DNA from: Candidatus Hydrogenedentota bacterium
GTDB taxonomy: Bacteria; Hydrogenedentota; Hydrogenedentia; Hydrogenedentales; JAEUWI01
NCBI GenBank assembly: GCA_019637335.1
Contig: JAHBVV010000004.1
Location: 206,471-270,470 of the forward strand
Length of the DNA stretch: 64,000 nucleotides
Direction: 5' to 3'
In this document: positions 1 through 64,000 of the stretch, one piece after another
How positions within the stretch are numbered: position 1 is the first letter of the stretch
How the letters are laid out: every line of letters starts with the position of its first letter
Notes under the pieces: generated by a model
Seen by the model: only the letters and a program-made list of their open reading frames with translations
Told to the model about the DNA's origin: nothing
Database searches by the model: none
Translations under genes and position numbers: made by a program

Positions 1-2
1 TG

Positions 3-3000
3 GGCGGCGGGGAAGCGCTGGTGCAGGGCCACGGCGACGTGGGCCAGGCGCTGTTCTCCGCCGCGGCGGGCCTCGGCCACCTGCGGGAGCTGCTCGGCCG
101 CCTGGAGAGCGACGCCGCCGATCTCTTCAGCCCCCTGGGGAAGAAACCCCGCGTCAACCACGCCTTGGGCGCGTTAAAAAACCTACGGAGCGAGATCAAG
201 GCGGCGCAGCTGTCCACGAAAGACTGGAAGGCGCTCGACGCCGAACTCCGCGACCTGGAATCGCGCCGCGACGAGATCGGCGCGGCCCTGGCGGCCGCGC
301 GCGCGGAGGAGGCCCGCCTGAAACGGCTCCACGACGCCCTGCCGCTTGTCGCACGGCGCGCGGACGGCCGGGCGCGTCTCGGTGAACTCGCCGGGGCTGT
401 CCTGCTGCCCGAGGATTTTTCCGAGCGCCGCCAGCGCTGCCAGACCGAGGCCGCGCACGCGCAGGCCAGCCACGATGCCGCCCGGAAGGCGCTCGAAGAG
501 CTTGACCGCGAGTTGGCGGGGATCGCTGTGGATGCGGTGTTGCTGGCGCATGAGGAGCCCATCGAGGAACTGAACGAACGCCGCGCGCAGGTCCAGAAGG
601 CGCTGGCCGACGTGGAGCGCGAGCTGGCGCCCGCGCTTGCGCGCCTGGAAGCCGAGGCTGCGCGCGAGTTGCAACAACTGCGCCCCCACTGGACCCTCGA
701 TCAGGTGGAGGAGTTGCGGCTCGCCCCGGGCCAGGCGCAGCGCATCAACGAACTCTCGCGCGCCGGTGAAGCCCTGAAGGCGCAGTTCGCCGCCGCCGAT
801 GACGCCCTGAAGAAGTGGCGGCGGGAGCGCGATCGCGCGGCGGAAGCCCTCGAGAAGCACGGGCCGGTTTTGGATACCGCCGCCGCCGAGCGCGCCCTGA
901 AGCAGGCCGCGCGCGACGCCGCCGCGGAACGGGATCGGGATGCGCGGGCGCGGGAAGCCCGCGACCTCGCGGCCGCCATCGACGCGGCGATCGCGCGGCT
1001 CGGCCTGTGGTCCGGCGACCGCGCGTCGCTGGAGGCGCTGCCGGTTCCGTCCGCCGCCACCATCGAGCGGTTCCGTATCGATCTGGGGGACGCGCGAAAG
1101 CTGTGCGACGCCCGCCGCGAAGCGTCGGAAGCCCTGGCGTCGGAGTTACGGCAGGCGGAGTCCGAGCTTGCGGCGCTGCGCCGGGCCCACGACGCGCCGT
1201 CGCTCGACGCCCTCGAAGGCGTCCGCCGCGAACGCCAGGCCGGGTGGAAACTCGCCCGCGAAGCGTGGGAGGCCGGTATACCGCCGGAAAAGGCTGATTC
1301 CCCCGAAGCCCGCGACTGGCTTGCGCGCGCGCGCGAGGCGCATCCCGATGCGGCCACCCTCGCGGACGCCTACGCCGCCCTGGTGGAAAGCGCCGATGTG
1401 GTGGCGGACCGCCTGCGAAACGAAGCCGATCGCGTCGCCGCGCGGGCGCAGCTTGAGTCGGCCATCGAAAGCCTGGGCGAGCGCCTGGATGCTGCGCGCG
1501 CGGCGGAATCCGAAGAGGCGCAAGCGCTCGAAGCGATCGAGGTGGCGTGGAAAGCGGCGTGGACCCCGGCGGCCATCGATCCGCGGTCCCCCGAGGAAAT
1601 GGCCGCGTGGAAGCAGGCGCACGCGGATCTGTTGGATGACATCCAGGCGCACCGCGACGCGGAAAGCGCCGCGCGCGCGTTCGCCGCCACCGCCGAGGCC
1701 GCCTGTGGGGCGATTGACGCCGCCCTCGCCGAGGCCGGTGCGCCACCCCTGCCCGGCGGATGCGCGATCGCGGACGCCATCGCGCGCGCCGAGGAATGGG
1801 TCGAAACGCAGCGGGCCGCGCGCGAGTCGCGCGACCAGACCGCGCGCCAGCTGGAGAAACTTGAAAGCGACACGATTCCCGAGGCGGAAGACGCCCGCAA
1901 CCGGGCGGAGGAGCGGCTGGCCGAATGGCAGACCGAATGGGGCGCACTCGCGGAGGCGCTGGGCCTCTCAGCAACCGCCTCGCCGGGCGAGGTCCTGGCC
2001 GTGGTGGACGCCATCAACGGCCTGCTCGGGAAAGCGGAGAAGGCGGACGAATACCGGGAGCGCATCGCGCGGATCAGGCGCGACGGCGCGGCGTTTGAGG
2101 AGGATGTGCGGAAGCTGCTCGCGGCCGCCGCACCGGAACGCACCGGCGGCGACGCCGTGGCGGCGGTCCAGGCGCTGTACGCGGCCCTCAAGCAAGCCCG
2201 CGCCGCGCGCCAGACGCGCGATGGCTTCGAAAAGCAGCGGGAATCGGAGGCGGGGCGCATGCGCGAGGCCGAGATCACCCTGGCGCAGGTAAACGCTGAA
2301 CGGGAGGCGCTCTGTGCGGAGGCCGGCGTTACGGATCCGGAGGACCTGCCCGGAGCCGAGAAGGCCTCGGAGGCCCGACGCCAACTTGAGTCCGAATTGC
2401 GGGAGATCGAGGCGCGCCTGCTCGCGCTCTCCGCGGGCGCGGGCCTGGAGGCGCTCCTCGCCATGGCCGACGGCGCGGATGCCGACGCCATTGGCGCGAA
2501 GCTGCCCGAACTGGCCGATACGATCGCCGATCTGGACGGCGAGCGCCTTGCGTTGCAGGAAAGCATCGGCGATCGCAAGGCGAAACTCGGCCAGATGGAC
2601 GGGCGCGACACCGCCGCCGCCTTGGAGGAAGAGGCGCAGTCCGTTATCGCTGGGCTGGAAGAGGACGTTGCGTCCTACGCGCGCCTGAAGCTGGCCGCGC
2701 ACGTGCTGCGCACCGCGATCGAGCAATACCGCGCCGCGAACGAGGAGCCGATGCTCGCGCGCGCGGGCCAGATCTTCCACACACTGACCCTCGGCGCCTT
2801 CGCCGAACTCCGCGCCGATGTGACGGAAAAGGATGAGCACGTGCTGTGCGGCGTGCGCGCGGATTCCGGGACGCCCGTCCGCGTCGAGGGCATGAGCGAG
2901 GGGACAGCGGACCAGCTCTACCTGGCGCTGCGCATCGCCAGCCTGGAGCGCCACCTCGAACGGCATGCGCCCCTACCTTTTATACTCGACGATATCCTCG

Positions 3001-3161
3001 TGAATTTCGACGACCAGCGCGCGGCCGCCGCTCTGGAGGTTCTCGCCGAAGTATCCCGCCACACCCAGGTCATCTATTTCACCCACCACCAGCATCTCGT
3101 CGAAATAGCGCGGGATCGCGTCAACAAGAAACAGCTTTTCGTCCAGTCCCTGACGGGGTAG
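3..3161 (+). CDS. YhaN-type AAA/SMC-like ATPase, 5' truncated
   Basis: The reading frame is open from base 3, so the true start and the Walker A loop lie upstream of the window; about 1052 residues are visible. The first residues (HGDVGQALFSAAAGL) match the AAA_27/YhaN N-terminal ATPase region. A very long Ala/Glu/Arg-rich coiled coil follows. The C-terminal ABC half has a signature-like SEGTADQLYLALR, a Walker B stretch (LPFILDDILVNFDD) and a late histidine switch region (THHQH). The family resembles SbcC/Rad50 and is usually encoded beside a SbcD/YhaM-like metallophosphoesterase, so DNA end processing or repair is the likely role. That partner would lie upstream, out of view. Stop is TAG at 3159. 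Confidence 0.85.
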   Translation, partial: GGGEALVQGHGDVGQALFSAAAGLGHLRELLGRLESDAADLFSPLGKKPRVNHALGALKNLRSEIKAAQLSTKDWKALDAELRDLESRRDEIGAALAAARAEEARLKRLHDALPLVARRADGRARLGELAGAVLLPEDFSERRQRCQTEAAHAQASHDAARKALEELDRELAGIAVDAVLLAHEEPIEELNERRAQVQKALADVERELAPALARLEAEAARELQQLRPHWTLDQVEELRLAPGQAQRINELSRAGEALKAQFAAADDALKKWRRERDRAAEALEKHGPVLDTAAAERALKQAARDAAAERDRDARAREARDLAAAIDAAIARLGLWSGDRASLEALPVPSAATIERFRIDLGDARKLCDARREASEALASELRQAESELAALRRAHDAPSLDALEGVRRERQAGWKLAREAWEAGIPPEKADSPEARDWLARAREAHPDAATLADAYAALVESADVVADRLRNEADRVAARAQLESAIESLGERLDAARAAESEEAQALEAIEVAWKAAWTPAAIDPRSPEEMAAWKQAHADLLDDIQAHRDAESAARAFAATAEAACGAIDAALAEAGAPPLPGGCAIADAIARAEEWVETQRAARESRDQTARQLEKLESDTIPEAEDARNRAEERLAEWQTEWGALAEALGLSATASPGEVLAVVDAINGLLGKAEKADEYRERIARIRRDGAAFEEDVRKLLAAAAPERTGGDAVAAVQALYAALKQARAARQTRDGFEKQRESEAGRMREAEITLAQVNAEREALCAEAGVTDPEDLPGAEKASEARRQLESELREIEARLLALSAGAGLEALLAMADGADADAIGAKLPELADTIADLDGERLALQESIGDRKAKLGQMDGRDTAAALEEEAQSVIAGLEEDVASYARLKLAAHVLRTAIEQYRAANEEPMLARAGQIFHTLTLGAFAELRADVTEKDEHVLCGVRADSGTPVRVEGMSEGTADQLYLALRIASLERHLERHAPLPFILDDILVNFDDQRAAAALEVLAEVSRHTQVIYFTHHQHLVEIARDRVNKKQLFVQSLTG

Positions 3162-3260
3162 CCCAGGTTCGACGCATCAATCGCGAGAAGAGTCACACGC
3201 ACGCGCCACGCGATCCATTGCCTCCCGCGCACCGGACGACGGGCCGACGAACGTGCCACG

Positions 3261-4114
3261 CGATCAGGCAGCGCCTGTTCGTGTGCCTGGAGCAAGATGA
3301 AGCCCGCGTTCGCCAAGGAATGAATCCGCGCGCGGTTTGGAGTTCTAATTGGAGACAAGCCGCTGACGGCGCGCCGATTCTGCTGGCCTGTGCGCTTTGG
3401 ACGACGGACACACGAATCCGCCTGAGGCGGAATCGCGTGGCACATCCCTTTTTCCCGTATTGGGGACACACAACTGTGCCGCGCGATCAGGCAACGCCTG
3501 TTCGTGTGCCTGGAGCAAGATGAAGCCCGCGTCCTGCGAGGAATGAATCCGCGCGCGGTTTGTGGTTTGGATTGTGGAGATGCCGCTGAGGTTGCGTGGG
3601 TTTTGCTGGCCTGTGCGATCTGGACGACGGACACACGAATCCGCCTGAGGCGGAATCGCGTGGCACATCCCTTTTTCCCGTATTGGGGACACACAACTGT
3701 GCCACGCGATCAGGCAACGCCTGTTCGTGTGCCTGGAGCAACGATAAGCCCGCGTCCTGCGAGGTATGAATCCGCGCGCGGTTTGTGGTTTGGATTGTGG
3801 AGATGCCGCTGAGGTTGCGTGGGTTTTGCTGGCCTGTGCGATCTGGACGACGGGCACACGAATCCGCCTGAGGCGGAATCGCGTGGCACATCCCTTTTTC
3901 CCGTATTGGGGATACGCAACTGTGCCACGCGATCAGGCAACGCCTGTTCGTGTGCCTGGAGCAAGATGAAGCCCGCGTCCTGCGAGGTATGAATCCGCGC
4001 GCGGTTTGTGGTTTGGATTGTGGAGATGCCGCTGAAGTTGCGCGTGGTTTGCTGGCCTGTGCGTTTTGGACGACGGGCACACGAATCCGCCTGAGGCGGA
4101 ATCGCGTGGCACAT
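3261..4114. repeat. Four-copy tandem array, exact 223-bp period
   Basis: The motif CGATCAGGCA recurs at 3261, 3484, 3707 and 3930, exactly 223 bp apart; the fourth unit is truncated near 4114. Each unit carries two palindromic modules in opposite orientation that share the arms TGTGCCACGCGAT and TTCGTGTG but enclose different hairpin cores (CAGGC-AAC-GCCTG versus TCCGCCTCAGGCGGA). This is a REP/BIME-like architecture. The array fills the convergent gap between the YhaN-like gene and a sialidase gene. Several open frames across it are repeat translations with no coding support. Confidence 0.9.
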
Positions 4115-4142
4115 GTCGCTGCGGTCGCGTGGTTTCTGAGCG

Positions 4143-5843
4143 CTACTCCGCCACCTTCGCCTCCACCGACATCAGCAGCAGCCCCGCGTTGTCCACGCCC
4201 TCCGCCAGCGACCGCACACGAATGTAATTCACCCCCAGCGGCTCGCGGTAGGCCTGACCGATCCACACAGTCTCCTCGCCATCCACCGAAACCACGCAGG
4301 TACGCTCGGGCAGGCTCCACGCGAACTTGAGGGTGTGCCACTGGCCCGGCGTCAGTTTGTCGGCGATCGAAATGTGGCCATCCGGCTCAATGTTCAGCGT
4401 AAACGGCGCCTCGATATCGCCCGCCGGATCCGCCGGATCGAAAAAGCGGTCCATCAGCGCAATCCGCGCCCCGCCAAAGCCCTCGTGGAGTTTCAGGCGC
4501 AACGAGACCTCGCCCGCGACGCCCATTGGGAAGTTCCAGACCGCGCCATCGCCATCCTTCTCGTCCGGACGCCGGATCCAGAGCGCCCTCGCGCCGTCAC
4601 GCTCCGGGTGATCCACCAACACGGCGCCCTGTACGCGATCCCGCCACCAGCGCTCCGCCGGCCCGAAGGGCTTGAACACCGACCAGTCCTCCAGACCGTT
4701 CTCGAAGGCATTTCGCGCGTCCGTCTCCAGCAGCCAGTCGGGATCGAAGGTGAACGTCGCGCCCGCGCGGCCCTGGCCCGTCATCACGATAACCTTGCCA
4801 TTCGGCGCCAGGTACGGCATTGGATAGGCCGTGCCCCGGTCGCCCGTGCGCGGCGGCGTATCGTTCCGCGTGGGATCGCGGTACACCTCGCGGAAGCCCC
4901 GCCACGTCTGGCATTCGTCGTCGGATATCGCCGCGTGCACGATGTCGCGCCCGCCGTAGACCCCGTCCTTTCCGACGCGCCCCGGCTTCTCGCAGCCATT
5001 CCAGAACAGTAGAATGCGCTCGTCCGGCAGCCGCAGGAAGGCCGCGGGCGCATCGGTCCCCAGAAAACGCGACGGCCGCAGCGGCTCCCAGTTGACGCCG
5101 CCGTCGTGCGAGTATGACTCGTAGAGGCGCCCGGTCTCCGTGCGCGCGAGCATGTACACGCGCCCGTCTTTCAACTCGATCAGCACCGGCTCGCACGCGC
5201 CGTAACCGCTGCCGTTGTAGTCCGTGTGCCGCGGAGCCGTCAGCTGCGCCGGCGACTTATGCCACGTCACCCCGCCATCGTCGGAGTACATGCACGTGCT
5301 CACATTCGCGCCGAACGGCGGGCCCTGCGGTCGCCCGCCGATCCACTCCGCGAAGGGCAGCAGAATGCGGCCGGACTTCAATTGCAGGACGCAATTGATC
5401 GACCCGACATAGCCCTCGAAGATGCGCTGCGCCGGCTCCCACTGCGTGCCGCCATTCGAAGTTCGCACGTGCCACACATCGATGAAGTAATTGACCGCGA
5501 TCTCGCGCCGGCCCTCGCCCTCGTGGCGCACCTCCATCGGGAAGAGGTGGTATTCGCCATCCTGCGCCAGCAGCGGAAGGTTCGCGCGCTTCCCCTCGAA
5601 CTCAAACGTCTTATCGCCCCACGTCAAGCCGCCGTCCGACGACGTGAGCGAATAATTCCGGTACAGGTTCTCGCCCAGCCCTTCCGAGACAAACCGCTTC
5701 ATCGTGCCGTCCGGCAACAGAATGGCGCCGCCGGTGCGCTCGCCCAGCACGACCGGGCTCCAGATCTCGGCGGGCGCGGGCGTTTCCTGCGCGAGACACG
5801 GCAAGAGGAACGATACGGCGAAGCAGGATAGCAATCGGGTCAT
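4143..5843 (-). CDS. Secreted sialidase-like (BNR/Asp-box) protein
   Basis: A 566-residue protein when started at the ATG at 5843, which has GGAG about 10 bases upstream and begins with a signal peptide (MTRLLSCFAVSFLLPCLAQE). A longer open frame upstream runs into an inverted-repeat element and is rejected. Asp-box repeats are visible (SSDGGLTWGD, SDDGGVTWHK, SHDGGVNWEP), giving a six-bladed sialidase-type propeller over about residues 30-370. The final 190 residues look like a separate beta-sandwich or LamG-like domain. Substrate is unknown: this fold covers true neuraminidases and many other exo-glycosidases. It opens a minus-strand set of secreted carbohydrate-active genes. Confidence 0.75.
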   Translation of the reverse strand: MTRLLSCFAVSFLLPCLAQETPAPAEIWSPVVLGERTGGAILLPDGTMKRFVSEGLGENLYRNYSLTSSDGGLTWGDKTFEFEGKRANLPLLAQDGEYHLFPMEVRHEGEGRREIAVNYFIDVWHVRTSNGGTQWEPAQRIFEGYVGSINCVLQLKSGRILLPFAEWIGGRPQGPPFGANVSTCMYSDDGGVTWHKSPAQLTAPRHTDYNGSGYGACEPVLIELKDGRVYMLARTETGRLYESYSHDGGVNWEPLRPSRFLGTDAPAAFLRLPDERILLFWNGCEKPGRVGKDGVYGGRDIVHAAISDDECQTWRGFREVYRDPTRNDTPPRTGDRGTAYPMPYLAPNGKVIVMTGQGRAGATFTFDPDWLLETDARNAFENGLEDWSVFKPFGPAERWWRDRVQGAVLVDHPERDGARALWIRRPDEKDGDGAVWNFPMGVAGEVSLRLKLHEGFGGARIALMDRFFDPADPAGDIEAPFTLNIEPDGHISIADKLTPGQWHTLKFAWSLPERTCVVSVDGEETVWIGQAYREPLGVNYIRVRSLAEGVDNAGLLLMSVEAKVAE

Positions 5844-5953
5844 TCTATCGGTCTCCATCGGGTTGGGCCCGTGGCCCCACGGGGCGGGCAACTTCCGTAT
5901 CGTAACAGGTTCGTGCGCGGAATACAGGCGCGCGATGGATTGCCGGCGACAAT

Positions 5954-6159
5954 CAGGGCAATCGCATTTAAACTCGATCTCGGAATATGGGCGTAAACTT
6001 GAGTCGATTTGGAACCTTGAATCAACGATAGTGAGCGTTTTGGAGCGCCGGCATCTGTGCCGGCAAGGATGCCAGCGCTCCAACACGCGCCCTTTTTAAC
6101 ATTGAAGGTGGTTCATGTGGCGCTCGGCTCGAGTTGGAAGTTTAAATGCGATTGCCCTG
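5954..6159. mobile_element. MITE-like inverted-repeat element, copy 1
   Basis: A 206-bp non-coding element bounded by perfect 21-bp terminal inverted repeats (5954-5974 and 6139-6159; core CAGGGCAATCGCATTTAA). It is flanked by near-identical 10-bp direct repeats, CGGCGACAAT (5944-5953) and AGGCGACAAT (6160-6169), as expected of a target-site duplication. A second, inverted copy lies at 14477-14705. It has no transposase, so it would depend on an enzyme encoded elsewhere. A 10-bp duplication is in the range of IS4-family elements, but the family is not proven. Its right end is 13 bp from the lexA -35 box. Confidence 0.85.
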
Positions 6160-6172
6160 AGGCGACAATAAC

Positions 6173-6211
6173 TTGACACCGGGCGCCAAACATGGTTCAA
6201 TAAGGCTGAAC
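6173..6211 (+). promoter_or_regulatory. lexA promoter with overlapping palindromic operator
   Basis: TTGACA (6173-6178), a 17-bp spacer and TTCAAT (6196-6201) form a sigma70-type promoter before lexA. A palindrome, GTTCA-N7-TGAAC (6195-6211), covers the -10 box and the expected start point. LexA usually represses its own gene from such a site, so this is the likely SOS operator. The assignment is inferred from position and symmetry. Confidence 0.7.
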
Positions 6212-6246
6212 ATGATTTCAGTTTGTTCCCAGGAAGGAATCACCCC

Positions 6247-6867
6247 ATGGCCAAGGAGCTCACACGGCGGCAGCGCGACGTGCTCGACTACATTATCGAG
6301 TGTATACGGGATCGCGGCATGCCCCCCACCATCGCCGAGATCGGCGAGGAATTCGGGATCGCCTCCACCAACGGCGTGAACGACCACCTCGTGGCGCTCG
6401 AACGCAAGGGCTACATCGAGCGGTCCTCGTCGAAGGCGCGCGGCATCACCATCACCCAGAAGGCCGCCGCCGGCCTCTACCAGAGCGAAGTCGGCGTGCT
6501 GCCCCTGGTGGGCAATGTCGCGGCCGGCGTGCCCATTCTGGCGGAGGAGAACATTGAAGGCCATGTGCCCGTCGATGCGGGCCTCGCCCAGCGCCGCGCC
6601 TTCTGTCTGCGCGTGCGCGGCGACTCCATGATAGAAGACGGCATCCTCGACGGCGACATCATCATCGTCGATCAGGAGCGCCGCCCACGCGCCGGCGATG
6701 TCGTCGTCGCGCTCGTCGAGGATGAGGCCACGGTCAAGCACTACTACCCGCGCGGCGCGAGTGTGGAGTTGCGCCCGGCGAACGCCGCGATGGACACCAT
6801 GGTGTTCCCGGCCCGCGCCGTAAGCCTGCAGGGCGTGGTGGTGGCGCTCCAGCGCTCCCTGAACTGA
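6247..6867 (+). CDS. lexA: LexA repressor, SOS regulator
   Basis: A 206-residue LexA of normal length. The N-terminal winged helix covers about residues 1-70 (RRQRDVLDYI, PPTIAEIGEEFGIAS). The C-terminal S24 autoprotease has the self-cleavage site Ala93-Gly94 (NVAAGVP), nucleophile Ser127 in GDSMIEDG and general base Lys164. RecA-stimulated cleavage would relieve repression of DNA-damage genes. The ATG at 6247 is chosen over an upstream TTG because AGGAAGG lies about 9 bases before it. The gene is monocistronic with its own promoter, just downstream of an inverted-repeat element. Confidence 0.96.
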   Translation: MAKELTRRQRDVLDYIIECIRDRGMPPTIAEIGEEFGIASTNGVNDHLVALERKGYIERSSSKARGITITQKAAAGLYQSEVGVLPLVGNVAAGVPILAEENIEGHVPVDAGLAQRRAFCLRVRGDSMIEDGILDGDIIIVDQERRPRAGDVVVALVEDEATVKHYYPRGASVELRPANAAMDTMVFPARAVSLQGVVVALQRSLN

Positions 6868-6981
6868 CGCGCCGCCGCCCGCGTTTGCGGCTTGTGGCCC
6901 CGCTGGGCTATGCTGTTGTCGGCGGCGGAAAACCTTTTCAAGCGGCACAGCGCGTCCGGGGGCGCCGCTGGGAGAATTGTT

Positions 6982-7359
6982 GTGGCTGGAGCGAAGAATG
7001 TGCTGGGTACGGACCTGCAACCGTGCTCCTTTGACCCCCTCACCGGCTTTTACCGGGACGGATGCTGCAACACCGGCGCGGAAGACCTGGGGCTGCACAT
7101 TGTGTGTATACGCGCGACAGAAGAGTTCCTCGAATTCTCCCGCCGCCGCGGCAACGACCTGAGCACCCCGCGCCCCGAGATGGCCTTTGCCGGCGTAAAG
7201 CCCGGCGACCAGTGGTGCCTCTGCGCGATGCGCTGGAAGGAAGCCCTCGACGCCGGCATGGCGCCGCCGGTGGTCCTGGAGGCCACGCACATCTCGGCGC
7301 TCGAGTTCGTCAACCTCTCCGACCTCCGCGACCACGCCGTGGACGCCGAAGCGTACTAG
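6982..7359 (+). CDS. DUF2237 family protein
   Basis: A conserved small protein of unknown function. The diagnostic stretch runs from NVLGTDLQPCSF through GFYRDGCCNTG and GDQWCLCAMRW to VVLEATH, covering almost the whole protein. The GTG at 6982 is preferred (GGGAG about 8 bases upstream; the homologous region begins at once), giving 125 residues. Several Cys residues are conserved in the family, but no activity is established. The gene follows lexA by 114 bp. Its TAG stop shares the tetranucleotide CTAG with the stop of the convergent SGNH hydrolase gene. Confidence 0.85.
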   Translation: MAGAKNVLGTDLQPCSFDPLTGFYRDGCCNTGAEDLGLHIVCIRATEEFLEFSRRRGNDLSTPRPEMAFAGVKPGDQWCLCAMRWKEALDAGMAPPVVLEATHISALEFVNLSDLRDHAVDAEAY

Positions 7360-8099
7360 CGGCCCGCCAGCGCCTCGCGAATCACCTCGGCCACCCGTTT
7401 CCCAAGGAACGCGGATCCTTCCGGGGTAAAGTGCACATTTGCCGGCGATTGGTGTGCGTCCAGCACGGGCTTCACGTGCCCATACAGGTCGTTCACGCGC
7501 ACGCCCTCTTCCGCCATGATCGCCGCCGCCGCCGCGTTGTACTCCACCTCGTCGCCCGGAATCCGGCCCGCCGCCCCCTCGGGCACCGGCGTCGTCGCGC
7601 ACCAGATCAACGTGGCGCCCGTGGCCTTCAGGCGCTCCACCAGCGTCCGGAGGTTGGCCGCATAGGTCTCCAGCGCCACTTCCCGCTCCGACGAGGCATC
7701 CAGCTGGCCGTCCTTGAGCCGCTTGAGATCGTGCAGGCCCCAGTTGAAATGGATGACATCCCATTTCCCTTCGCCGAGCCACGCGTCGAGGTTTTCCAGG
7801 CCCCGGCGTGTGTCGCCCCCGTTCACCGGAATCCGGTGCACATTCGCCGCGCCCGCAAGCGCCTCGCGAACCGCCACGGTATACCCGATCGAGATGGAAT
7901 CCCCGATCAACAACACGCGCGGCAGCGCCGGATCGTCCTCCACCCAGGCAAACGCGGGGTTCGACTTCGCCTTCTCGCCGACGCGGGCCTCCCACGCGCG
8001 TTGCGCGTCCGATTTCTCGGCCGCCGCCGCAATGCCGGCCGCCAGCACGGCGACGGTCGCGAGCAAACAAACATGGATACGATACGCGCAATGGATCAT
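7356..8099 (-). CDS. Secreted SGNH/GDSL-family hydrolase
   Basis: A 247-residue protein beginning with a signal peptide (MIHCAYRIHVCLLATVAVLA). Block I is LLIGDSISIGY with nucleophile Ser68. A block III-like NWGLHD supplies the oxyanion-hole residue, and a late HFTPEG provides catalytic His223. This fits a carbohydrate esterase or deacetylase that releases acyl groups from polysaccharide. It is the last gene of the minus-strand run PSCyt, DUF1501, SGNH. The start is weakly marked (AAGGG-like site), so an upstream start cannot be excluded. Confidence 0.8.
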   Translation of the reverse strand: MIHCAYRIHVCLLATVAVLAAGIAAAAEKSDAQRAWEARVGEKAKSNPAFAWVEDDPALPRVLLIGDSISIGYTVAVREALAGAANVHRIPVNGGDTRRGLENLDAWLGEGKWDVIHFNWGLHDLKRLKDGQLDASSEREVALETYAANLRTLVERLKATGATLIWCATTPVPEGAAGRIPGDEVEYNAAAAAIMAEEGVRVNDLYGHVKPVLDAHQSPANVHFTPEGSAFLGKRVAEVIREALAGR

Positions 8100-8208
8100 G
8101 AGTTTTCCCTTTGTTCGGTCGACATTCTTCGGTCCGCGGCGCCGTCTTTTTTCGCGGACCATGGGGTATTGTATCACGCAGGGGTCCGGAGCTTTGGCGA
8201 GCCCACAC

Positions 8209-9636
8209 TTACGCCAGAATATCACGCACCAGCCGCCCGTGGACATCCGTCAGACGGAAGTCGCGGCCCTGATACTTGTAGGTCAGGCGCGTATGGTCAA
8301 TGCCGAGCAGGTGCAGCAGCGTGGCGTGCAAATCGTGCACATGCACCGGATTCTCCGTCACGTTCACACTGTAATCATCCGTTTCGCCATAGCTCAAGCC
8401 CGATTTCACGCCGCCGCCCGCGAGCCACATGCTGAAGCACGAGGGGTGGTGATCCCGCCCGTAGTTCTTCTCCGTCAGCTCGCCCTGGCAGTACACCGTG
8501 CGCCCGAACTCGCCGCCCCAGACCACCAGCGTGTCGTCCAGCAGGCCGCGGCGCTTCAGATCGACGACCAGCGCCGCGCTCGCCTGGTCGGTGTCCTGGC
8601 ACTGCTCCGGCAGCCGTTTCGGGAGGCTCCCGTGCTGGTCCCAGCCCTGGTGGAACAACTGCACGAAGCGCACCCCGCGCTCCGCCAGCCGCCGCGCGAT
8701 CAGGCAGTTGTAGGCGTAGCTCCCCGGACGCCGCGCCTCCTCGCCATAGAGCGCGAAGGTCGATTCCGGCTCGTCCGAGAGATCCGTAAGGTCCGGCACC
8801 GAGGCCTGCATCCGGAACGCCATCTCGTACTGTGTGATGCGCGCGTGGATATCCGCGTCCCCCACCACCTGGTGGCGGCGCGCGTTCAAATCCCGCACGG
8901 CGTCCAGCAGCGTCCGCCGCATCGCGCGGTCCACGCCCGGCGGATCGTAAATGTCCAGCACGGGGTCGCCCTGGTTCCGGAATTTCACGCCCTGGTACTC
9001 CGACGGCAGGAATCCGCTGCCCCAGAGTCGGTCGTAGAGCGGTTGCCCGCCCGACTGGTCCTTGCCGCGTGAATTCATGGCCACGAAGGAGGGCAGGTTC
9101 TCGTTCTCCGATCCGAGCCCGTAGGCCAGCCAGGCGCCGATGCTCGGGCGGCCCGGCAGCTGCGATCCCGTCTGAAACATCGTGATCGCCGGATCGTGGT
9201 TGATCGCTTCCGTGTGCATCGACTTGATCAGGCACATCTCGTCCGCGATTTTCGCCGTATGCGGCAGCAGTTCGCTCATCCAGATGCCCGCGTCGCCCTG
9301 CCGCTGGAAGTTGTAAATACTCGGCGCCACGGGAAAGTTCGTCTGGCCGGAGGACATCGTCGTCTTCCGCTCGTCGGGATACACCGACGCCGGCACGTCC
9401 TCGCCCCGCCGGTCGCGCAGGCCGGGCTTGTAGTCGAACAGGTCCATTTGCGACGGGCCGCCCGACTGGAACAGGTAGATGACGCGGCGGGCCTTCGGGG
9501 CGAAATGCGGGAGATCGGCGTGGGAAGCCGCGGCGGCGGCGCAATCCCGGTCCAGCAGTGCCGCCAGCGCCATCGCGCCCGCGCCCGCCTGGCCAAAGAA
9601 GGCCCGCCGGCTCATCCGCGTGTATTCCGTGTGCAT
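8209..9636 (-). CDS. DUF1501 (sulfatase-like) Tat-exported protein
   Basis: A 475-residue protein with a twin-arginine signal (MSRRAFFGQAGAGAMALAAL) near the N-terminus. It shows hallmarks of planctomycete-type DUF1501 proteins: YLFQSGGPSQMDLFDYKP, SMHTEAINHDPA, LFHQGWDQHG, VVWGGEFGRT and NYGRDHHP. DUF1501 shares the alkaline-phosphatase/sulfatase fold, but its substrate is undefined. GGGAG lies 9 bases before the ATG. The gene starts 33 bp after the PSCyt/DUF1553 gene, and such pairs are normally co-encoded, so export and action as a periplasmic pair is likely. Confidence 0.93.
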   Translation of the reverse strand: MHTEYTRMSRRAFFGQAGAGAMALAALLDRDCAAAAASHADLPHFAPKARRVIYLFQSGGPSQMDLFDYKPGLRDRRGEDVPASVYPDERKTTMSSGQTNFPVAPSIYNFQRQGDAGIWMSELLPHTAKIADEMCLIKSMHTEAINHDPAITMFQTGSQLPGRPSIGAWLAYGLGSENENLPSFVAMNSRGKDQSGGQPLYDRLWGSGFLPSEYQGVKFRNQGDPVLDIYDPPGVDRAMRRTLLDAVRDLNARRHQVVGDADIHARITQYEMAFRMQASVPDLTDLSDEPESTFALYGEEARRPGSYAYNCLIARRLAERGVRFVQLFHQGWDQHGSLPKRLPEQCQDTDQASAALVVDLKRRGLLDDTLVVWGGEFGRTVYCQGELTEKNYGRDHHPSCFSMWLAGGGVKSGLSYGETDDYSVNVTENPVHVHDLHATLLHLLGIDHTRLTYKYQGRDFRLTDVHGRLVRDILA

Positions 9637-9669
9637 ACCAGGTACTCCCGGGGCGGCGCGCCGCCCGGT

Positions 9670-11970
9670 TCAATTGCGCATGATGGCCTCGTCCAGATTC
9701 AGAATCGCGGAAGCCACCATCGTCATGCTCGCGAGTTCGACCTCGTCGAAGATCGTTCGGTAGGGCCGGTCGCCGGTGCGCAGCAGCGCGCGCGCCCGAT
9801 CCGGGTCGCGCGAAAAGGCCCGGTGGAATTCGGCGTGGGCGTCGCACAGCCGGGACAGCTCCACCGCGTCGGGACGCCGCGCCAGCACGCGCTGGAATCC
9901 CGCCGCCACGCGCGCTTCCAGCCCCGCGTGCTCTTCGATCATCCGCTCCGCCATCACGCGCGCCGCCTCCACGAAGACTACGTTGTTCATGACGGTCAAG
10001 GCATGCAGCGGCGTGTTGGTCAATTCATTCCGCACGATGCAGACCTCGCGGTTCGCGGCGTTGAACCCCGTCATCATCGGCGGCGGCGTGGTGCGGCGCC
10101 AGTAGGTGTACAGGCTGCGCCGGTACAGGTCGTCCCCGCAGCTCTGGTAATACTTGGCGTTGCTCACCGACTCCCAGAGGCCGGGCGGCATATACGGAAA
10201 CACCGACGCGCCCCCGACCTGCTCCACCAGCAATTCACTCGCGAACAGCGCCTGATCGCGCAGCTGCTGCCCGGTCAGCCGAACGCGCGGCATGTGCGAC
10301 AGGAGCCTGTTTTTCGGGTCGCGCGCCGCGGTCCCCGACGGCACGCGCGAATCCTGCTGGTACGCGGCGCTCGTGACCAGCATCCGGTGAAAGGCCTTCA
10401 CGTCCCAGTCCAGGGCGATAAAGGTGGTGGCCAGCCAGTCCAGCAGTTCCGGGTGCGAGGGAAACGCGCCCTGCAACCCGAAGTTCTCCGGCGTCGCCAC
10501 GATCCCCGTCCCGAAGAAGTGCTGCCAGAAGCGGTTCACGGTCACGCGCGCGAGCAGCGGATTCGATGGCTCCACCAGCCAGCGTGCCAGTTCCAGCCGG
10601 TTCGCGGGCGGCGTCTGGCCCGGCCCCAGCAGAGCGGCGGGCGCGCCCGGCGCCAGCACCTCGCTCGTGTCGGGATCGCTGTACAGCCCCCGGTTCAGCA
10701 GATACGTCGGCCGCGGCGTTTCCATTTCCGCCATTACCATCACCGTCAGCGGGTTGCCCGCCTGCGGGCGGTCCACCGAACCCGGACGCCGGTTCAGCTT
10801 CACAGGCTCCGGCGGGATCAGGCGATCCTCCGCCGGCGCCAGGTCCGGCCAGCTGTTCGGCACCCGGATAAAGGGCGGGCTGTTCCCGTTGTTGGGCCCG
10901 ACGCCCCACTCGGGCACGTTGTTGAACTGCGCGAAGAGCTCGAAATACTCCCGCTGGGTAATCGGATCGTACTTGTGATCGTGGCAGCGCGCGCAGCCCA
11001 TTGTCAGCCCCAGGAACACGGTCCCCACCGTGTCCACCCGGTCCACGACGTTCTCGACATGCCACTCCTCCGGAATGGAGCCGTTCTCGGAGTTGATCCG
11101 GTGGTTGCGGTTGAAGCCCGTCGCAATCTGCTGCCGCAAGGTCGCGTCCGGCAGCATATCGCCCGCGAGCTGCTCGATGACGAACGCATCAAATGGCTTG
11201 TTCTCGTTCAGCGCCTCGATCACCCAGTCGCGCCACACGTGCTGGTAGCGGAGCCGGTCGTTCTGGTACCCGTCCGTATCCGCGTAGCGGGAGGCCTCCA
11301 GCCACCCGAGCGCCATGTGCTCGCCGTAGCGCTCGGATGCCAGCAGACGGTCCACCGCACGCGCGTAGGCGTCGGGATCCGTGTCCCGATCAAACGCGCG
11401 CACCGCCCCGGGCGTCGGGGGCAGGCCGGTCAGATCCAGCGAAACCCGCCGCAGGAGCGTCGCCCGGTCCGCCCTTGGCGAAGGCGCGAGCCCCTCCGCC
11501 TCCAGCCGCGCGAGAATGAAGTTATCGATGGGGTTCTTCGGCCAGCGCGTGTCGCGCACCGCCGGAACTTCGGGCGCCACCGGTGGAATGAAGGCCCAGT
11601 GCCGCTCGTAGGGCGCGCCCTGGGCCACCCAGCGGGTCAGCAGTTCAATCTGCGCCGCGCCCAGGGCCTTGTGCGTCACCTCAGGCGGCATGCGGTCCGC
11701 CGGGTCGGTCGCGGTAATCCGGCGGATCAGTTCGCTCGCCTCTGGACGGCCCGGCGCAAGGACCGCCAGCGCCTCGTCCCGTGCGTCCAGGCGGAGCCCC
11801 GCCTCCCGCGTGCGCGCGTCCGGCCCGTGGCAGCGGAAGCAATTCTCCGAAAGAATCGGCCGCACATCCCGGTTATAGGAAACCGGATCCGCCGGCGCGG
11901 AGACAGCGCCCGCCGCCAGCAAGGCCAGGGCGGCGCATCGCAATTGGGCCATGTGCGAAATACGGGGCAT
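9670..11970 (-). CDS. PSCyt1-DUF1549-DUF1553 cytochrome-like protein
   Basis: A 766-residue secreted protein. After a signal peptide (about 1-27) comes a planctomycete cytochrome c domain with one haem motif, CFRCH (about 42-46). PSCyt2/DUF1549 follows ([42 protein letters not shown] with a second CxxCH). PSD1/DUF1553 is C-terminal ([30 protein letters not shown]). The two CxxCH motifs suggest covalent haem and electron transfer. It is paired with the DUF1501 gene downstream; their joint function is unknown. GGAAG precedes the ATG. Confidence 0.93.
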
Positions 11971-12811
11971 GCTGCTACTTCCGGTTTACGATCTGCTGCT
12001 CCACGTATCATAAACCATACCCGCCGCACCGGAAAAGCCCCGGGGAAAACGGAGAACGCAGGGCAGCGTCTGGCCGCAACCGAAGAGGGGATCACCACGA
12101 AAGGCCGCGAAGAGAAACGGAGAGGGGCTTCAACCGCAGAGTACGCACAGGGTGTTCCTTTGCACGCGGATGGAGTGGGTGGTTGAATGAGCGCGCATTT
12201 TTGACCACGAATGAACACCAATGCACACGAATGCACCGGGAATAGCCGCTGGCCGGGGTCAGGAATTTTGACCACGGATTACACTGATGACACGGATTGA
12301 AATTGATTCCGGTCGTTGGAGCGTACCGGCGGCTTCGCGTGAATATCGATCCTTCTCCAACGTCTTTCCTTCGTACCACTATCCGTCATTTTTTGTTTTT
12401 TACCAAGTTTATTGGAAAGTCACGCGGTAATCCATTCATACAAATCAGGTTACGCAGCCGGAACGCAGGTTCGAAATTCGGCCTAATCTGTCGGCGTTGT
12501 TATGAGGAAACGCCCCGAAGCTGCATTGGCCCTTCGGGCCGGAAGAGCGGGAATCCCGAGTCCACTACATTCATCATCGCTACGCCTTGAACCACCATAC
12601 AATTCGCGTTCATTCGTGTTTATTCGCGGTTCAAGTTTTTTCCATTGCGGCCAGAAGCTGCGCTGTGGTCTTCGTGCCCTTCGTGGTGATCCTCATTTTG
12701 GTTGCGGTGAGGAAAAGTGCCAGCGCATCCGCACCCCCTCCCCTTCCAAAAAAAACGCGGCCCGGAGGCCCTCCCGGGCGCTCCGGACCGCGCGCTTTTC
12801 GTGTGGTTGCG
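11971..12811. repeat. Intergenic spacer with degenerate dispersed repeats
   Basis: This 841-bp gap holds no convincing gene. It contains degenerate repeats of the kind ACCACGAAxGGC and ACGAATGAACACxAAT. The stretch at about 12595-12715 reappears, inverted and degenerate, at about 19424-19510. Both also carry CAGCTTCTGGCCG or its complement. A related fragment is at about 12065-12150. The remainder shows no conserved structure apart from the terminator at its right end. Confidence 0.6.
12748..12791 (-). terminator. Intrinsic terminator of the deacetylase gene
   Basis: Read on the minus strand, a 10-bp stem (12757-12766 paired with 12782-12791, one G-T mismatch) is followed by eight T residues (A-run at 12748-12755 on the plus strand). 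It lies 20 bp beyond the stop of the YdjC-type gene. Confidence 0.85.
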
Positions 12812-13726
12812 TTATTTCCCGACCTTGTCCCGGCGGGCCTTGAGTTCCTTCATGGTCGTCAGGATGATGCCCTCGTCCTCGATGGCCTGCCTGGTGCGCG
12901 GGTCAATCATCGCGAAGTAATCGCCATACAAGAAGTCCCGGTTGCCATTGATTTTCCCGATCACGTCGTTCGGCTTCGTGCAGTGGATGATCATGTAGGT
13001 GACGCCGGGCTTCAGGTTGCGAATCGCGTCCACGAAATGCGCGACCTTTTCATCTATATTGGTGGTCTTCCAGTTGTAGCTGTCTGTATGAATGTGATCG
13101 AGCACCGGCAGGCCGCCCTCCCACACTTTTTTCGCGAAGTCGCCGGCCCGCGGCGCCATCAGGATGGGGATCTGCTTCTCGATCCCGACTTTCACGAAGC
13201 GATCGATGAATTCCGGGCGGAACAGTGTGCCCATGTGCGAGTCGAGGTGCGTGATCGGCAGGCCCATTGTCTCCGCGCGATCGATCTGCGCGCGGATCTC
13301 GGTTTCCACTTCATCCGGCGTGGCGTTTTCCACCACCAGCCGCACATTGTCCGGCAGGCAGCCCTGCTCGTCGGTGAGGCCGGGGACCTGGCTCTTGCCG
13401 GCCACCGGGCCCCAGCGGTATTCGTCGTATTCCGAGGTCAGCGTCAGGTGCAGGCCCGAATCGATGCCCGGGCGCTCCTTCGTGTAGGCCAGCCAGCCGG
13501 GTACCCACGCGCACGGCATCATCACGCTCGCCGAAGTCACCAGGCCGTATTCCATGGCCTCGCGCGTGCCCTCGTTGTTCGCCAGCGACATCCCGGCGTC
13601 GTCGGAATGGATAATCAGCACCCGGTCTCCGGCGTTCCAGCCGAGCCGCTCGGCGTAGGTGGGTTCGGCGAGCGCGGGCGCGGCAAGCATTGCCGTCAGG
13701 GCAAGCAAAAGCGGAATGCGAAACAT
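12812..13726 (-). CDS. Secreted YdjC/ChbG-type carbohydrate deacetylase
   Basis: A 304-residue protein with a signal peptide (MFRIPLLLALTAMLAAPALA). The core is the YdjC/ChbG fold: LIIHSDDAGMS carries the metal-binding Asp pair, SGLHLTLTSE and THLDSHMGT provide the family His residues, and IIHCTKP forms the C-terminal strand. The family removes acetyl groups from N-acetylated sugars such as chitobiose. A signal peptide is less usual, since E. coli ChbG is cytosolic, so this version may act on exported or imported oligosaccharides. GGAG precedes the ATG at 13726. An intrinsic terminator follows the stop. Confidence 0.85.
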   Translation of the reverse strand: MFRIPLLLALTAMLAAPALAEPTYAERLGWNAGDRVLIIHSDDAGMSLANNEGTREAMEYGLVTSASVMMPCAWVPGWLAYTKERPGIDSGLHLTLTSEYDEYRWGPVAGKSQVPGLTDEQGCLPDNVRLVVENATPDEVETEIRAQIDRAETMGLPITHLDSHMGTLFRPEFIDRFVKVGIEKQIPILMAPRAGDFAKKVWEGGLPVLDHIHTDSYNWKTTNIDEKVAHFVDAIRNLKPGVTYMIIHCTKPNDVIGKINGNRDFLYGDYFAMIDPRTRQAIEDEGIILTTMKELKARRDKVGK

Positions 13727-13755
13727 CGGTTGTTCTCCTCGTTCGTTTCGGATGG

Positions 13756-13785
13756 AAAAGGCCGCCCGAAGGGCGCCGGGCGGCC
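13756..13785 (-). terminator. Intrinsic terminator after the YHS lipoprotein gene
   Basis: A perfect 8-bp stem, GGCCGCCC paired with GGGCGGCC (13760-13767 and 13778-13785), is followed by TTTT on the minus strand. It separates the YHS lipoprotein gene from the downstream deacetylase gene. Confidence 0.75.
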
Positions 13786-13822
13786 TTGTATACACGCGTT
13801 CAGCCGCGCCGGCCCGCGGCGC

Positions 13823-14347
13823 TCACTTGTCCCGCCTGCCTTCGGGCTTCGGCGCCAGGCGCGCCAGCATGGCGGCCGGGTCCTCCTCAAACTTCTTCTT
13901 GCAGAGCGCCGCGCAGAACCCATACGTTTTGCCCTCGTGCTCCGCCGTACCCACGATCGGGATGCCTTCGAGGGTCATCTTGCAGACCGGATCGATCTTG
14001 AGCGCGAGTGTCTCCAGATCGACCGATGGCGCGGCCGCCTCGCTGTCACCAGGCTCCACCGCCGGCGTTTCCGACTCCTCCGCCGGCATTTCCTCGGCGG
14101 GAGCCTCCTCCGCGGGGGCTTCCTCGGCCGGGGCCTCCTCCTCGGCCGGCGCGGGCACGGGCTCGAGATCCACCGGCGAGGGCATCGGCGTCACGCTTGA
14201 CGGGATTTCGGTGTCGGCGGCCGGGGGCGTGACTTCCACGCCGGGCGAAGGCGCGGCATCCGGCGATGGCTCCGGCGCGGAGCCGCCGCAACCGTACATC
14301 GCCAGGGCGGCGGCAACAGCCGGACCAAAGATTGCTATTCGTTTCAT
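13823..14347 (-). CDS. Lipoprotein with acidic linker and YHS domain
   Basis: A 174-residue protein. The signal peptide ends in a lipobox-like MYGC (Cys about 20). A low-complexity Pro/Glu/Ala segment follows with repeated EEAPA units (about 70-95). The C-terminal YHS domain runs from KIDPVCKMTLEG to GKTYGFCAALCKKKF, with three Cys that could bind a metal such as copper. YHS domains occur in copper-handling and dehydratase-linked proteins. A surface-tethered metal-binding or sensing role is inferred. GGAGG lies 8 bases before the ATG. Confidence 0.75.
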   Translation of the reverse strand: MKRIAIFGPAVAAALAMYGCGGSAPEPSPDAAPSPGVEVTPPAADTEIPSSVTPMPSPVDLEPVPAPAEEEAPAEEAPAEEAPAEEMPAEESETPAVEPGDSEAAAPSVDLETLALKIDPVCKMTLEGIPIVGTAEHEGKTYGFCAALCKKKFEEDPAAMLARLAPKPEGRRDK

Positions 14348-14476
14348 AACACTATCCTCCAGGGGTCGCGCCGCGGCCCGGGCTTGGGCCGCGAACGGTT
14401 CTCGGATTCGGGCGCGGTCCGAAACCGCGCCAAACGTCCATTGTACCGAAAAAAAGCGCGCGATGCCCGATTTCAC

Positions 14477-14705
14477 CAGGGCAATCGCATTTAAACTTCC
14501 AACTCGAGCCGAGCGCCACATGAACCACCTTCAATGTCAAAAAGGGGCGCGTGTTGGAGCGCTGGCATTTCGCCTGCGGCGAATCCCTGACCTTGCCGGC
14601 ACAGATTCCGGCGCTCCAAAACGCTCACTATCGTTGATTCAAGGTTCCAAATCGACTCAAGTTTACGCCCATATACCGAGGTCGAGTTTAAATGCGATTC
14701 CCCTG
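14477..14705. mobile_element. MITE-like inverted-repeat element, copy 2
   Basis: A 229-bp element homologous to 5954-6159 in inverted orientation. Its terminal repeats at 14477-14497 and 14685-14705 differ by one base. It is flanked by an exact 10-bp direct repeat, CCGATTTCAC (14467-14476 and 14706-14715), a clear target-site duplication. The right-hand duplicate contains the TGA stop (minus strand) of the adjacent sulfatase gene, so insertion occurred at that stop codon and preserved it. Confidence 0.88.
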
Positions 14706-14711
14706 CCGATT

Positions 14712-16169
14712 TCACTCTGCCCGAGGAGGAATCAGCGCGGGATCGTTCACGCGCGCCATCGCCGCGCGGAGCGCCTGCTCCAGGCCCGCGATCGCCACCT
14801 GGACTTCGGGATCCGCCGATTCGATGAGGTTGTTCAGCTCACCCGGATCCGACGCCAGATCGTAAAACTCGTCCTGGCCCGCGTTCCGGTAGTCCCGAAC
14901 CAGCTTCCAGCGCGGGGTGCGGTAGGCCCGCAGGTTCCCGGAGCCGTCGAGCGAGAGGCGCTGGTCGTACTGCACGAAAAACGCGTCATTCCACACGGGC
15001 GCCTGTCCGCGCAGCAGGGGCGCGAAATCCTGCCCCCGTATCAACGCGCCCGCCGGCATCGGCACGCCCGTCAGCGAGAGCAGCGATGGGAACCAGTCGA
15101 GATTGGAGGTGGTTTGATTGATCGTTGAACCGGCCTCAATACCGCGCGGCCACCGTATAATCGCCGGGGCGCGCAGCGACGTGTCCCACAGGTTCGGCCT
15201 GCTGCCCTGGTTGTTTACGAGCAGCCATCGCCCGTTGCCCTTGTGCCAGATGCCGTGGTGCGCCATATTGTACCCGTGGTCCGAGGTGAACACCACGATC
15301 GTGTTGTCCCGCAGCCCGCGCGCGTCGAGCGCCGCGAAGAGGCGCCCCAGGTTCCGGTCCACGCTGTGCACGCTCGCCAGGTATTCGCGCGTCATCCGGA
15401 TGGCGCGGGGAACATCCAACTCCGGGTGGCGCGGCTCGGGCAGCGTAATCTCCCGCTCCTTGAACAGGTCCCAGTCCGCGTCGCTCAGCGGATGCCACGT
15501 CCGGTCGCCGTCGGGCGTCTTGACCGCCGTGTTCGCGTGTGGCGCCCAGTAGTGCAATGACACCAGAAACGGCGCGCTATCGTCCCGAGCAATGAAATCC
15601 ATCGCCAGATCCGTCAGGATATCCGGCGTATACCCCTTTATCTCGCGGATCTCTCCGTCAAATTCAACCTTCGGATCCTTCGATGTGCCCGGGCCGTGGC
15701 GGAAGCCCGCGAAGTAGTCGTACCCGAAATGTTTCGGGAGGTACTGGTCCAACTCTCCGACGTGCCACTTGCCGATATGCGCGGTGCGGTAGCCCGCCTC
15801 GTCGAGCGCGCGCGGCCAGACCGGAAGCGCGGGGTCGAGCCCGTTCTCGCCGTCCGGCGGGATGTAATCCGTGATGCCGAGCTCGGTGGAATAGCGGCTC
15901 GAAAGCATGCTCGCCCGCGCCGGGCTGCACACGGGCGTCGTGACGAAGTAATTGGCCAGGTGCACGCCCTCACTGCGAAGGCGGTCCAGGTTCGGGGTGA
16001 TCGCGTCGGGATGCCCGCCGCCGCCCCAGGCCCACGGGCCCTGATCATCCGTCATGATGAAGAGGATATTGGGCCGTTCCTCCGCGCGCGCCAGCCCGGC
16101 CACAAGAAGCGACAGCAGCGCGAGGCCGATCAAGGCAACGCCTGTCCCGATTCGATTCAATCTCCGCAT
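14712..16169 (-). CDS. Secreted S1-family sulfatase
   Basis: A 485-residue sulfatase with a signal peptide (about 1-29). It has the metal-binding start (NILFIMTDDQG), the formylglycine signature CSPAR with Cys81 as the residue to be oxidised, the downstream HIGKWHVG, and a late VFTSDHGYNMAHHG metal site. A Cys-type site needs a sulfatase-maturing enzyme; none is in the window. It would remove sulfate esters from polysaccharides. GGGAG precedes the ATG at 16169. The DUF4838 gene ends 32 bp upstream, so the two are probably co-transcribed. Confidence 0.93.
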   Translation of the reverse strand: MRRLNRIGTGVALIGLALLSLLVAGLARAEERPNILFIMTDDQGPWAWGGGGHPDAITPNLDRLRSEGVHLANYFVTTPVCSPARASMLSSRYSTELGITDYIPPDGENGLDPALPVWPRALDEAGYRTAHIGKWHVGELDQYLPKHFGYDYFAGFRHGPGTSKDPKVEFDGEIREIKGYTPDILTDLAMDFIARDDSAPFLVSLHYWAPHANTAVKTPDGDRTWHPLSDADWDLFKEREITLPEPRHPELDVPRAIRMTREYLASVHSVDRNLGRLFAALDARGLRDNTIVVFTSDHGYNMAHHGIWHKGNGRWLLVNNQGSRPNLWDTSLRAPAIIRWPRGIEAGSTINQTTSNLDWFPSLLSLTGVPMPAGALIRGQDFAPLLRGQAPVWNDAFFVQYDQRLSLDGSGNLRAYRTPRWKLVRDYRNAGQDEFYDLASDPGELNNLIESADPEVQVAIAGLEQALRAAMARVNDPALIPPRAE

Positions 16170-16201
16170 AATGGTCTCCCGGTTGGGTGTTGGCGATTGG
16201 T

Positions 16202-18199
16202 TCAAGGCGCGCTCGCCCACGGATCGCGGAAGCCCGCGACCTCCTTCCAGCTATCCGTCTCAATGATGGCGGCGCGATCCATGTTGGCGATGCCGAGGCT
16301 TTCCACCGTCTGCCGGTAGGCCGCCAGCGCGGAAAGCGCCGCGCCCCGCGCTTCCGCCGTCGAGGACGGGTCGTTCATGATCGCCGCCGTCTCCACACAC
16401 TTCAGCGCGTGCTCCAGGCCCGCCCGCAGAAAGCGTACGCGCCCGGCGTACACCGGATCCCCCTCGCCCGCGCAGGCGGCTTCAGCGATATCGAGCATCC
16501 CGAAGCCCGAGGGAAACACCGAGGGCGGGTACAGCTCGTCCGCCACGAGCGCGTAGAGCGCGTAGCGCCGGAAGTTGCCGCCGCGCCGGGACCGGATCGC
16601 ATCTGCCGCCACGGGGCTGTTCTGCGTCGCGTAGTTCTCCCAGAACTGGAAGTAATCCCGCACCGCATCCGCGGCCGGCCCGAAGGCGGCGTAGTATTCG
16701 TCCAGAATCGACTCCAGCGGCGCGTCCGGGCGCACGTGAATGCGCGCGAGCGTGTACAGGTTCGGCCCCTGCGCGGCCCACATCCCCTGCAGCGAGTCGA
16801 AGTCCGTGCCCATCATCCCGTTCCGGTGGTAGTGCTGAAAGGCGTCCGCGAACTGGCGCGTGTAGACCAGCGGCATGCTGTAGCCGTCCAGAAACCAGTT
16901 CGGGCGGTAATAGGCCGACACCCCAGTCCGCTGCCACCCGTCCCACTGCGCCTTGATCCACGCCTGCTCCTCGTCCGTCCGGGGAAACCACCCCGCCCAC
17001 CGGAACCACGGCACGAAACCGATAATGATGTTGGGGTGCAACGTGACGTCCTGTGGCGCCCAGAAATAATTCAGGTACGCGTAGAAATGCACCTTCACCT
17101 CGGGGTCGATCCTGGCGGCCAGCTCGTGCACGCGCGCGGCGAATCGCGCATACCGCGCGCCCGCCTGCACCGGCTCAAAGGAGCGCTCCAGCCCCGCCGG
17201 ATAAGCCGTCGAATCCGGCATCGGATCGTCCCAGGACCGGCATTCCGCGCACACGCACATGGCCGATCCGTCGCTCTCGCCGATCCCCAGGCCCAGCGGC
17301 TCGCCGGGACGCTCCGCGCGTTCCGCCGCCCAGCGCTCCACCACCTTCTCGGCCAGCGCCGGGTTGCTCACGCACATGCTCACGCGCTTCGGGCGCGACG
17401 GATCCTCGGGGCCCCGTGACCCGTCGGGATTCTGCTGAAACCATTCCGGGTGTTCCGCGCCATACTCCTCCCACCAGCCCTCGAAGGCGTGGCCGGACCC
17501 GAACTTCCGCGAGGCGAAATACGTGCCCTCGGTGCGGCCCATCCGGTGGCGCCGCAGAAACACGGACTGCTCCCGCGCGTACACCGCGCGCTGCGCCTCC
17601 GAGAAGCCCAGGCGCGGATCGCCCTCCGTGAAGCCCCGCAGCCCCAGGCTGGGACGCAACTGCCGCTGCTGGTAGCGCGGGGGTATAGTCTCATCGAAAG
17701 GGCCGATAATCAGCGCGGCCCGGCGCGGCACGACCGTGCCCAGTTCCCCCGGCCAGAGCCAGCGCACGCCGAGCGACCGTTCCAGCACCTCGTACACGCC
17801 CCAGAGCGCGCCCGCCGCGCCGGTGCTCAACGGATCGCCGGAGCCCTGTTCCGCCGCAATAAAGACGCGGCCCGGCGCCGTGCGGAGCACAAAGGCCTCC
17901 CCGGGCAACGCGGCCACGTCGATTCCGGCGTCCGCCGCGGCGCGGGTCGGCCCGATATGAATCTGATTGAGCGAAGAACGGCCCGCGTCCGTTTCCGATA
18001 GAGTCGCAAGTGTTGCGCCCGTCGCGCGCGCCACGTGATCGGCGAATTCCTCCGCCGCATACGCCACCACCGGCTCGGCGGCGTCCGGAAGGACCAGCAC
18101 GGCGGCGGGGGCGCCCGTTTCGAGCACGATCGCCACGGGTTCGGCGGGGGCAATCAAGGCGGCGACCACAAGTGACAAGATAAGGACGGCGCGCGGCAT
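16202..18199 (-). CDS. DUF4838-containing secreted protein
   Basis: A 665-residue exported protein (signal MPRAVLILSLVVAALIAPAE). The N-terminal ~150 residues resemble the alpha-glucuronidase-type accessory domain (EEFADHVARATG, LWGVYEVLERSLGVRWLWPGELGT). The DUF4838 core follows (SMCVSNPALAEKV, LGIGESDGS, CVCAECRSWDDP, FYAYLNYFWAP). The family is common in polysaccharide-degrading planctomycete and Bacteroides clusters and is presumed to act on glycans, but no activity is proven. GAGG lies 9 bases before the ATG. It precedes a sulfatase gene. Confidence 0.75.
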   Translation of the reverse strand: MPRAVLILSLVVAALIAPAEPVAIVLETGAPAAVLVLPDAAEPVVAYAAEEFADHVARATGATLATLSETDAGRSSLNQIHIGPTRAAADAGIDVAALPGEAFVLRTAPGRVFIAAEQGSGDPLSTGAAGALWGVYEVLERSLGVRWLWPGELGTVVPRRAALIIGPFDETIPPRYQQRQLRPSLGLRGFTEGDPRLGFSEAQRAVYAREQSVFLRRHRMGRTEGTYFASRKFGSGHAFEGWWEEYGAEHPEWFQQNPDGSRGPEDPSRPKRVSMCVSNPALAEKVVERWAAERAERPGEPLGLGIGESDGSAMCVCAECRSWDDPMPDSTAYPAGLERSFEPVQAGARYARFAARVHELAARIDPEVKVHFYAYLNYFWAPQDVTLHPNIIIGFVPWFRWAGWFPRTDEEQAWIKAQWDGWQRTGVSAYYRPNWFLDGYSMPLVYTRQFADAFQHYHRNGMMGTDFDSLQGMWAAQGPNLYTLARIHVRPDAPLESILDEYYAAFGPAADAVRDYFQFWENYATQNSPVAADAIRSRRGGNFRRYALYALVADELYPPSVFPSGFGMLDIAEAACAGEGDPVYAGRVRFLRAGLEHALKCVETAAIMNDPSSTAEARGAALSALAAYRQTVESLGIANMDRAAIIETDSWKEVAGFRDPWASAP

Positions 18200-18366
18200 G
18201 GCATTCACCTCAATGGGGTTGAAGAAGCTCCGCCCATGGTAGGGCGCGGGCGCAGCCCGCTGCAAGCGCCCCCGACCGGGCTGTATTGCGCCCGGCGCGG
18301 CTGTTAGAATGGGTCCCGAAACGGCGCAGGGCGCCGCGCACTTCAGGGCCACAAGAGGAAAAACCC

Positions 18367-19227
18367 ATGAACACCTCGTTTTCACGACGCGATTTTATGA
18401 AGGCCGCCGGCCTGGCCGCCGCGGGAGCGACCGCGATCTCCGCCGCCCCCGCCTCGGCGGGCGAATTCACCGGCAAGATCAAGAAGGCGGTGAAGTTCGC
18501 CATGATCCAGGGCGACGGCATGTCCGCGCTCGACAAGTTCAAGCTCGCGCAGGAACTCGGGTTCGACGGCGTGGAGCCCACCGTGGGCGACAAGACCGAC
18601 CCCGAGGAAATCCGCGCCGCCAGCGAGGCCACCGGCCTGCCCGTGCACGGCGTCGTCAATGGCTCGGTGAACGACATTCCCGGCGCCATCGATCGCGCCC
18701 TGCTCTATGGCAGCAACTCGGTGTTGCTGGTTGCGGGGCGCGTCAGCGAGGAGAAGTCCTACGCCGACAACTACACCGAGACCCAGGCCATCATCCGCGA
18801 CGCGATCCCCTATGCGGAAGAGAAGCAGATCATGCTCCTCGTCGAGAACGTCTGGAACAACTTTCTCCTGAGCCCGCTAGAAATGGCGCGCTACCTCGAC
18901 GAGCTCGAAAGCCCCATCGTCGGAGCCTACTTCGACATCGGCAACGTTGTCCGCTTCGCCTGGCCCGAACACTGGATCCCCGTGCTCGGCCACCGCATCA
19001 AGAAGCTCGACGTTAAGGAATACAGCCGGGACAAGCAGCTCAACGAAGGCCTCTGGAAGGGCTTCGAGGTCGAAATTGGCGACGGTTCCATCGACTGGGC
19101 CGCCGTCCGCCGCGAACTCGCCGCCATCAACTACACCGGCTGGGCCACCGCCGAAGTGGGCGGCGGCGGCCGGGAACGGCTTGCGGATATCGCCGCGCGC
19201 ATGGACAAGGTGCTCGGGCTCGCATAG
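18367..19227 (+). CDS. Tat-exported sugar isomerase/epimerase-like TIM barrel
   Basis: A 286-residue protein with a classic Tat signal (FSRRDFMKAAGLAAAGA) followed by a xylose-isomerase-like AP-endonuclease-2 fold: ELGFDGVEPT, LLVENVWNNFLLSP, GAYFDIGNVVRF, IKKLDVKEY and a closing YTGWATAEV. Acidic and His/Asp positions for a divalent metal are retained (E in LLVENV, D in YFDIGN). Exported members of this family are frequent in planctomycete-like bacteria, usually annotated as sugar phosphate isomerase/epimerase without a known substrate. It is divergent from the DUF4838 gene, so the ~165-bp gap must hold both promoters. Confidence 0.88.
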   Translation: MNTSFSRRDFMKAAGLAAAGATAISAAPASAGEFTGKIKKAVKFAMIQGDGMSALDKFKLAQELGFDGVEPTVGDKTDPEEIRAASEATGLPVHGVVNGSVNDIPGAIDRALLYGSNSVLLVAGRVSEEKSYADNYTETQAIIRDAIPYAEEKQIMLLVENVWNNFLLSPLEMARYLDELESPIVGAYFDIGNVVRFAWPEHWIPVLGHRIKKLDVKEYSRDKQLNEGLWKGFEVEIGDGSIDWAAVRRELAAINYTGWATAEVGGGGRERLADIAARMDKVLGLA

Positions 19228-19231
19228 GTGA

Positions 19232-19354
19232 GGCCCGCCGAAGGGCCGTCAGGCGGTTGTGGTCACCGGCAACATGAGCTACATCGAGGGCGCGGAAGGC
19301 CCGGATGGCAGCCACTACGACTACTTCCTCACCGGCGAGATTGCCGAGGAGTAG
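19232..19354 (+). pseudogene. Possible C-terminal coding remnant
   Basis: Directly after the TIM-barrel stop, a short frame reads RQAVVVTGNMSYIEG and continues to a TAG at 19352. The composition is protein-like and GC3-rich, but there is no good start except an internal ATG at 19274 (26 codons). It looks like the tail of a deleted gene rather than a functional peptide. No family is recognised. Confidence 0.35.
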
Positions 19355-19541
19355 CGTCTTCCTCGCGGATGACGCCGGAGCCGCGACGGTCGCCTGGAAG
19401 GCGCCGGGGCGCAATCAAAGTAATGATCACCACGAGGGGCGCGGGGCAGCTTCTGGCCGAAACCAATCAAAGTTGAACCGCGAATAGACGCGAATGAACA
19501 CGAATGAAGAAAGGGCCGTCTCGCTTTGGGAATCCATAACA

Positions 19542-19619
19542 CTTTAGCGGAATGAGACACGCCCGGTGTGATAGCATGTCTCGGTCAAGAGTTCGTGAAT
19601 CGAGGGATCGCGGACATTC
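19542..19619 (+). repeat. 78-bp dispersed repeat, copy 1
   Basis: Running from CTTTAGCGGAATGAG through CCCGGTGTGA and GCATGTCTCGGTCAAGAG to GCGGACATTC, this is closely matched by the reverse complement of 57099-57176. No terminal inverted repeats or coding capacity were seen. Confidence 0.7.
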
Positions 19620-19942
19620 CGCGCAATGGGAGCTCGGGAAATAAAGCAGCGTAAGAGGTTTGGAATAGAATCCCGGCGTTCCCAGGAGCGGAAAGCATTG
19701 TAGAACCGCGCCTCTTCACATACACATCGATCACGATACGTCTTGCGCTCGTCCTGCCGCGGACAGGAATGTCCGCGATCCTTTGCCGCGCTTCCTTGTA
19801 TTGTGGTTTACTATATATATTAGTTATGTGTAGAACTACTCCAAACGGCTAATGAGGCGCCTTTATTTCATTTACCTATAATGGATGTTTTTCATTTTCT
19901 CGCCAAAAAGAGACGAGAAAATGGCGGAGAGTAGTACGGAAA

Positions 19943-19975
19943 GGCCCCACCCGCGCCATCTTGGCGGGTGGGGCC
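19943..19975 (-). terminator. Intrinsic terminator of the macroglobulin gene
   Basis: A perfect 12-bp stem, GGCCCCACCCGC paired with GCGGGTGGGGCC (19943-19954, 19964-19975), is followed on the minus strand by TTTCC. It is 15 bp past the stop codon. Confidence 0.8.
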
Positions 19976-19990
19976 CTTCCATTTGACCGT

Positions 19991-22900
19991 CTATTTCACT
20001 TCAAGCAGCACCGGGGCGGAGGTCGCCTCCAGCTCGGTGTTGTAATACGCGTACACCCGCGAGGCCGGCGTCTGCACCTTCAGCGGGAACTTCGCGCGCA
20101 GGCCGTATTCGAACTCCAGGGTGGCGTTGCCCGCGATCTCCTCGAAGTAGAGGATCACCTGGCGTCCGGCCACCTCGAAGCGGCTGATCCGCTTCGATTC
20201 CACCAGCTTCTCCAGGTCCGCGCGCTCCACCGCAAAGCCCGGGGGAATCCCCAGGTCCACGATGGTCATCTCGGTCTGGCCGGGCATGTTGTTCTTCACG
20301 GTCACCTTCGCCGTGACCACGTCGTTCACCGCGAGCTCGGTCTTGTCATAGTCCACGCGGATGCTGAACGGCTCCTCCGTCGGACGGCGCTGGCTCCACG
20401 GCGCGTAATGCCGCCCGACCACCTGGTAGAGCATGCTCCCTTCGCCGCTGAACTCGATGCGCACCCGGTTGGCGCCGCGCCGGGTCTGGGCGCCCGCGTC
20501 CACGAGCCGCATAACATCGGCGTTCTCCGCCGTGACCGCAAACTCGCTGACCACCGCGTCGTTCACAATAACCCGGACCTTCGCGTTCACATCCTTCGAC
20601 TGATGTTCCAGCGACAGAATCAGCGCCTTCAACGCGAGAATGGTCGATTGCGTGGACCCCCAGTGGCCGCTCGCCTGCTTCTTCTGAATGAGCCAGGTGA
20701 GCCCCTGGGTCGTCGTGTCGCCGTAGCGGCCGGCTTTCATAAACGCGATCAGCGCCAGCGCCGTCGTTTCGACATCCGCCGCGTCGCCGTGGGTAAACGT
20801 CACCGACGCCGTACCCTTCCAGTGGGCCGTGTCCCCCTCGGTGACGCGCATGCCGTGCAGCTTTTCGAGGACCGCCGCGGCCGCCGGATCGCTCTTATCC
20901 CAGGACACCAGCGCGTTCGCGACGAGCGCCAGCGTGTAGGCGTCCCCGGCATCGCGCCAGCGGGCTTTGATAAACTCCATCGCCTTCGCGAGCCCCGGAT
21001 CGCGCTCCCCGCTCGTGACCAGGGCATCCGCGATATACGCCGTTACCAGCACGTCGCTGCCCTGGATATTGCCCCACGACTCCGCGTGCAGGTAGTTCGC
21101 GTCGGGCTTCCAGCTGCCATCGCTCTCCTGCTGCGCCAGGAGCCACGCGCGCGTCCGCGTCAGGACATTCGGATCCACCTCGTGGACCGTCGCCATGTCG
21201 TAGAACTCCTTGAGGCCCCACGCCGTGAGCACCTTGTTCGCAGGCGGGTCGCCAAACCAGGAGTAGCCGCCGCCATCCACCTCGTAGGTCAGCAGCCGCT
21301 GATACCCGGCGTTGATGAAGCCCTCGGCTTTCATCTGGATCTCGGGGTTAATCTGTTCCGTCGCCTTCAGGTACTGCACAATCAGAATGTTGGGATACGT
21401 GATCGAGCTCGTCTGCTCGAAACAGCCCGAGGGCATCTGGAGCATGCTGTCGAGCCCGTCCACGATCTGGCTGAACACGCCGGGATACACGCGCGCCAGG
21501 ATCTTCTCCGCCCCCGGCACGCTGCCGTCCGGGATCATGATTGTGTGGTCGACGGTCGCCGAGAGCCGGTCGCTGATGCTTTCTTCCACCCGCTCGCCGT
21601 CGGGCGCCACCTCCACCTCGCGCCGGATCGCGTCCTGCATGGTCTCGCCGTACGCGAACACGGTCAGCTTGTGCATCCCGAGTTCCTTCACCTGGATCGG
21701 GAAGTACATCGACCGCACCTCGCCCGCCGCCATGGTCACCGTCACCTCGGCGTCGCCCTCGAGCGCGAACCAGTCCGCCGTCTCGAAGACCAGCCGCACG
21801 TCCTGCGCGTGGTCCAGGTAGTTGTAGAGCACCACCGGAATCGACACGCGATCGTTCTGCGTGAGGTACACCGGCAGATCGATATCCACGAAGAACTCCT
21901 GGAACACCCGCAGCGGCGTCTCCGTGCTGCCGAGCGCGCCCGTCGCGCTGGACGCCATCGCCGTCATGCGCCACGTCGTGATGCTGTCCGCCAGGCCCAC
22001 CGCCAGTGATGCGCGGCCCTGGCCGTCCGTCACCAGCGCGGGCTCGAACAGCAGTGTCTCGGGGAAGTACTCGCGGATGCGCGGGGGCGCGCCGCCGCCG
22101 GCGTCCGAATCCGCCACGCCCGCCGCGGCCATCTCCAGCGCCATCGGCGCGGGCGCGGGCATCGCTTCCGGCATCGCGTCCATCATCACACCCGCCTCGC
22201 GGGCGCCCTTGAAGAGCGCGATCCCGCGCCGAGAGGGCTGGGGCGCGCCAAAACCGCCGCCGCCCAGTCCGCCGCGGCCGAAGCCGCCGCCGCCAAAACC
22301 GCCCCGGTTCAGGTGCGCCTGGATCCACGGGGTCTGCGGGGTAAGATCATCCGCGGTCTCGGCGATGCCGTCGGGCCCCGCCGATCGCATCTGGAACCAG
22401 CCGGTGTTCTTAAACTCGCTGAAGTCGAGCAGGTAGCGGTTGCCCCACGGATCCTCCAGGTCGCGCGGCGCCACGTACTTCTGGCGCAGCAGCACCGCTT
22501 CGAGGTCGCCCGGCACATTCCAGTTGTGCCGTTCGAGATAGCGCTGCACCGCCTTCGTGATCCGGTCGAAATCGCCCGCGAAACGCTCGGCCAGGGCCGC
22601 CTCCGCCGCGCCGCGCTTCGCCGTGAAGCTGTTCTGCTGGATCGGGGGCGCGGGCGGCGCCTCCGCCGACGCCAGGAGCACGCGGGCCGCCTCCTGCTGT
22701 TGGTCATCCCAGCGCAGCGGCTCGTTTCGCGGCAGGGGGACCGGCGGCGCGGGATCCTGGATGATCGTGTCGAGGTGATACCCGTGGATCTCGTAGCGCG
22801 GCTTCATGATCTCCTGTTCCAGCGTGAAGTAGATCTTCTCCAGGCCGGGGTGCAGCTCCTGCAACGCGAACACGCTCTCGTCCACAATCGCGATGCCCAG

Positions 22901-24949
22901 CGCGGACGGCGCCGGGCGTCCCTCGCGATCGGTCACCGTGAAGTTCAGCAGCGCCTCCTCGCCCGGGCGGTAGCTTTCGCGATCGAGGGCGATGCCCAGG
23001 TGAAGCTGGTCCGCGGGATTGATGTAGATCAGCCGCATGTCGCGAATCAGGTCGGTCGTGGGCGAAAAGATGTACGCGTGCAGCACCGCGCTGCCCATAA
23101 TCGCCGGGTCCAGATCGATCGCCAGCGAGGCCTGGCCGTCCTCAATCGTGCCCGCGTGCGTCAACACCGTCTGGCCCTCACGCACAAGATCGAAATACAC
23201 GTTGCCCCGCTGTTTGGTGGTCACCACGTCCGCGCGCAGGGTGTCGCCGGCCTGGTAGAGGGTCTTGTCCGTCCGCACCAGGATGGCGTCGCCCGACGAC
23301 TCGGACGAGAGCTTGGCGGTGTGCGCGTGGCGCCGCCCCGACGGGTCCTGAACCGCGATCCGCAGTTCCGTATCGCCGGCGCGCGGCGTGAAGCGCAGGG
23401 TCGCGATGCCCAGCGCGTTGGAGGCCGCCCGGATCGCGCCGTCAAGCTGTCCGCTCTCCACCGTTACCGCCGCGTTCGCCACGGGGCTGCCGTCGGGTTC
23501 CGCCACCAGGATGTACACCGCGTTCTCCACCCCCGGCGCGAGCCGCCCGCCCTCCGCAATCGCGTGGACCTGCATGTCGGCCGCCGCCACCGGCTTCATC
23601 ACGGTCTTCATTTCGGCGTGGTCCGCCGTATCCGTCACCTCCACCTCCAGCCGCACCGACGCCTGCCCCTGCTCCAACTCTGTGCCCACGAAGTGCGCCG
23701 GCAGCGGCAGCGAGAAGGACCAGTGGCCCTGGTCATCCAGCGCGCCCTCGACCTCCGCAAAGGTCTCGAAGTTCACCGCGAACGCGGACGCCGTCACCTT
23801 TGCGGCGCCGCCGGCCACGGGCTTGCCGAAGAAGTAGTCGGACTGAATCTCCCCCTTCAGCGTGTCGCCGGGCTTGTAGGCGTCCCGATCCGTGCTGACC
23901 TTAATTTCGAACTTCGGCAGAACGTACCGGTCCACGACCACCGACTTCTCGCTCTGGTCCTCCCCCAGGATCGCCCGCACGATGTAGCTGCCCAGGTTTA
24001 CCTCCGTCGCGAGCTGAAAGCGCGCCGAGGCAATGCCGTAGCGGTCGGTGTCCAGCGACTCCTTGAATACCTTGTTGCCCTTGCCGTCCAGCACCTCGAA
24101 GGTCATCGGCAGTTCCGCGGCGGGCTTCAGATCGCCCGCGTTCAGCGAGAGAGCGCGCATTTCGATGAACTGCCCGGGCTGGTACTGCGGCTTGTCGGTG
24201 GTCAACAGGATTTTCGACTTCCGCCGCACGGTGACGGGCTGCTCCAGCACATCTTCCCCATAACCGCCCGCCGCCATCCGGATCTCCACCTGGCACGTCC
24301 CGGCGAGCGCCGGATCCACGGTGAAGTGCGCGTCCAACGTCCCGTTTTCACCGGTTTTGCCCGAGAACAGCGGGTGGCGCACCGTATCGCGGATCAGCGT
24401 GATTTCCGCGTCGGCCCCCGACACCGGCGCGCCGGTCGCGTGGTTCAACGCGACCACCTGAAAGGAGGCGCGGCTCCCGGCGAGCAGTTCCGAAAAGCCC
24501 ACCAGCCGGGTTTCGAGCTGGGGGAACACATCCACGAAGAGAAAGCCGCCCTGTTCGCGGGCAGCCCCGCCTCCCAGGGCGTAGCGCACCAGGCTGTCGG
24601 CGTACTGGTCGCCGCGTAGCGCCCCGCCCAGCGGCAGCGCGATCGAATTCGCGCCGGGCTCCAGCGTCACCCGCTGCGAAGCGTCCAGCCGCACCTGGCC
24701 CGCCATGCTCTGGATCGTGACGCGGAACAACTCGCTGGATCTCACGTCGCGCGGGTTGTGCAGCGTGACCCGGGCGACCATCCCGCCCGATTCAGGTTGG
24801 ATCTCGAAGGATTCCCGGTCCACCCGGCCCGGCGGGGGGCTTTCCTGCGCCAGCACCGGCGCAAAGGCCGCACTCAGCGCCCAACCAGTCCCCAGCCAGG
24901 CCACCAGGCCCGCCAACATGACAAACGGCATTGCCTTACAAATACGCAT
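19991..24949 (-). CDS. Alpha-2-macroglobulin family protein with thioester
   Basis: A 1652-residue exported protein (signal or membrane anchor at about 5-35). Tandem macroglobulin beta-domains fill the first ~750 residues (TDKPQYQPGQFIEMR, TDRDAYKPGDTLKGE). A bait-like region at about 750-960 holds a segment resembling the calcium-binding end of type II pseudopilins (DPWGNRYLL, SAGPDGIAETADDL; about 835-870), then a Gly-rich stretch near 880-900. The conserved A2M segment (DSITTWRMTAMA) precedes the thioester GCFEQ with Cys at about 1176 and the alpha/alpha toroid. Bacterial macroglobulins trap attacking proteases in the periplasm. No penicillin-binding protein 1C gene, its usual partner, is adjacent. 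AGGAGG precedes the ATG. Confidence 0.92.
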   Translation of the reverse strand: MRICKAMPFVMLAGLVAWLGTGWALSAAFAPVLAQESPPPGRVDRESFEIQPESGGMVARVTLHNPRDVRSSELFRVTIQSMAGQVRLDASQRVTLEPGANSIALPLGGALRGDQYADSLVRYALGGGAAREQGGFLFVDVFPQLETRLVGFSELLAGSRASFQVVALNHATGAPVSGADAEITLIRDTVRHPLFSGKTGENGTLDAHFTVDPALAGTCQVEIRMAAGGYGEDVLEQPVTVRRKSKILLTTDKPQYQPGQFIEMRALSLNAGDLKPAAELPMTFEVLDGKGNKVFKESLDTDRYGIASARFQLATEVNLGSYIVRAILGEDQSEKSVVVDRYVLPKFEIKVSTDRDAYKPGDTLKGEIQSDYFFGKPVAGGAAKVTASAFAVNFETFAEVEGALDDQGHWSFSLPLPAHFVGTELEQGQASVRLEVEVTDTADHAEMKTVMKPVAAADMQVHAIAEGGRLAPGVENAVYILVAEPDGSPVANAAVTVESGQLDGAIRAASNALGIATLRFTPRAGDTELRIAVQDPSGRRHAHTAKLSSESSGDAILVRTDKTLYQAGDTLRADVVTTKQRGNVYFDLVREGQTVLTHAGTIEDGQASLAIDLDPAIMGSAVLHAYIFSPTTDLIRDMRLIYINPADQLHLGIALDRESYRPGEEALLNFTVTDREGRPAPSALGIAIVDESVFALQELHPGLEKIYFTLEQEIMKPRYEIHGYHLDTIIQDPAPPVPLPRNEPLRWDDQQQEAARVLLASAEAPPAPPIQQNSFTAKRGAAEAALAERFAGDFDRITKAVQRYLERHNWNVPGDLEAVLLRQKYVAPRDLEDPWGNRYLLDFSEFKNTGWFQMRSAGPDGIAETADDLTPQTPWIQAHLNRGGFGGGGFGRGGLGGGGFGAPQPSRRGIALFKGAREAGVMMDAMPEAMPAPAPMALEMAAAGVADSDAGGGAPPRIREYFPETLLFEPALVTDGQGRASLAVGLADSITTWRMTAMASSATGALGSTETPLRVFQEFFVDIDLPVYLTQNDRVSIPVVLYNYLDHAQDVRLVFETADWFALEGDAEVTVTMAAGEVRSMYFPIQVKELGMHKLTVFAYGETMQDAIRREVEVAPDGERVEESISDRLSATVDHTIMIPDGSVPGAEKILARVYPGVFSQIVDGLDSMLQMPSGCFEQTSSITYPNILIVQYLKATEQINPEIQMKAEGFINAGYQRLLTYEVDGGGYSWFGDPPANKVLTAWGLKEFYDMATVHEVDPNVLTRTRAWLLAQQESDGSWKPDANYLHAESWGNIQGSDVLVTAYIADALVTSGERDPGLAKAMEFIKARWRDAGDAYTLALVANALVSWDKSDPAAAAVLEKLHGMRVTEGDTAHWKGTASVTFTHGDAADVETTALALIAFMKAGRYGDTTTQGLTWLIQKKQASGHWGSTQSTILALKALILSLEHQSKDVNAKVRVIVNDAVVSEFAVTAENADVMRLVDAGAQTRRGANRVRIEFSGEGSMLYQVVGRHYAPWSQRRPTEEPFSIRVDYDKTELAVNDVVTAKVTVKNNMPGQTEMTIVDLGIPPGFAVERADLEKLVESKRISRFEVAGRQVILYFEEIAGNATLEFEYGLRAKFPLKVQTPASRVYAYYNTELEATSAPVLLEVK

Positions 24950-25370
24950 CGCTCCAACCCTCCTGGCGTCGCGGCGGTGATTCGCCGCGCGGGCTCATTC
25001 GGCTTCTATACCGAAGTAACGGCTACAGGTTGCCTCGCGTCGGCTCGGAAGAGCCCCGCGATATCCAGTATGACACCGCCCGACGGGAAGGGTTCGAAGA
25101 AAATGGAGGGGACTGGCTCCCGAGCCCCAGTACGCGGCGCCGCGAAGGCGTGGAACGTCCACCAGGAAGCGAGGGTGCCTGTACCCGTGGAGAACCTTTG
25201 CTTTTGGGGTACAGCCGTTCATGACGCGTTGCGTCAGTCGTTAAGGATGAAACGCCGGTTGCTTCGCAACCGGTACACAGCCGGGACGGCTGTGCCACGT
25301 TCTTTGCACGCTTCACCTTGGTTCTCAAGAGTACCTTTGAAGGAATGTGGCACAGGCGTCCCGCCTGTGT
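24950..25370. repeat. Spacer ending in a duplicated REP-rich block
   Basis: No gene is seen. From about 25206 the sequence is duplicated at about 27403-27560. The shared block contains a CCGGTTG-CTTCG-CAACCGG hairpin and two palindromes in opposite orientation, ACAGCCGGGACGGCTGT and ACAGGCGTCCCGCCTGT, separated by about 50 bp. The left copy has an extra ~26 bp (around 25222-25248). The IS begins right after the last palindrome. Confidence 0.75.
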
Positions 25371-25387
25371 CTGGAGTTTCTACCTTA

Positions 25388-26767
25388 TCACGCAGCTGCG
25401 GCGCTTGCCATTTTTGTTCTTGACGTGTTTATGCCGAGTGGTTGCAGCAATTGGGGCTGTTCGTCCATCTCTTTGCGCAGCAATGTGATTAGGTCGAGGC
25501 ACGATGGGCGTGTCGCGTGCTTTCTCCATCGTGGGAGGGGTGCGTATTTGCCATTTCGCTCGGGCCCGAAGGCCTTGAGGGCGGCCAGTAGCAGCGCGCT
25601 GTAGGCGGCGACGGCCAGCGGGGGCTGTTTGGGTACGGAGTTTGGGTTCCAGAGCTGGGCCTGGCCGACGCCAAGGGTGTCTTTCTCTTCTCTGTGGTTG
25701 ACTTCGATCTGCCAGCGGTCGAAGTAGATCTGGAGTAGTCTTTGGGCGGCGTGAACCATATCGGTACAAAGCAGGTAAGCCGGCTGGCGGTAGTAGCGCT
25801 TGCTGCTTTTTCGCTTGCGGTACGGGGTAGGAGCGACGACGAAGAGGCGCAGGGGGAGTCGGCGCGCGCCGCCTTGCCAGTAGAGGTTCTTGATCTCCTT
25901 GTAGCGGACCTTCCGGCGTTTGCCGCCGTAGAATATTTTCGTGGTCGCCCAGGCGATGGTGTCGTCCTGGCGTACTTGCTCTGGGGTAAATTTCTCCTGG
26001 GCATAGAAGCGCCGTGAGCCCTCCGGGGCGCGATGGCACAATTTGGCATTCTTGCGGGTGCGGGCGATGAGTTGGGTGCGGTCGCGTTCGGCCCCGAAGA
26101 CGGTGCGGTTGCAGAAGCTGCCATCGAGGGACGCGACCAGGATGTTCTTCGTGGCGCCAGCGGCGTCCAGGCTGGCGCGCAAGTTGCCTATCATTTTCAC
26201 GCAATGGGTCGAGAGGTTATTCTCTTTGCGGCTTTGCTTGTAGGCTTCCCAGTCTTCATCGCTTGCCCTCTTGCCGGGTTTTCTGGCGGGGGAAGACTCC
26301 TCGAAGCGCACAGGCAGTGCGCGGCAGCTGAAGGGGCCGGCGTGGTGCAGCGGCACGAGCAGAGAAGCCTGCAAGAAGCGCAAGCCCAGAATGAGGTTGG
26401 TATGGAAGGGCGGGGACAGGGGGTCGCGCTGGTGAAAGGCCTGGACAATACACCGGCCGGTCTTATGCAGCTTGGTGTCGTCGATGGCAACGCCCACGAG
26501 CGGGCCTCCGCACAAGGGCAATGCCCCATCCCAAATAGGGTCAAAAAGCTGTTGAGGGTCCCACTTGGCGCGCCCGTACAGGTGATACTCGGCTTGCCAC
26601 GGCAGATTTTCCCGGCCACAGGCCCAAAGCGCCCGCGTGATCGTGCGCCGCCCCAGACATACCAGAGACCCCAGTCCCTGCCGCACCGCGCGCACCGCAG
26701 TGCGCTCCTGGGTAAAAGCGTCGCGCCAGCGGGCAGTAATGTCGAGCCACTCGTGTAAGAGACTCAT
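25388..26767 (-). CDS. DDE transposase with YREK signature
   Basis: A 459-residue transposase. Catalytic acidic residues are likely in VAIDDTKLHKTG (first Asp), VASLDGSFCN (second Asp) and YFDRWQIEVNHREEK, which fits the IS4-family Y-2-R-3-E-6-K signature exactly. The stop codon lies 1 bp inside the left terminal repeat, as in compact IS elements. The ATG overlaps the stop of the upstream winged-helix gene by four bases (ATGA), so the two should be translationally coupled. Family assignment beyond IS4-like is not certain; IS701-like relatives share these motifs. Confidence 0.88.
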   Translation of the reverse strand: MSLLHEWLDITARWRDAFTQERTAVRAVRQGLGSLVCLGRRTITRALWACGRENLPWQAEYHLYGRAKWDPQQLFDPIWDGALPLCGGPLVGVAIDDTKLHKTGRCIVQAFHQRDPLSPPFHTNLILGLRFLQASLLVPLHHAGPFSCRALPVRFEESSPARKPGKRASDEDWEAYKQSRKENNLSTHCVKMIGNLRASLDAAGATKNILVASLDGSFCNRTVFGAERDRTQLIARTRKNAKLCHRAPEGSRRFYAQEKFTPEQVRQDDTIAWATTKIFYGGKRRKVRYKEIKNLYWQGGARRLPLRLFVVAPTPYRKRKSSKRYYRQPAYLLCTDMVHAAQRLLQIYFDRWQIEVNHREEKDTLGVGQAQLWNPNSVPKQPPLAVAAYSALLLAALKAFGPERNGKYAPLPRWRKHATRPSCLDLITLLRKEMDEQPQLLQPLGINTSRTKMASAAAA

Positions 26768-27099
26768 CGCCTGCCCCCTTCGAGCCCGAAGGTATTCTTG
26801 TCCGTGCGGACAAAGCGGTCCCCCCGGGCCACCTTCTTGGTAAGCGAAGAGACCAGGCTTTCCCGATCCACGCCAACCCCAAAGGCCCTGTCAATGCGCT
26901 CCAGAATCTCACTGACATGAAGGGGCTGACCGGCCTTCAAAAGTATGTCATACGCCATATCTACTTGCGACCTACCTTTTCTGGGCCGTAGCTTCTCTTG
27001 GGGATCTTCTCCCTTGCGCAACCGGCGCACTGCCCGAAGCTGCGCATCCAAGCCTTGTTCCATAGCCTCCAATATCGTATCGCGCAACTCATCATTCAT
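26764..27099 (-). CDS. HARE-HTH-like winged-helix protein inside the IS
   Basis: A 111-residue protein. The N-terminal ~45 residues are charged and helical. The remainder (about 47-107) reads as a winged helix of the HB1/ASXL/restriction-endonuclease HTH type (DMAYDILLKAGQPLHVSEIL, SLVSSLTKKVARGDRFVR). The ATG at 27099 has GGAG about 9 bases upstream and is preferred over an earlier start. It lies within the IS ends, is the first gene of the element and overlaps the transposase start. It could repress the IS promoter or help bind the ends. Confidence 0.75.
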   Translation of the reverse strand: MNDELRDTILEAMEQGLDAQLRAVRRLRKGEDPQEKLRPRKGRSQVDMAYDILLKAGQPLHVSEILERIDRAFGVGVDRESLVSSLTKKVARGDRFVRTDKNTFGLEGGRR

Positions 27100-27127
27100 C
27101 GTGCAATTCTCCTGTCTACCTGACAAG

Positions 27128-27178
27128 ATTAAAGCACAATAGAGTCGGTCTGTCAAGCATTATTTGTAATGACCGACT
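27128..27178 (-). promoter_or_regulatory. IS promoter embedded in an inverted repeat
   Basis: On the minus strand, TTGACA (plus 27151-27156), a 17-bp spacer and TTTAAT (plus 27128-27133) form a near-consensus sigma70 promoter 29 bp before the winged-helix gene. An 8-bp inverted repeat, AGTCGGTC (27143-27150) and GACCGACT (27171-27178), brackets the -35 box. This is a natural operator for the winged-helix protein. Confidence 0.7.
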
Positions 27179-27273
27179 TATGCAGGCGCGGAAGAAGCGA
27201 CGAGGAAGAAAAAAACTGTACGATAGAGAAAGAACGAACTGTTAACCTGGCCCCCAAAAGGTAGAAACTCCAG

Positions 27274-27815
27274 GCACAGGCGTCCCGCCTGTGTATTTTT
27301 TGGAGCAGTCAGCTGCTGGTTTGTTTTGGGGGTACAGCCACCGGCTGGTTTGGGGCCTGGGTTCCAGTGTTGGGCGCACTGGCCAGCCGGATGCAGTCCC
27401 CTGGGGTACAGCCGTTCATGACGCCGGTTGCTTCGCAACCGGTACACAGCCGGGACGGCTGTGCCACGTTCTTTGCACGCTTCACCTTGGTTCTTAAGAG
27501 TACCTGTGAAGGAATGTGGCACAGGTCGACGACGCGCCGTGGTGGGCGTCCCGCCTGTGTGTTTTTTGGAGCAGTCAGCTGCTGGTTTGTTTTGGGGGTA
27601 CAGCCACCGGCTGGTTTGGGGCCTGGGTTCCAGCATTGGGCGCACTGGCCAGTCGGATGCAGTCCCCTGGGGTACAGCCACCGGCTGGTTTGGGGCCTGG
27701 GTTCCAGCATTGGGCACACTGGCCAGCCGGATGCAGTCCCCTGGGGTACAGCCACCGGCTGGTTTGGGGCCTGGGTTCCAGTGTTGGGCGCACTGGCCAG
27801 CCGGATGCAGTCCCC
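27274..27815. repeat. 74-bp tandem repeats and segmental duplication
   Basis: No gene is present. A 74-bp unit (from GGTACAGCCACCGGCTGG to GGATGCAGTCCCCTGG) occurs at 27331, partly at 27405, then three times in tandem at 27597, 27671 and 27745. A larger block containing the first unit is repeated about 266 bp downstream (27281 and 27547). The intervening stretch copies the REP-rich block left of the IS, but one palindrome is interrupted by about 20 bp (27526-27545). The array ends at the stop codon of the next gene. Confidence 0.85.
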
Positions 27816-28979
27816 CTACTCCCAGCGAATCCGCGCCACGTACACGCTGTTGTCCGACCCGTATTTCTCCACGCCGGCGGGCTGCATCCACTCCGCCACG
27901 GTCACCCAGGTCTCGTGTTCGTTTACTTCGGTCACCGCAAAGTTCCCCAGCCGCGCGCCCCGCTCCGGAACCAGCACCTTTTCCGTCGCGCGCTTGACAC
28001 ACAGCCGCTCCTGGTCCACTTCCGCGATGAACAGCGGCGCGCGGTGCCGGAACACGTGGTCGTTGTTCGCGCCCCTCCGCGTATAGACCAGGTACAGCGT
28101 GTCCCCGCGCGTCACCCAGTGCTGCTGCGTGTTGTAGTTGCCCAGTTCTTCGCCGTCGTCGAAAGTCCACTTCACGGGATCGCTGAAATGCAGCCCGTCC
28201 GTCCCGTGCGCCACGTAACCGGCCCGATCGTTGCGCATCGTCAGGAAAAAACGCCCGTTGCACTGCGCGAGCGACGGCTCGTACAGGCCCCGGTCGATGT
28301 CGATGGACAGCACGTCTCCGTGCTCGACGTACGACAGCGTCTCCCCGTCGAACCGCGTGCGCATCACCGTGGATCCATACGGCCCCGGCGCCTCCGACTT
28401 GCCGTAGATCGGCAGCAGGATGTCGCCGTCCGGCAGGTCCACGCGCTGCGTGCTGCCGGCGCCGCTGTTGTAGAAGATCGGGGCCGGCGGCATCTCCATG
28501 GTCCGCCACGGCGACCACGTCCGCGTTTCCGGCGCGTAAACGGCGTAGGCGGTGCTCCGCGGACGGTTGTGCACCAGCTTGTTGTCCGGCCCGTACAGCG
28601 CGTTGTGCCCGGTCCCCAGCAGTTTCTGGCTCGCCGCGTGCCATTTAGGCGTAAAATCACACACCACCTGCGTCCGGTCTCCCTCCGCCGGACGCCGCCC
28701 CAGCGTGTCGTGCTCCACCGGGCCGCTCCAGTTTTCCCCGAGATCGTCGGTGCGCATTTCGTTCAGCGCATAGAAGATATCCGATCCGCTCAGGAGCAAT
28801 TTCTGCATCGTCAGCACCACAATCGGCGAATCCCCCGGGATCGTGCCCGCGCGCGGGTGCACCCAGCACGTCTTCTTGTCATAGCCGGAATGGATCGTGT
28901 CGAGCTGGATCGTGTAGCCGCCCGCGAGAACCGGCGGGGCCACGGCGAGGAAAATCAACAGGGCGATGCTTCGATGCAT
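27816..28979 (-). CDS. Secreted sialidase-like exo-glycosidase
   Basis: A 387-residue protein with a signal peptide (MHRSIALLIFLAVAPPVLAG). The fold is a sialidase-type propeller: an N-terminal VHPRAGTIPG segment, a degenerate Asp-box (RTDDLGENWSGP), and VDLPDGDILLPIYGKSE, EPSLAQCNGRFFLTMRND and TDGLHFSDP. It is shorter than the first sialidase-like protein and only distantly similar. The start at 28979 has GGAGG 8 bases upstream. Its stop abuts the 74-bp array, and no terminator other than that repeat was seen. Confidence 0.72.
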   Translation of the reverse strand: MHRSIALLIFLAVAPPVLAGGYTIQLDTIHSGYDKKTCWVHPRAGTIPGDSPIVVLTMQKLLLSGSDIFYALNEMRTDDLGENWSGPVEHDTLGRRPAEGDRTQVVCDFTPKWHAASQKLLGTGHNALYGPDNKLVHNRPRSTAYAVYAPETRTWSPWRTMEMPPAPIFYNSGAGSTQRVDLPDGDILLPIYGKSEAPGPYGSTVMRTRFDGETLSYVEHGDVLSIDIDRGLYEPSLAQCNGRFFLTMRNDRAGYVAHGTDGLHFSDPVKWTFDDGEELGNYNTQQHWVTRGDTLYLVYTRRGANNDHVFRHRAPLFIAEVDQERLCVKRATEKVLVPERGARLGNFAVTEVNEHETWVTVAEWMQPAGVEKYGSDNSVYVARIRWE

Positions 28980-29635
28980 GGGGAGCCTCCTTTTTTGGTT
29001 AATCCGGTTTGAGCGTACGGGACTATTCATAGGCGTTTCTCCGTGCCCGAACTATCCGGAACCGCCAATGTCTGCCGGTTTAGACCTCAGTTGGTTTAAT
29101 CGTATCGACTGCTCTTCCGGCCCGAAGGGCCAGTGCAGCTCCCAGCCCCGGGCAACGCCCGGGGAACACGGGGGCACCAACTTCCCCGCCCTGAAAGGGC
29201 AGCGCAGTGAGCCAGCCCAGCGTTTCTGAAGTTCAACGGCGCTGCCCTTTCAGGGCGTATGAGAAACCCACTGCTCAAACCCTGGGCGTTGTCCGGGCTG
29301 AAAACTGCGTTGTCCCTTCGGGCCGAAAGAATGCGTTGGCATCCAGTTCTGCTGCCGAGTATACCGTCTGCGCTACAGACAAGCTCCAGAGAATCTTCTA
29401 TCCGCTCATAGCATCGCCGCCCGGAAATGACAACCGAGCAATCTACTCACATTTGCCGTCATCGTTGCCGATGTACATTCAAACCGGATGAGCCTCCTTT
29501 TTCTTGCTGCCGGGCCATTATGACAGGTTGCGGGCCGCCGCGGGCAAACCGGTTGCCTTTTTCCGCGCATTGGCGATGCCGCGCCACCGTCCGGTATCGT
29601 ACCCCGGTAGCCGCAGCAGCCCCTGGAGACTTCCC
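28980..29635. other. Spacer with palindromic repeats
   Basis: A divergent 656-bp gap between a minus-strand sialidase gene and a plus-strand sulfatase gene. No gene is convincing. It carries several palindromes (CCGGCCCGAAGGGCC-like, CCCCGGGCAACGCCCGGGG) and a perfect 19-bp inverted repeat at 29187-29205 and 29239-29257. Promoters for both flanking genes must lie here, but none stands out. Confidence 0.5.
29187..29257. repeat. Perfect 19-bp inverted repeat pair
   Basis: CGCCCTGAAAGGGCAGCGC (29187-29205) is repeated as its exact complement at 29239-29257 with a 33-bp loop. Each arm is itself partly palindromic (GCCCTGAAAGGGC), so this is an inverted pair of REP-like units. Confidence 0.8.
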
Positions 29636-31096
29636 ATGACACGCCCAGTCGCGCTCATTCTTTGCACCGTGCTCGCCCTGACCCTGCCTGGCATTCCCGC
29701 CGCCGCCGACCGTCCGCCGAATTTCATCGTGGTCTTCTGCGACAACCTGGGCTACGGCGATATCGAGCCCTTCGGCTCCACGCTGCACCGCACGCCCCAT
29801 CTCAACCGCATGGCGGAGGAAGGCCGCATTTTCACGCATTTCAACGTCACGGCGGGCGTCTGCACGCCGTCGCGCGCCAGCCTGATCACCGGGTGCTACG
29901 CGCAGCGCGTCGGCATGCACACGAACCCGCGCGACGGCCTCGTCCTGCGCCCGGTATCGCCCTATGGCCTGAACCCCGACGAAATAACCATCGCCGAAGT
30001 CCTCAAGGATCGCGACTACGCCACCGCCATCATCGGCAAGTGGCACCTCGGCGATCAGCCGGATTTCCTGCCCACGCGCCAAGGCTTCGACACCTTCTTC
30101 GGCGTGCCCTATTCCGACGACATGACCGAGCGCGTCTGGGAGAAGGACGGATCGCAGTGGCCGCCGCTCCCGCTGATGGAGAACGAGACCGTGATCGAGG
30201 CCCCCTGCGACCGCAACGGCCTCACAAAGCGCTACACGGAGCGCGCACTCGAATGGATCGCGGCGCACCGGGACGAACCCTTCTTTCTCTATATGCCGCA
30301 GGCCATGCCGGGCAGCACGTCTAAGCCCTTCGCGAGCGAGGAATTCCGGGGCAAGAGCAGGAATGGGCCCTGGGGCGACGCGGTTGAGGAACTCGACTGG
30401 TCTCTGGGCCAGATCCTCGACCGACTCGAAGCGCTGGGCATTGCGGAAAACACGCTGGTCATCTGGACCTCGGACAACGGCGCGCCCATTCACGCGGATC
30501 GGGCCGACCTCAGCCGGGGATCGAATCGCCCGCTCCATGGCGCGGGATACACCACCGGCGAAGGCGCTTTTCGCGTTCCCACGATCGCCTGGCGGCCCGG
30601 CGCCGTGCCAGCGGGAACCACCTGCGCGGAACTGGCGACCACCATGGACCTGCTGCCCACCTTTGCCGCGCTCGCCGGGGCCAAGCCGCCCGCGGGACGC
30701 CGGATCGACGGCCACAACATCGCGCCCCTGCTCCACGGAACGCCGGGCGCGCAATCCCCCTACGACGCGTTCTTCTACTACCAGGAGGAGCAGTTGCAGG
30801 CTGTGCGGTCGGGCCCCTGGAAGCTTTTCCCGCCCTTGGACGCAAACGCGCGCCACCCGCACTTCCCGCCGGGCCAGGCGACCGCCCCGCTGCTCTTTAA
30901 CGTCGTGGAGGACATCGCGTCGGAGCACAACGTTGCGGAGGACTACCCCGATATCGTGGCGCGGCTGACCGCCCTGGCGGAAACCGCCCGCGCGGATCTG
31001 GGCGATACCGGACGCCCGGGCGCCGGACAACGGCCCCCGGGACACGTGGAAAGCCCGGTGGCGCAGCGGCTGCCGGCGGCCCGCCCCGCGCCCTGA
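29636..31096 (+). CDS. Secreted S1-family sulfatase
   Basis: A 486-residue sulfatase with a signal peptide (about 1-24) and formylglycine motif CTPSR with Cys76. Further S1 motifs are IIGKWHLGD and VIWTSDNGAP. The first metal-site segment reads FCDNLGYGD, so the usual second Asp is Asn, a change seen in many active homologues. The C-terminal ~30 residues are Pro/Arg-rich. GGAG lies 8 bases before the ATG at 29636; longer frames upstream start inside the repeat-rich spacer and lack a signal peptide. It converges on the MATE gene with only 19 bp between stops. Confidence 0.92.
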   Translation: MTRPVALILCTVLALTLPGIPAAADRPPNFIVVFCDNLGYGDIEPFGSTLHRTPHLNRMAEEGRIFTHFNVTAGVCTPSRASLITGCYAQRVGMHTNPRDGLVLRPVSPYGLNPDEITIAEVLKDRDYATAIIGKWHLGDQPDFLPTRQGFDTFFGVPYSDDMTERVWEKDGSQWPPLPLMENETVIEAPCDRNGLTKRYTERALEWIAAHRDEPFFLYMPQAMPGSTSKPFASEEFRGKSRNGPWGDAVEELDWSLGQILDRLEALGIAENTLVIWTSDNGAPIHADRADLSRGSNRPLHGAGYTTGEGAFRVPTIAWRPGAVPAGTTCAELATTMDLLPTFAALAGAKPPAGRRIDGHNIAPLLHGTPGAQSPYDAFFYYQEEQLQAVRSGPWKLFPPLDANARHPHFPPGQATAPLLFNVVEDIASEHNVAEDYPDIVARLTALAETARADLGDTGRPGAGQRPPGHVESPVAQRLPAARPAP

Positions 31097-31115
31097 GGTA
31101 ACGCCGGGGCGCCCC

Positions 31116-32510
31116 TCAGTCCGCGTCCCGCCGCGTCTCCGAGAAGATGTTAATGCCGCGCCAGCGCTCGCCGCGGAATCGCAACCACATGAAGAGGCTC
31201 AGCACGGCGATGTAGATGGCGGCGCCAATCCAGGCCCCGAGCGCGCCGCCGCCCAGCGGAAACGCCAGCACCACGGCGGACGGAATGAACACCAGGTACG
31301 CGCTGACGAAGGTAACCATCAGCATCCAGCGGGTGTCGCCCGCGCCGCGGAGGGCCCCGCCCATGACAATGCAGATCGCGTCAAAAATCTGGAAGACCGC
31401 GGCCACGATGAGCAGCTGGTGGCCGAGCCGCGTGACCAGCTCCTCCTCCGGGGCGAACACGAACTGGATCAGTTCCGCGCCGAAGATCGCGAAGAATATC
31501 CCCAGCGTCACCATGTATACCATGGCCATGCGGAGCGCCGTGAACGTGCGGTGCTTCGCGCGTTCGAAATCGCCCCGCCCGATCCACTGACCGACAATCG
31601 CGGAAACGCCCTGGTTCAGCGCGAAGGCCGGGATAAAGCAGAGCTGCATGAAGCTCAGGGCCACGTTGTTCGCCGCGAGCGGGGCCGCGCCAAGCCGGCC
31701 GACCACAAAGCTGATGAAAATGCTCCAGTTCGCCACATCCAGGAACATCATGCCGCCGGCCGGCCCGCCCACGCGCAGCAGCTCGGTCGCCATTGGCCGG
31801 TTGAACCGGATATCGCCGCGGGTCCCGAAGTGCCGGTGGTAGACGGGGCTTAGAAATACGGCGAAAAGCAGGAAGAACTGGAGATACATCGAGGCGTTGG
31901 TGGCCCACGCCGCGCCCGCGATACCCAGCGCCGGCGCGCCCCAGTTTCCGAAAATGAACATGTAGTTGAGGACAATGTTCACCAGCGTACCGATAATCGC
32001 CACAAACATTGGGACGACGGCGTGGCCGGAGGCCTGGAAGAAGGCGGCCAGCGTGGTTACGAAGGCGAGTGGCAGGTAGCTGAAGAGACGGACCTGAAAA
32101 TACTCCAGTTCCAGGGCCGTCACGGCGGGTTCGTGCCCCATCAGCCCGAAAAGCAGGGGGGCCACGGGATAGAAGCATACCGCGATGAGGCCGGCAATGA
32201 GGGACAGGTACAGCCCCTGCCAGGCGTAGCGGCCGCAGCGCCGCGGCTCTCCCCGGCCCAGGCACTGCGCCACGAATACCCCCACGCACCCCACGATACC
32301 GAGCAAGAGCGTGCTCACGGTATACGACCAGATGCTGGCCGAACCGACGGCAGCCAGGGCCTCCGTGCCGAGCTTGTTCACCATGACGCGGTCGATAAAC
32401 TCCATGACCGCGAAAGAGAGGGACCCCAGGATGATCGGGCCGGACATGACCGTGATTTCGCGCACGCCCGCCCAGCGTGGTTCATCCTTCTGGCGATGTG
32501 GCGTTGTCAC
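31116..32510 (-). CDS. MATE family multidrug/cation antiporter
   Basis: A 464-residue inner-membrane protein with about 12 hydrophobic segments arranged as two homologous halves. MATE features include IILGSLSFAVMEFIDRVMVNKLG, AFFQASGHAVVPM and GGALRGAGDTRW. The family exports drugs, dyes or metabolites using a Na+ or H+ gradient. The start is a GTG at 32510 with no clear ribosome binding site; an in-frame ATG at about residue 22 (MSGPIILG) is possible but would clip the first helix only slightly. Confidence 0.92.
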   Translation of the reverse strand: MTTPHRQKDEPRWAGVREITVMSGPIILGSLSFAVMEFIDRVMVNKLGTEALAAVGSASIWSYTVSTLLLGIVGCVGVFVAQCLGRGEPRRCGRYAWQGLYLSLIAGLIAVCFYPVAPLLFGLMGHEPAVTALELEYFQVRLFSYLPLAFVTTLAAFFQASGHAVVPMFVAIIGTLVNIVLNYMFIFGNWGAPALGIAGAAWATNASMYLQFFLLFAVFLSPVYHRHFGTRGDIRFNRPMATELLRVGGPAGGMMFLDVANWSIFISFVVGRLGAAPLAANNVALSFMQLCFIPAFALNQGVSAIVGQWIGRGDFERAKHRTFTALRMAMVYMVTLGIFFAIFGAELIQFVFAPEEELVTRLGHQLLIVAAVFQIFDAICIVMGGALRGAGDTRWMLMVTFVSAYLVFIPSAVVLAFPLGGGALGAWIGAAIYIAVLSLFMWLRFRGERWRGINIFSETRRDAD

Positions 32511-32694
32511 GTGTTGATGGATACCTTATGGAAGGGGAGTTGTGCAGGTGCGGGAAGCATAGCACACGGCGGTTCCGAAGCGTGAGTGCGGGGCCGATTT
32601 TGACCCGCGCGGCCCGCGGGCATACAATGGCGGCGTGTATTGGGGGAAGAGCCGGCCGAAACCCGCCTTTGGCCAAATACAGGAGCGACGCAGG

Positions 32695-34017
32695 ATGGGG
32701 ACGATAGCCGGACCGCTGACCGACGCGGATATCATGCGGAATGTGGGAGCGATTGTATTGGGAGGCGGCCGGGGCACCCGGCTTTACCCCCTGACCAAGG
32801 TGCGCGCGAAACCCGCCGTGCCGCTGTGCGGGCGCTACCGCCTGGTTGATGTCCCGCTCAGCAACTGCATCAACTCCCAGATCAACCGGGTCTCGGTCCT
32901 CACGCAGTACAACAGCCACTCGCTCAACCGCCATATCAACAACACCTACCGCTTCGACATGTTCAGCAGCGGCATGGTGGAAGTGCTCGCCGCCGAGCAA
33001 ACCGATCTCGCCAGCGGCAATGAATGGTTCCAGGGCACCGCCGACGCCGTCCGCAAGCAATTCGTGCACATCCTCGATCAGTCGGTGGACTACTACGTGA
33101 TCCTCTCGGGCGACCAGCTCTACCGCATGGATTACCGTGAATTGCTGCACACCCACCTGAGCAAGGGCGCCGATATCACCGTCTCCGCGCTGCCGGTCAG
33201 CCGGGAGGACGCCCAGGGCTTCGGGATCATGAAGGTGCTGAAGAGCGGGCGCATCCGGGAGTTTGTCGAGAAGCCGACGGACGACGCGGTGCTCGATTCC
33301 TTCGTGACGCATGAGAAGGTGTTCGAGGACTTCGGCCTGAACGGCAGCGGACGGCCCTACCTGGCGTCCATGGGCGTCTACGTGTTCAACAAGGACGTGC
33401 TTGAACGCCTCCTCATGGATCACGTCGAATGGGTCGACTTCGGCAAGGAACTGATCCCCAATTCCCTGGGATCCCTTCAGGTCTACGCCCACATGTTCTC
33501 GGGTTTCTGGGAAGATATCGGTACGGTCCGCTCCTATTTCGACGTGAGCATGGCCATGACCACCGAGAACGCGCCCTTCAAGCTCAACGACCAGCACAAC
33601 CAGATCTACACCCACGCCCGCGCCCTGCCCGGCGTCCGCATTGCCGACGCCCACATCAAGAACGCCATTATCTGCGAGGGCAGCCGCGTGACCCGGGCGA
33701 AGATCTCCAACTCCATCGTCGGAATCCGCGGGATTATCCACCCCGGCGCGACCCTGGACCATTGCATCGTTCTGGGCGCGGAGTATTTCGAGGACCATCA
33801 CGAAGACAACGGACGCCCCCATCTCGGAATCGGCGAAAAGTCCAATATCAGCCACGCGATCATCGATCACAACGCCCGCATCGGGAAGGGCGTCACTATC
33901 CGCGGTTCCAAGCGCCTCAAGGACTACGACGGCGACGGCTACGCCATCCGCGACGGCATCGTGGTCGTCTATAAGAACGCCGTGATACCCGACGGGGCGG
34001 TCATCGGCGCCGCGTGA
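32695..34017 (+). CDS. glgC: Glucose-1-phosphate adenylyltransferase
   Basis: A 440-residue GlgC making ADP-glucose from ATP and glucose-1-phosphate, the committed step of glycogen synthesis. The nucleotide-binding signature GGGRGTRLYPLT begins at residue 23 with the catalytic Arg/Lys in RAKPAVP. FQGTADAVRK, SGDQLYRMDY and FVEKP (sugar-phosphate Lys) follow. A C-terminal left-handed beta helix carries hexapeptide repeats. AGGAG lies 9 bases before the ATG at 32695. Its TGA overlaps the GTG of the next gene (GTGA). No glycogen synthase or branching enzyme is nearby. Confidence 0.95.
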   Translation: MGTIAGPLTDADIMRNVGAIVLGGGRGTRLYPLTKVRAKPAVPLCGRYRLVDVPLSNCINSQINRVSVLTQYNSHSLNRHINNTYRFDMFSSGMVEVLAAEQTDLASGNEWFQGTADAVRKQFVHILDQSVDYYVILSGDQLYRMDYRELLHTHLSKGADITVSALPVSREDAQGFGIMKVLKSGRIREFVEKPTDDAVLDSFVTHEKVFEDFGLNGSGRPYLASMGVYVFNKDVLERLLMDHVEWVDFGKELIPNSLGSLQVYAHMFSGFWEDIGTVRSYFDVSMAMTTENAPFKLNDQHNQIYTHARALPGVRIADAHIKNAIICEGSRVTRAKISNSIVGIRGIIHPGATLDHCIVLGAEYFEDHHEDNGRPHLGIGEKSNISHAIIDHNARIGKGVTIRGSKRLKDYDGDGYAIRDGIVVVYKNAVIPDGAVIGAA

Positions 34018-35561
34018 CGCCGCCGGCCCGGGATTGCGCGTGGCGGCGGCCCTTGATCGCGGCCCTGTTTCTGCTGGGCGCCGCCCTGCGCCTCTACGAT
34101 CTCGGCGGCGACAGCCTCTGGTACGACGAAGCCGCGAGCCTCTACCAGGCGCGACACAGCGTCGCCCCGGCCACGCTGCTGGACCCGGACGTGGCCGCGG
34201 AGCCGCCCGTGCATCCGCTCCTCGTCCGCGCGTGGATGGAGGCGGTCGCGCTTGCCGGGTTTCCCGCAACCAGCCCGTGGAATGACTTCCTCCTGCGCCT
34301 CCTGCCGTGCCTGATTGGCATGGCCGCGATGCCCGCATTCTACTTGCTCGCGCGGCGGCTCCTGCGCGACGAGACCGCCGCCCTGTTCGCGCTGGCGCTC
34401 TTCGCCATTTCGCCGCTGCCCATCTACTATGCCCGGGAATTGCGCGTCTACAGCCTCTATGTGCTGCTGGCCATCTTCGCCACCGGATTCATGATCCGCG
34501 CGCTGGAAGAAAACCGCCCTTGGCAGTGGGCGGGCATGATCGGCGCCCTTGCCCTCCTCATGTACAGCCATTTTTTCGCGATGTGGCTGATCTTCACCCT
34601 GAACCTCGTCTTTGTGGCGGTGATCTGGCGCTATCCACATCACTTCTGGCGCTGGACCGGCTGGAACGCCCTCCTGATGGTCCTCATCGCGCCCGCGATC
34701 CACCGCGCCTTTGTGATGCACGCCGAAACCCAGTTGATCGAGATCCCCTGGTATCCCAGCCCCGACTGGAAGACGCCGTTCATCACGTTCAAGACCTTCT
34801 TCGCCGGGTTCAGCCCCGCCGTATGGGCCTACTGGCCGCTTTTCCTGATCGCGCTCGGCCTGTGGGCCGCCGGCTTCCGCCGCGCCCGCGAATCCCCCAT
34901 CGCCGCGGCGTTTGTCGCGCTGATGACGTGGGTCCCGCCATTAGGTTGCGCCCTGATCTGGGGCCAGGCCAGTTTCTCCTTCTACGAGCACCGGCTCTTC
35001 CTCTTCTCCGCCGCCGCCGCCATTCTGGGCGTCGCGTGGGGCGCCGCCACCCTGGGCCGCGCGGGCCTCGTGGCGATCGCCGTCCTGGCCGGCCTCACCG
35101 TCCCCGTCCTGGCCGATCTCTACGCCGGGCGCCTCCACCCGATTCCCATGCACCGCCTCGCGATGTGGGACAAGGTCGATTTCCGCGCGGCCGCCCGCCA
35201 CCTCGAAGACGCCTGGCGGCCCGGTGATCGCCTCCTCTACGCGAGCCACTTCCCCGCCTATTCCATGCAGCACTACTTACCGCGCGATCAGGTGCGTATC
35301 GGCTGGTCCCTGGATGACCAGGATCTCTTCATCCGGACGATGGGGCACGAGCCGATCCTGCGCGCCCACGGCCTCATGCCGCAGCCAAAGGAGGCGGCGG
35401 TCGCGGGCGCGTCCCGGATCTGGTTCCTGGTCACGGAGGGCACAACCTTCGCCTGGCGGCCCGACACGGAACGGATCGCCGCCTGGCTCGACGCGCACTA
35501 TACGCGAGAAGCGGAAGTGGCGTTCGACGGCGTGCGCCTTTCTTGTTATGCCGTTCGCTGA
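34014..35561 (+). CDS. GT39/ArnT-like membrane glycosyltransferase
   Basis: A 515-residue polytopic membrane protein with about ten transmembrane helices. The first periplasmic loop has GGDSLWYDEAASLY, with the Asp-Glu pair typical of lipid-phosphosugar transferases (PMT/ArnT). YARELRVYSLY matches the second conserved loop, and a soluble C-terminal domain starts near 390. Such enzymes move a sugar from a polyprenyl carrier to a protein, lipid or polymer; the acceptor is unknown. It begins with GTG overlapping the glgC stop by four bases, indicating translational coupling. Confidence 0.8.
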   Translation: MTPPARDCAWRRPLIAALFLLGAALRLYDLGGDSLWYDEAASLYQARHSVAPATLLDPDVAAEPPVHPLLVRAWMEAVALAGFPATSPWNDFLLRLLPCLIGMAAMPAFYLLARRLLRDETAALFALALFAISPLPIYYARELRVYSLYVLLAIFATGFMIRALEENRPWQWAGMIGALALLMYSHFFAMWLIFTLNLVFVAVIWRYPHHFWRWTGWNALLMVLIAPAIHRAFVMHAETQLIEIPWYPSPDWKTPFITFKTFFAGFSPAVWAYWPLFLIALGLWAAGFRRARESPIAAAFVALMTWVPPLGCALIWGQASFSFYEHRLFLFSAAAAILGVAWGAATLGRAGLVAIAVLAGLTVPVLADLYAGRLHPIPMHRLAMWDKVDFRAAARHLEDAWRPGDRLLYASHFPAYSMQHYLPRDQVRIGWSLDDQDLFIRTMGHEPILRAHGLMPQPKEAAVAGASRIWFLVTEGTTFAWRPDTERIAAWLDAHYTREAEVAFDGVRLSCYAVR

Positions 35562-35627
35562 CGGGGTGAATGGCGAGATGCGTGCTTGTGGTGGGATGCC
35601 CGACCCGCCCGCGGCGCGCTTGCGTGG

Positions 35628-36347
35628 TTATCCTTCGGGGTAGAAGATGTCTTCGAGGGATTTGTTGACGCCGGGGGCGCCCATGAAGGGGAGGTTGCGG
35701 CCGGTCATGATGGCGTCCATCTTGCGCACTTCTTCGCGGCTTACCTCTTTAATCTCGCCGTGGACGATGGCGCTGTGGATGTGGAGCGAGGTCATTTCGA
35801 GCAGCTCGGTGTTCATCATGGTCCAGTTGATGTCGAGGCGGCTGAGAATGACGAGGCCATGGTTTTCCATCAGGAAGGCGTTGTATTTCTGCAGGAAGGG
35901 CAGGAAGTTGTCGGCGAGTTCCTGGGTGAGGGGCTGGGCGAAGGGTACGACGGGCACGGGGCCGACTTCGGTGATGGTCTCGGGGAAGAGCGGGCGCATG
36001 AGGTGGTTTTCGCCCTTCGTGATGGTGAAGGCGTTGGTGTAGGGCGGGTGGCAGTGGATGACGGACTGGATGTCGGGGCGCTCGTTGAAGAAATTGAGGT
36101 ACATGGGCGTTTCGCCGGTGGGGCGGTTTTTGCCTTCGAGCTTTTCGCCCTGGAGGTTGATGAACACGACGTCATCGTGCTGGATGTCGCCCTTGTTCAT
36201 CTGGGTGGGCGTGATGAGGAGGACGTTGTCCTCCATTTTCCAGGCCGCGTTCCCGCCGTAGCCGGTGACGTATTTGTTGGCGGCGAGCTGGTGGCAGACC
36301 TTGACGAAGGTTTCGATTTGCGCGGCGTATTTCTGGAAGTAGCTCAT
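35628..36347 (-). CDS. Class II aldolase (RhaD/FucA type)
   Basis: A 239-residue class II aldolase/adducin-family protein. The expected zinc and catalytic residues are present: Glu79 (PTGETPMYL), His98 and His100 (HCHPPYTNAF) and His163 (ENHGLVI). The fold and length fit rhamnulose-1-phosphate or fuculose-1-phosphate aldolases, which split deoxy-ketose phosphates into DHAP and lactaldehyde. Two zinc dehydrogenase genes lie upstream on the same strand, so deoxysugar or polyol use is plausible. GGAAA precedes the ATG. Base use is less C-ending than in the neighbours, like the adjacent dehydrogenase genes. Confidence 0.85.
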   Translation of the reverse strand: MSYFQKYAAQIETFVKVCHQLAANKYVTGYGGNAAWKMEDNVLLITPTQMNKGDIQHDDVVFINLQGEKLEGKNRPTGETPMYLNFFNERPDIQSVIHCHPPYTNAFTITKGENHLMRPLFPETITEVGPVPVVPFAQPLTQELADNFLPFLQKYNAFLMENHGLVILSRLDINWTMMNTELLEMTSLHIHSAIVHGEIKEVSREEVRKMDAIMTGRNLPFMGAPGVNKSLEDIFYPEG

Positions 36348-36446
36348 GGGGTGTTTCCTGTGAAGGACTAAGGACCTAAAGGACGTAAAGGACTTAAGGG
36401 ACGTTTGTATTGGGAGCGCCGGCTGATTGCGCCTTGTGGCGCAACG

Positions 36447-36470
36447 GGACAGGCGGGACGCCTATCCTAC
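36447..36470. repeat. Single REP-like unit (47-bp array type)
   Basis: One copy of the palindromic unit GGACAGGCGGGACGCC(T)ATCCTAC in the spacer between the aldolase and dehydrogenase genes. The same spacer has a short degenerate run of AAAGGAC-type repeats at about 36361-36402. Confidence 0.8.
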
Positions 36471-36483
36471 TCTTTTCGGCGAT

Positions 36484-37530
36484 CTAATGTTGCAGCACCA
36501 CTTTGAGTGACTGGATGGCCGGATCGGCCTGGGTCTTGAAGGCTTCGTTGAACTGATCCAGGGCGAATCGGTGCGTGATCAGGGGCATGGGGTCGATCAG
36601 GCCGGTCTCGATAAGGCGGATGGCCTCTTCGTAGTCGCGGCGGACGGAGCTGTTCGCGCCGTGGAGGTGCAGCTCGCGGTAGTGGATCTGGTTAAGGTCG
36701 ATGGGCTCGAAGGGATCGTCCTTCGCAACGCCCGCGAAGAGGGAGAGGTGGCCGCCCAGGGCGAGGAGGTTCATGCCGAGGGGGATGAGTTCCTTCGCGG
36801 AAGCCGCCGCCACGACGCCATCGACGCCCAGGCCGTCCGTGTGTTCCTTCACCCAGGCGACGGGGTCCGTTGTGCTCGTGTTGACGAGGTGGTCGAAGTG
36901 CAGGCCGAGTTCCCGGATGAGATCGAGGCGGCCCTGGGAGCGGTTCATGATAGTGATGGTTTCGGCGCCCCAGGCCCTTGCGACGAGGCCGTTGAGCACG
37001 CCGATGATGCCGCCGCTGAGGATGACGACGTGTTTCATTTCCTCGAAGGGGAAGAAGCGCAGGCCGTTGATGCAGCAGCTGAGCGGTTCGAGCAGCGTGG
37101 CCACTTCGTCGGACATGTCGTCCGGGATGGGGATGAGGCAACCCTGCTCGACGCCTTCGCGCGGCATGATCATGTATTCGGCGAAGCCGCCGTCCCAGGC
37201 GTAGCCAATGGCCTTGAAGCCCTTGAGGCAGCGGATCTGGTGGTGGCGGTGGCAGGGCGGGCACTCGCCGCAGCCGATGACGGTCTGCACGGCGTAGCGC
37301 TCGCCCGGCGCGATGCCGGTGACGCCCGGGCCGACTTCCTGGACGACGCCGGCGATTTCGTGGCCGATGATCTTGACAGAGACGGGCTTTTCGCCGCGGA
37401 GCACGCGCTGGTCGGTGCCGCAGAGGGCGCTGGCGCCGACCTTGAGGAGGACCTCGCCACGGCCGGGACTGGGCCGGGGCACGTCCTGTATTTCGATCAC
37501 GCCGGGGGCAGTGATGACGGCTGCTTTCAT
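36484..37530 (-). CDS. Zinc-dependent alcohol/polyol dehydrogenase
   Basis: A 348-residue medium-chain dehydrogenase. Catalytic zinc ligands are Cys37 and the His57-Glu58 pair (GHEIAG). The structural zinc site is Cys87, Cys90, Cys93 and Cys101. The Rossmann motif reads SGGIIGVLNG rather than the usual GxGxxG, so the first Gly is shifted. Similarity is to sorbitol/threonine dehydrogenase-type enzymes; the substrate is not predictable. It lies between the aldolase and a second dehydrogenase gene on the same strand, which suggests one catabolic route. Confidence 0.87.
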   Translation of the reverse strand: MKAAVITAPGVIEIQDVPRPSPGRGEVLLKVGASALCGTDQRVLRGEKPVSVKIIGHEIAGVVQEVGPGVTGIAPGERYAVQTVIGCGECPPCHRHHQIRCLKGFKAIGYAWDGGFAEYMIMPREGVEQGCLIPIPDDMSDEVATLLEPLSCCINGLRFFPFEEMKHVVILSGGIIGVLNGLVARAWGAETITIMNRSQGRLDLIRELGLHFDHLVNTSTTDPVAWVKEHTDGLGVDGVVAAASAKELIPLGMNLLALGGHLSLFAGVAKDDPFEPIDLNQIHYRELHLHGANSSVRRDYEEAIRLIETGLIDPMPLITHRFALDQFNEAFKTQADPAIQSLKVVLQH

Positions 37531-37576
37531 GACTGGGGCTTTCTAATGTGGGGCAGGCGATTCGTTTGTCTTCAAA

Positions 37577-37908
37577 GTAGGATAGCCGTCCCGGCTGTCC
37601 CTGGACAGGCGGGACGCCTATCCTACACTGGCTGGTCCCTTCGGGACCTGGACAGGCGGGACGCCTATCCTACACTGGCTGGTCCCTTCGGGACCTGGAC
37701 AGGCGGGACGCCTATCCTACACTGGCTGGTCCCTTCGGGACCTGGACAGGCGGGACGCCTATCCTACATTGGGCGGTCCCTTCGGGACCTGGACAGGCGG
37801 GACGCCTATCCTACTTTGGGTGGTCCCTTCGGGACCTGGACAGGCGGGACGCCTATCCTACTTTGGGTGGTCCCTTCGGGACCTGGACAGGCGGGACGCC
37901 TATCCTAC
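37577..37908. repeat. Seven-copy 47-bp palindromic tandem array
   Basis: The unit GGACAGGCGGGACGCC begins at 37603, 37650, 37697, 37744, 37791, 37838 and 37885, exactly 47 bp apart. Each full unit has two hairpins, AGGCG-GGA-CGCCT and GGTCCC-TTC-GGGACC. Just before the first unit lies a degenerate copy in reverse orientation (from GTAGGATAGCC), making an inverted head pair. The last unit ends on the base before the TAA of the adjacent gene. There are no unique spacers, so it is not a CRISPR. Confidence 0.93.
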
Positions 37909-38946
37909 TTAATCGAAGGTGATCATGGCCTTCATGACGCCGTCCTGGTAGGCGGCGACGAGGTCGAAGGCTTCTTTGGTCCGCTCGAAGGGGAAGTGGT
38001 GCGTGACCATCGTGGCCGCGGGGAGGGTGCGGTCTTCGATGAGGTCGATGGTCCTGCCGGTGCACTCGTTTTGGCGGCGGACGTTCTGGAAGCAAATTTC
38101 CTTGCGGCGCATGAGGTCGATCTGGAAGGAGATGCGGTCGACCTCGGGGATCCCGATCATCACGAGCTTGCCGCCGGGCCGCAGCATGCGGACGGCCTGG
38201 TCCACGGCGTCCTGCTGGCCGCAGCATTCGAACACGTAATCGAGCAGGAGCGGCTCAGCCTCTTCGATGGCCTTGACCGCGTCGATCTGGTCCACGTTCC
38301 CGGTCCAGTCCGCGCCAGTCTGCTTCGCCAGTTCCAGGCGCGCGTCGATCTTGTCGGTCATGTAGACCTTCCCGACGCCCTGGGCGCGCGCAGGCATGAG
38401 GACGCTCAGGCCGATCGGGCCGCTGCCGAGGATGCCGATGCGCTTGCCCTGGAGATCGCCGGCGAGCTGGCAGGCGTAGACGCCGATGGCGAGCGGCTCG
38501 CTGAGCACGCCCTCTTCGAGTGTGGTCTCGTCCTGGAGCTTGAAGCAGCAGTGCTCCGGCATGACGATGTATTCCGAGAGGCTGCCTTCGGCCTGGCCGG
38601 GGCACCCGAGAAAGCGGAGCTTGCGGCAGGTGTGGGCGCGGCCGGCCTTACACTGGTCGCACTCGAAGCAGGGCATTGCCGGCTCGATGGCCACGCGATC
38701 CCCCACGCGCACGTGCGTCACCGCCGGGCCCACCGCCTCCACGACACCGGCGCATTCGTGGCCCACGGCGAAGGGATACCGCACGACCTGCGCGCCGATG
38801 CGGCCCGTCGTGTAGTAGTGGACGTCGGACCCGCAGACGCCGACGCGGGCGATGCGGATGAGGACATCATTGGGCGCCTCGATCCGGGGATCGGGAACCT
38901 CGCGCATTTCCATGGCGCGGATGCCGGTAAGGACCATGGCTCGCAT
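37909..38946 (-). CDS. Zinc-dependent sorbitol dehydrogenase-like enzyme
   Basis: A 345-residue medium-chain dehydrogenase distinct from its neighbour. Catalytic zinc ligands are Cys38 and His63-Glu64 (GHECAG). The structural zinc ligands are Cys93, Cys96, Cys99 and Cys107. The Rossmann motif is GSGPIGLS. CGSDVHYYTTGRIG is typical of L-iditol/xylitol dehydrogenases, supporting polyol oxidation with NAD. GGAG lies 10 bases before the ATG. A 47-bp hairpin array immediately follows the stop and precedes the second dehydrogenase gene, so it may act as an mRNA stabiliser or partial terminator. Confidence 0.88.
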   Translation of the reverse strand: MRAMVLTGIRAMEMREVPDPRIEAPNDVLIRIARVGVCGSDVHYYTTGRIGAQVVRYPFAVGHECAGVVEAVGPAVTHVRVGDRVAIEPAMPCFECDQCKAGRAHTCRKLRFLGCPGQAEGSLSEYIVMPEHCCFKLQDETTLEEGVLSEPLAIGVYACQLAGDLQGKRIGILGSGPIGLSVLMPARAQGVGKVYMTDKIDARLELAKQTGADWTGNVDQIDAVKAIEEAEPLLLDYVFECCGQQDAVDQAVRMLRPGGKLVMIGIPEVDRISFQIDLMRRKEICFQNVRRQNECTGRTIDLIEDRTLPAATMVTHHFPFERTKEAFDLVAAYQDGVMKAMITFD

Positions 38947-39295
38947 GGGGATGGACTCCTTGGGTTGTGGGGTGCGGGGGACGCAGGGACTTCAGGGGCG
39001 GTAGCGACGCGCGTGGGACGCCGCGTGTAAGGCGCGACGAACCACGGCAGGCCGCCGCCGCAGGGGTCTGGCGGCCCAACGTCTCGCGATTTTACGCCTT
39101 ATTGGTGCGCGATTCAAGGGGCAATCACGCGGAACCATAGCGTAAACTGTTTTATTTCAGTAATTTATGGTTTTCGTTCGCCCGGGCGGCGCGGGCGCTG
39201 CGCGACGCGTTCGCGCATTGCAATTCCGGGCGTCATCCGGTACCATGAAGCCCTGTAATCGGGCAGTCGCAAGCGTTCAACGTAGAGGTGCGAAA
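38947..39295. other. Divergent spacer
   Basis: This 349-bp gap separates divergent genes. The central part (about 39105-39175) is AT-rich relative to its surroundings (GTAAACTGTTTTATTTCAG) and probably holds promoters, but no clear -35/-10 pair was identified. No gene or repeat is seen. Confidence 0.4.
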
Positions 39296-39658
39296 ATGCG
39301 GACAGAGGGTAATGAACGGCGCCGCTATCCCCGCAGCCGGCGCGGTATGCCGGTGGTGGAGGATTCGGGCGGTCCGGGCGTGCTGAATCATGTGGACAAT
39401 ATCAGTGCGAACGGGGTTTTGTGCCATACGGTGAAACCGGTGGCGCTGATGACGCGGCTTCGCATCGCGCTGGACCTGCCGGCGCCGGTGGACCACCGCA
39501 TCGACGCGGAGGGGATTGTGGTGCGCTGTGAACCGGACGATCAGGGCGACGATCACTTCAAGGTGGCGATCCTGTTCACGAAGGTTGATCCCGAGGATCA
39601 TGAGGCGATCCGGCAGTACGTCGAAGAGGATATCGCGCTGCCGCGAGACGCGTTCTAG
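39296..39658 (+). CDS. PilZ domain protein
   Basis: A 120-residue single-domain PilZ protein. The cyclic-di-GMP motif is present as RRRYPRSRR (RxxxR class, about 7-15) and DNISANGV (D/NxSxxG, about 38-45), followed by a beta-barrel ending in EGIVVRCE and FKVAILFTK. It should bind c-di-GMP and switch a partner. GAGG lies about 7 bases before the ATG at 39296. The ABC permease gene starts only 5 bp after its stop, so co-transcription is likely although a functional link is not obvious. Confidence 0.85.
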   Translation: MRTEGNERRRYPRSRRGMPVVEDSGGPGVLNHVDNISANGVLCHTVKPVALMTRLRIALDLPAPVDHRIDAEGIVVRCEPDDQGDDHFKVAILFTKVDPEDHEAIRQYVEEDIALPRDAF

Positions 39659-39663
39659 CCGCC

Positions 39664-41286
39664 GTGCGCACCGGCACGCCCCCTGGCTCTTCGCGCGCCC
39701 GCCTCGACCGGAGCGCGCTTTTATTCTGCCTGGCGGTGCTGGGGGCGACGGTGCTGTACCCGACGCTTCGGCTGGCGGTGGAATCGGCGCGGCAGTGGGA
39801 TCTGGACGTTATCCGGGGGGGCTATGCGTGGACGGCGGTCCGGAACACGCTGGTCATCGGGTTTGGATCGGTGGCGGGCGCGGGGATCGTGGGTACGGCG
39901 CTGGCGGTGGCGCTGACGCGGTACCGGTTTCCGGGGTCCCGGGTGCTGGGCGGGCTGGCGTATCTCCCGTTTACCCTGCCGCCCCTGGTGGGGGTGCTGA
40001 GCTTCTACTACCTCATCGGGAAGGACGGCATCGTCACGCGGTTTGCGGACCAGGTGCTCGGGATGCCGGGGCTCGTGCTTCCGGGCCCGTGGGCGATTCT
40101 CCTGATCCACACCTATTCCTTTTACGTGTTTTTCTACGCGATGGCGGGGCCGGCCCTGGCGGGGCTGGACCAATACCAGCTTGAGGCGGCGCGGACGCTG
40201 GGGGCCTCGCGCGCCCGGGTTTTCTTCCGGGTGACGCTGCCGCTGTTGCGTCCCGCGCTGGCGGGGGCGTCGCTGCTGACCTTCATGTCCTCCTGCGCGT
40301 CGTTCAGCGCGCCGTATTTCTTCGCGGAGCGTTTTCCGGTGCTGAGCGTGGCGGTATACACGGAGCGGAACCAGTACAACGAGGGGGCGGCGCTCACGCT
40401 GACGGCCATCCTGGCGGCGATTTCGCTGCTGGGAATCCTGCTGTTCCGTTCGGCGCGGGCGGGGTCGGGATCGGGCTCAAAGGGGGCGCCGCGCCCGCTT
40501 TCCACGGCGCGGGGCCGCTTTCTGGCGGGGGCGCTGGCCTGGCTGGCGATCGCAGGGCTGCTGCTGCCGCACCTGACGATTCTGTGGCTGTCCTTCGCGG
40601 ATTATTCGGCGTGGCACACGGAGCTGATCCCGACGGCCATGACGTTGGAAAACTACAGCCGGTTGTTTTCGAGCGCGAGCGCGCTGGCGCCGATCCGCAA
40701 CAGCTTGTGGATGAGCGCGATCGCGACGGTGGCCACGCTGGGGGTCGCGCTGCCGGCGGCGTACCTGATCGCGCGGCGGCGTCCCGGCGGGCGCTGGGTG
40801 AACTTTATTGTAATGATCCCGTGGGCGCTTCCGGGGACGGTGATCGCGATCAACCTGATTGTTGCGTTCAACGACCCGTGGCTTCCGATCTACGGCACGG
40901 TCTGGCTGCTGCCGCTGGCGTACTTCGTGCGGAGCATCCCGCTGCTGACCCGTATGGTCGGGGCGGCGCTGGAGACGTTCGACGCGACGCTGGTGGAGGC
41001 GGGGCGCACGCTGGGGGCGCGGAAGCGCTACTGTTTCTGGCGCATCGTGGTCCCGCTGGTGGCGCCGGCGGTGGCGGCGGGCGCGGCGCTGGTCTTTGCG
41101 ACGAGCCTGGGGGAGTTTGTGGCGTCGATCCTGCTGTACCAGCCGGGGAACGTCCCGATTTCGGTGAAGATCAACATGGAGTGGCGCGCGGCGGTGGGGC
41201 CGGCGTTTTCCTACAGCGTGCTGTTGATGCTCATGGTCGCGGTGACCTTCCTCTTCTCGCGCCGCTTTACGTCGCGCGTTTTGTAA
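39664..41286 (+). CDS. Two-domain ABC transporter permease (FbpB/ThiP type)
   Basis: A 540-residue inner-membrane protein with about 12 helices made of two fused BPD_transp_1 domains. Both carry the EAA coupling loop: EAARTLGASRARVFFRVTLP in the first half and EAGRTLGARKRYCFWRIVVP in the second. Fused permeases of this kind serve ferric iron, thiamine, phosphonate or sulfonate importers. No ATPase or substrate-binding protein gene adjoins it here, which is unusual. GTG start at 39664. Confidence 0.9.
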   Translation: MRTGTPPGSSRARLDRSALLFCLAVLGATVLYPTLRLAVESARQWDLDVIRGGYAWTAVRNTLVIGFGSVAGAGIVGTALAVALTRYRFPGSRVLGGLAYLPFTLPPLVGVLSFYYLIGKDGIVTRFADQVLGMPGLVLPGPWAILLIHTYSFYVFFYAMAGPALAGLDQYQLEAARTLGASRARVFFRVTLPLLRPALAGASLLTFMSSCASFSAPYFFAERFPVLSVAVYTERNQYNEGAALTLTAILAAISLLGILLFRSARAGSGSGSKGAPRPLSTARGRFLAGALAWLAIAGLLLPHLTILWLSFADYSAWHTELIPTAMTLENYSRLFSSASALAPIRNSLWMSAIATVATLGVALPAAYLIARRRPGGRWVNFIVMIPWALPGTVIAINLIVAFNDPWLPIYGTVWLLPLAYFVRSIPLLTRMVGAALETFDATLVEAGRTLGARKRYCFWRIVVPLVAPAVAAGAALVFATSLGEFVASILLYQPGNVPISVKINMEWRAAVGPAFSYSVLLMLMVAVTFLFSRRFTSRVL

Positions 41287-41425
41287 ATCCGTGGTATACT
41301 GGGGGCTCCAAGAAACCTGCCGGCGTCCGCGGGTCCGGGCTGTGCGCGCGGAGCCCGGTCGCGACCGAAACCTGCAAGACCCGTCCCCAGGCGATTCGCC
41401 GCCCGGCCGGGCTGGGACCGAATCC

Positions 41426-42199
41426 ATGGCCACACGATCGCACGCCGCACGGGACGCAAAGCCGGTGCGCCTGAGCCTCTTTGGCTCGCATGCGGACACC
41501 CTGAAGAAGAAGCTGAACGGCTTTTCGAATCTCCACCTGGTGGAGGAGAAGCCGGACGTGGTGGTGTGTTACGGGGGGGACGGTACGCTGCTGGCCGCGG
41601 AGCGGGCGTTTCCCGGGATCCCGAAGGTACCGGTGCTCAACAGCCGGCGGGGCCACCGTTGTATTCCGCACCCGGCGGGGGAGGTCCTGCAGGGGCTGGC
41701 GGCGGGAAAACTGGTCCGGAACAATTATACGAAGATCCGGGCGGAGGTGATGCGCGGCGAGGAGCGGCTGCTGCCGGGCGACGTGGTGGCGCTGAACGAA
41801 TTCAATGTGCACATGGGGCTGATCAACAGCGCGGTGCGCTTCCAGTTGTGGTTGAACGGCGACCCCTACGAGAATGGCCTGGAACTGCTGGGAGACGGGT
41901 TTGTCGTGTGCACGCCCTTCGGGAGCACGGCCTATTTCGCCCAGATTACCCGCGGCATCTTCACGACGGGGCTTGGAATCGCCTTCAAGTCGACGAATGC
42001 GCATGTTGACCATATCATTGTGCCGGACGACACCGAGTTCCGGGTCCGGATTACGCGCGGTCCGGCGGTGCTGGCCTACGATTCGGCGGATCAGTACGTC
42101 CACCTGGTGGAGGGGGACGAGCTTATCGTGCGCCGGCACCAGCAGGCCGCAACGATCCTGACCTGCGGCCCGGTGAAGCGGCTGGACGAGCCGTTCTAG
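41426..42199 (+). CDS. nadK: NAD kinase
   Basis: A 257-residue ATP-NAD kinase making NADP. The diphosphate-binding GGDGT motif is at residues 50-54 (VCYGGDGTLLAAE). NEFNVH and the second signature TPFGSTAYF are present. The N-terminal region before GGDGT is short, as in compact bacterial and archaeal enzymes. The ATG at 41426 gives a sensible length, but no strong ribosome binding site is visible. The 139-bp gap upstream contains a TATACT hexamer (41294) without a convincing -35 box. Confidence 0.88.
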   Translation: MATRSHAARDAKPVRLSLFGSHADTLKKKLNGFSNLHLVEEKPDVVVCYGGDGTLLAAERAFPGIPKVPVLNSRRGHRCIPHPAGEVLQGLAAGKLVRNNYTKIRAEVMRGEERLLPGDVVALNEFNVHMGLINSAVRFQLWLNGDPYENGLELLGDGFVVCTPFGSTAYFAQITRGIFTTGLGIAFKSTNAHVDHIIVPDDTEFRVRITRGPAVLAYDSADQYVHLVEGDELIVRRHQQAATILTCGPVKRLDEPF

Positions 42200-42376
42200 C
42201 GAGCCCGGCCGTTTCGGGCGTCCGACCGGCCTTCCGGCGCCGGGGACCATGACTTTTTACTTTTCACTGGACATCCATGGGGGCCGCGGTGTATCTTCCG
42301 GCGCAACCCGGCTCGTCCGGGCCCACCCCGGCGCGCCGTACCGGCGCCACGCCCCTCTGTATCAGGAGTTCCCAAC

Positions 42377-43771
42377 GTGGGTTTTCCACTCGTAAGCGAT
42401 ATCCGCCGGCTGAGCCAGCCGCCGCGGCAGTTTCTGGTATTCGGCGCACTCAACGTGTTTACCTGGTTCTCGATCGTGGGGCCGGCGATCGTGCTCTTCG
42501 CGCGGAAGATTGAGATGCCGGCCTCGTGGATCGGCTATCTGATGTCCTTTTTGCCGCTTTCGACGCTCTTGGTGATCGTGACGATACCACTCGTGACGTG
42601 GCTGGGTTCGCGGCGGCTGCTGGTGGTGACCTGGGCGCTCCAGAGCGCGGTGGCGGGGCTCATCTTCTTCGTGCCGTGGGCGCTGAAGGCGGGCGGGCCG
42701 CCGGCGGGCTGGGGCGTGCTGCTGGTGGCGGTGCTGGGGTTCTGTATCGCCCGCGCGGCGGGGATCGGCGGGTGGTTTCCCCTGTTGCACGACATCGTTC
42801 CGGCGCGTGAGCAGAGCCGGTTTTTCAGCACGGAGATGGCGGTGGCGCAGGGCTGCATTGTGGTTGCGACGGTGGCGCAGGCGCTGGTGCTGGGCCGGGA
42901 TCCGAGCGTGGGGCGTTTCCTTTGCATCAACGGGTTCGGGATCGCGGCGGGCTTTGTAAGCGCCTACTGGCTGACGCGGGTGCCGGGTGGGGACCGGGTT
43001 CCGCGCGAGGCGGGCCGGGCGACGAGCAGCTTTCTGGCGTACCGCGCGGCGCTCCAGGACCGGGGCTACCTGCTGTTTGTTTCGACGACGGTGCTGTGCT
43101 TCTCGGGCTTCGCGTGGATCAACGCGAGCGTGGTGCTGTACATGCGCGATATCCTCGGCTTCGCGGACCTGCCGATCATGCTTTCGATGGGCGCGGGGAA
43201 CCTGGGCGTGCTGTTGACGATCCACTCGTGGGGCCGGTTTGCCGATTACAGCGGCACGGGCTACGCGGCGCTGCTTTCGATGCTGGGGCATTCCGTGGCG
43301 GCGCTGTGCTACCTGCTGCTGCCGCCCGGCGCCCCGTGGTCGGTGTGGCTGTTTCCCGTCGTGCTGATCTGCACGACGCTGCTGGGGGCGGCGTACTGGA
43401 CGATTTCGCACCGGTACATGATCAGCCTGGTGGACAAGGTGCACAAGGTGGGCTATACGAACGTGTGGATCGTAGGCACCGCAATCGCGATGGGGCTAAC
43501 CCCGATTGCGACCGGCTATGTAATCGAACATTTTCACCTCTCGGGCTTCCGGATCGCGTTCGCGATTTCCGGCATCGGCGGTATCCTGGCGGGCCTCGCC
43601 AACTTCTGGGTCGTGCATCAACGCAAGCCGTTGCGGCACGCGCTGGACGAGCTGGTGAACCCCATGCTCCCGGTCCGCACCCTGGCGCGCATTGCCTGGG
43701 TGACGGTGGGGCTGCATTCGAGCAACCGCTACGTTCCCCCGGAAGATGAAGACTACCGGGAGGCGGTGTAG
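42377..43771 (+). CDS. MFS transporter, first of a paralogous pair
   Basis: A 464-residue major facilitator with about 12 transmembrane helices. It begins with a GTG preceded by AGGAG. Motifs shared with the next gene include DIRRLSQPPR, GIGGWFPLLHDIVP, SRFFSTEMAVAQ, GNLGVLLTIHSWGR and NPMLPVRTLARIAWVTVGLHSS. The substrate is unknown. The adjacent paralogue and the closely matched ends imply tandem duplication. Confidence 0.85.
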   Translation: MGFPLVSDIRRLSQPPRQFLVFGALNVFTWFSIVGPAIVLFARKIEMPASWIGYLMSFLPLSTLLVIVTIPLVTWLGSRRLLVVTWALQSAVAGLIFFVPWALKAGGPPAGWGVLLVAVLGFCIARAAGIGGWFPLLHDIVPAREQSRFFSTEMAVAQGCIVVATVAQALVLGRDPSVGRFLCINGFGIAAGFVSAYWLTRVPGGDRVPREAGRATSSFLAYRAALQDRGYLLFVSTTVLCFSGFAWINASVVLYMRDILGFADLPIMLSMGAGNLGVLLTIHSWGRFADYSGTGYAALLSMLGHSVAALCYLLLPPGAPWSVWLFPVVLICTTLLGAAYWTISHRYMISLVDKVHKVGYTNVWIVGTAIAMGLTPIATGYVIEHFHLSGFRIAFAISGIGGILAGLANFWVVHQRKPLRHALDELVNPMLPVRTLARIAWVTVGLHSSNRYVPPEDEDYREAV

Positions 43772-43826
43772 CGCCCGGGGAGTGGCCGCCGGGGGCCGGC
43801 GCCCGTGTATTCAAGGAGAACCCGCG

Positions 43827-45206
43827 TTGGGTATACCGATTCTCAGTGATTTTCGAAGGCTCAGCCAGCCGCCCCGGCGGTTTCTGGTGTTCAGCACGTT
43901 CAACGTGCTGTCGTGGTTTTCGCTGGTCGGGCCGGTGGTGGTGCTGTTTGGCCGGACGATCGACATGCCGGCCTCCTGGGTGGGGTTCCTGCTTTCGTTC
44001 ATGCCGCTGTCCATGCTGCTGGTGATGGCGACGATCCCGCTCGTGACGCGCTTCGGGCCGAAGAAGCTGATGATCGCGACGTGGATCGGGCGCAATCTGG
44101 CGGCGTCGCTGGTGTTCCTCATCCCCTGGGCGCTGAGCGCACACGGCCCGCGGGCGGCGTGGATCGTGCTGCTGGCGGCGGTGCTGAGCTTCTGCCTGGT
44201 GCGCGCGGCGGGGGTGGGCGGCTGGTTCCCGTGGCTACACGAAGTGGTTCCGGACGAGGAGCAGAATACGTTTTTCAGCACGGAGACGGCGCTGGCGCAG
44301 CTCTGTATCGTTGCCGTGACGCTCGGGCAGGCGGCGATCCTGGGCCGGAGCCCGGGGGTGGGGCACTTCATGGTGATCTACGCGTTCGGGATCGCGGCGG
44401 GCCTGATCAGCGCGGGGTGGCTGTCGCGCGTTCCGGGCGGGCGCGCCACCTACAACCCGGAGTTCCCGCAGAACAGTTTCACGTCGTACTCCGCGGCCTG
44501 GGCGGACAAGCCCTATATGCGCTTCGTGACGACCACCGGGCTCTGTTATATGTGCCTGACGTGGGTTAACGCCAGCATCGTGCTGTACATGCGCGACCAG
44601 CTCGGATTCACGGATCTGAAGATCATGCTGATCCTGTCCGCGGGCAACCTGGGCGTCCTCCTGACGATCCACTACTGGGGCCGCTACGCGGAGCAGATGG
44701 GCACGGGATACGCGGCGCTTCTGGCGATTGTGGGGCATTCCGCGGGCGCGCTCGCCTATCTGCTGATGCCGCCGGACGCCGCGTGGACGCGCTGGGTGCT
44801 GCCGCCGGCCTATGTGGCGACGAACCTGCTCGGCGTGGCGTACTGGACGCTGACGCACCGGCATATGATCCGCGTGGTGGACGAGACGCACAAGGTGGGC
44901 TATACGAACATGTGGATCCTGGGCACGGCGCTTTCGCTGGGCTTCACGCCCATCCTGGCGGGCCAGGTTATCGAGCACCTGCACCTGGCCGGGTTCCGGA
45001 TCGCCTTTATCATTGCGGGCGCGGGCGGCCTGATTTTCGCCATTGCCAACTACTGGGAAGCGCACCTGGGCAAGCGGTGGCACGGGGCGCTGAACGAATT
45101 GATCAACCCGATGCTGCCGGTGATCACCCTGGCCCGGATCGCGTGGGTAACGGTCGGTCTCCATGCCAGCAGCCGCCCGGACAAGGAATCCGCGGATCGG
45201 GAGTAG
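43827..45206 (+). CDS. MFS transporter, second of a paralogous pair
   Basis: A 459-residue paralogue of the preceding gene (DFRRLSQPPR, GVGGWFPWLHEVVP, NTFFSTETALAQ, GNLGVLLTIHYWGR, NPMLPVITLARIAWVTVGLHAS). The start is a TTG at 43827 with AAGGAGAA 8 bases upstream; a longer frame reaches into the previous gene and is rejected. Only 55 bp separate the two genes, so they are probably one operon and may form a heteromer or handle related substrates. Confidence 0.85.
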   Translation: MGIPILSDFRRLSQPPRRFLVFSTFNVLSWFSLVGPVVVLFGRTIDMPASWVGFLLSFMPLSMLLVMATIPLVTRFGPKKLMIATWIGRNLAASLVFLIPWALSAHGPRAAWIVLLAAVLSFCLVRAAGVGGWFPWLHEVVPDEEQNTFFSTETALAQLCIVAVTLGQAAILGRSPGVGHFMVIYAFGIAAGLISAGWLSRVPGGRATYNPEFPQNSFTSYSAAWADKPYMRFVTTTGLCYMCLTWVNASIVLYMRDQLGFTDLKIMLILSAGNLGVLLTIHYWGRYAEQMGTGYAALLAIVGHSAGALAYLLMPPDAAWTRWVLPPAYVATNLLGVAYWTLTHRHMIRVVDETHKVGYTNMWILGTALSLGFTPILAGQVIEHLHLAGFRIAFIIAGAGGLIFAIANYWEAHLGKRWHGALNELINPMLPVITLARIAWVTVGLHASSRPDKESADRE

Positions 45207-45279
45207 CGGCCTGTTGCGCGGGGAATGGGGCCGGCGGTAGGATTGATGCGGCGCCGCATCGCGCCGGAGTCCGCCGCGT

Positions 45280-46302
45280 ATGGCCGCAACACCGAGGGAA
45301 CTGGTCTATCAGACACTGCGCCGGGAATCGCCCCGGCGCGCGCCCCGGCAATTGTGGACGCTGCCGTGGGCGGAGCTTTATCATCCGGGCGAACTGGCGG
45401 CCATCCGGGCGGACTACCCCGACGACATCGAGGGCGCGCCGCCGTGCCTGCGTTCGCCGGTCGTTACCGACGGCGACCCCTACACCCCCGGCCGGTATCG
45501 CGACGAGTGGGGGTGCGTCTTCGAAAACATCCAGGCGGGACTGATCGGCGAGGTGAAGGCCCCGTTGATCCGCGACTGGGCAGCGGATGCGGAAAAAGTG
45601 CGCCTGCCCCGGGAGTGGCTGACGGTGGACCGGGACGCGGCGAACCGGTTTTGCGCGGAGACCGATCGCTTTGTACACGGGGCGTGTTGCCCGCGGCCCT
45701 TTGAACAGTTGCAATTCCTGCGCGGCACGGCGGACCTGTACATGGATCTGCTGGCCCCGCCGCCCGCGATGGAGGCCCTGATGCGGGCGATGCACGAAAT
45801 CTACTGCGCGCAACTGGAGGCCTGGGCGCGCACCGACGTGGACGCGCTGAATTTCATGGACGACTGGGGCGCGCAGGACCGCCTGCTGATTCATCCCGAT
45901 CTCTGGCGCGCGATCTTTCTGCCGCTCTACCGGGACTACGTCCAGATCGCGCACGGTGCGGGCAAAAAGATCTTCATGCATTCCGACGGGCATATCCTGG
46001 CGATTTTGCCCGACTTGATCGAACTGGGGGTGGACGCAATCAATTCCCAACTCTTCTGCATGGGGATCGATGCGCTGACGCCCTTCGCCGGCCGGATCAC
46101 GTTCTGGGGCGAGATCGACCGGCAGCAGTTGTTGCCCGGCCCCGACGCCGGCGCGGTGGCGGACGCCGTGAAAGCGGTTCACGGGGCGCTCTGGCGGGAT
46201 GGGGGCTGCATCGCGCAGTGCGAGTTCGGGCCGGCGGCCCGCCCGGAGAATGTCCGGGCCGTGTTTGCGACGTGGGACGCGCTGGCCCGGGAAAGAGGCT
46301 GA
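45280..46302 (+). CDS. Uroporphyrinogen decarboxylase-family protein
   Basis: A 340-residue UroD/MtaA-type TIM barrel. Family features are [52 protein letters not shown] and a closing [11 protein letters not shown]. True HemE residues for haem synthesis are not evident. It resembles the wider group containing corrinoid methyltransferases and uncharacterised planctomycete paralogues. It follows the MFS pair by 73 bp and may work with it, but the reaction is unknown. Confidence 0.78.
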
Positions 46303-46460
46303 GCGGGCGCCGATTTGCCGGTAATTTGACCCGATCTCGGGCGGCGCCGGATAATACCGGGCGTGATTCCGGTCGTTTTCCGCCGCGGCCGGCCCGTCCA
46401 ATCTCGATCCGTAACCACGCGCGCGCCCCCGCCGCATTTCCACGCCATGAAAGAGACCCG

Positions 46461-48170
46461 ATGACGCCATCCGCCAGCCCCGAGAAATCCGAGGAGCGCA
46501 AAGTCTCCAATTTCATCCGCAATATCATTGAGCAGGATATTGCGGAGGGCAAGAACGGGGGCCAGGTGGTCACGCGCTTTCCCCCGGAGCCCAATGGCTA
46601 CCTGCACATCGGGCACGCGAAGTCGATCTGCCTGAATTTCGGCCTGGCGGAGCGCTACAACGGCGTGTGCCACCTGCGCTTTGACGACACGAACCCGACC
46701 AGGGAAGAGGACGAGTACGTGCAGTCGATCAAGGAGGATGTGCGGTGGCTCGGCTTCGACTGGGGCGAGCACGAGTACTACGCGTCGGACTATTTCGACC
46801 AGCTTCACGCGTGGGCCATCAAGCTCATCGAAGAGGGCAAGGCCTTTGTCTGCGATTTGAGCAACGAGGAAATGCGGGAGTATCGCGGGACACTGACCGA
46901 ACCGGGCCGCAACAGCCCGTACCGAGACCGGTTGGTGGATGAGAACCTGGATCTCTTTGCGCGGATGGCGGCGGGTGAGTTTGACGAGGGGGCGAAGGTA
47001 TTGCGGGCGAAGATCGATATGGCCGCGCCGAACTTAAACCTGCGGGATCCGGTGATGTACCGTATTCTGAAGGCGGACCACCACCGCACGGGCAGCAAGT
47101 GGAAGATCTACCCGATGTACGATTTCACCCACGGGCAGTCCGACTCGATCGAGGGCATTACGCACTCGATCTGCACGCTGGAATTCGAGGATCACCGCCC
47201 GCTCTACGACTGGTATATTCGCGCCCTGGGCATCCACCACCCCCAGCAGATCGAATTTGCGCGGCTGAACCTGAGCTACACCATGATGAGCAAGCGCAAC
47301 CTGCTCACGCTGGTGCAGGGCAATTATGTGAACGGCTGGGACGACCCGCGCATGCCCACGATCTGCGGGCTGCGCCGCCGGGGCTTCCCGCCGCGCGCCG
47401 TCCGTAATTTCTGCGAGGCGGTGGGCGTGGCTAAGGCGGACAGCACGGTGGACTATGCGTGGCTGGAGCATTTTGTGCGCGAGGAATTGAATCGGACCGC
47501 GCCGCGCTATATGGCGGTGGTGAACCCGATGAAGGTCGTCATCGAGAACTACCCCGAGGGCCAGGAGGAGCGGTTGGAGGCGGTGAACAACCCCGAGGAT
47601 CCCGAGGCCGGGACGCGGGAGGTGCCCTTCTCGCGGGTGCTGTACATCGAGCGGGACGATTTCATGGAAGACCCGCCGAAGAAGTTCTTCCGGCTGGCCC
47701 CGGGCCGCGAAGTGCGCCTGCGCTATGCGTATTTCGTCACGTGCACGGAGGTGGTTCGCGACCCCGCCACCGGCGAGGTCGTTGAGTTGCGCTGCACCTA
47801 TGATCCCGCCACGCGCGGCGGGGACGCCCCGGACGGGCGCAAGGTGAAAGCCACGTTGCACTGGGTGTCCGCGGCGCACGCGGTTTCCGCCGAGGTCCGC
47901 AACTACGACCAGCTCTTCACGAAGGAAAATCCGAACCGGGGCCGCCAGGGCCAGCACTGGACCACGAATATCAATCCGGACAGCCTCGAAGTGCGGGTGG
48001 ACTGCCCGGTTGAGCCCGCGCTGGCCCAGGTTGCGCCGGGGGATCGCGTACAGTTCGAGCGGCTGGGTTACTACTGCGCGGACAGCCGGGACCATGCGCC
48101 TGGCGCGCCCGTGTTCAACCGCACGGCGACCCTGAAGGATACCTGGGCCAAGGAGCAGGCGAAGGGCTGA
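46461..48170 (+). CDS. glnS: Glutaminyl-tRNA synthetase
   Basis: A 569-residue class I synthetase charging tRNA-Gln. The HIGH motif appears as [12 protein letters not shown] and the KMSKS loop as [36 protein letters not shown] and the two C-terminal beta-barrels for the anticodon are typical of GlnRS rather than GluRS. The presence of GlnRS implies direct charging. The ATG at 46461 is chosen by homology. A five-codon frame (MKETR) at 46447 ends in a TGA that overlaps this start (ATGA). Confidence 0.95.
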
Positions 48171-48245
48171 GGGGCGGGCATTGCTGGCCGCTGAACTTCC
48201 GGCGGCGAACATGCTACGCTTCGGGCAATCAGGAGCGCGCTGCCC

Positions 48246-48710
48246 GTGGCCCATTCATCGGATTTTTCGCTTCTCCCGGACCCGCCGTCCGCCCTGGCGT
48301 ACGGCGATGTCGCGTTGCGCCTGGCGGATGTCGTGCCGCCCGACGTGTCGCGCGGCTTTCTTCCCTATTACCACTTCCGCATCCTCACAGCGGTCGGCAT
48401 TGACGCGGGGCACATCAACCTGCGCGTCGGCGACGCCGAACGCGTGCGCTACGTGGGCCACGTGGGGTTTATGGTCGATCCCGCGCACCGGGGCCATGGC
48501 TATGCGCGCCAGGCCTGCCTAGCCCTGGCCCCCTGCGTCCGGCGATTCATGGCCTCGGCGCTCCTCACCTGCGATCCCGACAATGCGGCGTCGCGCCAGA
48601 CGATCGAGCGGTTGGGCGCGCGGTTTCTCGACGAGGTGGCCATCCCGCCCGACGAATCGCCCAATCTGAAGGGCGCCACCGCGAAACGCCGATACCTGTG
48701 GACGCCCTGA
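48246..48710 (+). CDS. GNAT family N-acetyltransferase
   Basis: A 154-residue acetyltransferase. The acetyl-CoA pyrophosphate loop is RGHGYARQA (the R/Q-x-x-G-x-G/A motif), preceded by the strand VGHVGFMVDP and followed by CDPDNAASRQTIERLGARF, the usual C-terminal GNAT helix and strand. It resembles ElaA/RimJ-type single-domain enzymes. The substrate is unknown. The start is GTG at 48246. It follows glnS by 75 bp. Confidence 0.82.
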   Translation: MAHSSDFSLLPDPPSALAYGDVALRLADVVPPDVSRGFLPYYHFRILTAVGIDAGHINLRVGDAERVRYVGHVGFMVDPAHRGHGYARQACLALAPCVRRFMASALLTCDPDNAASRQTIERLGARFLDEVAIPPDESPNLKGATAKRRYLWTP

Positions 48711-48802
48711 GCGCGCCCCGGCGGGCGGGTTGCGGAGCTTGATCCAGGGCCGCGCCGCCGCTATCGTTTAGGGTGCAGTGAGACTTGACGAGGAGTGGTC
48801 GT

Positions 48803-49711
48803 GTGGCAAAGCGGCACGGGCAGGGTGTGACCGAGGAACAACTGGCGTCGTACGAGCAGCAGTGCGCGGCGCTGGGCGAGGTTTGGCGTCGGCTGGGGGC
48901 GTTGCTCCAGGCCGCGCAGTCATCCGGCGGCGGCCGTGAATCGCTTGAGGCGGAGTACCTGGCGATCCGCAGCGCGCTGGCCTGCGACTTTCCGATCCTG
49001 ACCTACTGGCGCCAGGGCGGGTACGGCCTGACGGCGGGCATCAACCGGCTTACGGCGGGGGCTCCTACTCTGGAGGACCTGGCCGGGAGCGGGCGCGCCG
49101 CAGAGGGGTGGCGCGGTGTGCGGCAATCCCTGGACCGTATCGAGGCGGCGCTGCTGGAAGCGCGGCGGGCGCTGGCGGCTGGGCGTCCGGCGGCGTTGCC
49201 CCCGGAGCTGATCCAGCACGACACGCCGGTGGCGTTCCCCGTGCGGCGGATACTCCGGGCGGCGGGGATTGTGGCGGCGGTGCTTTTGGCGCTGGGGACG
49301 GCCTATTTCCTTCGGAATTTCCTGGGGGTCTGGGCGCCGGGCGCGGGCGAGGGCCTGGCCGTGACGGAGGGTATGAGCGACGAGGAGCAGATCGACGCGG
49401 TGCTGCGGACGATGTCCCGGGCCTTCGAGGAAAACAGCGTGGACCTGTTCATGACGTTGATCGCAAACGATTTCCGGGATGAAAAGGGGAATGGCCGGCG
49501 CGCGCTCCGGGTGGCGCTGCAGGCGGTAAAGGAATCGGGGGTGTTCGGGCAGGTGCGGCTGGATACGTCGCGGATGCGGATCACGCCTCGGGGGGATGTG
49601 CTGGATGTGCGGCCGCTGTATATCGAGACGCCGGACGATCGTATTACCATTCACGTGGGCTTTCGCCCGTACCGCGGGAAGCTGCTGATCGCGACGGGCA
49701 GCAGTACGTGA
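48803..49711 (+). CDS. Membrane-anchored protein, NTF2-like C-terminus
   Basis: No named family is recognised. The 302-residue product has a helical cytoplasmic N-terminal half (Gln/Ala-rich, EEQLASYEQQCAALGEVWRRL) and one transmembrane segment at about 151-172. The outer domain (about 195-300) has the pattern of NTF2/SnoaL-like folds (DAVLRTMSRAFEENSVDLFMTLI, RMRITPRGDVLDVRPLYIE). The GTG at 48803 has AGGAG 7 bases upstream. It sits between a GNAT and an FHA-GAF gene, with 85 bp to the latter, suggesting an envelope signalling unit. Confidence 0.55.
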   Translation: MAKRHGQGVTEEQLASYEQQCAALGEVWRRLGALLQAAQSSGGGRESLEAEYLAIRSALACDFPILTYWRQGGYGLTAGINRLTAGAPTLEDLAGSGRAAEGWRGVRQSLDRIEAALLEARRALAAGRPAALPPELIQHDTPVAFPVRRILRAAGIVAAVLLALGTAYFLRNFLGVWAPGAGEGLAVTEGMSDEEQIDAVLRTMSRAFEENSVDLFMTLIANDFRDEKGNGRRALRVALQAVKESGVFGQVRLDTSRMRITPRGDVLDVRPLYIETPDDRITIHVGFRPYRGKLLIATGSST

Positions 49712-49796
49712 CGTGGTACAATTACGCGCGCGGCCTCGGGCGATCGTGGCGCCCCGGCGCGCGCCCGATCCCGAAAGAAACGACAAGGCAAGACGT

Positions 49797-50696
49797 ATGT
49801 ACCGGTTGCGGCGGACCAAAGGCGAGACCGAGGGCGAGTGCTGGCCCATCGGCGCCGCCTCGATATTCATCGGCCGGAGCGGCCAGTGCGATATCACGGT
49901 CCACGATCCGACGGTGTCCCGCCGTCACTGCGAGATCTATCTTCAGAACGGCGCGGTGCACCTGCGCGATCTCGGCAGCAGCAACCTGACGCTGGTGAAC
50001 GGCCAGCCGGTGAAGAACACGCCGATCGGGCCGGGCAACCGGATCACGGTGGGCACGGCGCATTTCGTGTTGGAGGAAGCGGCCAACGGGTCGGCGGAGC
50101 CGGAAGAGCCGGCGGAGGCCGCGGGGCGCCGGTCGCTGGCGGTTGACCGGAGCATGTTCGTGGACGAGAGCCGTCTGGAGGAGGTGCGGGCGCTCGGCCC
50201 GCGCGGGGTGGATGCGTTGAGCCGCCTGTTCCGGCTGGCGCGCGTGCTCAGCGAGACGCAGACTATCCAGGAGATCGCCATGCTGCTGCACGAGACGCTG
50301 GGCATCGCGTTTGAACCCGAAACCTGCTGGCTCGCGCGCTATATCGAAGAGCGCGGCACGCTGACCTTCTTCAATGCCGCGGGCGAGATTGTGGACGCGC
50401 CGGAAGACGCCCCCCGGAAGATTATCGAGGCGGCCTTCTTCCGGCGGAGCGGGCTGCTGTGGCCGGCCGAGGCGGAGGGCGTCACACAGGCGCTGGCCGC
50501 GGCGCCGCTGGTGACCCCGGAGAAGCGCGTGGGCATTGTCGTGCTGCGGAGCCAGCCGGACCAGTGGTTCAGCGACGAGGATCTGGAGCTGCTCTGCGCG
50601 ATGGCGCACACGGCGGCGCCCTTCGTGAAGGCGATGGAGCGCGCCGAACAGACGCAGCTTTCCCTCAGCAAGCTCCGCAAGCAGTGGGGCCTGTAG
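49797..50696 (+). CDS. FHA-GAF domain signalling protein
   Basis: A 299-residue protein. The FHA domain (about 15-95) has IGRSGQCDI, VSRRHCEIY and LGSSNLTLVNG, the phosphothreonine-binding signature. A linker follows, then a GAF-like domain (about 140-290: LARVLSETQTIQEIAMLLHETLG, GIVVLRSQPDQWFSDEDLELLCAMAHTAAP). FHA-GAF proteins commonly precede sigma54 activator or cyclase domains; here neither is attached, so it may act as an adaptor. ATG at 49797 with AAGG upstream. It converges on a sulfatase gene with 12 bp between. Confidence 0.85.
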   Translation: MYRLRRTKGETEGECWPIGAASIFIGRSGQCDITVHDPTVSRRHCEIYLQNGAVHLRDLGSSNLTLVNGQPVKNTPIGPGNRITVGTAHFVLEEAANGSAEPEEPAEAAGRRSLAVDRSMFVDESRLEEVRALGPRGVDALSRLFRLARVLSETQTIQEIAMLLHETLGIAFEPETCWLARYIEERGTLTFFNAAGEIVDAPEDAPRKIIEAAFFRRSGLLWPAEAEGVTQALAAAPLVTPEKRVGIVVLRSQPDQWFSDEDLELLCAMAHTAAPFVKAMERAEQTQLSLSKLRKQWGL

Positions 50697-50708
50697 CGGC
50701 GCGCATGC

Positions 50709-52097
50709 TCAGGGGCGGGTGTAGCCGCGTATCGCCTCGGTCCAGTCATCGCCTTCTTCGACAACCTCCCGGTGCAGGCCGAGGAGTGCGCGCCGCATGG
50801 CTTCCAGGCGGTCGGGTTCCGACGACGCCAGATCGTGGCGCTGGCCGATGTCCTGGCGGAGGTTGTAGAGCTCGAAGCGCGCCGGGACGGCCGTCTTGAT
50901 GAAGGGCATGTCCTCCGCCGCGAGCCAGTGCGTGCGCTGGGGAACCGGATCGTCGATGAAGCCCACGATGCCCCAGTCGCCGTCGCGCAGGGCAATCTGG
51001 GGGCTGGTCCGGTAGAAGAACCAGAAGAGCGGCGTCTGGCGCTGTAGCGGCTGGCCCTGGAAGGCCGGGAGCAGGCTCGTCCCATCGATCCGCCGGTCCG
51101 CGGGCGGTTCCACACCGGTGATCGCGCAGAGTGTCGGGAGCAGATCCACCACGCCGGCGGGTTCGCCGGAGGTCGCGCCGGCGGGGATATGTCCGGGCCA
51201 TCGGAACACGCCCGGCACGCGGATGCCGCCCTCCCAGACGTCCGATTTCTTGCCGCGCAAGGGGCCCTGGGAACCCTCGCGCCAGGGGCCGTTGTCCGAC
51301 GCGAACACGACGACGGTGTTGGCGGCGGCCCCAAAATGGTCAAGGGTGTCGAGAATGCGCCCGATGGCGCGGTCGAGATTGGCGATATTCGCCGCGTATT
51401 CCGGGTGCTCGTGGCCCGCCGCGCGGTATTCCGCGACGAGGTCGGGCGGCGACGCGATCTTCTGGTGCGGCTCGTGGAAGGCGACATAGGCCAGGAAGGG
51501 CGGGGCGTCCGGGGCGCGGCCTTCGAGCCAGCGAATGGCCTCGGCGGCGACCAGATCGCAGGAGTAGCCCTCCAGCACGCCGAGCGGCTCACCGTTGCGG
51601 TAGAAGTTGTCCGGGTTTCGGTGCGAAGGCTCGGCGTTGTTGCGCGTGCAGAAGGTGTAGTCGAAACCGTAGGCGGCGGGCGCGGGCTGGCTCGGGCCGT
51701 CCAGGGCGCTCAGGTGCCATTTGCCGAAGAGCCCGGTGGCGTAGCCGGCGTTTTTCAGGAGGCGCGCCAGCGTGATCTCGTCCGGGGGCAAGTGCATGCC
51801 GTGATCGGGCGGGATGTAGCTGTAAACGCCCGTGCGCGGCGCGATCCGGCCGGTCAGCAGCGCCGCGCGCGAGGCGGAGCAGTTGGGGTGGCCCGCGTAA
51901 AAATCGGTGAAGCGCATGCCCTCCGCCGCGAGCCGGTCGACGTTCGGGGTCTTGATCGCGCTGCCGTAGCACCCGATATCGCCGTAACCGAGATCGTCGG
52001 CGAAGAGGATCAGGATGTTCGGCGGCGCTTCCGCCGGCGACGGCGGCGCGGCGAGGACGGCGAGCAAAAACAATGGGGTGTAACGGAGGCGAAACAT
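50709..52097 (-). CDS. Secreted S1-family sulfatase (CxAxR type)
   Basis: A 462-residue sulfatase with a signal peptide (about 1-22), metal site LFADDLGYGD, and formylglycine motif CSASR with Cys73. The Pro usual in CxPxR is Ala, an accepted variant. GLFGKWHLS and VVFASDNGPW follow. It is likely an exo- or endo-sulfatase on polysaccharide. GAGG lies 9 bases before the ATG at 52097; longer upstream frames are out of context. It is divergent from the GYF/RDD operon. Confidence 0.92.
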   Translation of the reverse strand: MFRLRYTPLFLLAVLAAPPSPAEAPPNILILFADDLGYGDIGCYGSAIKTPNVDRLAAEGMRFTDFYAGHPNCSASRAALLTGRIAPRTGVYSYIPPDHGMHLPPDEITLARLLKNAGYATGLFGKWHLSALDGPSQPAPAAYGFDYTFCTRNNAEPSHRNPDNFYRNGEPLGVLEGYSCDLVAAEAIRWLEGRAPDAPPFLAYVAFHEPHQKIASPPDLVAEYRAAGHEHPEYAANIANLDRAIGRILDTLDHFGAAANTVVVFASDNGPWREGSQGPLRGKKSDVWEGGIRVPGVFRWPGHIPAGATSGEPAGVVDLLPTLCAITGVEPPADRRIDGTSLLPAFQGQPLQRQTPLFWFFYRTSPQIALRDGDWGIVGFIDDPVPQRTHWLAAEDMPFIKTAVPARFELYNLRQDIGQRHDLASSEPDRLEAMRRALLGLHREVVEEGDDWTEAIRGYTRP

Positions 52098-52317
52098 GGC
52101 GGAGGTCCTCGGCTGCGGCGACCACGACATTATGAACGAGGCGGGAGGCGGCGGACCAGTTTCGGAACCGGCCCCGGATGTTGTGGCGGCGGGGCGGGAT
52201 GCGCCGCGCGCGGGGACGGATCGCGCCGTTGGAACCGCGCGCGGGCGGTGTGCTGTAATGGCGTCGGCTCCGCGGGGAGACAATCGACGCAGGAACCCAA
52301 ACGAGGAGGGCAGTAAC

Positions 52318-53109
52318 TTGGAGTGGTATTACGCGCGTGGGGATGATCGCATGGGCCCGGTGGACGACGCCGAGTTCGATGCGCTGGTGGCGTCGGGCGT
52401 CATTGACGTGGATACGCTGGTGTGGCGCGACGGGATGGTGGACTGGGCGCCCCTGCGCGAAGCCGCGCCGGACGCGGGCCCGCAACCGGCGGGCGAGATG
52501 TGGTCTGGCGAATGGGCGGGCGAGGCCGCGCTCCGGCCCTGCGCCGAGTGCGGGCGGAGTTTTCCGGCGGGGGAGATGGTCGCGTACGAGAACGACCTGA
52601 TCTGCGCGGACTGCAAGCCGGTGTACTTCCAGCGGATCCGCGAGAGCGGCGTCCTCCCCGGCCAGATGCCGTACGCGGGGTTCTGGATCCGGTTTGCGGC
52701 GCGATTCGTGGACGGGGTGATCATCGCCGTGGTGAACATCCCGCTTTCGGTGTTGCAGCAGGTGCTGATCATGCGGATGGCGTCGCGGCAGGGGGACGCG
52801 CCGGCGTCCGAGATGATGATGATAGGCGTTGTGGCGGTATTCTGGATCATTTCGATACTAATCGGCCTTACGTACGAAACCTATTTCGTCGGCAAATTCG
52901 CGGCGACACCGGGCAAGATGGTCTGCGGGCTGAAGGTGGTGATGAGCGACGGAGGCCGGGTCAGCTACGGCCGCGCGCTGGGCCGCTACTTCGCCACGAT
53001 CGTGAGCCAGCTTACGCTGATGATCGGCTTTATCATGGCGGCGTTCGACGCGCAGAAGCGCGCGCTCCACGATCACATTTGCGACACGCGCGTGATCCGG
53101 GCGCGCTGA
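52318..53109 (+). CDS. GYF_2-zinc ribbon-RDD membrane protein
   Basis: A 263-residue protein in three parts. A GYF_2 domain (about 1-47: EWYYARGDDRMGPVDDAEF, VWRDGMVDWAPL) is followed by a small zinc ribbon (CAECG...CADC, about 65-95) and a C-terminal RDD domain with about four helices (WIRFAARFVDGVII, FAATPGKMVCGLKV). RDD proteins have been linked to ion exchange or membrane quality control. The start is a TTG at 52318 with GAGGAGG 8 bases upstream. It is first of three closely spaced genes. Confidence 0.85.
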   Translation: MEWYYARGDDRMGPVDDAEFDALVASGVIDVDTLVWRDGMVDWAPLREAAPDAGPQPAGEMWSGEWAGEAALRPCAECGRSFPAGEMVAYENDLICADCKPVYFQRIRESGVLPGQMPYAGFWIRFAARFVDGVIIAVVNIPLSVLQQVLIMRMASRQGDAPASEMMMIGVVAVFWIISILIGLTYETYFVGKFAATPGKMVCGLKVVMSDGGRVSYGRALGRYFATIVSQLTLMIGFIMAAFDAQKRALHDHICDTRVIRAR

Positions 53110-53118
53110 GGGGGCGGC

Positions 53119-53706
53119 ATGCGCAAGACCATCGTGCGATGCGGATCCTGCGAATCCGCGCTGGCGCTTCCGCCGGTTCCGGGCGCGGGGACCCTTGGCT
53201 GCCCCGTGTGCCGGACCGCCTCGCGGGTTTGGGTCTATCCGGCGCTGTTTCGGGAAACCGCCGGGGACCGTGGCCAGCGCCTGCTGGACGAAAGCCAGGC
53301 GAGTTGCATGAACCACCCGGACAAACAGGCGACGGTGGTGTGCGACGGTTGCGGGAAGTTCCTGTGCGGGCTGTGCGATGTGGACTGGAACGGCGAGCAC
53401 CTGTGCGCGCCGTGCGTCCAGCGCCGTGCGAAAGGGGGAGCCGCGGGGCGGGGACGGAACGCCTACATCCACTACGACAGCCTGGCGCTGGGGGTGGTGC
53501 TGCTCTCGATTATCACGATGCCGTTCTTCGGGCTGGGCGGTTTCATTGCGCCGGTGACATTTTATGTGGCGTGGCGTTACTGGCGGGAGCCCTGGCGCCC
53601 GGTGCCGCACCGGCGCTGGGCCATGGTGCTGGCGGTGCTGCTGGCGGGCCTGATTTTCGTCACCTGGGCCGCGTTTATTGTGTATGCCGTCGCGGAACTG
53701 CTGTAA
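53119..53706 (+). CDS. Zinc ribbon/B-box membrane protein
   Basis: A 195-residue protein. The N-terminal ribbon has CGSC and CPVC pairs. A B-box-like zinc finger (about 62-100: CMNHPDKQATVVCDGCGKFL then CGLCD and CAPC) follows, and then two transmembrane helices (about 120-145 and 160-190). The architecture is typical of planctomycete-like bacteria, and its partner or ligand is unknown. It starts 9 bp after the RDD gene, so the products probably act together at the membrane. Confidence 0.75.
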   Translation: MRKTIVRCGSCESALALPPVPGAGTLGCPVCRTASRVWVYPALFRETAGDRGQRLLDESQASCMNHPDKQATVVCDGCGKFLCGLCDVDWNGEHLCAPCVQRRAKGGAAGRGRNAYIHYDSLALGVVLLSIITMPFFGLGGFIAPVTFYVAWRYWREPWRPVPHRRWAMVLAVLLAGLIFVTWAAFIVYAVAELL

Positions 53707-53739
53707 CGCCGCGTTGCCGCGAACCGAGGATACGCCGAT

Positions 53740-54312
53740 ATGGAAACTGCAAGCCGGCTGCCGGGCCGTTCCGTCAAGTATTTCGGCTGGGCCGCGCAAC
53801 GCCAACAACTCTGGCTGACGGAAGAATACCTCCTGAGCCGGGAGATCGCGCTGTTTCAGGAAGAGGTGCGCCGCTACTACTACCGGGACATTCAGGCGGT
53901 GGTGCTGGGCCCGTCACCGAGCTGGAAGACCTGCAACTGGCTTGCGGGGTCGCTGCTGGTTTTTCTCTCGGGGTGCGCCGTGTTCGCCGCCGCGCTGGGG
54001 AGCACGCCCGCGTATGTGTTCGCCTTGTTTTGCGCGGCGGCGCCGCTGGGGATTCTGCTGGGGAACCTGGTGCTCGGGCCCACGTGCCGCGTGACCCTGT
54101 ACACGGCGGCCGCGGAGGCGCCGCTCTATTCCCTGGGGCGCCGCCGGAGCGCGGAAAAGGCCCTGAACCGGCTGGCGCCGTTTATTGAGGCGGCGCAGCG
54201 GGACATGGCCCCGCCCGCCGGCCCTGAAACGGGCGCGCCGGACGCCGCGGCGTCCGCGGCGGAGGAAGTCAGTTCGCCGCCGCCGCCCGCGCCCGATCCA
54301 TCAGGTCCGTGA
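53740..54312 (+). CDS. Two-helix membrane protein of unknown function
   Basis: No family is recognised. The 190-residue product has a soluble N-terminal region ([34 protein letters not shown]-like strand pattern), two hydrophobic segments at about 66-85 and 88-108, and a Pro/Ala-rich tail. It is the third gene of the GYF/RDD/B-box set (33 bp after the second). Its last 44 bases overlap the 3' end of carA on the other strand. Confidence 0.65.
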
Positions 54313-55372
54313 AGCGCTTGAAGAGGTAGCGGCTGTCGTGGGGTCCGGGGGAGGACTCGGGGTGGTACTGGACGCTGAAGAGGGGCTTGGTCTTGTGCGC
54401 CATGCCGGAGCAGGTGTTGTCGTTGAGGTGGGTATGCGTCACCACGACCTGCTCCGGATCGAGGGAGCCGGGGTCCACGGCGAAGCCGTGGTTCTGCGCG
54501 GTAATCTCAACCTGCCCGTTCTCGTGGAACTGGACCGGCTGGTTGCCGCCGCGGTGTCCGAACTTCAGCTTGTAGGTGGAGCCGCCGAGGGCGTGGGCCA
54601 GAATCTGGTGGCCGAGGCAGATGCCGAACAGGGGAATATCGGCGTCAATCAGGCGCTGGATCGTCGGGAAGATGTAGGGGAGCGCGGCGGGGTCGCCGGG
54701 GCCGTTGGAGAGGAAGACGCCATCGGGTTCCCGGGCCAGGATGTCGTCGGCGCTTGTGGTCGAGGGCATCACGGTGACGTGGCAGCCCGCCTCGGCCAGG
54801 AGCCGCAGGATGTTCTGCTTGATGCCGAAATCGAGGGCGACGACGTTATACCGCGCCTCGCCATCCGCCGGGAACTCGTAGGGTTCGTTGACGGTCACGT
54901 CCTTCACCAGGTCCTGGCCGGCCATGCTCGGCGCGGCCTGGGCCTTGGCGACGAGGGAGGCGCCGTCGAGATCCTGCGTGCTGATGACACAGCGGAGCGC
55001 GCCCTTGACGCGGAGGAGCTTGGTGATTTTGCGGGTGTCCACGCCGTCAATCGCCACCACGCCGTTGTCCTTCAGATATTGGGGGAGCGAATGGGTGGCG
55101 CGGTGGTTGCTCGGCTCGAAGCAGCATTCGCGCATGACGAAACCGCTGACGAAGGGGCGGCGGGACTCGACGTCCTCCGCGTTGACGCCGTAGTTGCCGA
55201 TGTGGGGGTAGGTCATGGTGACGACCTGGCCGGCGTAGGAGGGATCGGTCAGGATTTCCTGGTACCCCGTCATGCTGGTGTTGAACACCAGTTCGCCGGT
55301 GGCTTCCCCGGCGGCGCCCACGGCGCGGCCTTCAAACACGGTTCCATCTTCGAGTGCGAGCAGGGCTTTCAC
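54269..55372 (-). CDS. carA: Carbamoyl-phosphate synthase small subunit
   Basis: A 367-residue glutaminase subunit that feeds ammonia to CarB for arginine and pyrimidine synthesis. The N-terminal CPSase domain ([30 protein letters not shown]) precedes the class I amidotransferase with nucleophile Cys at about 252 (FGICLGHQ) and the catalytic His-Glu in [10 protein letters not shown]. carB is not adjacent in the window. It converges on and overlaps a plus-strand gene by 44 bp. Confidence 0.96.
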
Positions 55373-55522
55373 ATCGTACTCCCGGGGGGGTTGGGGCTGG
55401 CCTCAAGATCGCGGTAGTATAGCAAACGCCGGGGCCGGGTTTCCTGATCCCGGCGCCATGCGCACTGGAATTGGCGGCGCCGGGCCTGGCCGCCGGTTTG
55501 CCGCCGCACGAAAGGACACGCC

Positions 55523-56314
55523 ATGAACCTGAACCTTACGGATCGCGCCGCGGCGGTCCTGGCGTCGTCCGCCGGCATCGGGCGGGGCATCGCCGCCGCG
55601 CTGGCCGCGGAAGGGGCGCGCGTCGCCATTTCGGGGCGCGACCCAAAGCGGATCGAGCACACCGTGGCGGAGATGCGGGAACAATTCGGGGACCGGGTTT
55701 TCGGCGAAGCCCTGGATGTGACCGATGGGCCGGCGCTCGAAGCGTACCTGCACCGGGTTCGCGAGCGCTTCGGGGCGGTGGATATCCTGGTGACCAACGC
55801 GGGCGGCCCGCCTCCGGGGCCGGCGGCCGACCTGAGTCTGGAAGCGCTCGACGCCGCCTGCGAACTGACGCTGAAATCGGCGGTCCGCGCGATCCGCACG
55901 GTGCTGCCCTGGATGCGGGCGCGGAAATGGGGGCGGATCATTGCGGTGACGTCCAGTTCGGTGCGGGAGCCGATTCCGAACCTGGTGCTGTCGAATATCT
56001 TCCGGCCCGCGCTCACCGGGTACTTGAAGACCCTGGCCGGCGAAGTGGCGCGGGACGGGGTGCTGGTGAATAGCGTGTGCACGGGGGCCTTTGACACGGA
56101 CCGGATGCGTTCGCTCTGTCAGGCGCGCGCGGATGCGGCGGGCATGCCGTTGGAGGCGGTGTTGCGGCAGGCGGGCGAAGTGCTTCCGGTGGGCCGTATT
56201 GGCAGCCCGGCGGAGTTTGGGGCGCTGGTGGCCTTTCTGGCGTCGGACCAGGCCGCATTCCTCACGGGCGCGGCGATTCCACTGGATGGCGGCGCCAGCC
56301 ACGGCCTGTTCTGA
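55523..56314 (+). CDS. SDR oxidoreductase lacking the usual YxxxK
   Basis: A 263-residue short-chain dehydrogenase. The Rossmann start is ASSAGIGRGIAAALA with NAGG and the catalytic Ser region VTSSSV. The typical Tyr-x-x-x-Lys is replaced by NLVLSNIFRPALTGYLKTLA, a pattern of the BKR-like SDR subgroup that uses other residues or is inactive. The C-terminus (LTGAAIPLDGGASHGL) is normal. The ATG at 55523 has a plausible AAAGGA site. It is divergent from carA, and 6 bp separate its stop from the stop of the convergent peptide gene. Confidence 0.85.
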   Translation: MNLNLTDRAAAVLASSAGIGRGIAAALAAEGARVAISGRDPKRIEHTVAEMREQFGDRVFGEALDVTDGPALEAYLHRVRERFGAVDILVTNAGGPPPGPAADLSLEALDAACELTLKSAVRAIRTVLPWMRARKWGRIIAVTSSSVREPIPNLVLSNIFRPALTGYLKTLAGEVARDGVLVNSVCTGAFDTDRMRSLCQARADAAGMPLEAVLRQAGEVLPVGRIGSPAEFGALVAFLASDQAAFLTGAAIPLDGGASHGLF

Positions 56315-56320
56315 GCCGGG

Positions 56321-56461
56321 TCAGGATTTCAGGTCCGGGGCTTTCACGATGGCCTTGATGGTCAGTTCGCGGATTTCCAGGGGGCCGCCCTTCACGAGGG
56401 CGGCGTCTTCCGGGGTCACCGGGGTGGCCATATCCAGGTCCTTGATCACGATTTTCGCCAT
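56321..56461 (-). CDS. 46-residue double-glycine leader peptide, RiPP-like
   Basis: A short gene with a strong ribosome binding site (AGGAG 9 bases before the ATG). The product starts MAKIVIKDLDMATPVTPEDA and continues ALVKGG. The form IKDLD...(V/L)TPEDAALVKGG matches leaders of ribosomally made peptides cut after Gly-Gly (Nif11-like and bacteriocin-type). The 20-residue remainder (PLEIRELTIKAIVKAPDLKS) has no Cys and only one Thr and one Ser, so lanthionine chemistry is unlikely. No modifying enzyme, peptidase or exporter adjoins it. It could be a bacteriocin-like or signalling peptide, or a carrier for another modification. Confidence 0.65.
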   Translation of the reverse strand: MAKIVIKDLDMATPVTPEDAALVKGGPLEIRELTIKAIVKAPDLKS

Positions 56462-56937
56462 GCTATTCGTCTCCTTGCCTTCGGGCTCCGTACAGTGCTT
56501 CTTGCTCGCGGTTCACGGGTCCGCCGAATGCGCTCGTAATTCAACACGACCACTCCGGCCCGGGCAAACCATGCTGGCCGTTGCCGGCCGGCGTCCGCAC
56601 TTTCCATGGGGTCTCATCGGCGTTTTCGCCGGTGTGCATCAGGTACTGAGCAATTTCCGGGCCAGAACCCGACAATTTCCGGCAAGCCCCTGTCTTGACG
56701 GCGCTTACAAGAGAGCGGCTGGGTCCAAGTCCGTGGCCAGCCCCCGGTACGGGAGCCCGGTGATGGCGCCAGGACGATGCCGTGGCGTCAGAATTGGACT
56801 ATCGGCAACAAACGAACGGAATGAAGCACCCACCGGTGTACTGGCGTCTATACACAAGCGCAGCAATCACATGAAGTCTTGCGCACCTCCTGCCGCGGAC
56901 ACGAATGTCCGCGATCCTTTGCACCTTCCGGCGCATT

Positions 56938-56961
56938 GGACAGGCGGGACGCCTATCCTAC
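56938..56961. repeat. Single REP-like unit (47-bp array type)
   Basis: An exact isolated copy of the 24-bp unit found seven times at 37603-37908 and once at 36447, here 19 kb away. It shows the unit is dispersed as well as tandemly amplified. Confidence 0.85.
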
Positions 56962-57098
56962 ATTTGCGCCTTTCGGCGCTGAACACAGCCGAGACGCCCG
57001 CCTCCGGCGCGTCATTGAGTTGTGCCACTTTCCCTTCGGGGTGGTTTTGGTGGGGTGAGGGGAACTTTTTGGAGGTGGGCTCACTTTGACGCGGACAC

Positions 57099-57176
57099 GA
57101 ATGTCCGCGATCCCTGGATTCACGCTCTCTTGACCGAGACATGCTTTCACACCGGGGGCGCCTCATTCCGCTAAAG
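57099..57176 (-). repeat. 78-bp dispersed repeat, copy 2
   Basis: Closely matches the reverse complement of 19542-19619, including CTCTTGACCGAGACATG and CTCATTCCGCTAAAG. It begins within a GCGGACA hairpin and ends 6 bp before the MITE-terminus-like sequence. Confidence 0.7.
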
Positions 57177-57208
57177 CGCTAAAAATGCGATTGCCCCGGC
57201 GATACCGG

Positions 57209-57238
57209 TTGACAAGCGCGGCTGATCCCGATTAGACT
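57209..57238 (+). promoter_or_regulatory. Promoter before the TIGR03032/FG-GAP pair
   Basis: TTGACA (57209-57214), an 18-bp spacer and TAGACT (57233-57238) make a good sigma70 promoter about 120 bp before the first start codon. It lies 12 bp after the MITE-terminus-like sequence. Confidence 0.55.
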
Positions 57239-57359
57239 GCCAACGTACGGGGAGCAGTAGTACGTAGCAGCAGTGTGTGGCCGTCCCATGCCGCCTGGCT
57301 CGGATATGGACGCGCCTTCCTGATGGATCATGCGCCGCGTGCGGGCGCCGGAGCGAGCA

Positions 57360-58481
57360 ATGGGAACGGGAACACCCCTGAAACAGGCGCTGCCGCCCTT
57401 CAGCAGCCGTTTCACGCCTTCGCTTCCGGAATTGCTTGCGGAACTCGATTGTTCGCTGGCGCTTACGACGTACCAGGCGGGGAAGGTGGTGCTTGTCAGT
57501 TCGGATGGCGAACGGCTGATCCAGCTGCCGCGAAGCTTTGATACGCCGATGGGCCTGGCGCTGTCGGGGGATCAGATGGCGGTGGCGACGCGGCATGGCG
57601 TAACGATGCTCGCGAACGACGCGCGGCTTGGGGCGAGCTACCCGCGCAAGCCGGGCTATTACGACAGCCTTTTTCTGCCCCGATCCGTGCATTACTGCGG
57701 CCAGCTCAACATTCACGATATTGGGTTTGGCCGTGATGGGCTGGTGGGGGTCAACACGCTTTTTTCCTGCCTCTTCCGCCTCGATGCGCGGCACAGTTTT
57801 GTTCCGGTGTGGCAGCCGCCATTTATCACGAAGCTGGCGCCGGAGGACCGTTGCCATCTGAACGGCATGGCGCTTGTCGACGGGGCGCCGCGCTACGTGA
57901 CGGCCCATGGCGCGACGGACACGCCGCAGGGCTGGCGGGACGCGAAATTGAACGGGGGCGTGCTGGTGGATGTGGAAACGAACGCAATTATCGCGCGGGA
58001 TCTGCCGATGCCGCATTCTCCGCGCGTGTACAATGGGTCGCTCTACGTGCTTCTATCGGCGTCGGGTGAGCTGGCGCGTGTGGACACGGAGACGGGGACG
58101 TGGGAGACGGTAACGCGTATGCCGGCGTTTGTGCGCGGGCTGGCGCGGATCGGGGATCACGTATTCATCGGGTGTTCGCTGCTGCGGAAGACGCATACCT
58201 TCGGGGATTTGCCGCTGGCGCGCGAGCAGAAGATATTCTGCGGGGTACTGGCGGTGCACCTGCCGACGGGGGCGGTGGTGGGGCAGCTGGAATATCTGAA
58301 TTCCTGCGAAGAGATCTACGATGTTCAGGTGTTGCCGGGACTTCGCCGGCCCGGGATTCTGGGCACGCTGAACGACGTGCACCTGCGGGGGCTTTCGCTA
58401 CCGGAAACGACCTACTGGGGCAGCGCGGATGAACCGCGAGAACCTGCCGGACCCCCGGGCCCGGACACGGAGGCCACGTGA
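57360..58481 (+). CDS. TIGR03032 (DUF4915)-like protein
   Basis: A 373-residue protein built of beta strands like a propeller. Recognisable conserved stretches are ALTTYQAGKVVLVS, FDTPMGLAL, YYDSLFLPRSVHYCGQLNIHDIGFG, VNTLFSCLFRLD, CHLNGMALVDG, HSPRVYNGSLYVLLSASGEL, FIGCSLLRKTH and YDVQVLPGLRRP. The family is conserved but has no known function. ATG at 57360 (GGAG 6 bases upstream) is preferred to one ten codons earlier. Its TGA overlaps the ATG of the giant FG-GAP gene by one base, so the two are translationally coupled. Confidence 0.75.
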   Translation: MGTGTPLKQALPPFSSRFTPSLPELLAELDCSLALTTYQAGKVVLVSSDGERLIQLPRSFDTPMGLALSGDQMAVATRHGVTMLANDARLGASYPRKPGYYDSLFLPRSVHYCGQLNIHDIGFGRDGLVGVNTLFSCLFRLDARHSFVPVWQPPFITKLAPEDRCHLNGMALVDGAPRYVTAHGATDTPQGWRDAKLNGGVLVDVETNAIIARDLPMPHSPRVYNGSLYVLLSASGELARVDTETGTWETVTRMPAFVRGLARIGDHVFIGCSLLRKTHTFGDLPLAREQKIFCGVLAVHLPTGAVVGQLEYLNSCEEIYDVQVLPGLRRPGILGTLNDVHLRGLSLPETTYWGSADEPREPAGPPGPDTEAT

Positions 58482-61400
58482 TGATCGGGATACCGTCGCA
58501 CAAGCGGGAAGAGCGGCCCGCACTCGAATTGCCCCGGGAGGAGATGGAGGCCGCCTCGGCGGCGCTGCGGCGTCATCTGGCGGCGCAACGGCTGCCCGCG
58601 CTGCAGGGCCTGGAGGGCGGGGAGCGCCGCTGGGCCTCGCTCCGAGGCTTCCTGCGCCGGTTCACGACCCGCGGTGCGTTCTACCGGCACTGCCGCCGGC
58701 GAATGTACGCGGCGCTGCTCCCGTACTGGTCGGGCGGGCGCGGCGCGCTGAAGGCCTTTGTCCGCCAGTTTCTTCACCCGCACCGGCGCAATGTTTCGCT
58801 GCTTGCGGGGGTGGCGTATTGCGCGCGGGCGCCGCTGCTGCTGGCGGCGGCGGTTCTGGCGACGCTGGCGGGCCCCGCCCCGGCGCAATCCGGCCCGTAC
58901 TATGTGCAGCAGGCGGGGCTGTCGAATCCGCTGGCCGGCCTGGGCGGGGAGGAGGGGGCGAACCGGCCCGCGTTTGTGGACATTGACGGCGACGGCGACC
59001 TGGACGTGTTTGCGCTTACGCCCGATCGGCGCATCGCCTTTTTCCGGAACACGGGCAGCGCGGAAAATCCCGTGCTCGAACGCCGGGAACCATCGGAGAA
59101 TCCGCTGGGCGCGATCGAATTGCGGAGCTCCCGAGCATTTCTACTGTTTGCCGACCTGGATGGGGACGGGGACGCGGACGCCATTCTGGCGGAAGCGTAC
59201 CTGGGCGAGTCCGTCCGGTATTTCGAGAACACGGGCACGTCCGCATCGGCGCGGTACGTGGAGCGGGAGGGGGCGGAGAACCCATTGAGCGGGCTGTTCG
59301 GTTACGCCAGTTTGCGCGGCCTCGCCCTGGGCGATCTGGATGGCGACGGCGACTTGGACTTGTTGACTGGCCACGGGTACGGCGATCCCGTGCGCTACCA
59401 TGAAAACACGGGCACAGCGCAATCGCCGATCTTTACCGAACGGTTGGCGGCGGACAACCCGTTCACGGGCACGTTGAGCTCGGGCGTTTATTTCGGGCCG
59501 CTGTTATCCGATTTTGACGGCGACGGCGATTTGGACGTGTTGGTGGTGGCGGGCGGCTCTTATACGTACGGGTACACGCTGGGCCGGGTCCAGTACATCG
59601 AAAACCGGGGGAGCGCGACCGCCCCAACCTTTCAGCGCGCGTTGGGCGGCTCGAACCCGTTCGCGAACGTGTCGCTTTCGGGCGGAACCCCCTGGTTGGC
59701 CTGGGCGGATATGGACGGCGACGGCGACACCGACCTGTTCGCGGGATCGGGAGTGGCGTACAGCTTCTTCAATCTGGGCCAGGGCCAGGTGCAGTACTAC
59801 GAAAACACGGATACCGCATTGCGCCAGTCGTTTTCGGCGCATTCCCTGGCGACGAGCCCGTTTGCTGGGATTGAGTCCGGTTATCGGTCCGGGGTGGTGT
59901 TTGCGGATCTGGATCAGGACGGCGACCTCGACATGATCGCCGGGCAGGCGTTCGGCAGGCCCCGCCTCTTCCTGAACACGACGTATCCCGACGGGCGGAC
60001 CTTTATCCCGGCGCCCGAGGGATCCGATCCATTCGCCGATATCCCCAACGCGTATGGCTTGCCCGCCGCCGGCGATTTGGACGGGGATGGCGACCTCGAT
60101 CTTATCCTTACGCGGCCTTCCGGCGAGATCGTGTACTATGAGAATACCGGTTCGGCGTCGTCCCCCGCGTTTGTGGAGGTTTCCGGCGACGCGAGCCCCT
60201 TCTTCGAATTAATAGCGGGGGTATCGGGCGCATCCTCGGCCCTTGCGGATTTGGATGGCGACGGGGACCTCGATCTGGTTGTTGCGGCGCCTGACTCGAA
60301 TGTGCGCTATTTTCTGAATATTGGAACGGCGCAGTCGGCGATGTTCGCCGAGCAGACGGGGAGCGACAATCCGTTCGAGCAGGTGCTGCTGCAATACGGC
60401 GCGTTTCTGAGCTTCGGTGATCTGGACGGCGATGGTGATCTGGATATGATGGCGGCTCCCGCGTCCGGCGCGGGATACCACATCGACCGGGTGCAGTATT
60501 TCGAGAACTTTGGTACGCCGGCGGCGCCGGTGTTCTCACCATTGAGCGGGGTAGATCACCCGCTCGGCGCGATGACGGCCTCGCTTCGCCGCCTTCCCGC
60601 GCTGGGCGACATCGACGGCGATGGTGACGTGGACGTGGTTCTCGTCGGCGATTACAGCGGGACGTCCCGGGACTTCCTGTACATCGAGAACCGGGGGTTG
60701 ATTCCGGTTCCGGCGTTCGAGCTCCAGCGCGAAGCGCGGAACCCGCTTTCCGCGCTGAACCGTGATTACCGGTTCTCCACGCCGGTATTCGGCGACATCG
60801 ACGGGGACGGCGACGACGATCTGTTTGTGACGAGCCTGACGGGGCGCGTTCGGTTCTTTGAGAATACGGGTTCCCGCCTGGCCCCGCGCTACGTGCAGCG
60901 CACAGGATCCGCGAACCCGCTCGAATTGCTGGACGCCGCTGGGGGGAGCGGGGGCGGGATTGCGCTGGGGGATCTGGATGGGGACGGCGATCTGGACGTC
61001 ATCGCGCCGGGCGCGGGCGGTCAGGGCGCGCGTTTCCTGGAGAATACGGGCACGGCGCTCGCCCCGGTGTTTGTGGAGGTGATCGGCGAGTCCAATCCGG
61101 TAGCGGGCGTAGCTCCGTACACGCTGCAATTTGTACTGGCCGACGTGGACGGCGATGGGGATCTCGATCTTTTCGGGATCCACCCCTACTATCAGGGCGC
61201 GAAGGGCGGTTCGGGGTACGGTGGCGTGGCGCGCTACTACGAGAACACCGGCACGCCCTCGGCGCCGGTCTTTACGGAGCGGACGGGGGCGGCCAACCCG
61301 GTTTCCGGCCTGGAGGGCGGCTCATTTGCGCTGTTCCTGGCGTTCGGCGACGTGGACGGCGATGGCGACCTCGATCTGGTTTTTCCAGGCGCCGCCCCTG

Positions 61401-64000
61401 GCGGCGAGTACGGCCTGGCGACGGAGGTGATCTTCGCGGAAAACACGGGAACGCGTTCGGCGCCCGTGTTTACGATCCGCCGCGGGCCACTAAACCCGTT
61501 TGATGGCGTGCGCGCGGGCTTCTTGTGTGGCGCGGCGTTGCGGGATTTGGACGGGGACGGCGATCTTGATCTGGTTACGGGCCGTGAAAGCGGCGCGCTG
61601 CAGTACTTCGAGAACCGGACAGCTCCGCCGCCCGTGGTCTATCGGGGGCGCACGGGGGCCGATAACCCGCTCGACGGCGTGGCGGTCGGCTACGCGGTCC
61701 AACTGGCGTTTGTCGATATCGACGCGGACGGCGATCTGGATCTGTTCCTGACCGAGATCCCGCCGGGGGGAGATATATACGACAAGGGTTACGGTTCCGG
61801 CGCGCGCGTACGCTACTTCGAGAACACCGGCTCCCCGACGGCCCCGGCCTTTGCGGAGCGCGAGGGCGCGGCCAATCCCTTCGACGGCGTGGTATTCAGC
61901 ACGGCGCTGCCGGCGCTTGCCTTTGCCGATGTGGACGAGGATGGCGATCTGGACGCGCTGGCGGCCAACTTCCAGGGTTTGCCGCAGTATTTCGAGAACG
62001 CGGGGTCCGCCAGCAACCCGGTCTTCAACCCGGTGGCGCTCCACGACAGCCCCTTCGGCGACTTGTTTGGGGAGGGCGGCATCTCGCGGTTCCATTTCGT
62101 GGACGCGGACGGCGACGGGGATTTGGATCTTATCGCTTTCCGGCTGTTCTATGGAAGCGCAGTCACCTATTACGAGAACACGGGAGGCGCGCCGCGCTTC
62201 CGGGAGAGCGCGGACAACCCGCTGGCCGGTCTCCGCAGCGCCGGCGGCATTCTGGGCTACTTGACCTACGGCTTCGCGACCGTGGGGGACCTGGACGGCG
62301 ATGGCGATCTCGATGTCTTCTACACGGACTTCGGCGCGTACTACGGCGAGACTCCCAGCCGCATCCGCTACGCCCAGAACCTGCGGCCGGCCCTTCCCGG
62401 GACGTTCGAGGAGATATCCGGCGTTGCGAATCCGTTTAACGGTTTCCGGACGGGCGTGTTTTCTTCGCCGGTGTTGGTGGATATCGATGGGGACGGCGAT
62501 CTGGATGCCTTCGCGGGCGGGCCGCTCTCCAGCTCCGGGGGTTCCGCCCCGATGTTGTTCTTCGAGAATGTTGCCGGGGCTCCCAGCGAGCCGCCGCCGG
62601 TGGAAGAGGCGGCCGCCACGCTGCTGGCGGGCTTCGCAGCTGCCGACGCGAACGGCGATGGGCGGCTGAGCCTGGCGGAGGCGCAGGCGTACCTGGCGTC
62701 GATTACGCCGGAGATCTTTGCCGCGCTTGACGCCAATGGCGACGGCTTTCTGGTGCAAGCAGAGCTGACGACCACGACCGATCCGCCGTGCGACGATCCG
62801 GATCTGGACAGCGATGGCGATGGACTCTCGGACTGTGACGAGGCGGCGGCGGGAACCGATCCGGCGAATCCGGACACGGACGGTGACGGGATGCCGGATG
62901 GCTTCGAGGTCGAGTATGGCCTTGATCCGCTGGATCCGTCGGACGGCGACGAGGATCTGGATGGCGACGGGTTGACGAACTATGAAGAATTCCAGGAGGA
63001 AAGCGATCCGTCAGACGGGAACGACCCGAATCCGACGATAATCGTGTCGCCGGCGGGATCGGACGAGTACGACGGCACGGCGGCGCGCCCGCTGATGACG
63101 ATAGGCGCGGCGCTGGATCTGCACGCGATGAATGGCGGCGGGCCGGTGCGCATCATTCTGGAGGAAGGCATCTACCCCGGCGACGCCGTGTTGAGTCCCG
63201 GCGTCACGCTGGCCGGCCGGCAGGGGGCCGTGGCCGTAATCGAGGGCCAGATCGTTGGCGCGGATGGCGCGCGGGTCGAGGACGTGGAGATCCAGTCGAT
63301 GTCCGAAGAGGACGTGTTGCTGGATCTGAACGGCAGCGCCATGAGCGTACGCCGCGTGAAGTTCACGGGCATGCCGTCGGCCCGGGGCGGCACCGGTATC
63401 GACGCGCGGGGATCCGGGGCGTCCCGTTCGCTTATCGAGCGCTGCGACTTCACGGACCTGGGTGTTGGCGTAGACATCTCGGGCGGCGTGCCGGTGATCC
63501 GGAAGTCGCTGTTCCGCGATCCCTCGGTGGCGGGCATTTACGTCCGGAGCACGGCGATGGTTGATGACTCCGGGCTGAGCGCCAGCAATGACGCGGGCAG
63601 CGGTTTCAATACCTTCAACTTCCAGACCGAGATCGAGGCGCCCGTGGAGACGCCGGTTGCGGTGCTGAATGAAACGGGCGTCACGCTCCGGATGGAGAAC
63701 AACGACTGGGGCACGGACGATCCGGCGGAGATCGACGCCCTGATTCAGGGCCCGAAGGACTTCGAGCCGTTCCTGGCGAAGGGATCGGCGATTCTCGCGT
63801 CGACGGTAATCTGCACGGTCTGGGACCAGCACGATCAAAAGCGGCTGGTGACGGCCAAGGTGTCGCTCCAGGGCAGCGCGTACAATCCCGTGGAGCGGAA
63901 TGACAACGGGGTGTATGTGTTCCCCTCGGTGCCGGAAGGGAGCTACTCGGTTCGCAGCGAGGCCAACGGTTACACCACCTTCACGGTTTCGGCCCCGGTT
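58481..64000 (+). CDS. Giant FG-GAP/TSP3/beta-helix surface protein, 3' truncated
   Basis: An open frame of 1840 codons that runs off the window. Residues 1-105 are basic and helical. A signal-like hydrophobic stretch follows (about 112-135, ending GPAPAQS). Twenty FG-GAP/VCBS units with DxDGDGDLD loops recur about every 60 residues between 58979 and 62510. Next come two EF-hand or dockerin-like loops (DANGDGRLSL, DANGDGFLVQ; 62640-62770), TSP3-like repeats (DSDGDGLSDCDE, DTDGDGMPDG, DLDGDGLTNYEE), a pectate-lyase-like beta helix (about 63040-63790) and a carboxypeptidase-regulatory-like module. It is probably a calcium-stabilised surface adhesin. It could start later, at the GTG near 58811. 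Confidence 0.85.
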   Translation, partial: MIGIPSHKREERPALELPREEMEAASAALRRHLAAQRLPALQGLEGGERRWASLRGFLRRFTTRGAFYRHCRRRMYAALLPYWSGGRGALKAFVRQFLHPHRRNVSLLAGVAYCARAPLLLAAAVLATLAGPAPAQSGPYYVQQAGLSNPLAGLGGEEGANRPAFVDIDGDGDLDVFALTPDRRIAFFRNTGSAENPVLERREPSENPLGAIELRSSRAFLLFADLDGDGDADAILAEAYLGESVRYFENTGTSASARYVEREGAENPLSGLFGYASLRGLALGDLDGDGDLDLLTGHGYGDPVRYHENTGTAQSPIFTERLAADNPFTGTLSSGVYFGPLLSDFDGDGDLDVLVVAGGSYTYGYTLGRVQYIENRGSATAPTFQRALGGSNPFANVSLSGGTPWLAWADMDGDGDTDLFAGSGVAYSFFNLGQGQVQYYENTDTALRQSFSAHSLATSPFAGIESGYRSGVVFADLDQDGDLDMIAGQAFGRPRLFLNTTYPDGRTFIPAPEGSDPFADIPNAYGLPAAGDLDGDGDLDLILTRPSGEIVYYENTGSASSPAFVEVSGDASPFFELIAGVSGASSALADLDGDGDLDLVVAAPDSNVRYFLNIGTAQSAMFAEQTGSDNPFEQVLLQYGAFLSFGDLDGDGDLDMMAAPASGAGYHIDRVQYFENFGTPAAPVFSPLSGVDHPLGAMTASLRRLPALGDIDGDGDVDVVLVGDYSGTSRDFLYIENRGLIPVPAFELQREARNPLSALNRDYRFSTPVFGDIDGDGDDDLFVTSLTGRVRFFENTGSRLAPRYVQRTGSANPLELLDAAGGSGGGIALGDLDGDGDLDVIAPGAGGQGARFLENTGTALAPVFVEVIGESNPVAGVAPYTLQFVLADVDGDGDLDLFGIHPYYQGAKGGSGYGGVARYYENTGTPSAPVFTERTGAANPVSGLEGGSFALFLAFGDVDGDGDLDLVFPGAAPGGEYGLATEVIFAENTGTRSAPVFTIRRGPLNPFDGVRAGFLCGAALRDLDGDGDLDLVTGRESGALQYFENRTAPPPVVYRGRTGADNPLDGVAVGYAVQLAFVDIDADGDLDLFLTEIPPGGDIYDKGYGSGARVRYFENTGSPTAPAFAEREGAANPFDGVVFSTALPALAFADVDEDGDLDALAANFQGLPQYFENAGSASNPVFNPVALHDSPFGDLFGEGGISRFHFVDADGDGDLDLIAFRLFYGSAVTYYENTGGAPRFRESADNPLAGLRSAGGILGYLTYGFATVGDLDGDGDLDVFYTDFGAYYGETPSRIRYAQNLRPALPGTFEEISGVANPFNGFRTGVFSSPVLVDIDGDGDLDAFAGGPLSSSGGSAPMLFFENVAGAPSEPPPVEEAAATLLAGFAAADANGDGRLSLAEAQAYLASITPEIFAALDANGDGFLVQAELTTTTDPPCDDPDLDSDGDGLSDCDEAAAGTDPANPDTDGDGMPDGFEVEYGLDPLDPSDGDEDLDGDGLTNYEEFQEESDPSDGNDPNPTIIVSPAGSDEYDGTAARPLMTIGAALDLHAMNGGGPVRIILEEGIYPGDAVLSPGVTLAGRQGAVAVIEGQIVGADGARVEDVEIQSMSEEDVLLDLNGSAMSVRRVKFTGMPSARGGTGIDARGSGASRSLIERCDFTDLGVGVDISGGVPVIRKSLFRDPSVAGIYVRSTAMVDDSGLSASNDAGSGFNTFNFQTEIEAPVETPVAVLNETGVTLRMENNDWGTDDPAEIDALIQGPKDFEPFLAKGSAILASTVICTVWDQHDQKRLVTAKVSLQGSAYNPVERNDNGVYVFPSVPEGSYSVRSEANGYTTFTVSAPV

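Follow-up and report, generated by a model that had tools for sequence, protein, structure and literature searches.

The window, a stretch of 64,000 nucleotides of Hydrogenedentota DNA, carries a 46-codon gene whose product is best read, from its sequence, as an orphan and probably unmodified substrate of a σ54-controlled export system that would cleave its substrates after a double glycine (GG). The peptide belongs to a family of about 30 GG-leader peptides, ten of them encoded in the same genome (G000) and about 22 in three relatives, and many of the family cores correspond, as judged by profile matches, to parts of larger proteins that are secreted or that assemble, and are not generic RiPP cores. 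We consider the gene, its family and the export route proposed below to be probable as a whole.

The window gene and its product

The gene is real and lies on the minus strand, running from 56461 to 56321 (Table 1). A hidden Markov model (HMM) of the leader, built from 21 other peptides with the window peptide left out, retrieved it with an E-value of 7.6e-7 as the sole real match among 1253 window ORFs, with column 1 at the ATG and column 26 at the GG. Its codon-usage score per codon is the highest of the 127 ATG-started ORFs of 38–60 codons in the window, and it is among only three of these size-matched ORFs with a good Shine-Dalgarno sequence, a strong AAGGAG located 9 nt before the ATG. 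Moreover, the leader is of the length (~15–30 aa) expected of GG leaders, ends in Gly-Gly and has conserved hydrophobic positions, with M1, I4, V23, G25 and G26 invariant in the leader alignment (A3). The original prediction missed the strand but otherwise described the gene correctly, including the ORF itself, the strong ribosome-binding site, the GG leader and a core lacking Cys and nearly lacking Ser and Thr: the 20 core residues include no Cys, one Thr and one Ser. Also absent from that prediction were the peptide family, the σ54 promoters and the origin of the cores as protein fragments. The plus-strand reading of the same segment yields an unrelated peptide.

A convergently oriented SDR gene (55523-56314) has its stop codon 6 bp from the end of the peptide gene. 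Beside the 71%-identical SDR neighbour in the relative G001 the peptide is absent, and the window gene has no proven orthologue. There is no NCBIfam match for the peptide; a single-protein search of 195 genomes returned only the peptide itself and chance matches within long ORFs, and a search of viral contigs, plasmids and phages returned nothing.

The REP-like element GGACAGGCGGGACGCCTATCCT is present in seven copies, about every 47 bp, at window positions 37603-37907, as single copies at 36447 and 56938, the latter near the window peptide, and in four copies near the C25 peptide (L029 8586-8751). A 27-nt repeat with the palindromic core GCGGACACGAATGTCCGC is found at 56891-56917 and 57087-57113, 196 nt apart, with both copies intergenic and upstream of the window peptide.

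Table 1. Features of the window peptide gene (window coordinates) and of the Cys-rich protein genes (locus coordinates)
Feature	Position	Strand	Basis or remark
GG-leader peptide gene, 46 aa + stop	56321..56461	-	leave-one-out leader HMM; codon usage
Leader MAKIVIKDLDMATPVTPEDAALVKGG	56384..56461	-	all 26 columns align with sibling leaders
Core PLEIRELTIKAIVKAPDLKS	56324..56383	-	residues 1-16 similar to positions 2-17 of the DUF5908 profile
Shine-Dalgarno region, AAGGCAAGGAGACGAATAGC-ATG	56462..56481	-	sequence
Putative σ54 promoter TGGCCCGGAAATTGCT, 203 nt before ATG	56649..56664	-	one mismatch to TGGCAYRNNNNNNGCT
Cys-rich protein	L027 9477-10652	-	by peptide genes
Cys-rich protein	L073 10014-11165	-	by peptide genes
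Cys-rich protein	L076 11118-12191	-	by peptide genes

A family with conserved leaders and variable cores

A first search of the same 7.16 Mb genome gave weak matches to short ORFs with similar leaders, and a four-leader profile yielded the ten clear members in G000, at C22 (two), C1, C4 (the window), C25, C27 (four in tandem) and C3. Homologues with a conserved leader and a variable core, which the original prediction expected to exist, are thus present in this genome and in three relatives. Among the 60 relatives searched, members were detected only in G000, G001, G003 and G006, all Hydrogenedentota; the single match in G002 lies inside a 4316-codon frame and was taken as chance. When the genomes of 84,980 named species were scanned for Hcp-type peptides with the single pattern VKGG[PA][AVG]Y[MIL]K, three loci were confirmed, each in a metagenome-assembled genome (MAG) of Candidatus Hydrogenedentota; this result concerns the Hcp-type subset, and peptides of the window type may occur elsewhere.

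Synteny between genomes is apparent at two loci (C3 with G001 C40, and C27 with G003 C651), and at both the leaders are kept while the cores and the number of peptides differ. In paired sibling leaders the ratio of non-synonymous to synonymous change is 0.18–0.57, that is, amino-acid-changing substitutions are fewer than silent ones; comparison of the window gene with siblings that are more distant gives 0.49–0.81, which over only 26 codons says little. One sibling leader scores above the Pfam ComC cut-off (20.7 vs 20.4). In a literature search that was thin in subscription papers, no paper on such a peptide family was found.

A second type of GG peptide, RVILLEDLDGAEDDVIGGAGQKLFFGE / RVIQLDDLDWEDEVVGGSSGGKIVFGE, is conserved between two genomes (L028 8158-8364 and L079 3740-3943, both minus), and an exact σ54 site is also present at its G000 copy.

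Cores resembling segments of secreted proteins

Several sibling cores match families of much larger proteins above the curated cut-offs, namely the N-terminus of SBP_bac_10/DUF1559 (34.5 and 41.0 bits vs 23.3), the middle of T6SS_HCP (33.3 bits, cut-off 23.5) and TIGR04294, with its H-X9-DG motif (27.4 bits, cut-off 19); other sibling cores give weak family matches. These Hcp, DUF1559 pseudopilin and H-X9-DG fragments are placed directly after the Gly-Gly. Furthermore, 18 sibling cores were compared with 500 shuffled versions of each by means of a small Hcp profile, and 14 of them outscored at least 498 of their shuffles. Five peptides (C25, G3C29a, G3C29b, G6C445b and G6C445c) contain two segments of Hcp that follow each other in the native order but lack the part between them. 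A full-length Hcp with a GG leader, considered as a parent of these peptides, is absent from the Hcp proteins of this genome and of six relatives.

For the window core there is no sign of Hcp similarity, since 113 of 500 shuffles score as well; it resembles instead the N-terminus of DUF5908 (PF19265). The full peptide scores 19.4 bits (E 0.0019) and the core alone 22.0 bits (E 3e-4); with a Met added, the core reaches 27.1 bits, below the cut-off of 27.7 for membership in the family. None of seven shuffles gave a match. The match begins at profile residue 2 after the leader, and its start thus coincides exactly with the Gly-Gly junction. The register is that of residues 2-17 of DUF5908; in contrast to members of that family, the window peptide has a GG leader before the match, which covers only 16 residues and stays below the cut-off, and no injection-system gene is located near it. 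A search of this genome at E<=0.001 revealed no gene for a DUF5908 protein, and among 386 relatives there was one match at E <= 0.001, in G147, which was also the only one above threshold. The G147 protein is small, lacks a GG leader and is encoded in a locus with tail-tube-like proteins, which we take to be a contractile injection system; DUF5908 would then be a 'Cis6-like' component. BLASTP gave no alignment between the window core and the G147 protein.

Putative σ54-type promoters shared by the peptide operons

The pattern TGGCAYRN6GCT was sought within 250 nt upstream of 18 operon-leading peptide genes and of 176 other genes from the same loci. Exact sites precede 12 of the 18 peptide operons vs 1 of 176 controls (Fisher p 6e-14) and sites with at most one mismatch 17 of 18 vs 9 of 176 (Fisher p 5e-17), p-values that are somewhat optimistic in that the exact pattern was set after viewing all 18; the motif was first noticed in two of the 18 (window and C25), neither of which is an exact match. 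The candidate site of the window gene differs by one mismatch from the consensus common to the sibling operons, and its chance occurrence alone is 0.018 per upstream region. It is also the furthest upstream, the distance to the ATG in the other operons being 51–137 nt. Genome-wide, the exact pattern occurs 46 times, against 90 for the reversed control, and among the other exact sites are some upstream of genes resembling rpoN and an ammonium transporter, identities that were read from sequence; an rpoN-like gene is thus present in the genome. Moreover, a PspF-like activator, 78% and 72% conserved, is encoded beside peptides in G000 C25, G001 C88 and G006 C445. Taken together, the peptide genes look as if they are switched on together. 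The exporter operon described below has no such σ54 site.

Exact σ54 sites were also observed at L089 and L097 before predicted secreted proteins resembling PEP-CTERM proteins; σ54 control of the PEP-CTERM system has reportedly been described, and these sites would fit it. At L108 (G000:C13:133997-134039), two divergent exact sites lie 11 nt apart.

The exporter and its neighbours

A C39 peptidase/ABC exporter elsewhere in the genome, the presence of which was to be checked according to the original prediction, was found. G000 contains four C39 matches but a single full-length peptidase-ABC exporter (C1:269090-272180, 1030 aa), so that a cognate exporter is available at the level of the genome, at a distance from the window gene. 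It combines two cNMP domains with C39 (135.8 bits), ABC_membrane and ABC_tran domains, and its C39 domain contains the cysteine motif DCG, with a Gln preceding the Cys, as well as the histidine of NHW; at the third position of the triad there is Asn in G000 and G001 and Asp in G003. A TIGR04500-like gene is located just upstream and an HlyD gene next downstream. The same cassette directly adjoins GG peptides in G001 C88 and G003 C278, with exporters 83% and 75% identical to that of G000. At E<1e-150 the exporter was detected in 3 of 60 relatives, all of them peptide-bearing, a co-occurrence that is supportive but, these genomes being related, does not amount to independent evidence. In G006, a genome that is 60% complete, peptides are present and the exporter was not found.

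The TIGR04500-like proteins score 61.2 and 51.6 bits, far below the family cut-off of 180. In C22 and G001 C88, a second TIGR04500-like protein and a Cys-rich protein are encoded upstream of the peptides, and a homologue of the latter is encoded near the GG peptides of G003 C278. The Cys-rich protein shares the motif CLDCAMC...TKCCTYFP...VCSTWFCKH in the three genomes and matched no Pfam or NCBIfam family. Its C-terminus appears reminiscent of a RiPP recognition element. A structure model of this protein from a three-sequence alignment was poor (pLDDT 41.6) and was set aside.

Proposed mechanism and alternative interpretations

Given these observations, we propose that the window gene encodes the pre-peptide of a lineage-specific GG-leader family and is probably transcribed from the σ54 promoter with the aid of the sensorless PspF-like activator encoded at C25. 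The C39 domain of the single full-length exporter would recognise the 26-residue leader and cut after the Gly-Gly, the TIGR04500-like protein encoded just upstream of the exporter would serve as a substrate chaperone, and the 20-residue core would be pushed out through the exporter and its HlyD partner. For the window peptide, we infer cleavage and export because of its family. The leader would have replaced the start Met of a DUF5908-like N-terminal segment, much as the leaders of its siblings precede Hcp and DUF1559 segments.

The RiPP identity originally suggested for the peptide was not borne out, whereas the accompanying statement that no maturation enzyme is adjacent is right locally: there is no modifying enzyme beside the window gene, and Pfam and NCBIfam searches of the scanned sibling neighbours recognised none, whether ATP-grasp, radical SAM, LanM or YcaO. 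We doubt this identity because the DUF5908-like window core and the Hcp and DUF1559 fragments of its siblings are unlike a modification substrate. A true RiPP, the core of which would be modified by enzymes recruited via the TIGR04500-like and/or the Cys-rich protein before export, could be envisaged given that MirC, a TIGR04500 protein encoded together with a PCAT, is needed by a graspetide synthetase (PMC13097080), that the Cys-rich protein is conserved beside peptides in three genomes, and that the C22 cores are abundant in Ser, Thr and Tyr. With TIGR04500 scores of 51–61 bits, a Cys-rich protein that has neither a family assignment nor a good fold model, and a window core with just one Ser and one Thr, we nevertheless judge this interpretation unlikely.

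A secreted quorum or developmental signal, like the ComC-type or HetC-dependent ones, would agree with the ComC-like sibling leader, the σ54 control and the cNMP domains on the exporter, which HetC also has (PMC10986499). The many divergent cores per genome are, however, a poor fit to one signal, no sensor was found beside the window gene, and the C25 activator consists of AAA+ and Fis-type domains only, without an N-terminal sensor domain; a signalling role hence seems to us rather unlikely. Decay of the gene, with a leftover leader and a functionless, drifting core, might be suspected from the lack of an orthologue at the same place in the relative, the fragmentary homology, and the variable and repetitive sibling cores (a KLGDIKGES-like unit occurs three times in L076). 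It is hard to reconcile with an intact ORF, a strong Shine-Dalgarno sequence, the best codon usage of the size class, a leader match spanning all 26 columns and a promoter-like site, and we consider it very unlikely.

Comparison with known systems

The exported, probably unmodified peptide that we favour shares a short GG leader, a C39 peptidase-ABC exporter and an HlyD adaptor with the class II microcins and GG-leader bacteriocins, and differs from these in the σ54 promoters, the many unlinked peptide loci, the two cNMP domains on the exporter and cores that are Hcp, pseudopilin or DUF5908 fragments; furthermore, no immunity gene was noticed. HetC of Nostoc PCC 7120, for which export of a regulatory peptide has been proposed, has the same layout of N-terminal cNMP, C39 and ABC domains (PMC10986499). 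Its substrate is unknown and its gene has no membrane fusion protein gene nearby, whereas here there are two cNMP domains, an HlyD protein and clear GG peptides adjoining the orthologues. Graspetide clusters with TIGR04500/MirC likewise combine TIGR04500-like and PCAT genes with short precursors (PMC13097080); in contrast, no graspetide synthetase was found here, the scores are well under the family cut-off, the leaders end in GG and the cores show no obvious graspetide pattern.

Biological implications

With respect to function, our guess, which we put forward as rather doubtful, is that the cores act extracellularly: as segments of secreted proteins that self-assemble, they could attach to such assemblies and cap or block them, either those of other cells, in a microcin-like antagonism, or those on the cell's own surface. 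In a related and equally speculative vein, the family might be a σ54-switched arsenal or display in which GG leaders were grafted onto Hcp, pseudopilin and DUF5908 segments and the resulting mimics interfere with or seed assemblies. The use of segments from Hcp, pseudopilins and DUF5908 could reflect mimicry of structures that assemble, which we regard as rather doubtful, capture of convenient secreted sequence or shrinkage of once longer fusions.

The present analysis places an orphan short ORF in a family for which both a switch (σ54 with its activator) and a pump are predicted, in a phylum whose peptide biology is little characterised. It is unusual for cores to be recognisable as pieces of large secreted proteins, which suggests either that segment capture is a route to new secreted peptides or that tubes and pili are deliberately mimicked; if the mimicry is true, these peptides would represent a novel type of weapon or regulator. 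Furthermore, the promoter signature together with the leader profile could enable the computational discovery of such genes, which are too short for the usual annotation.
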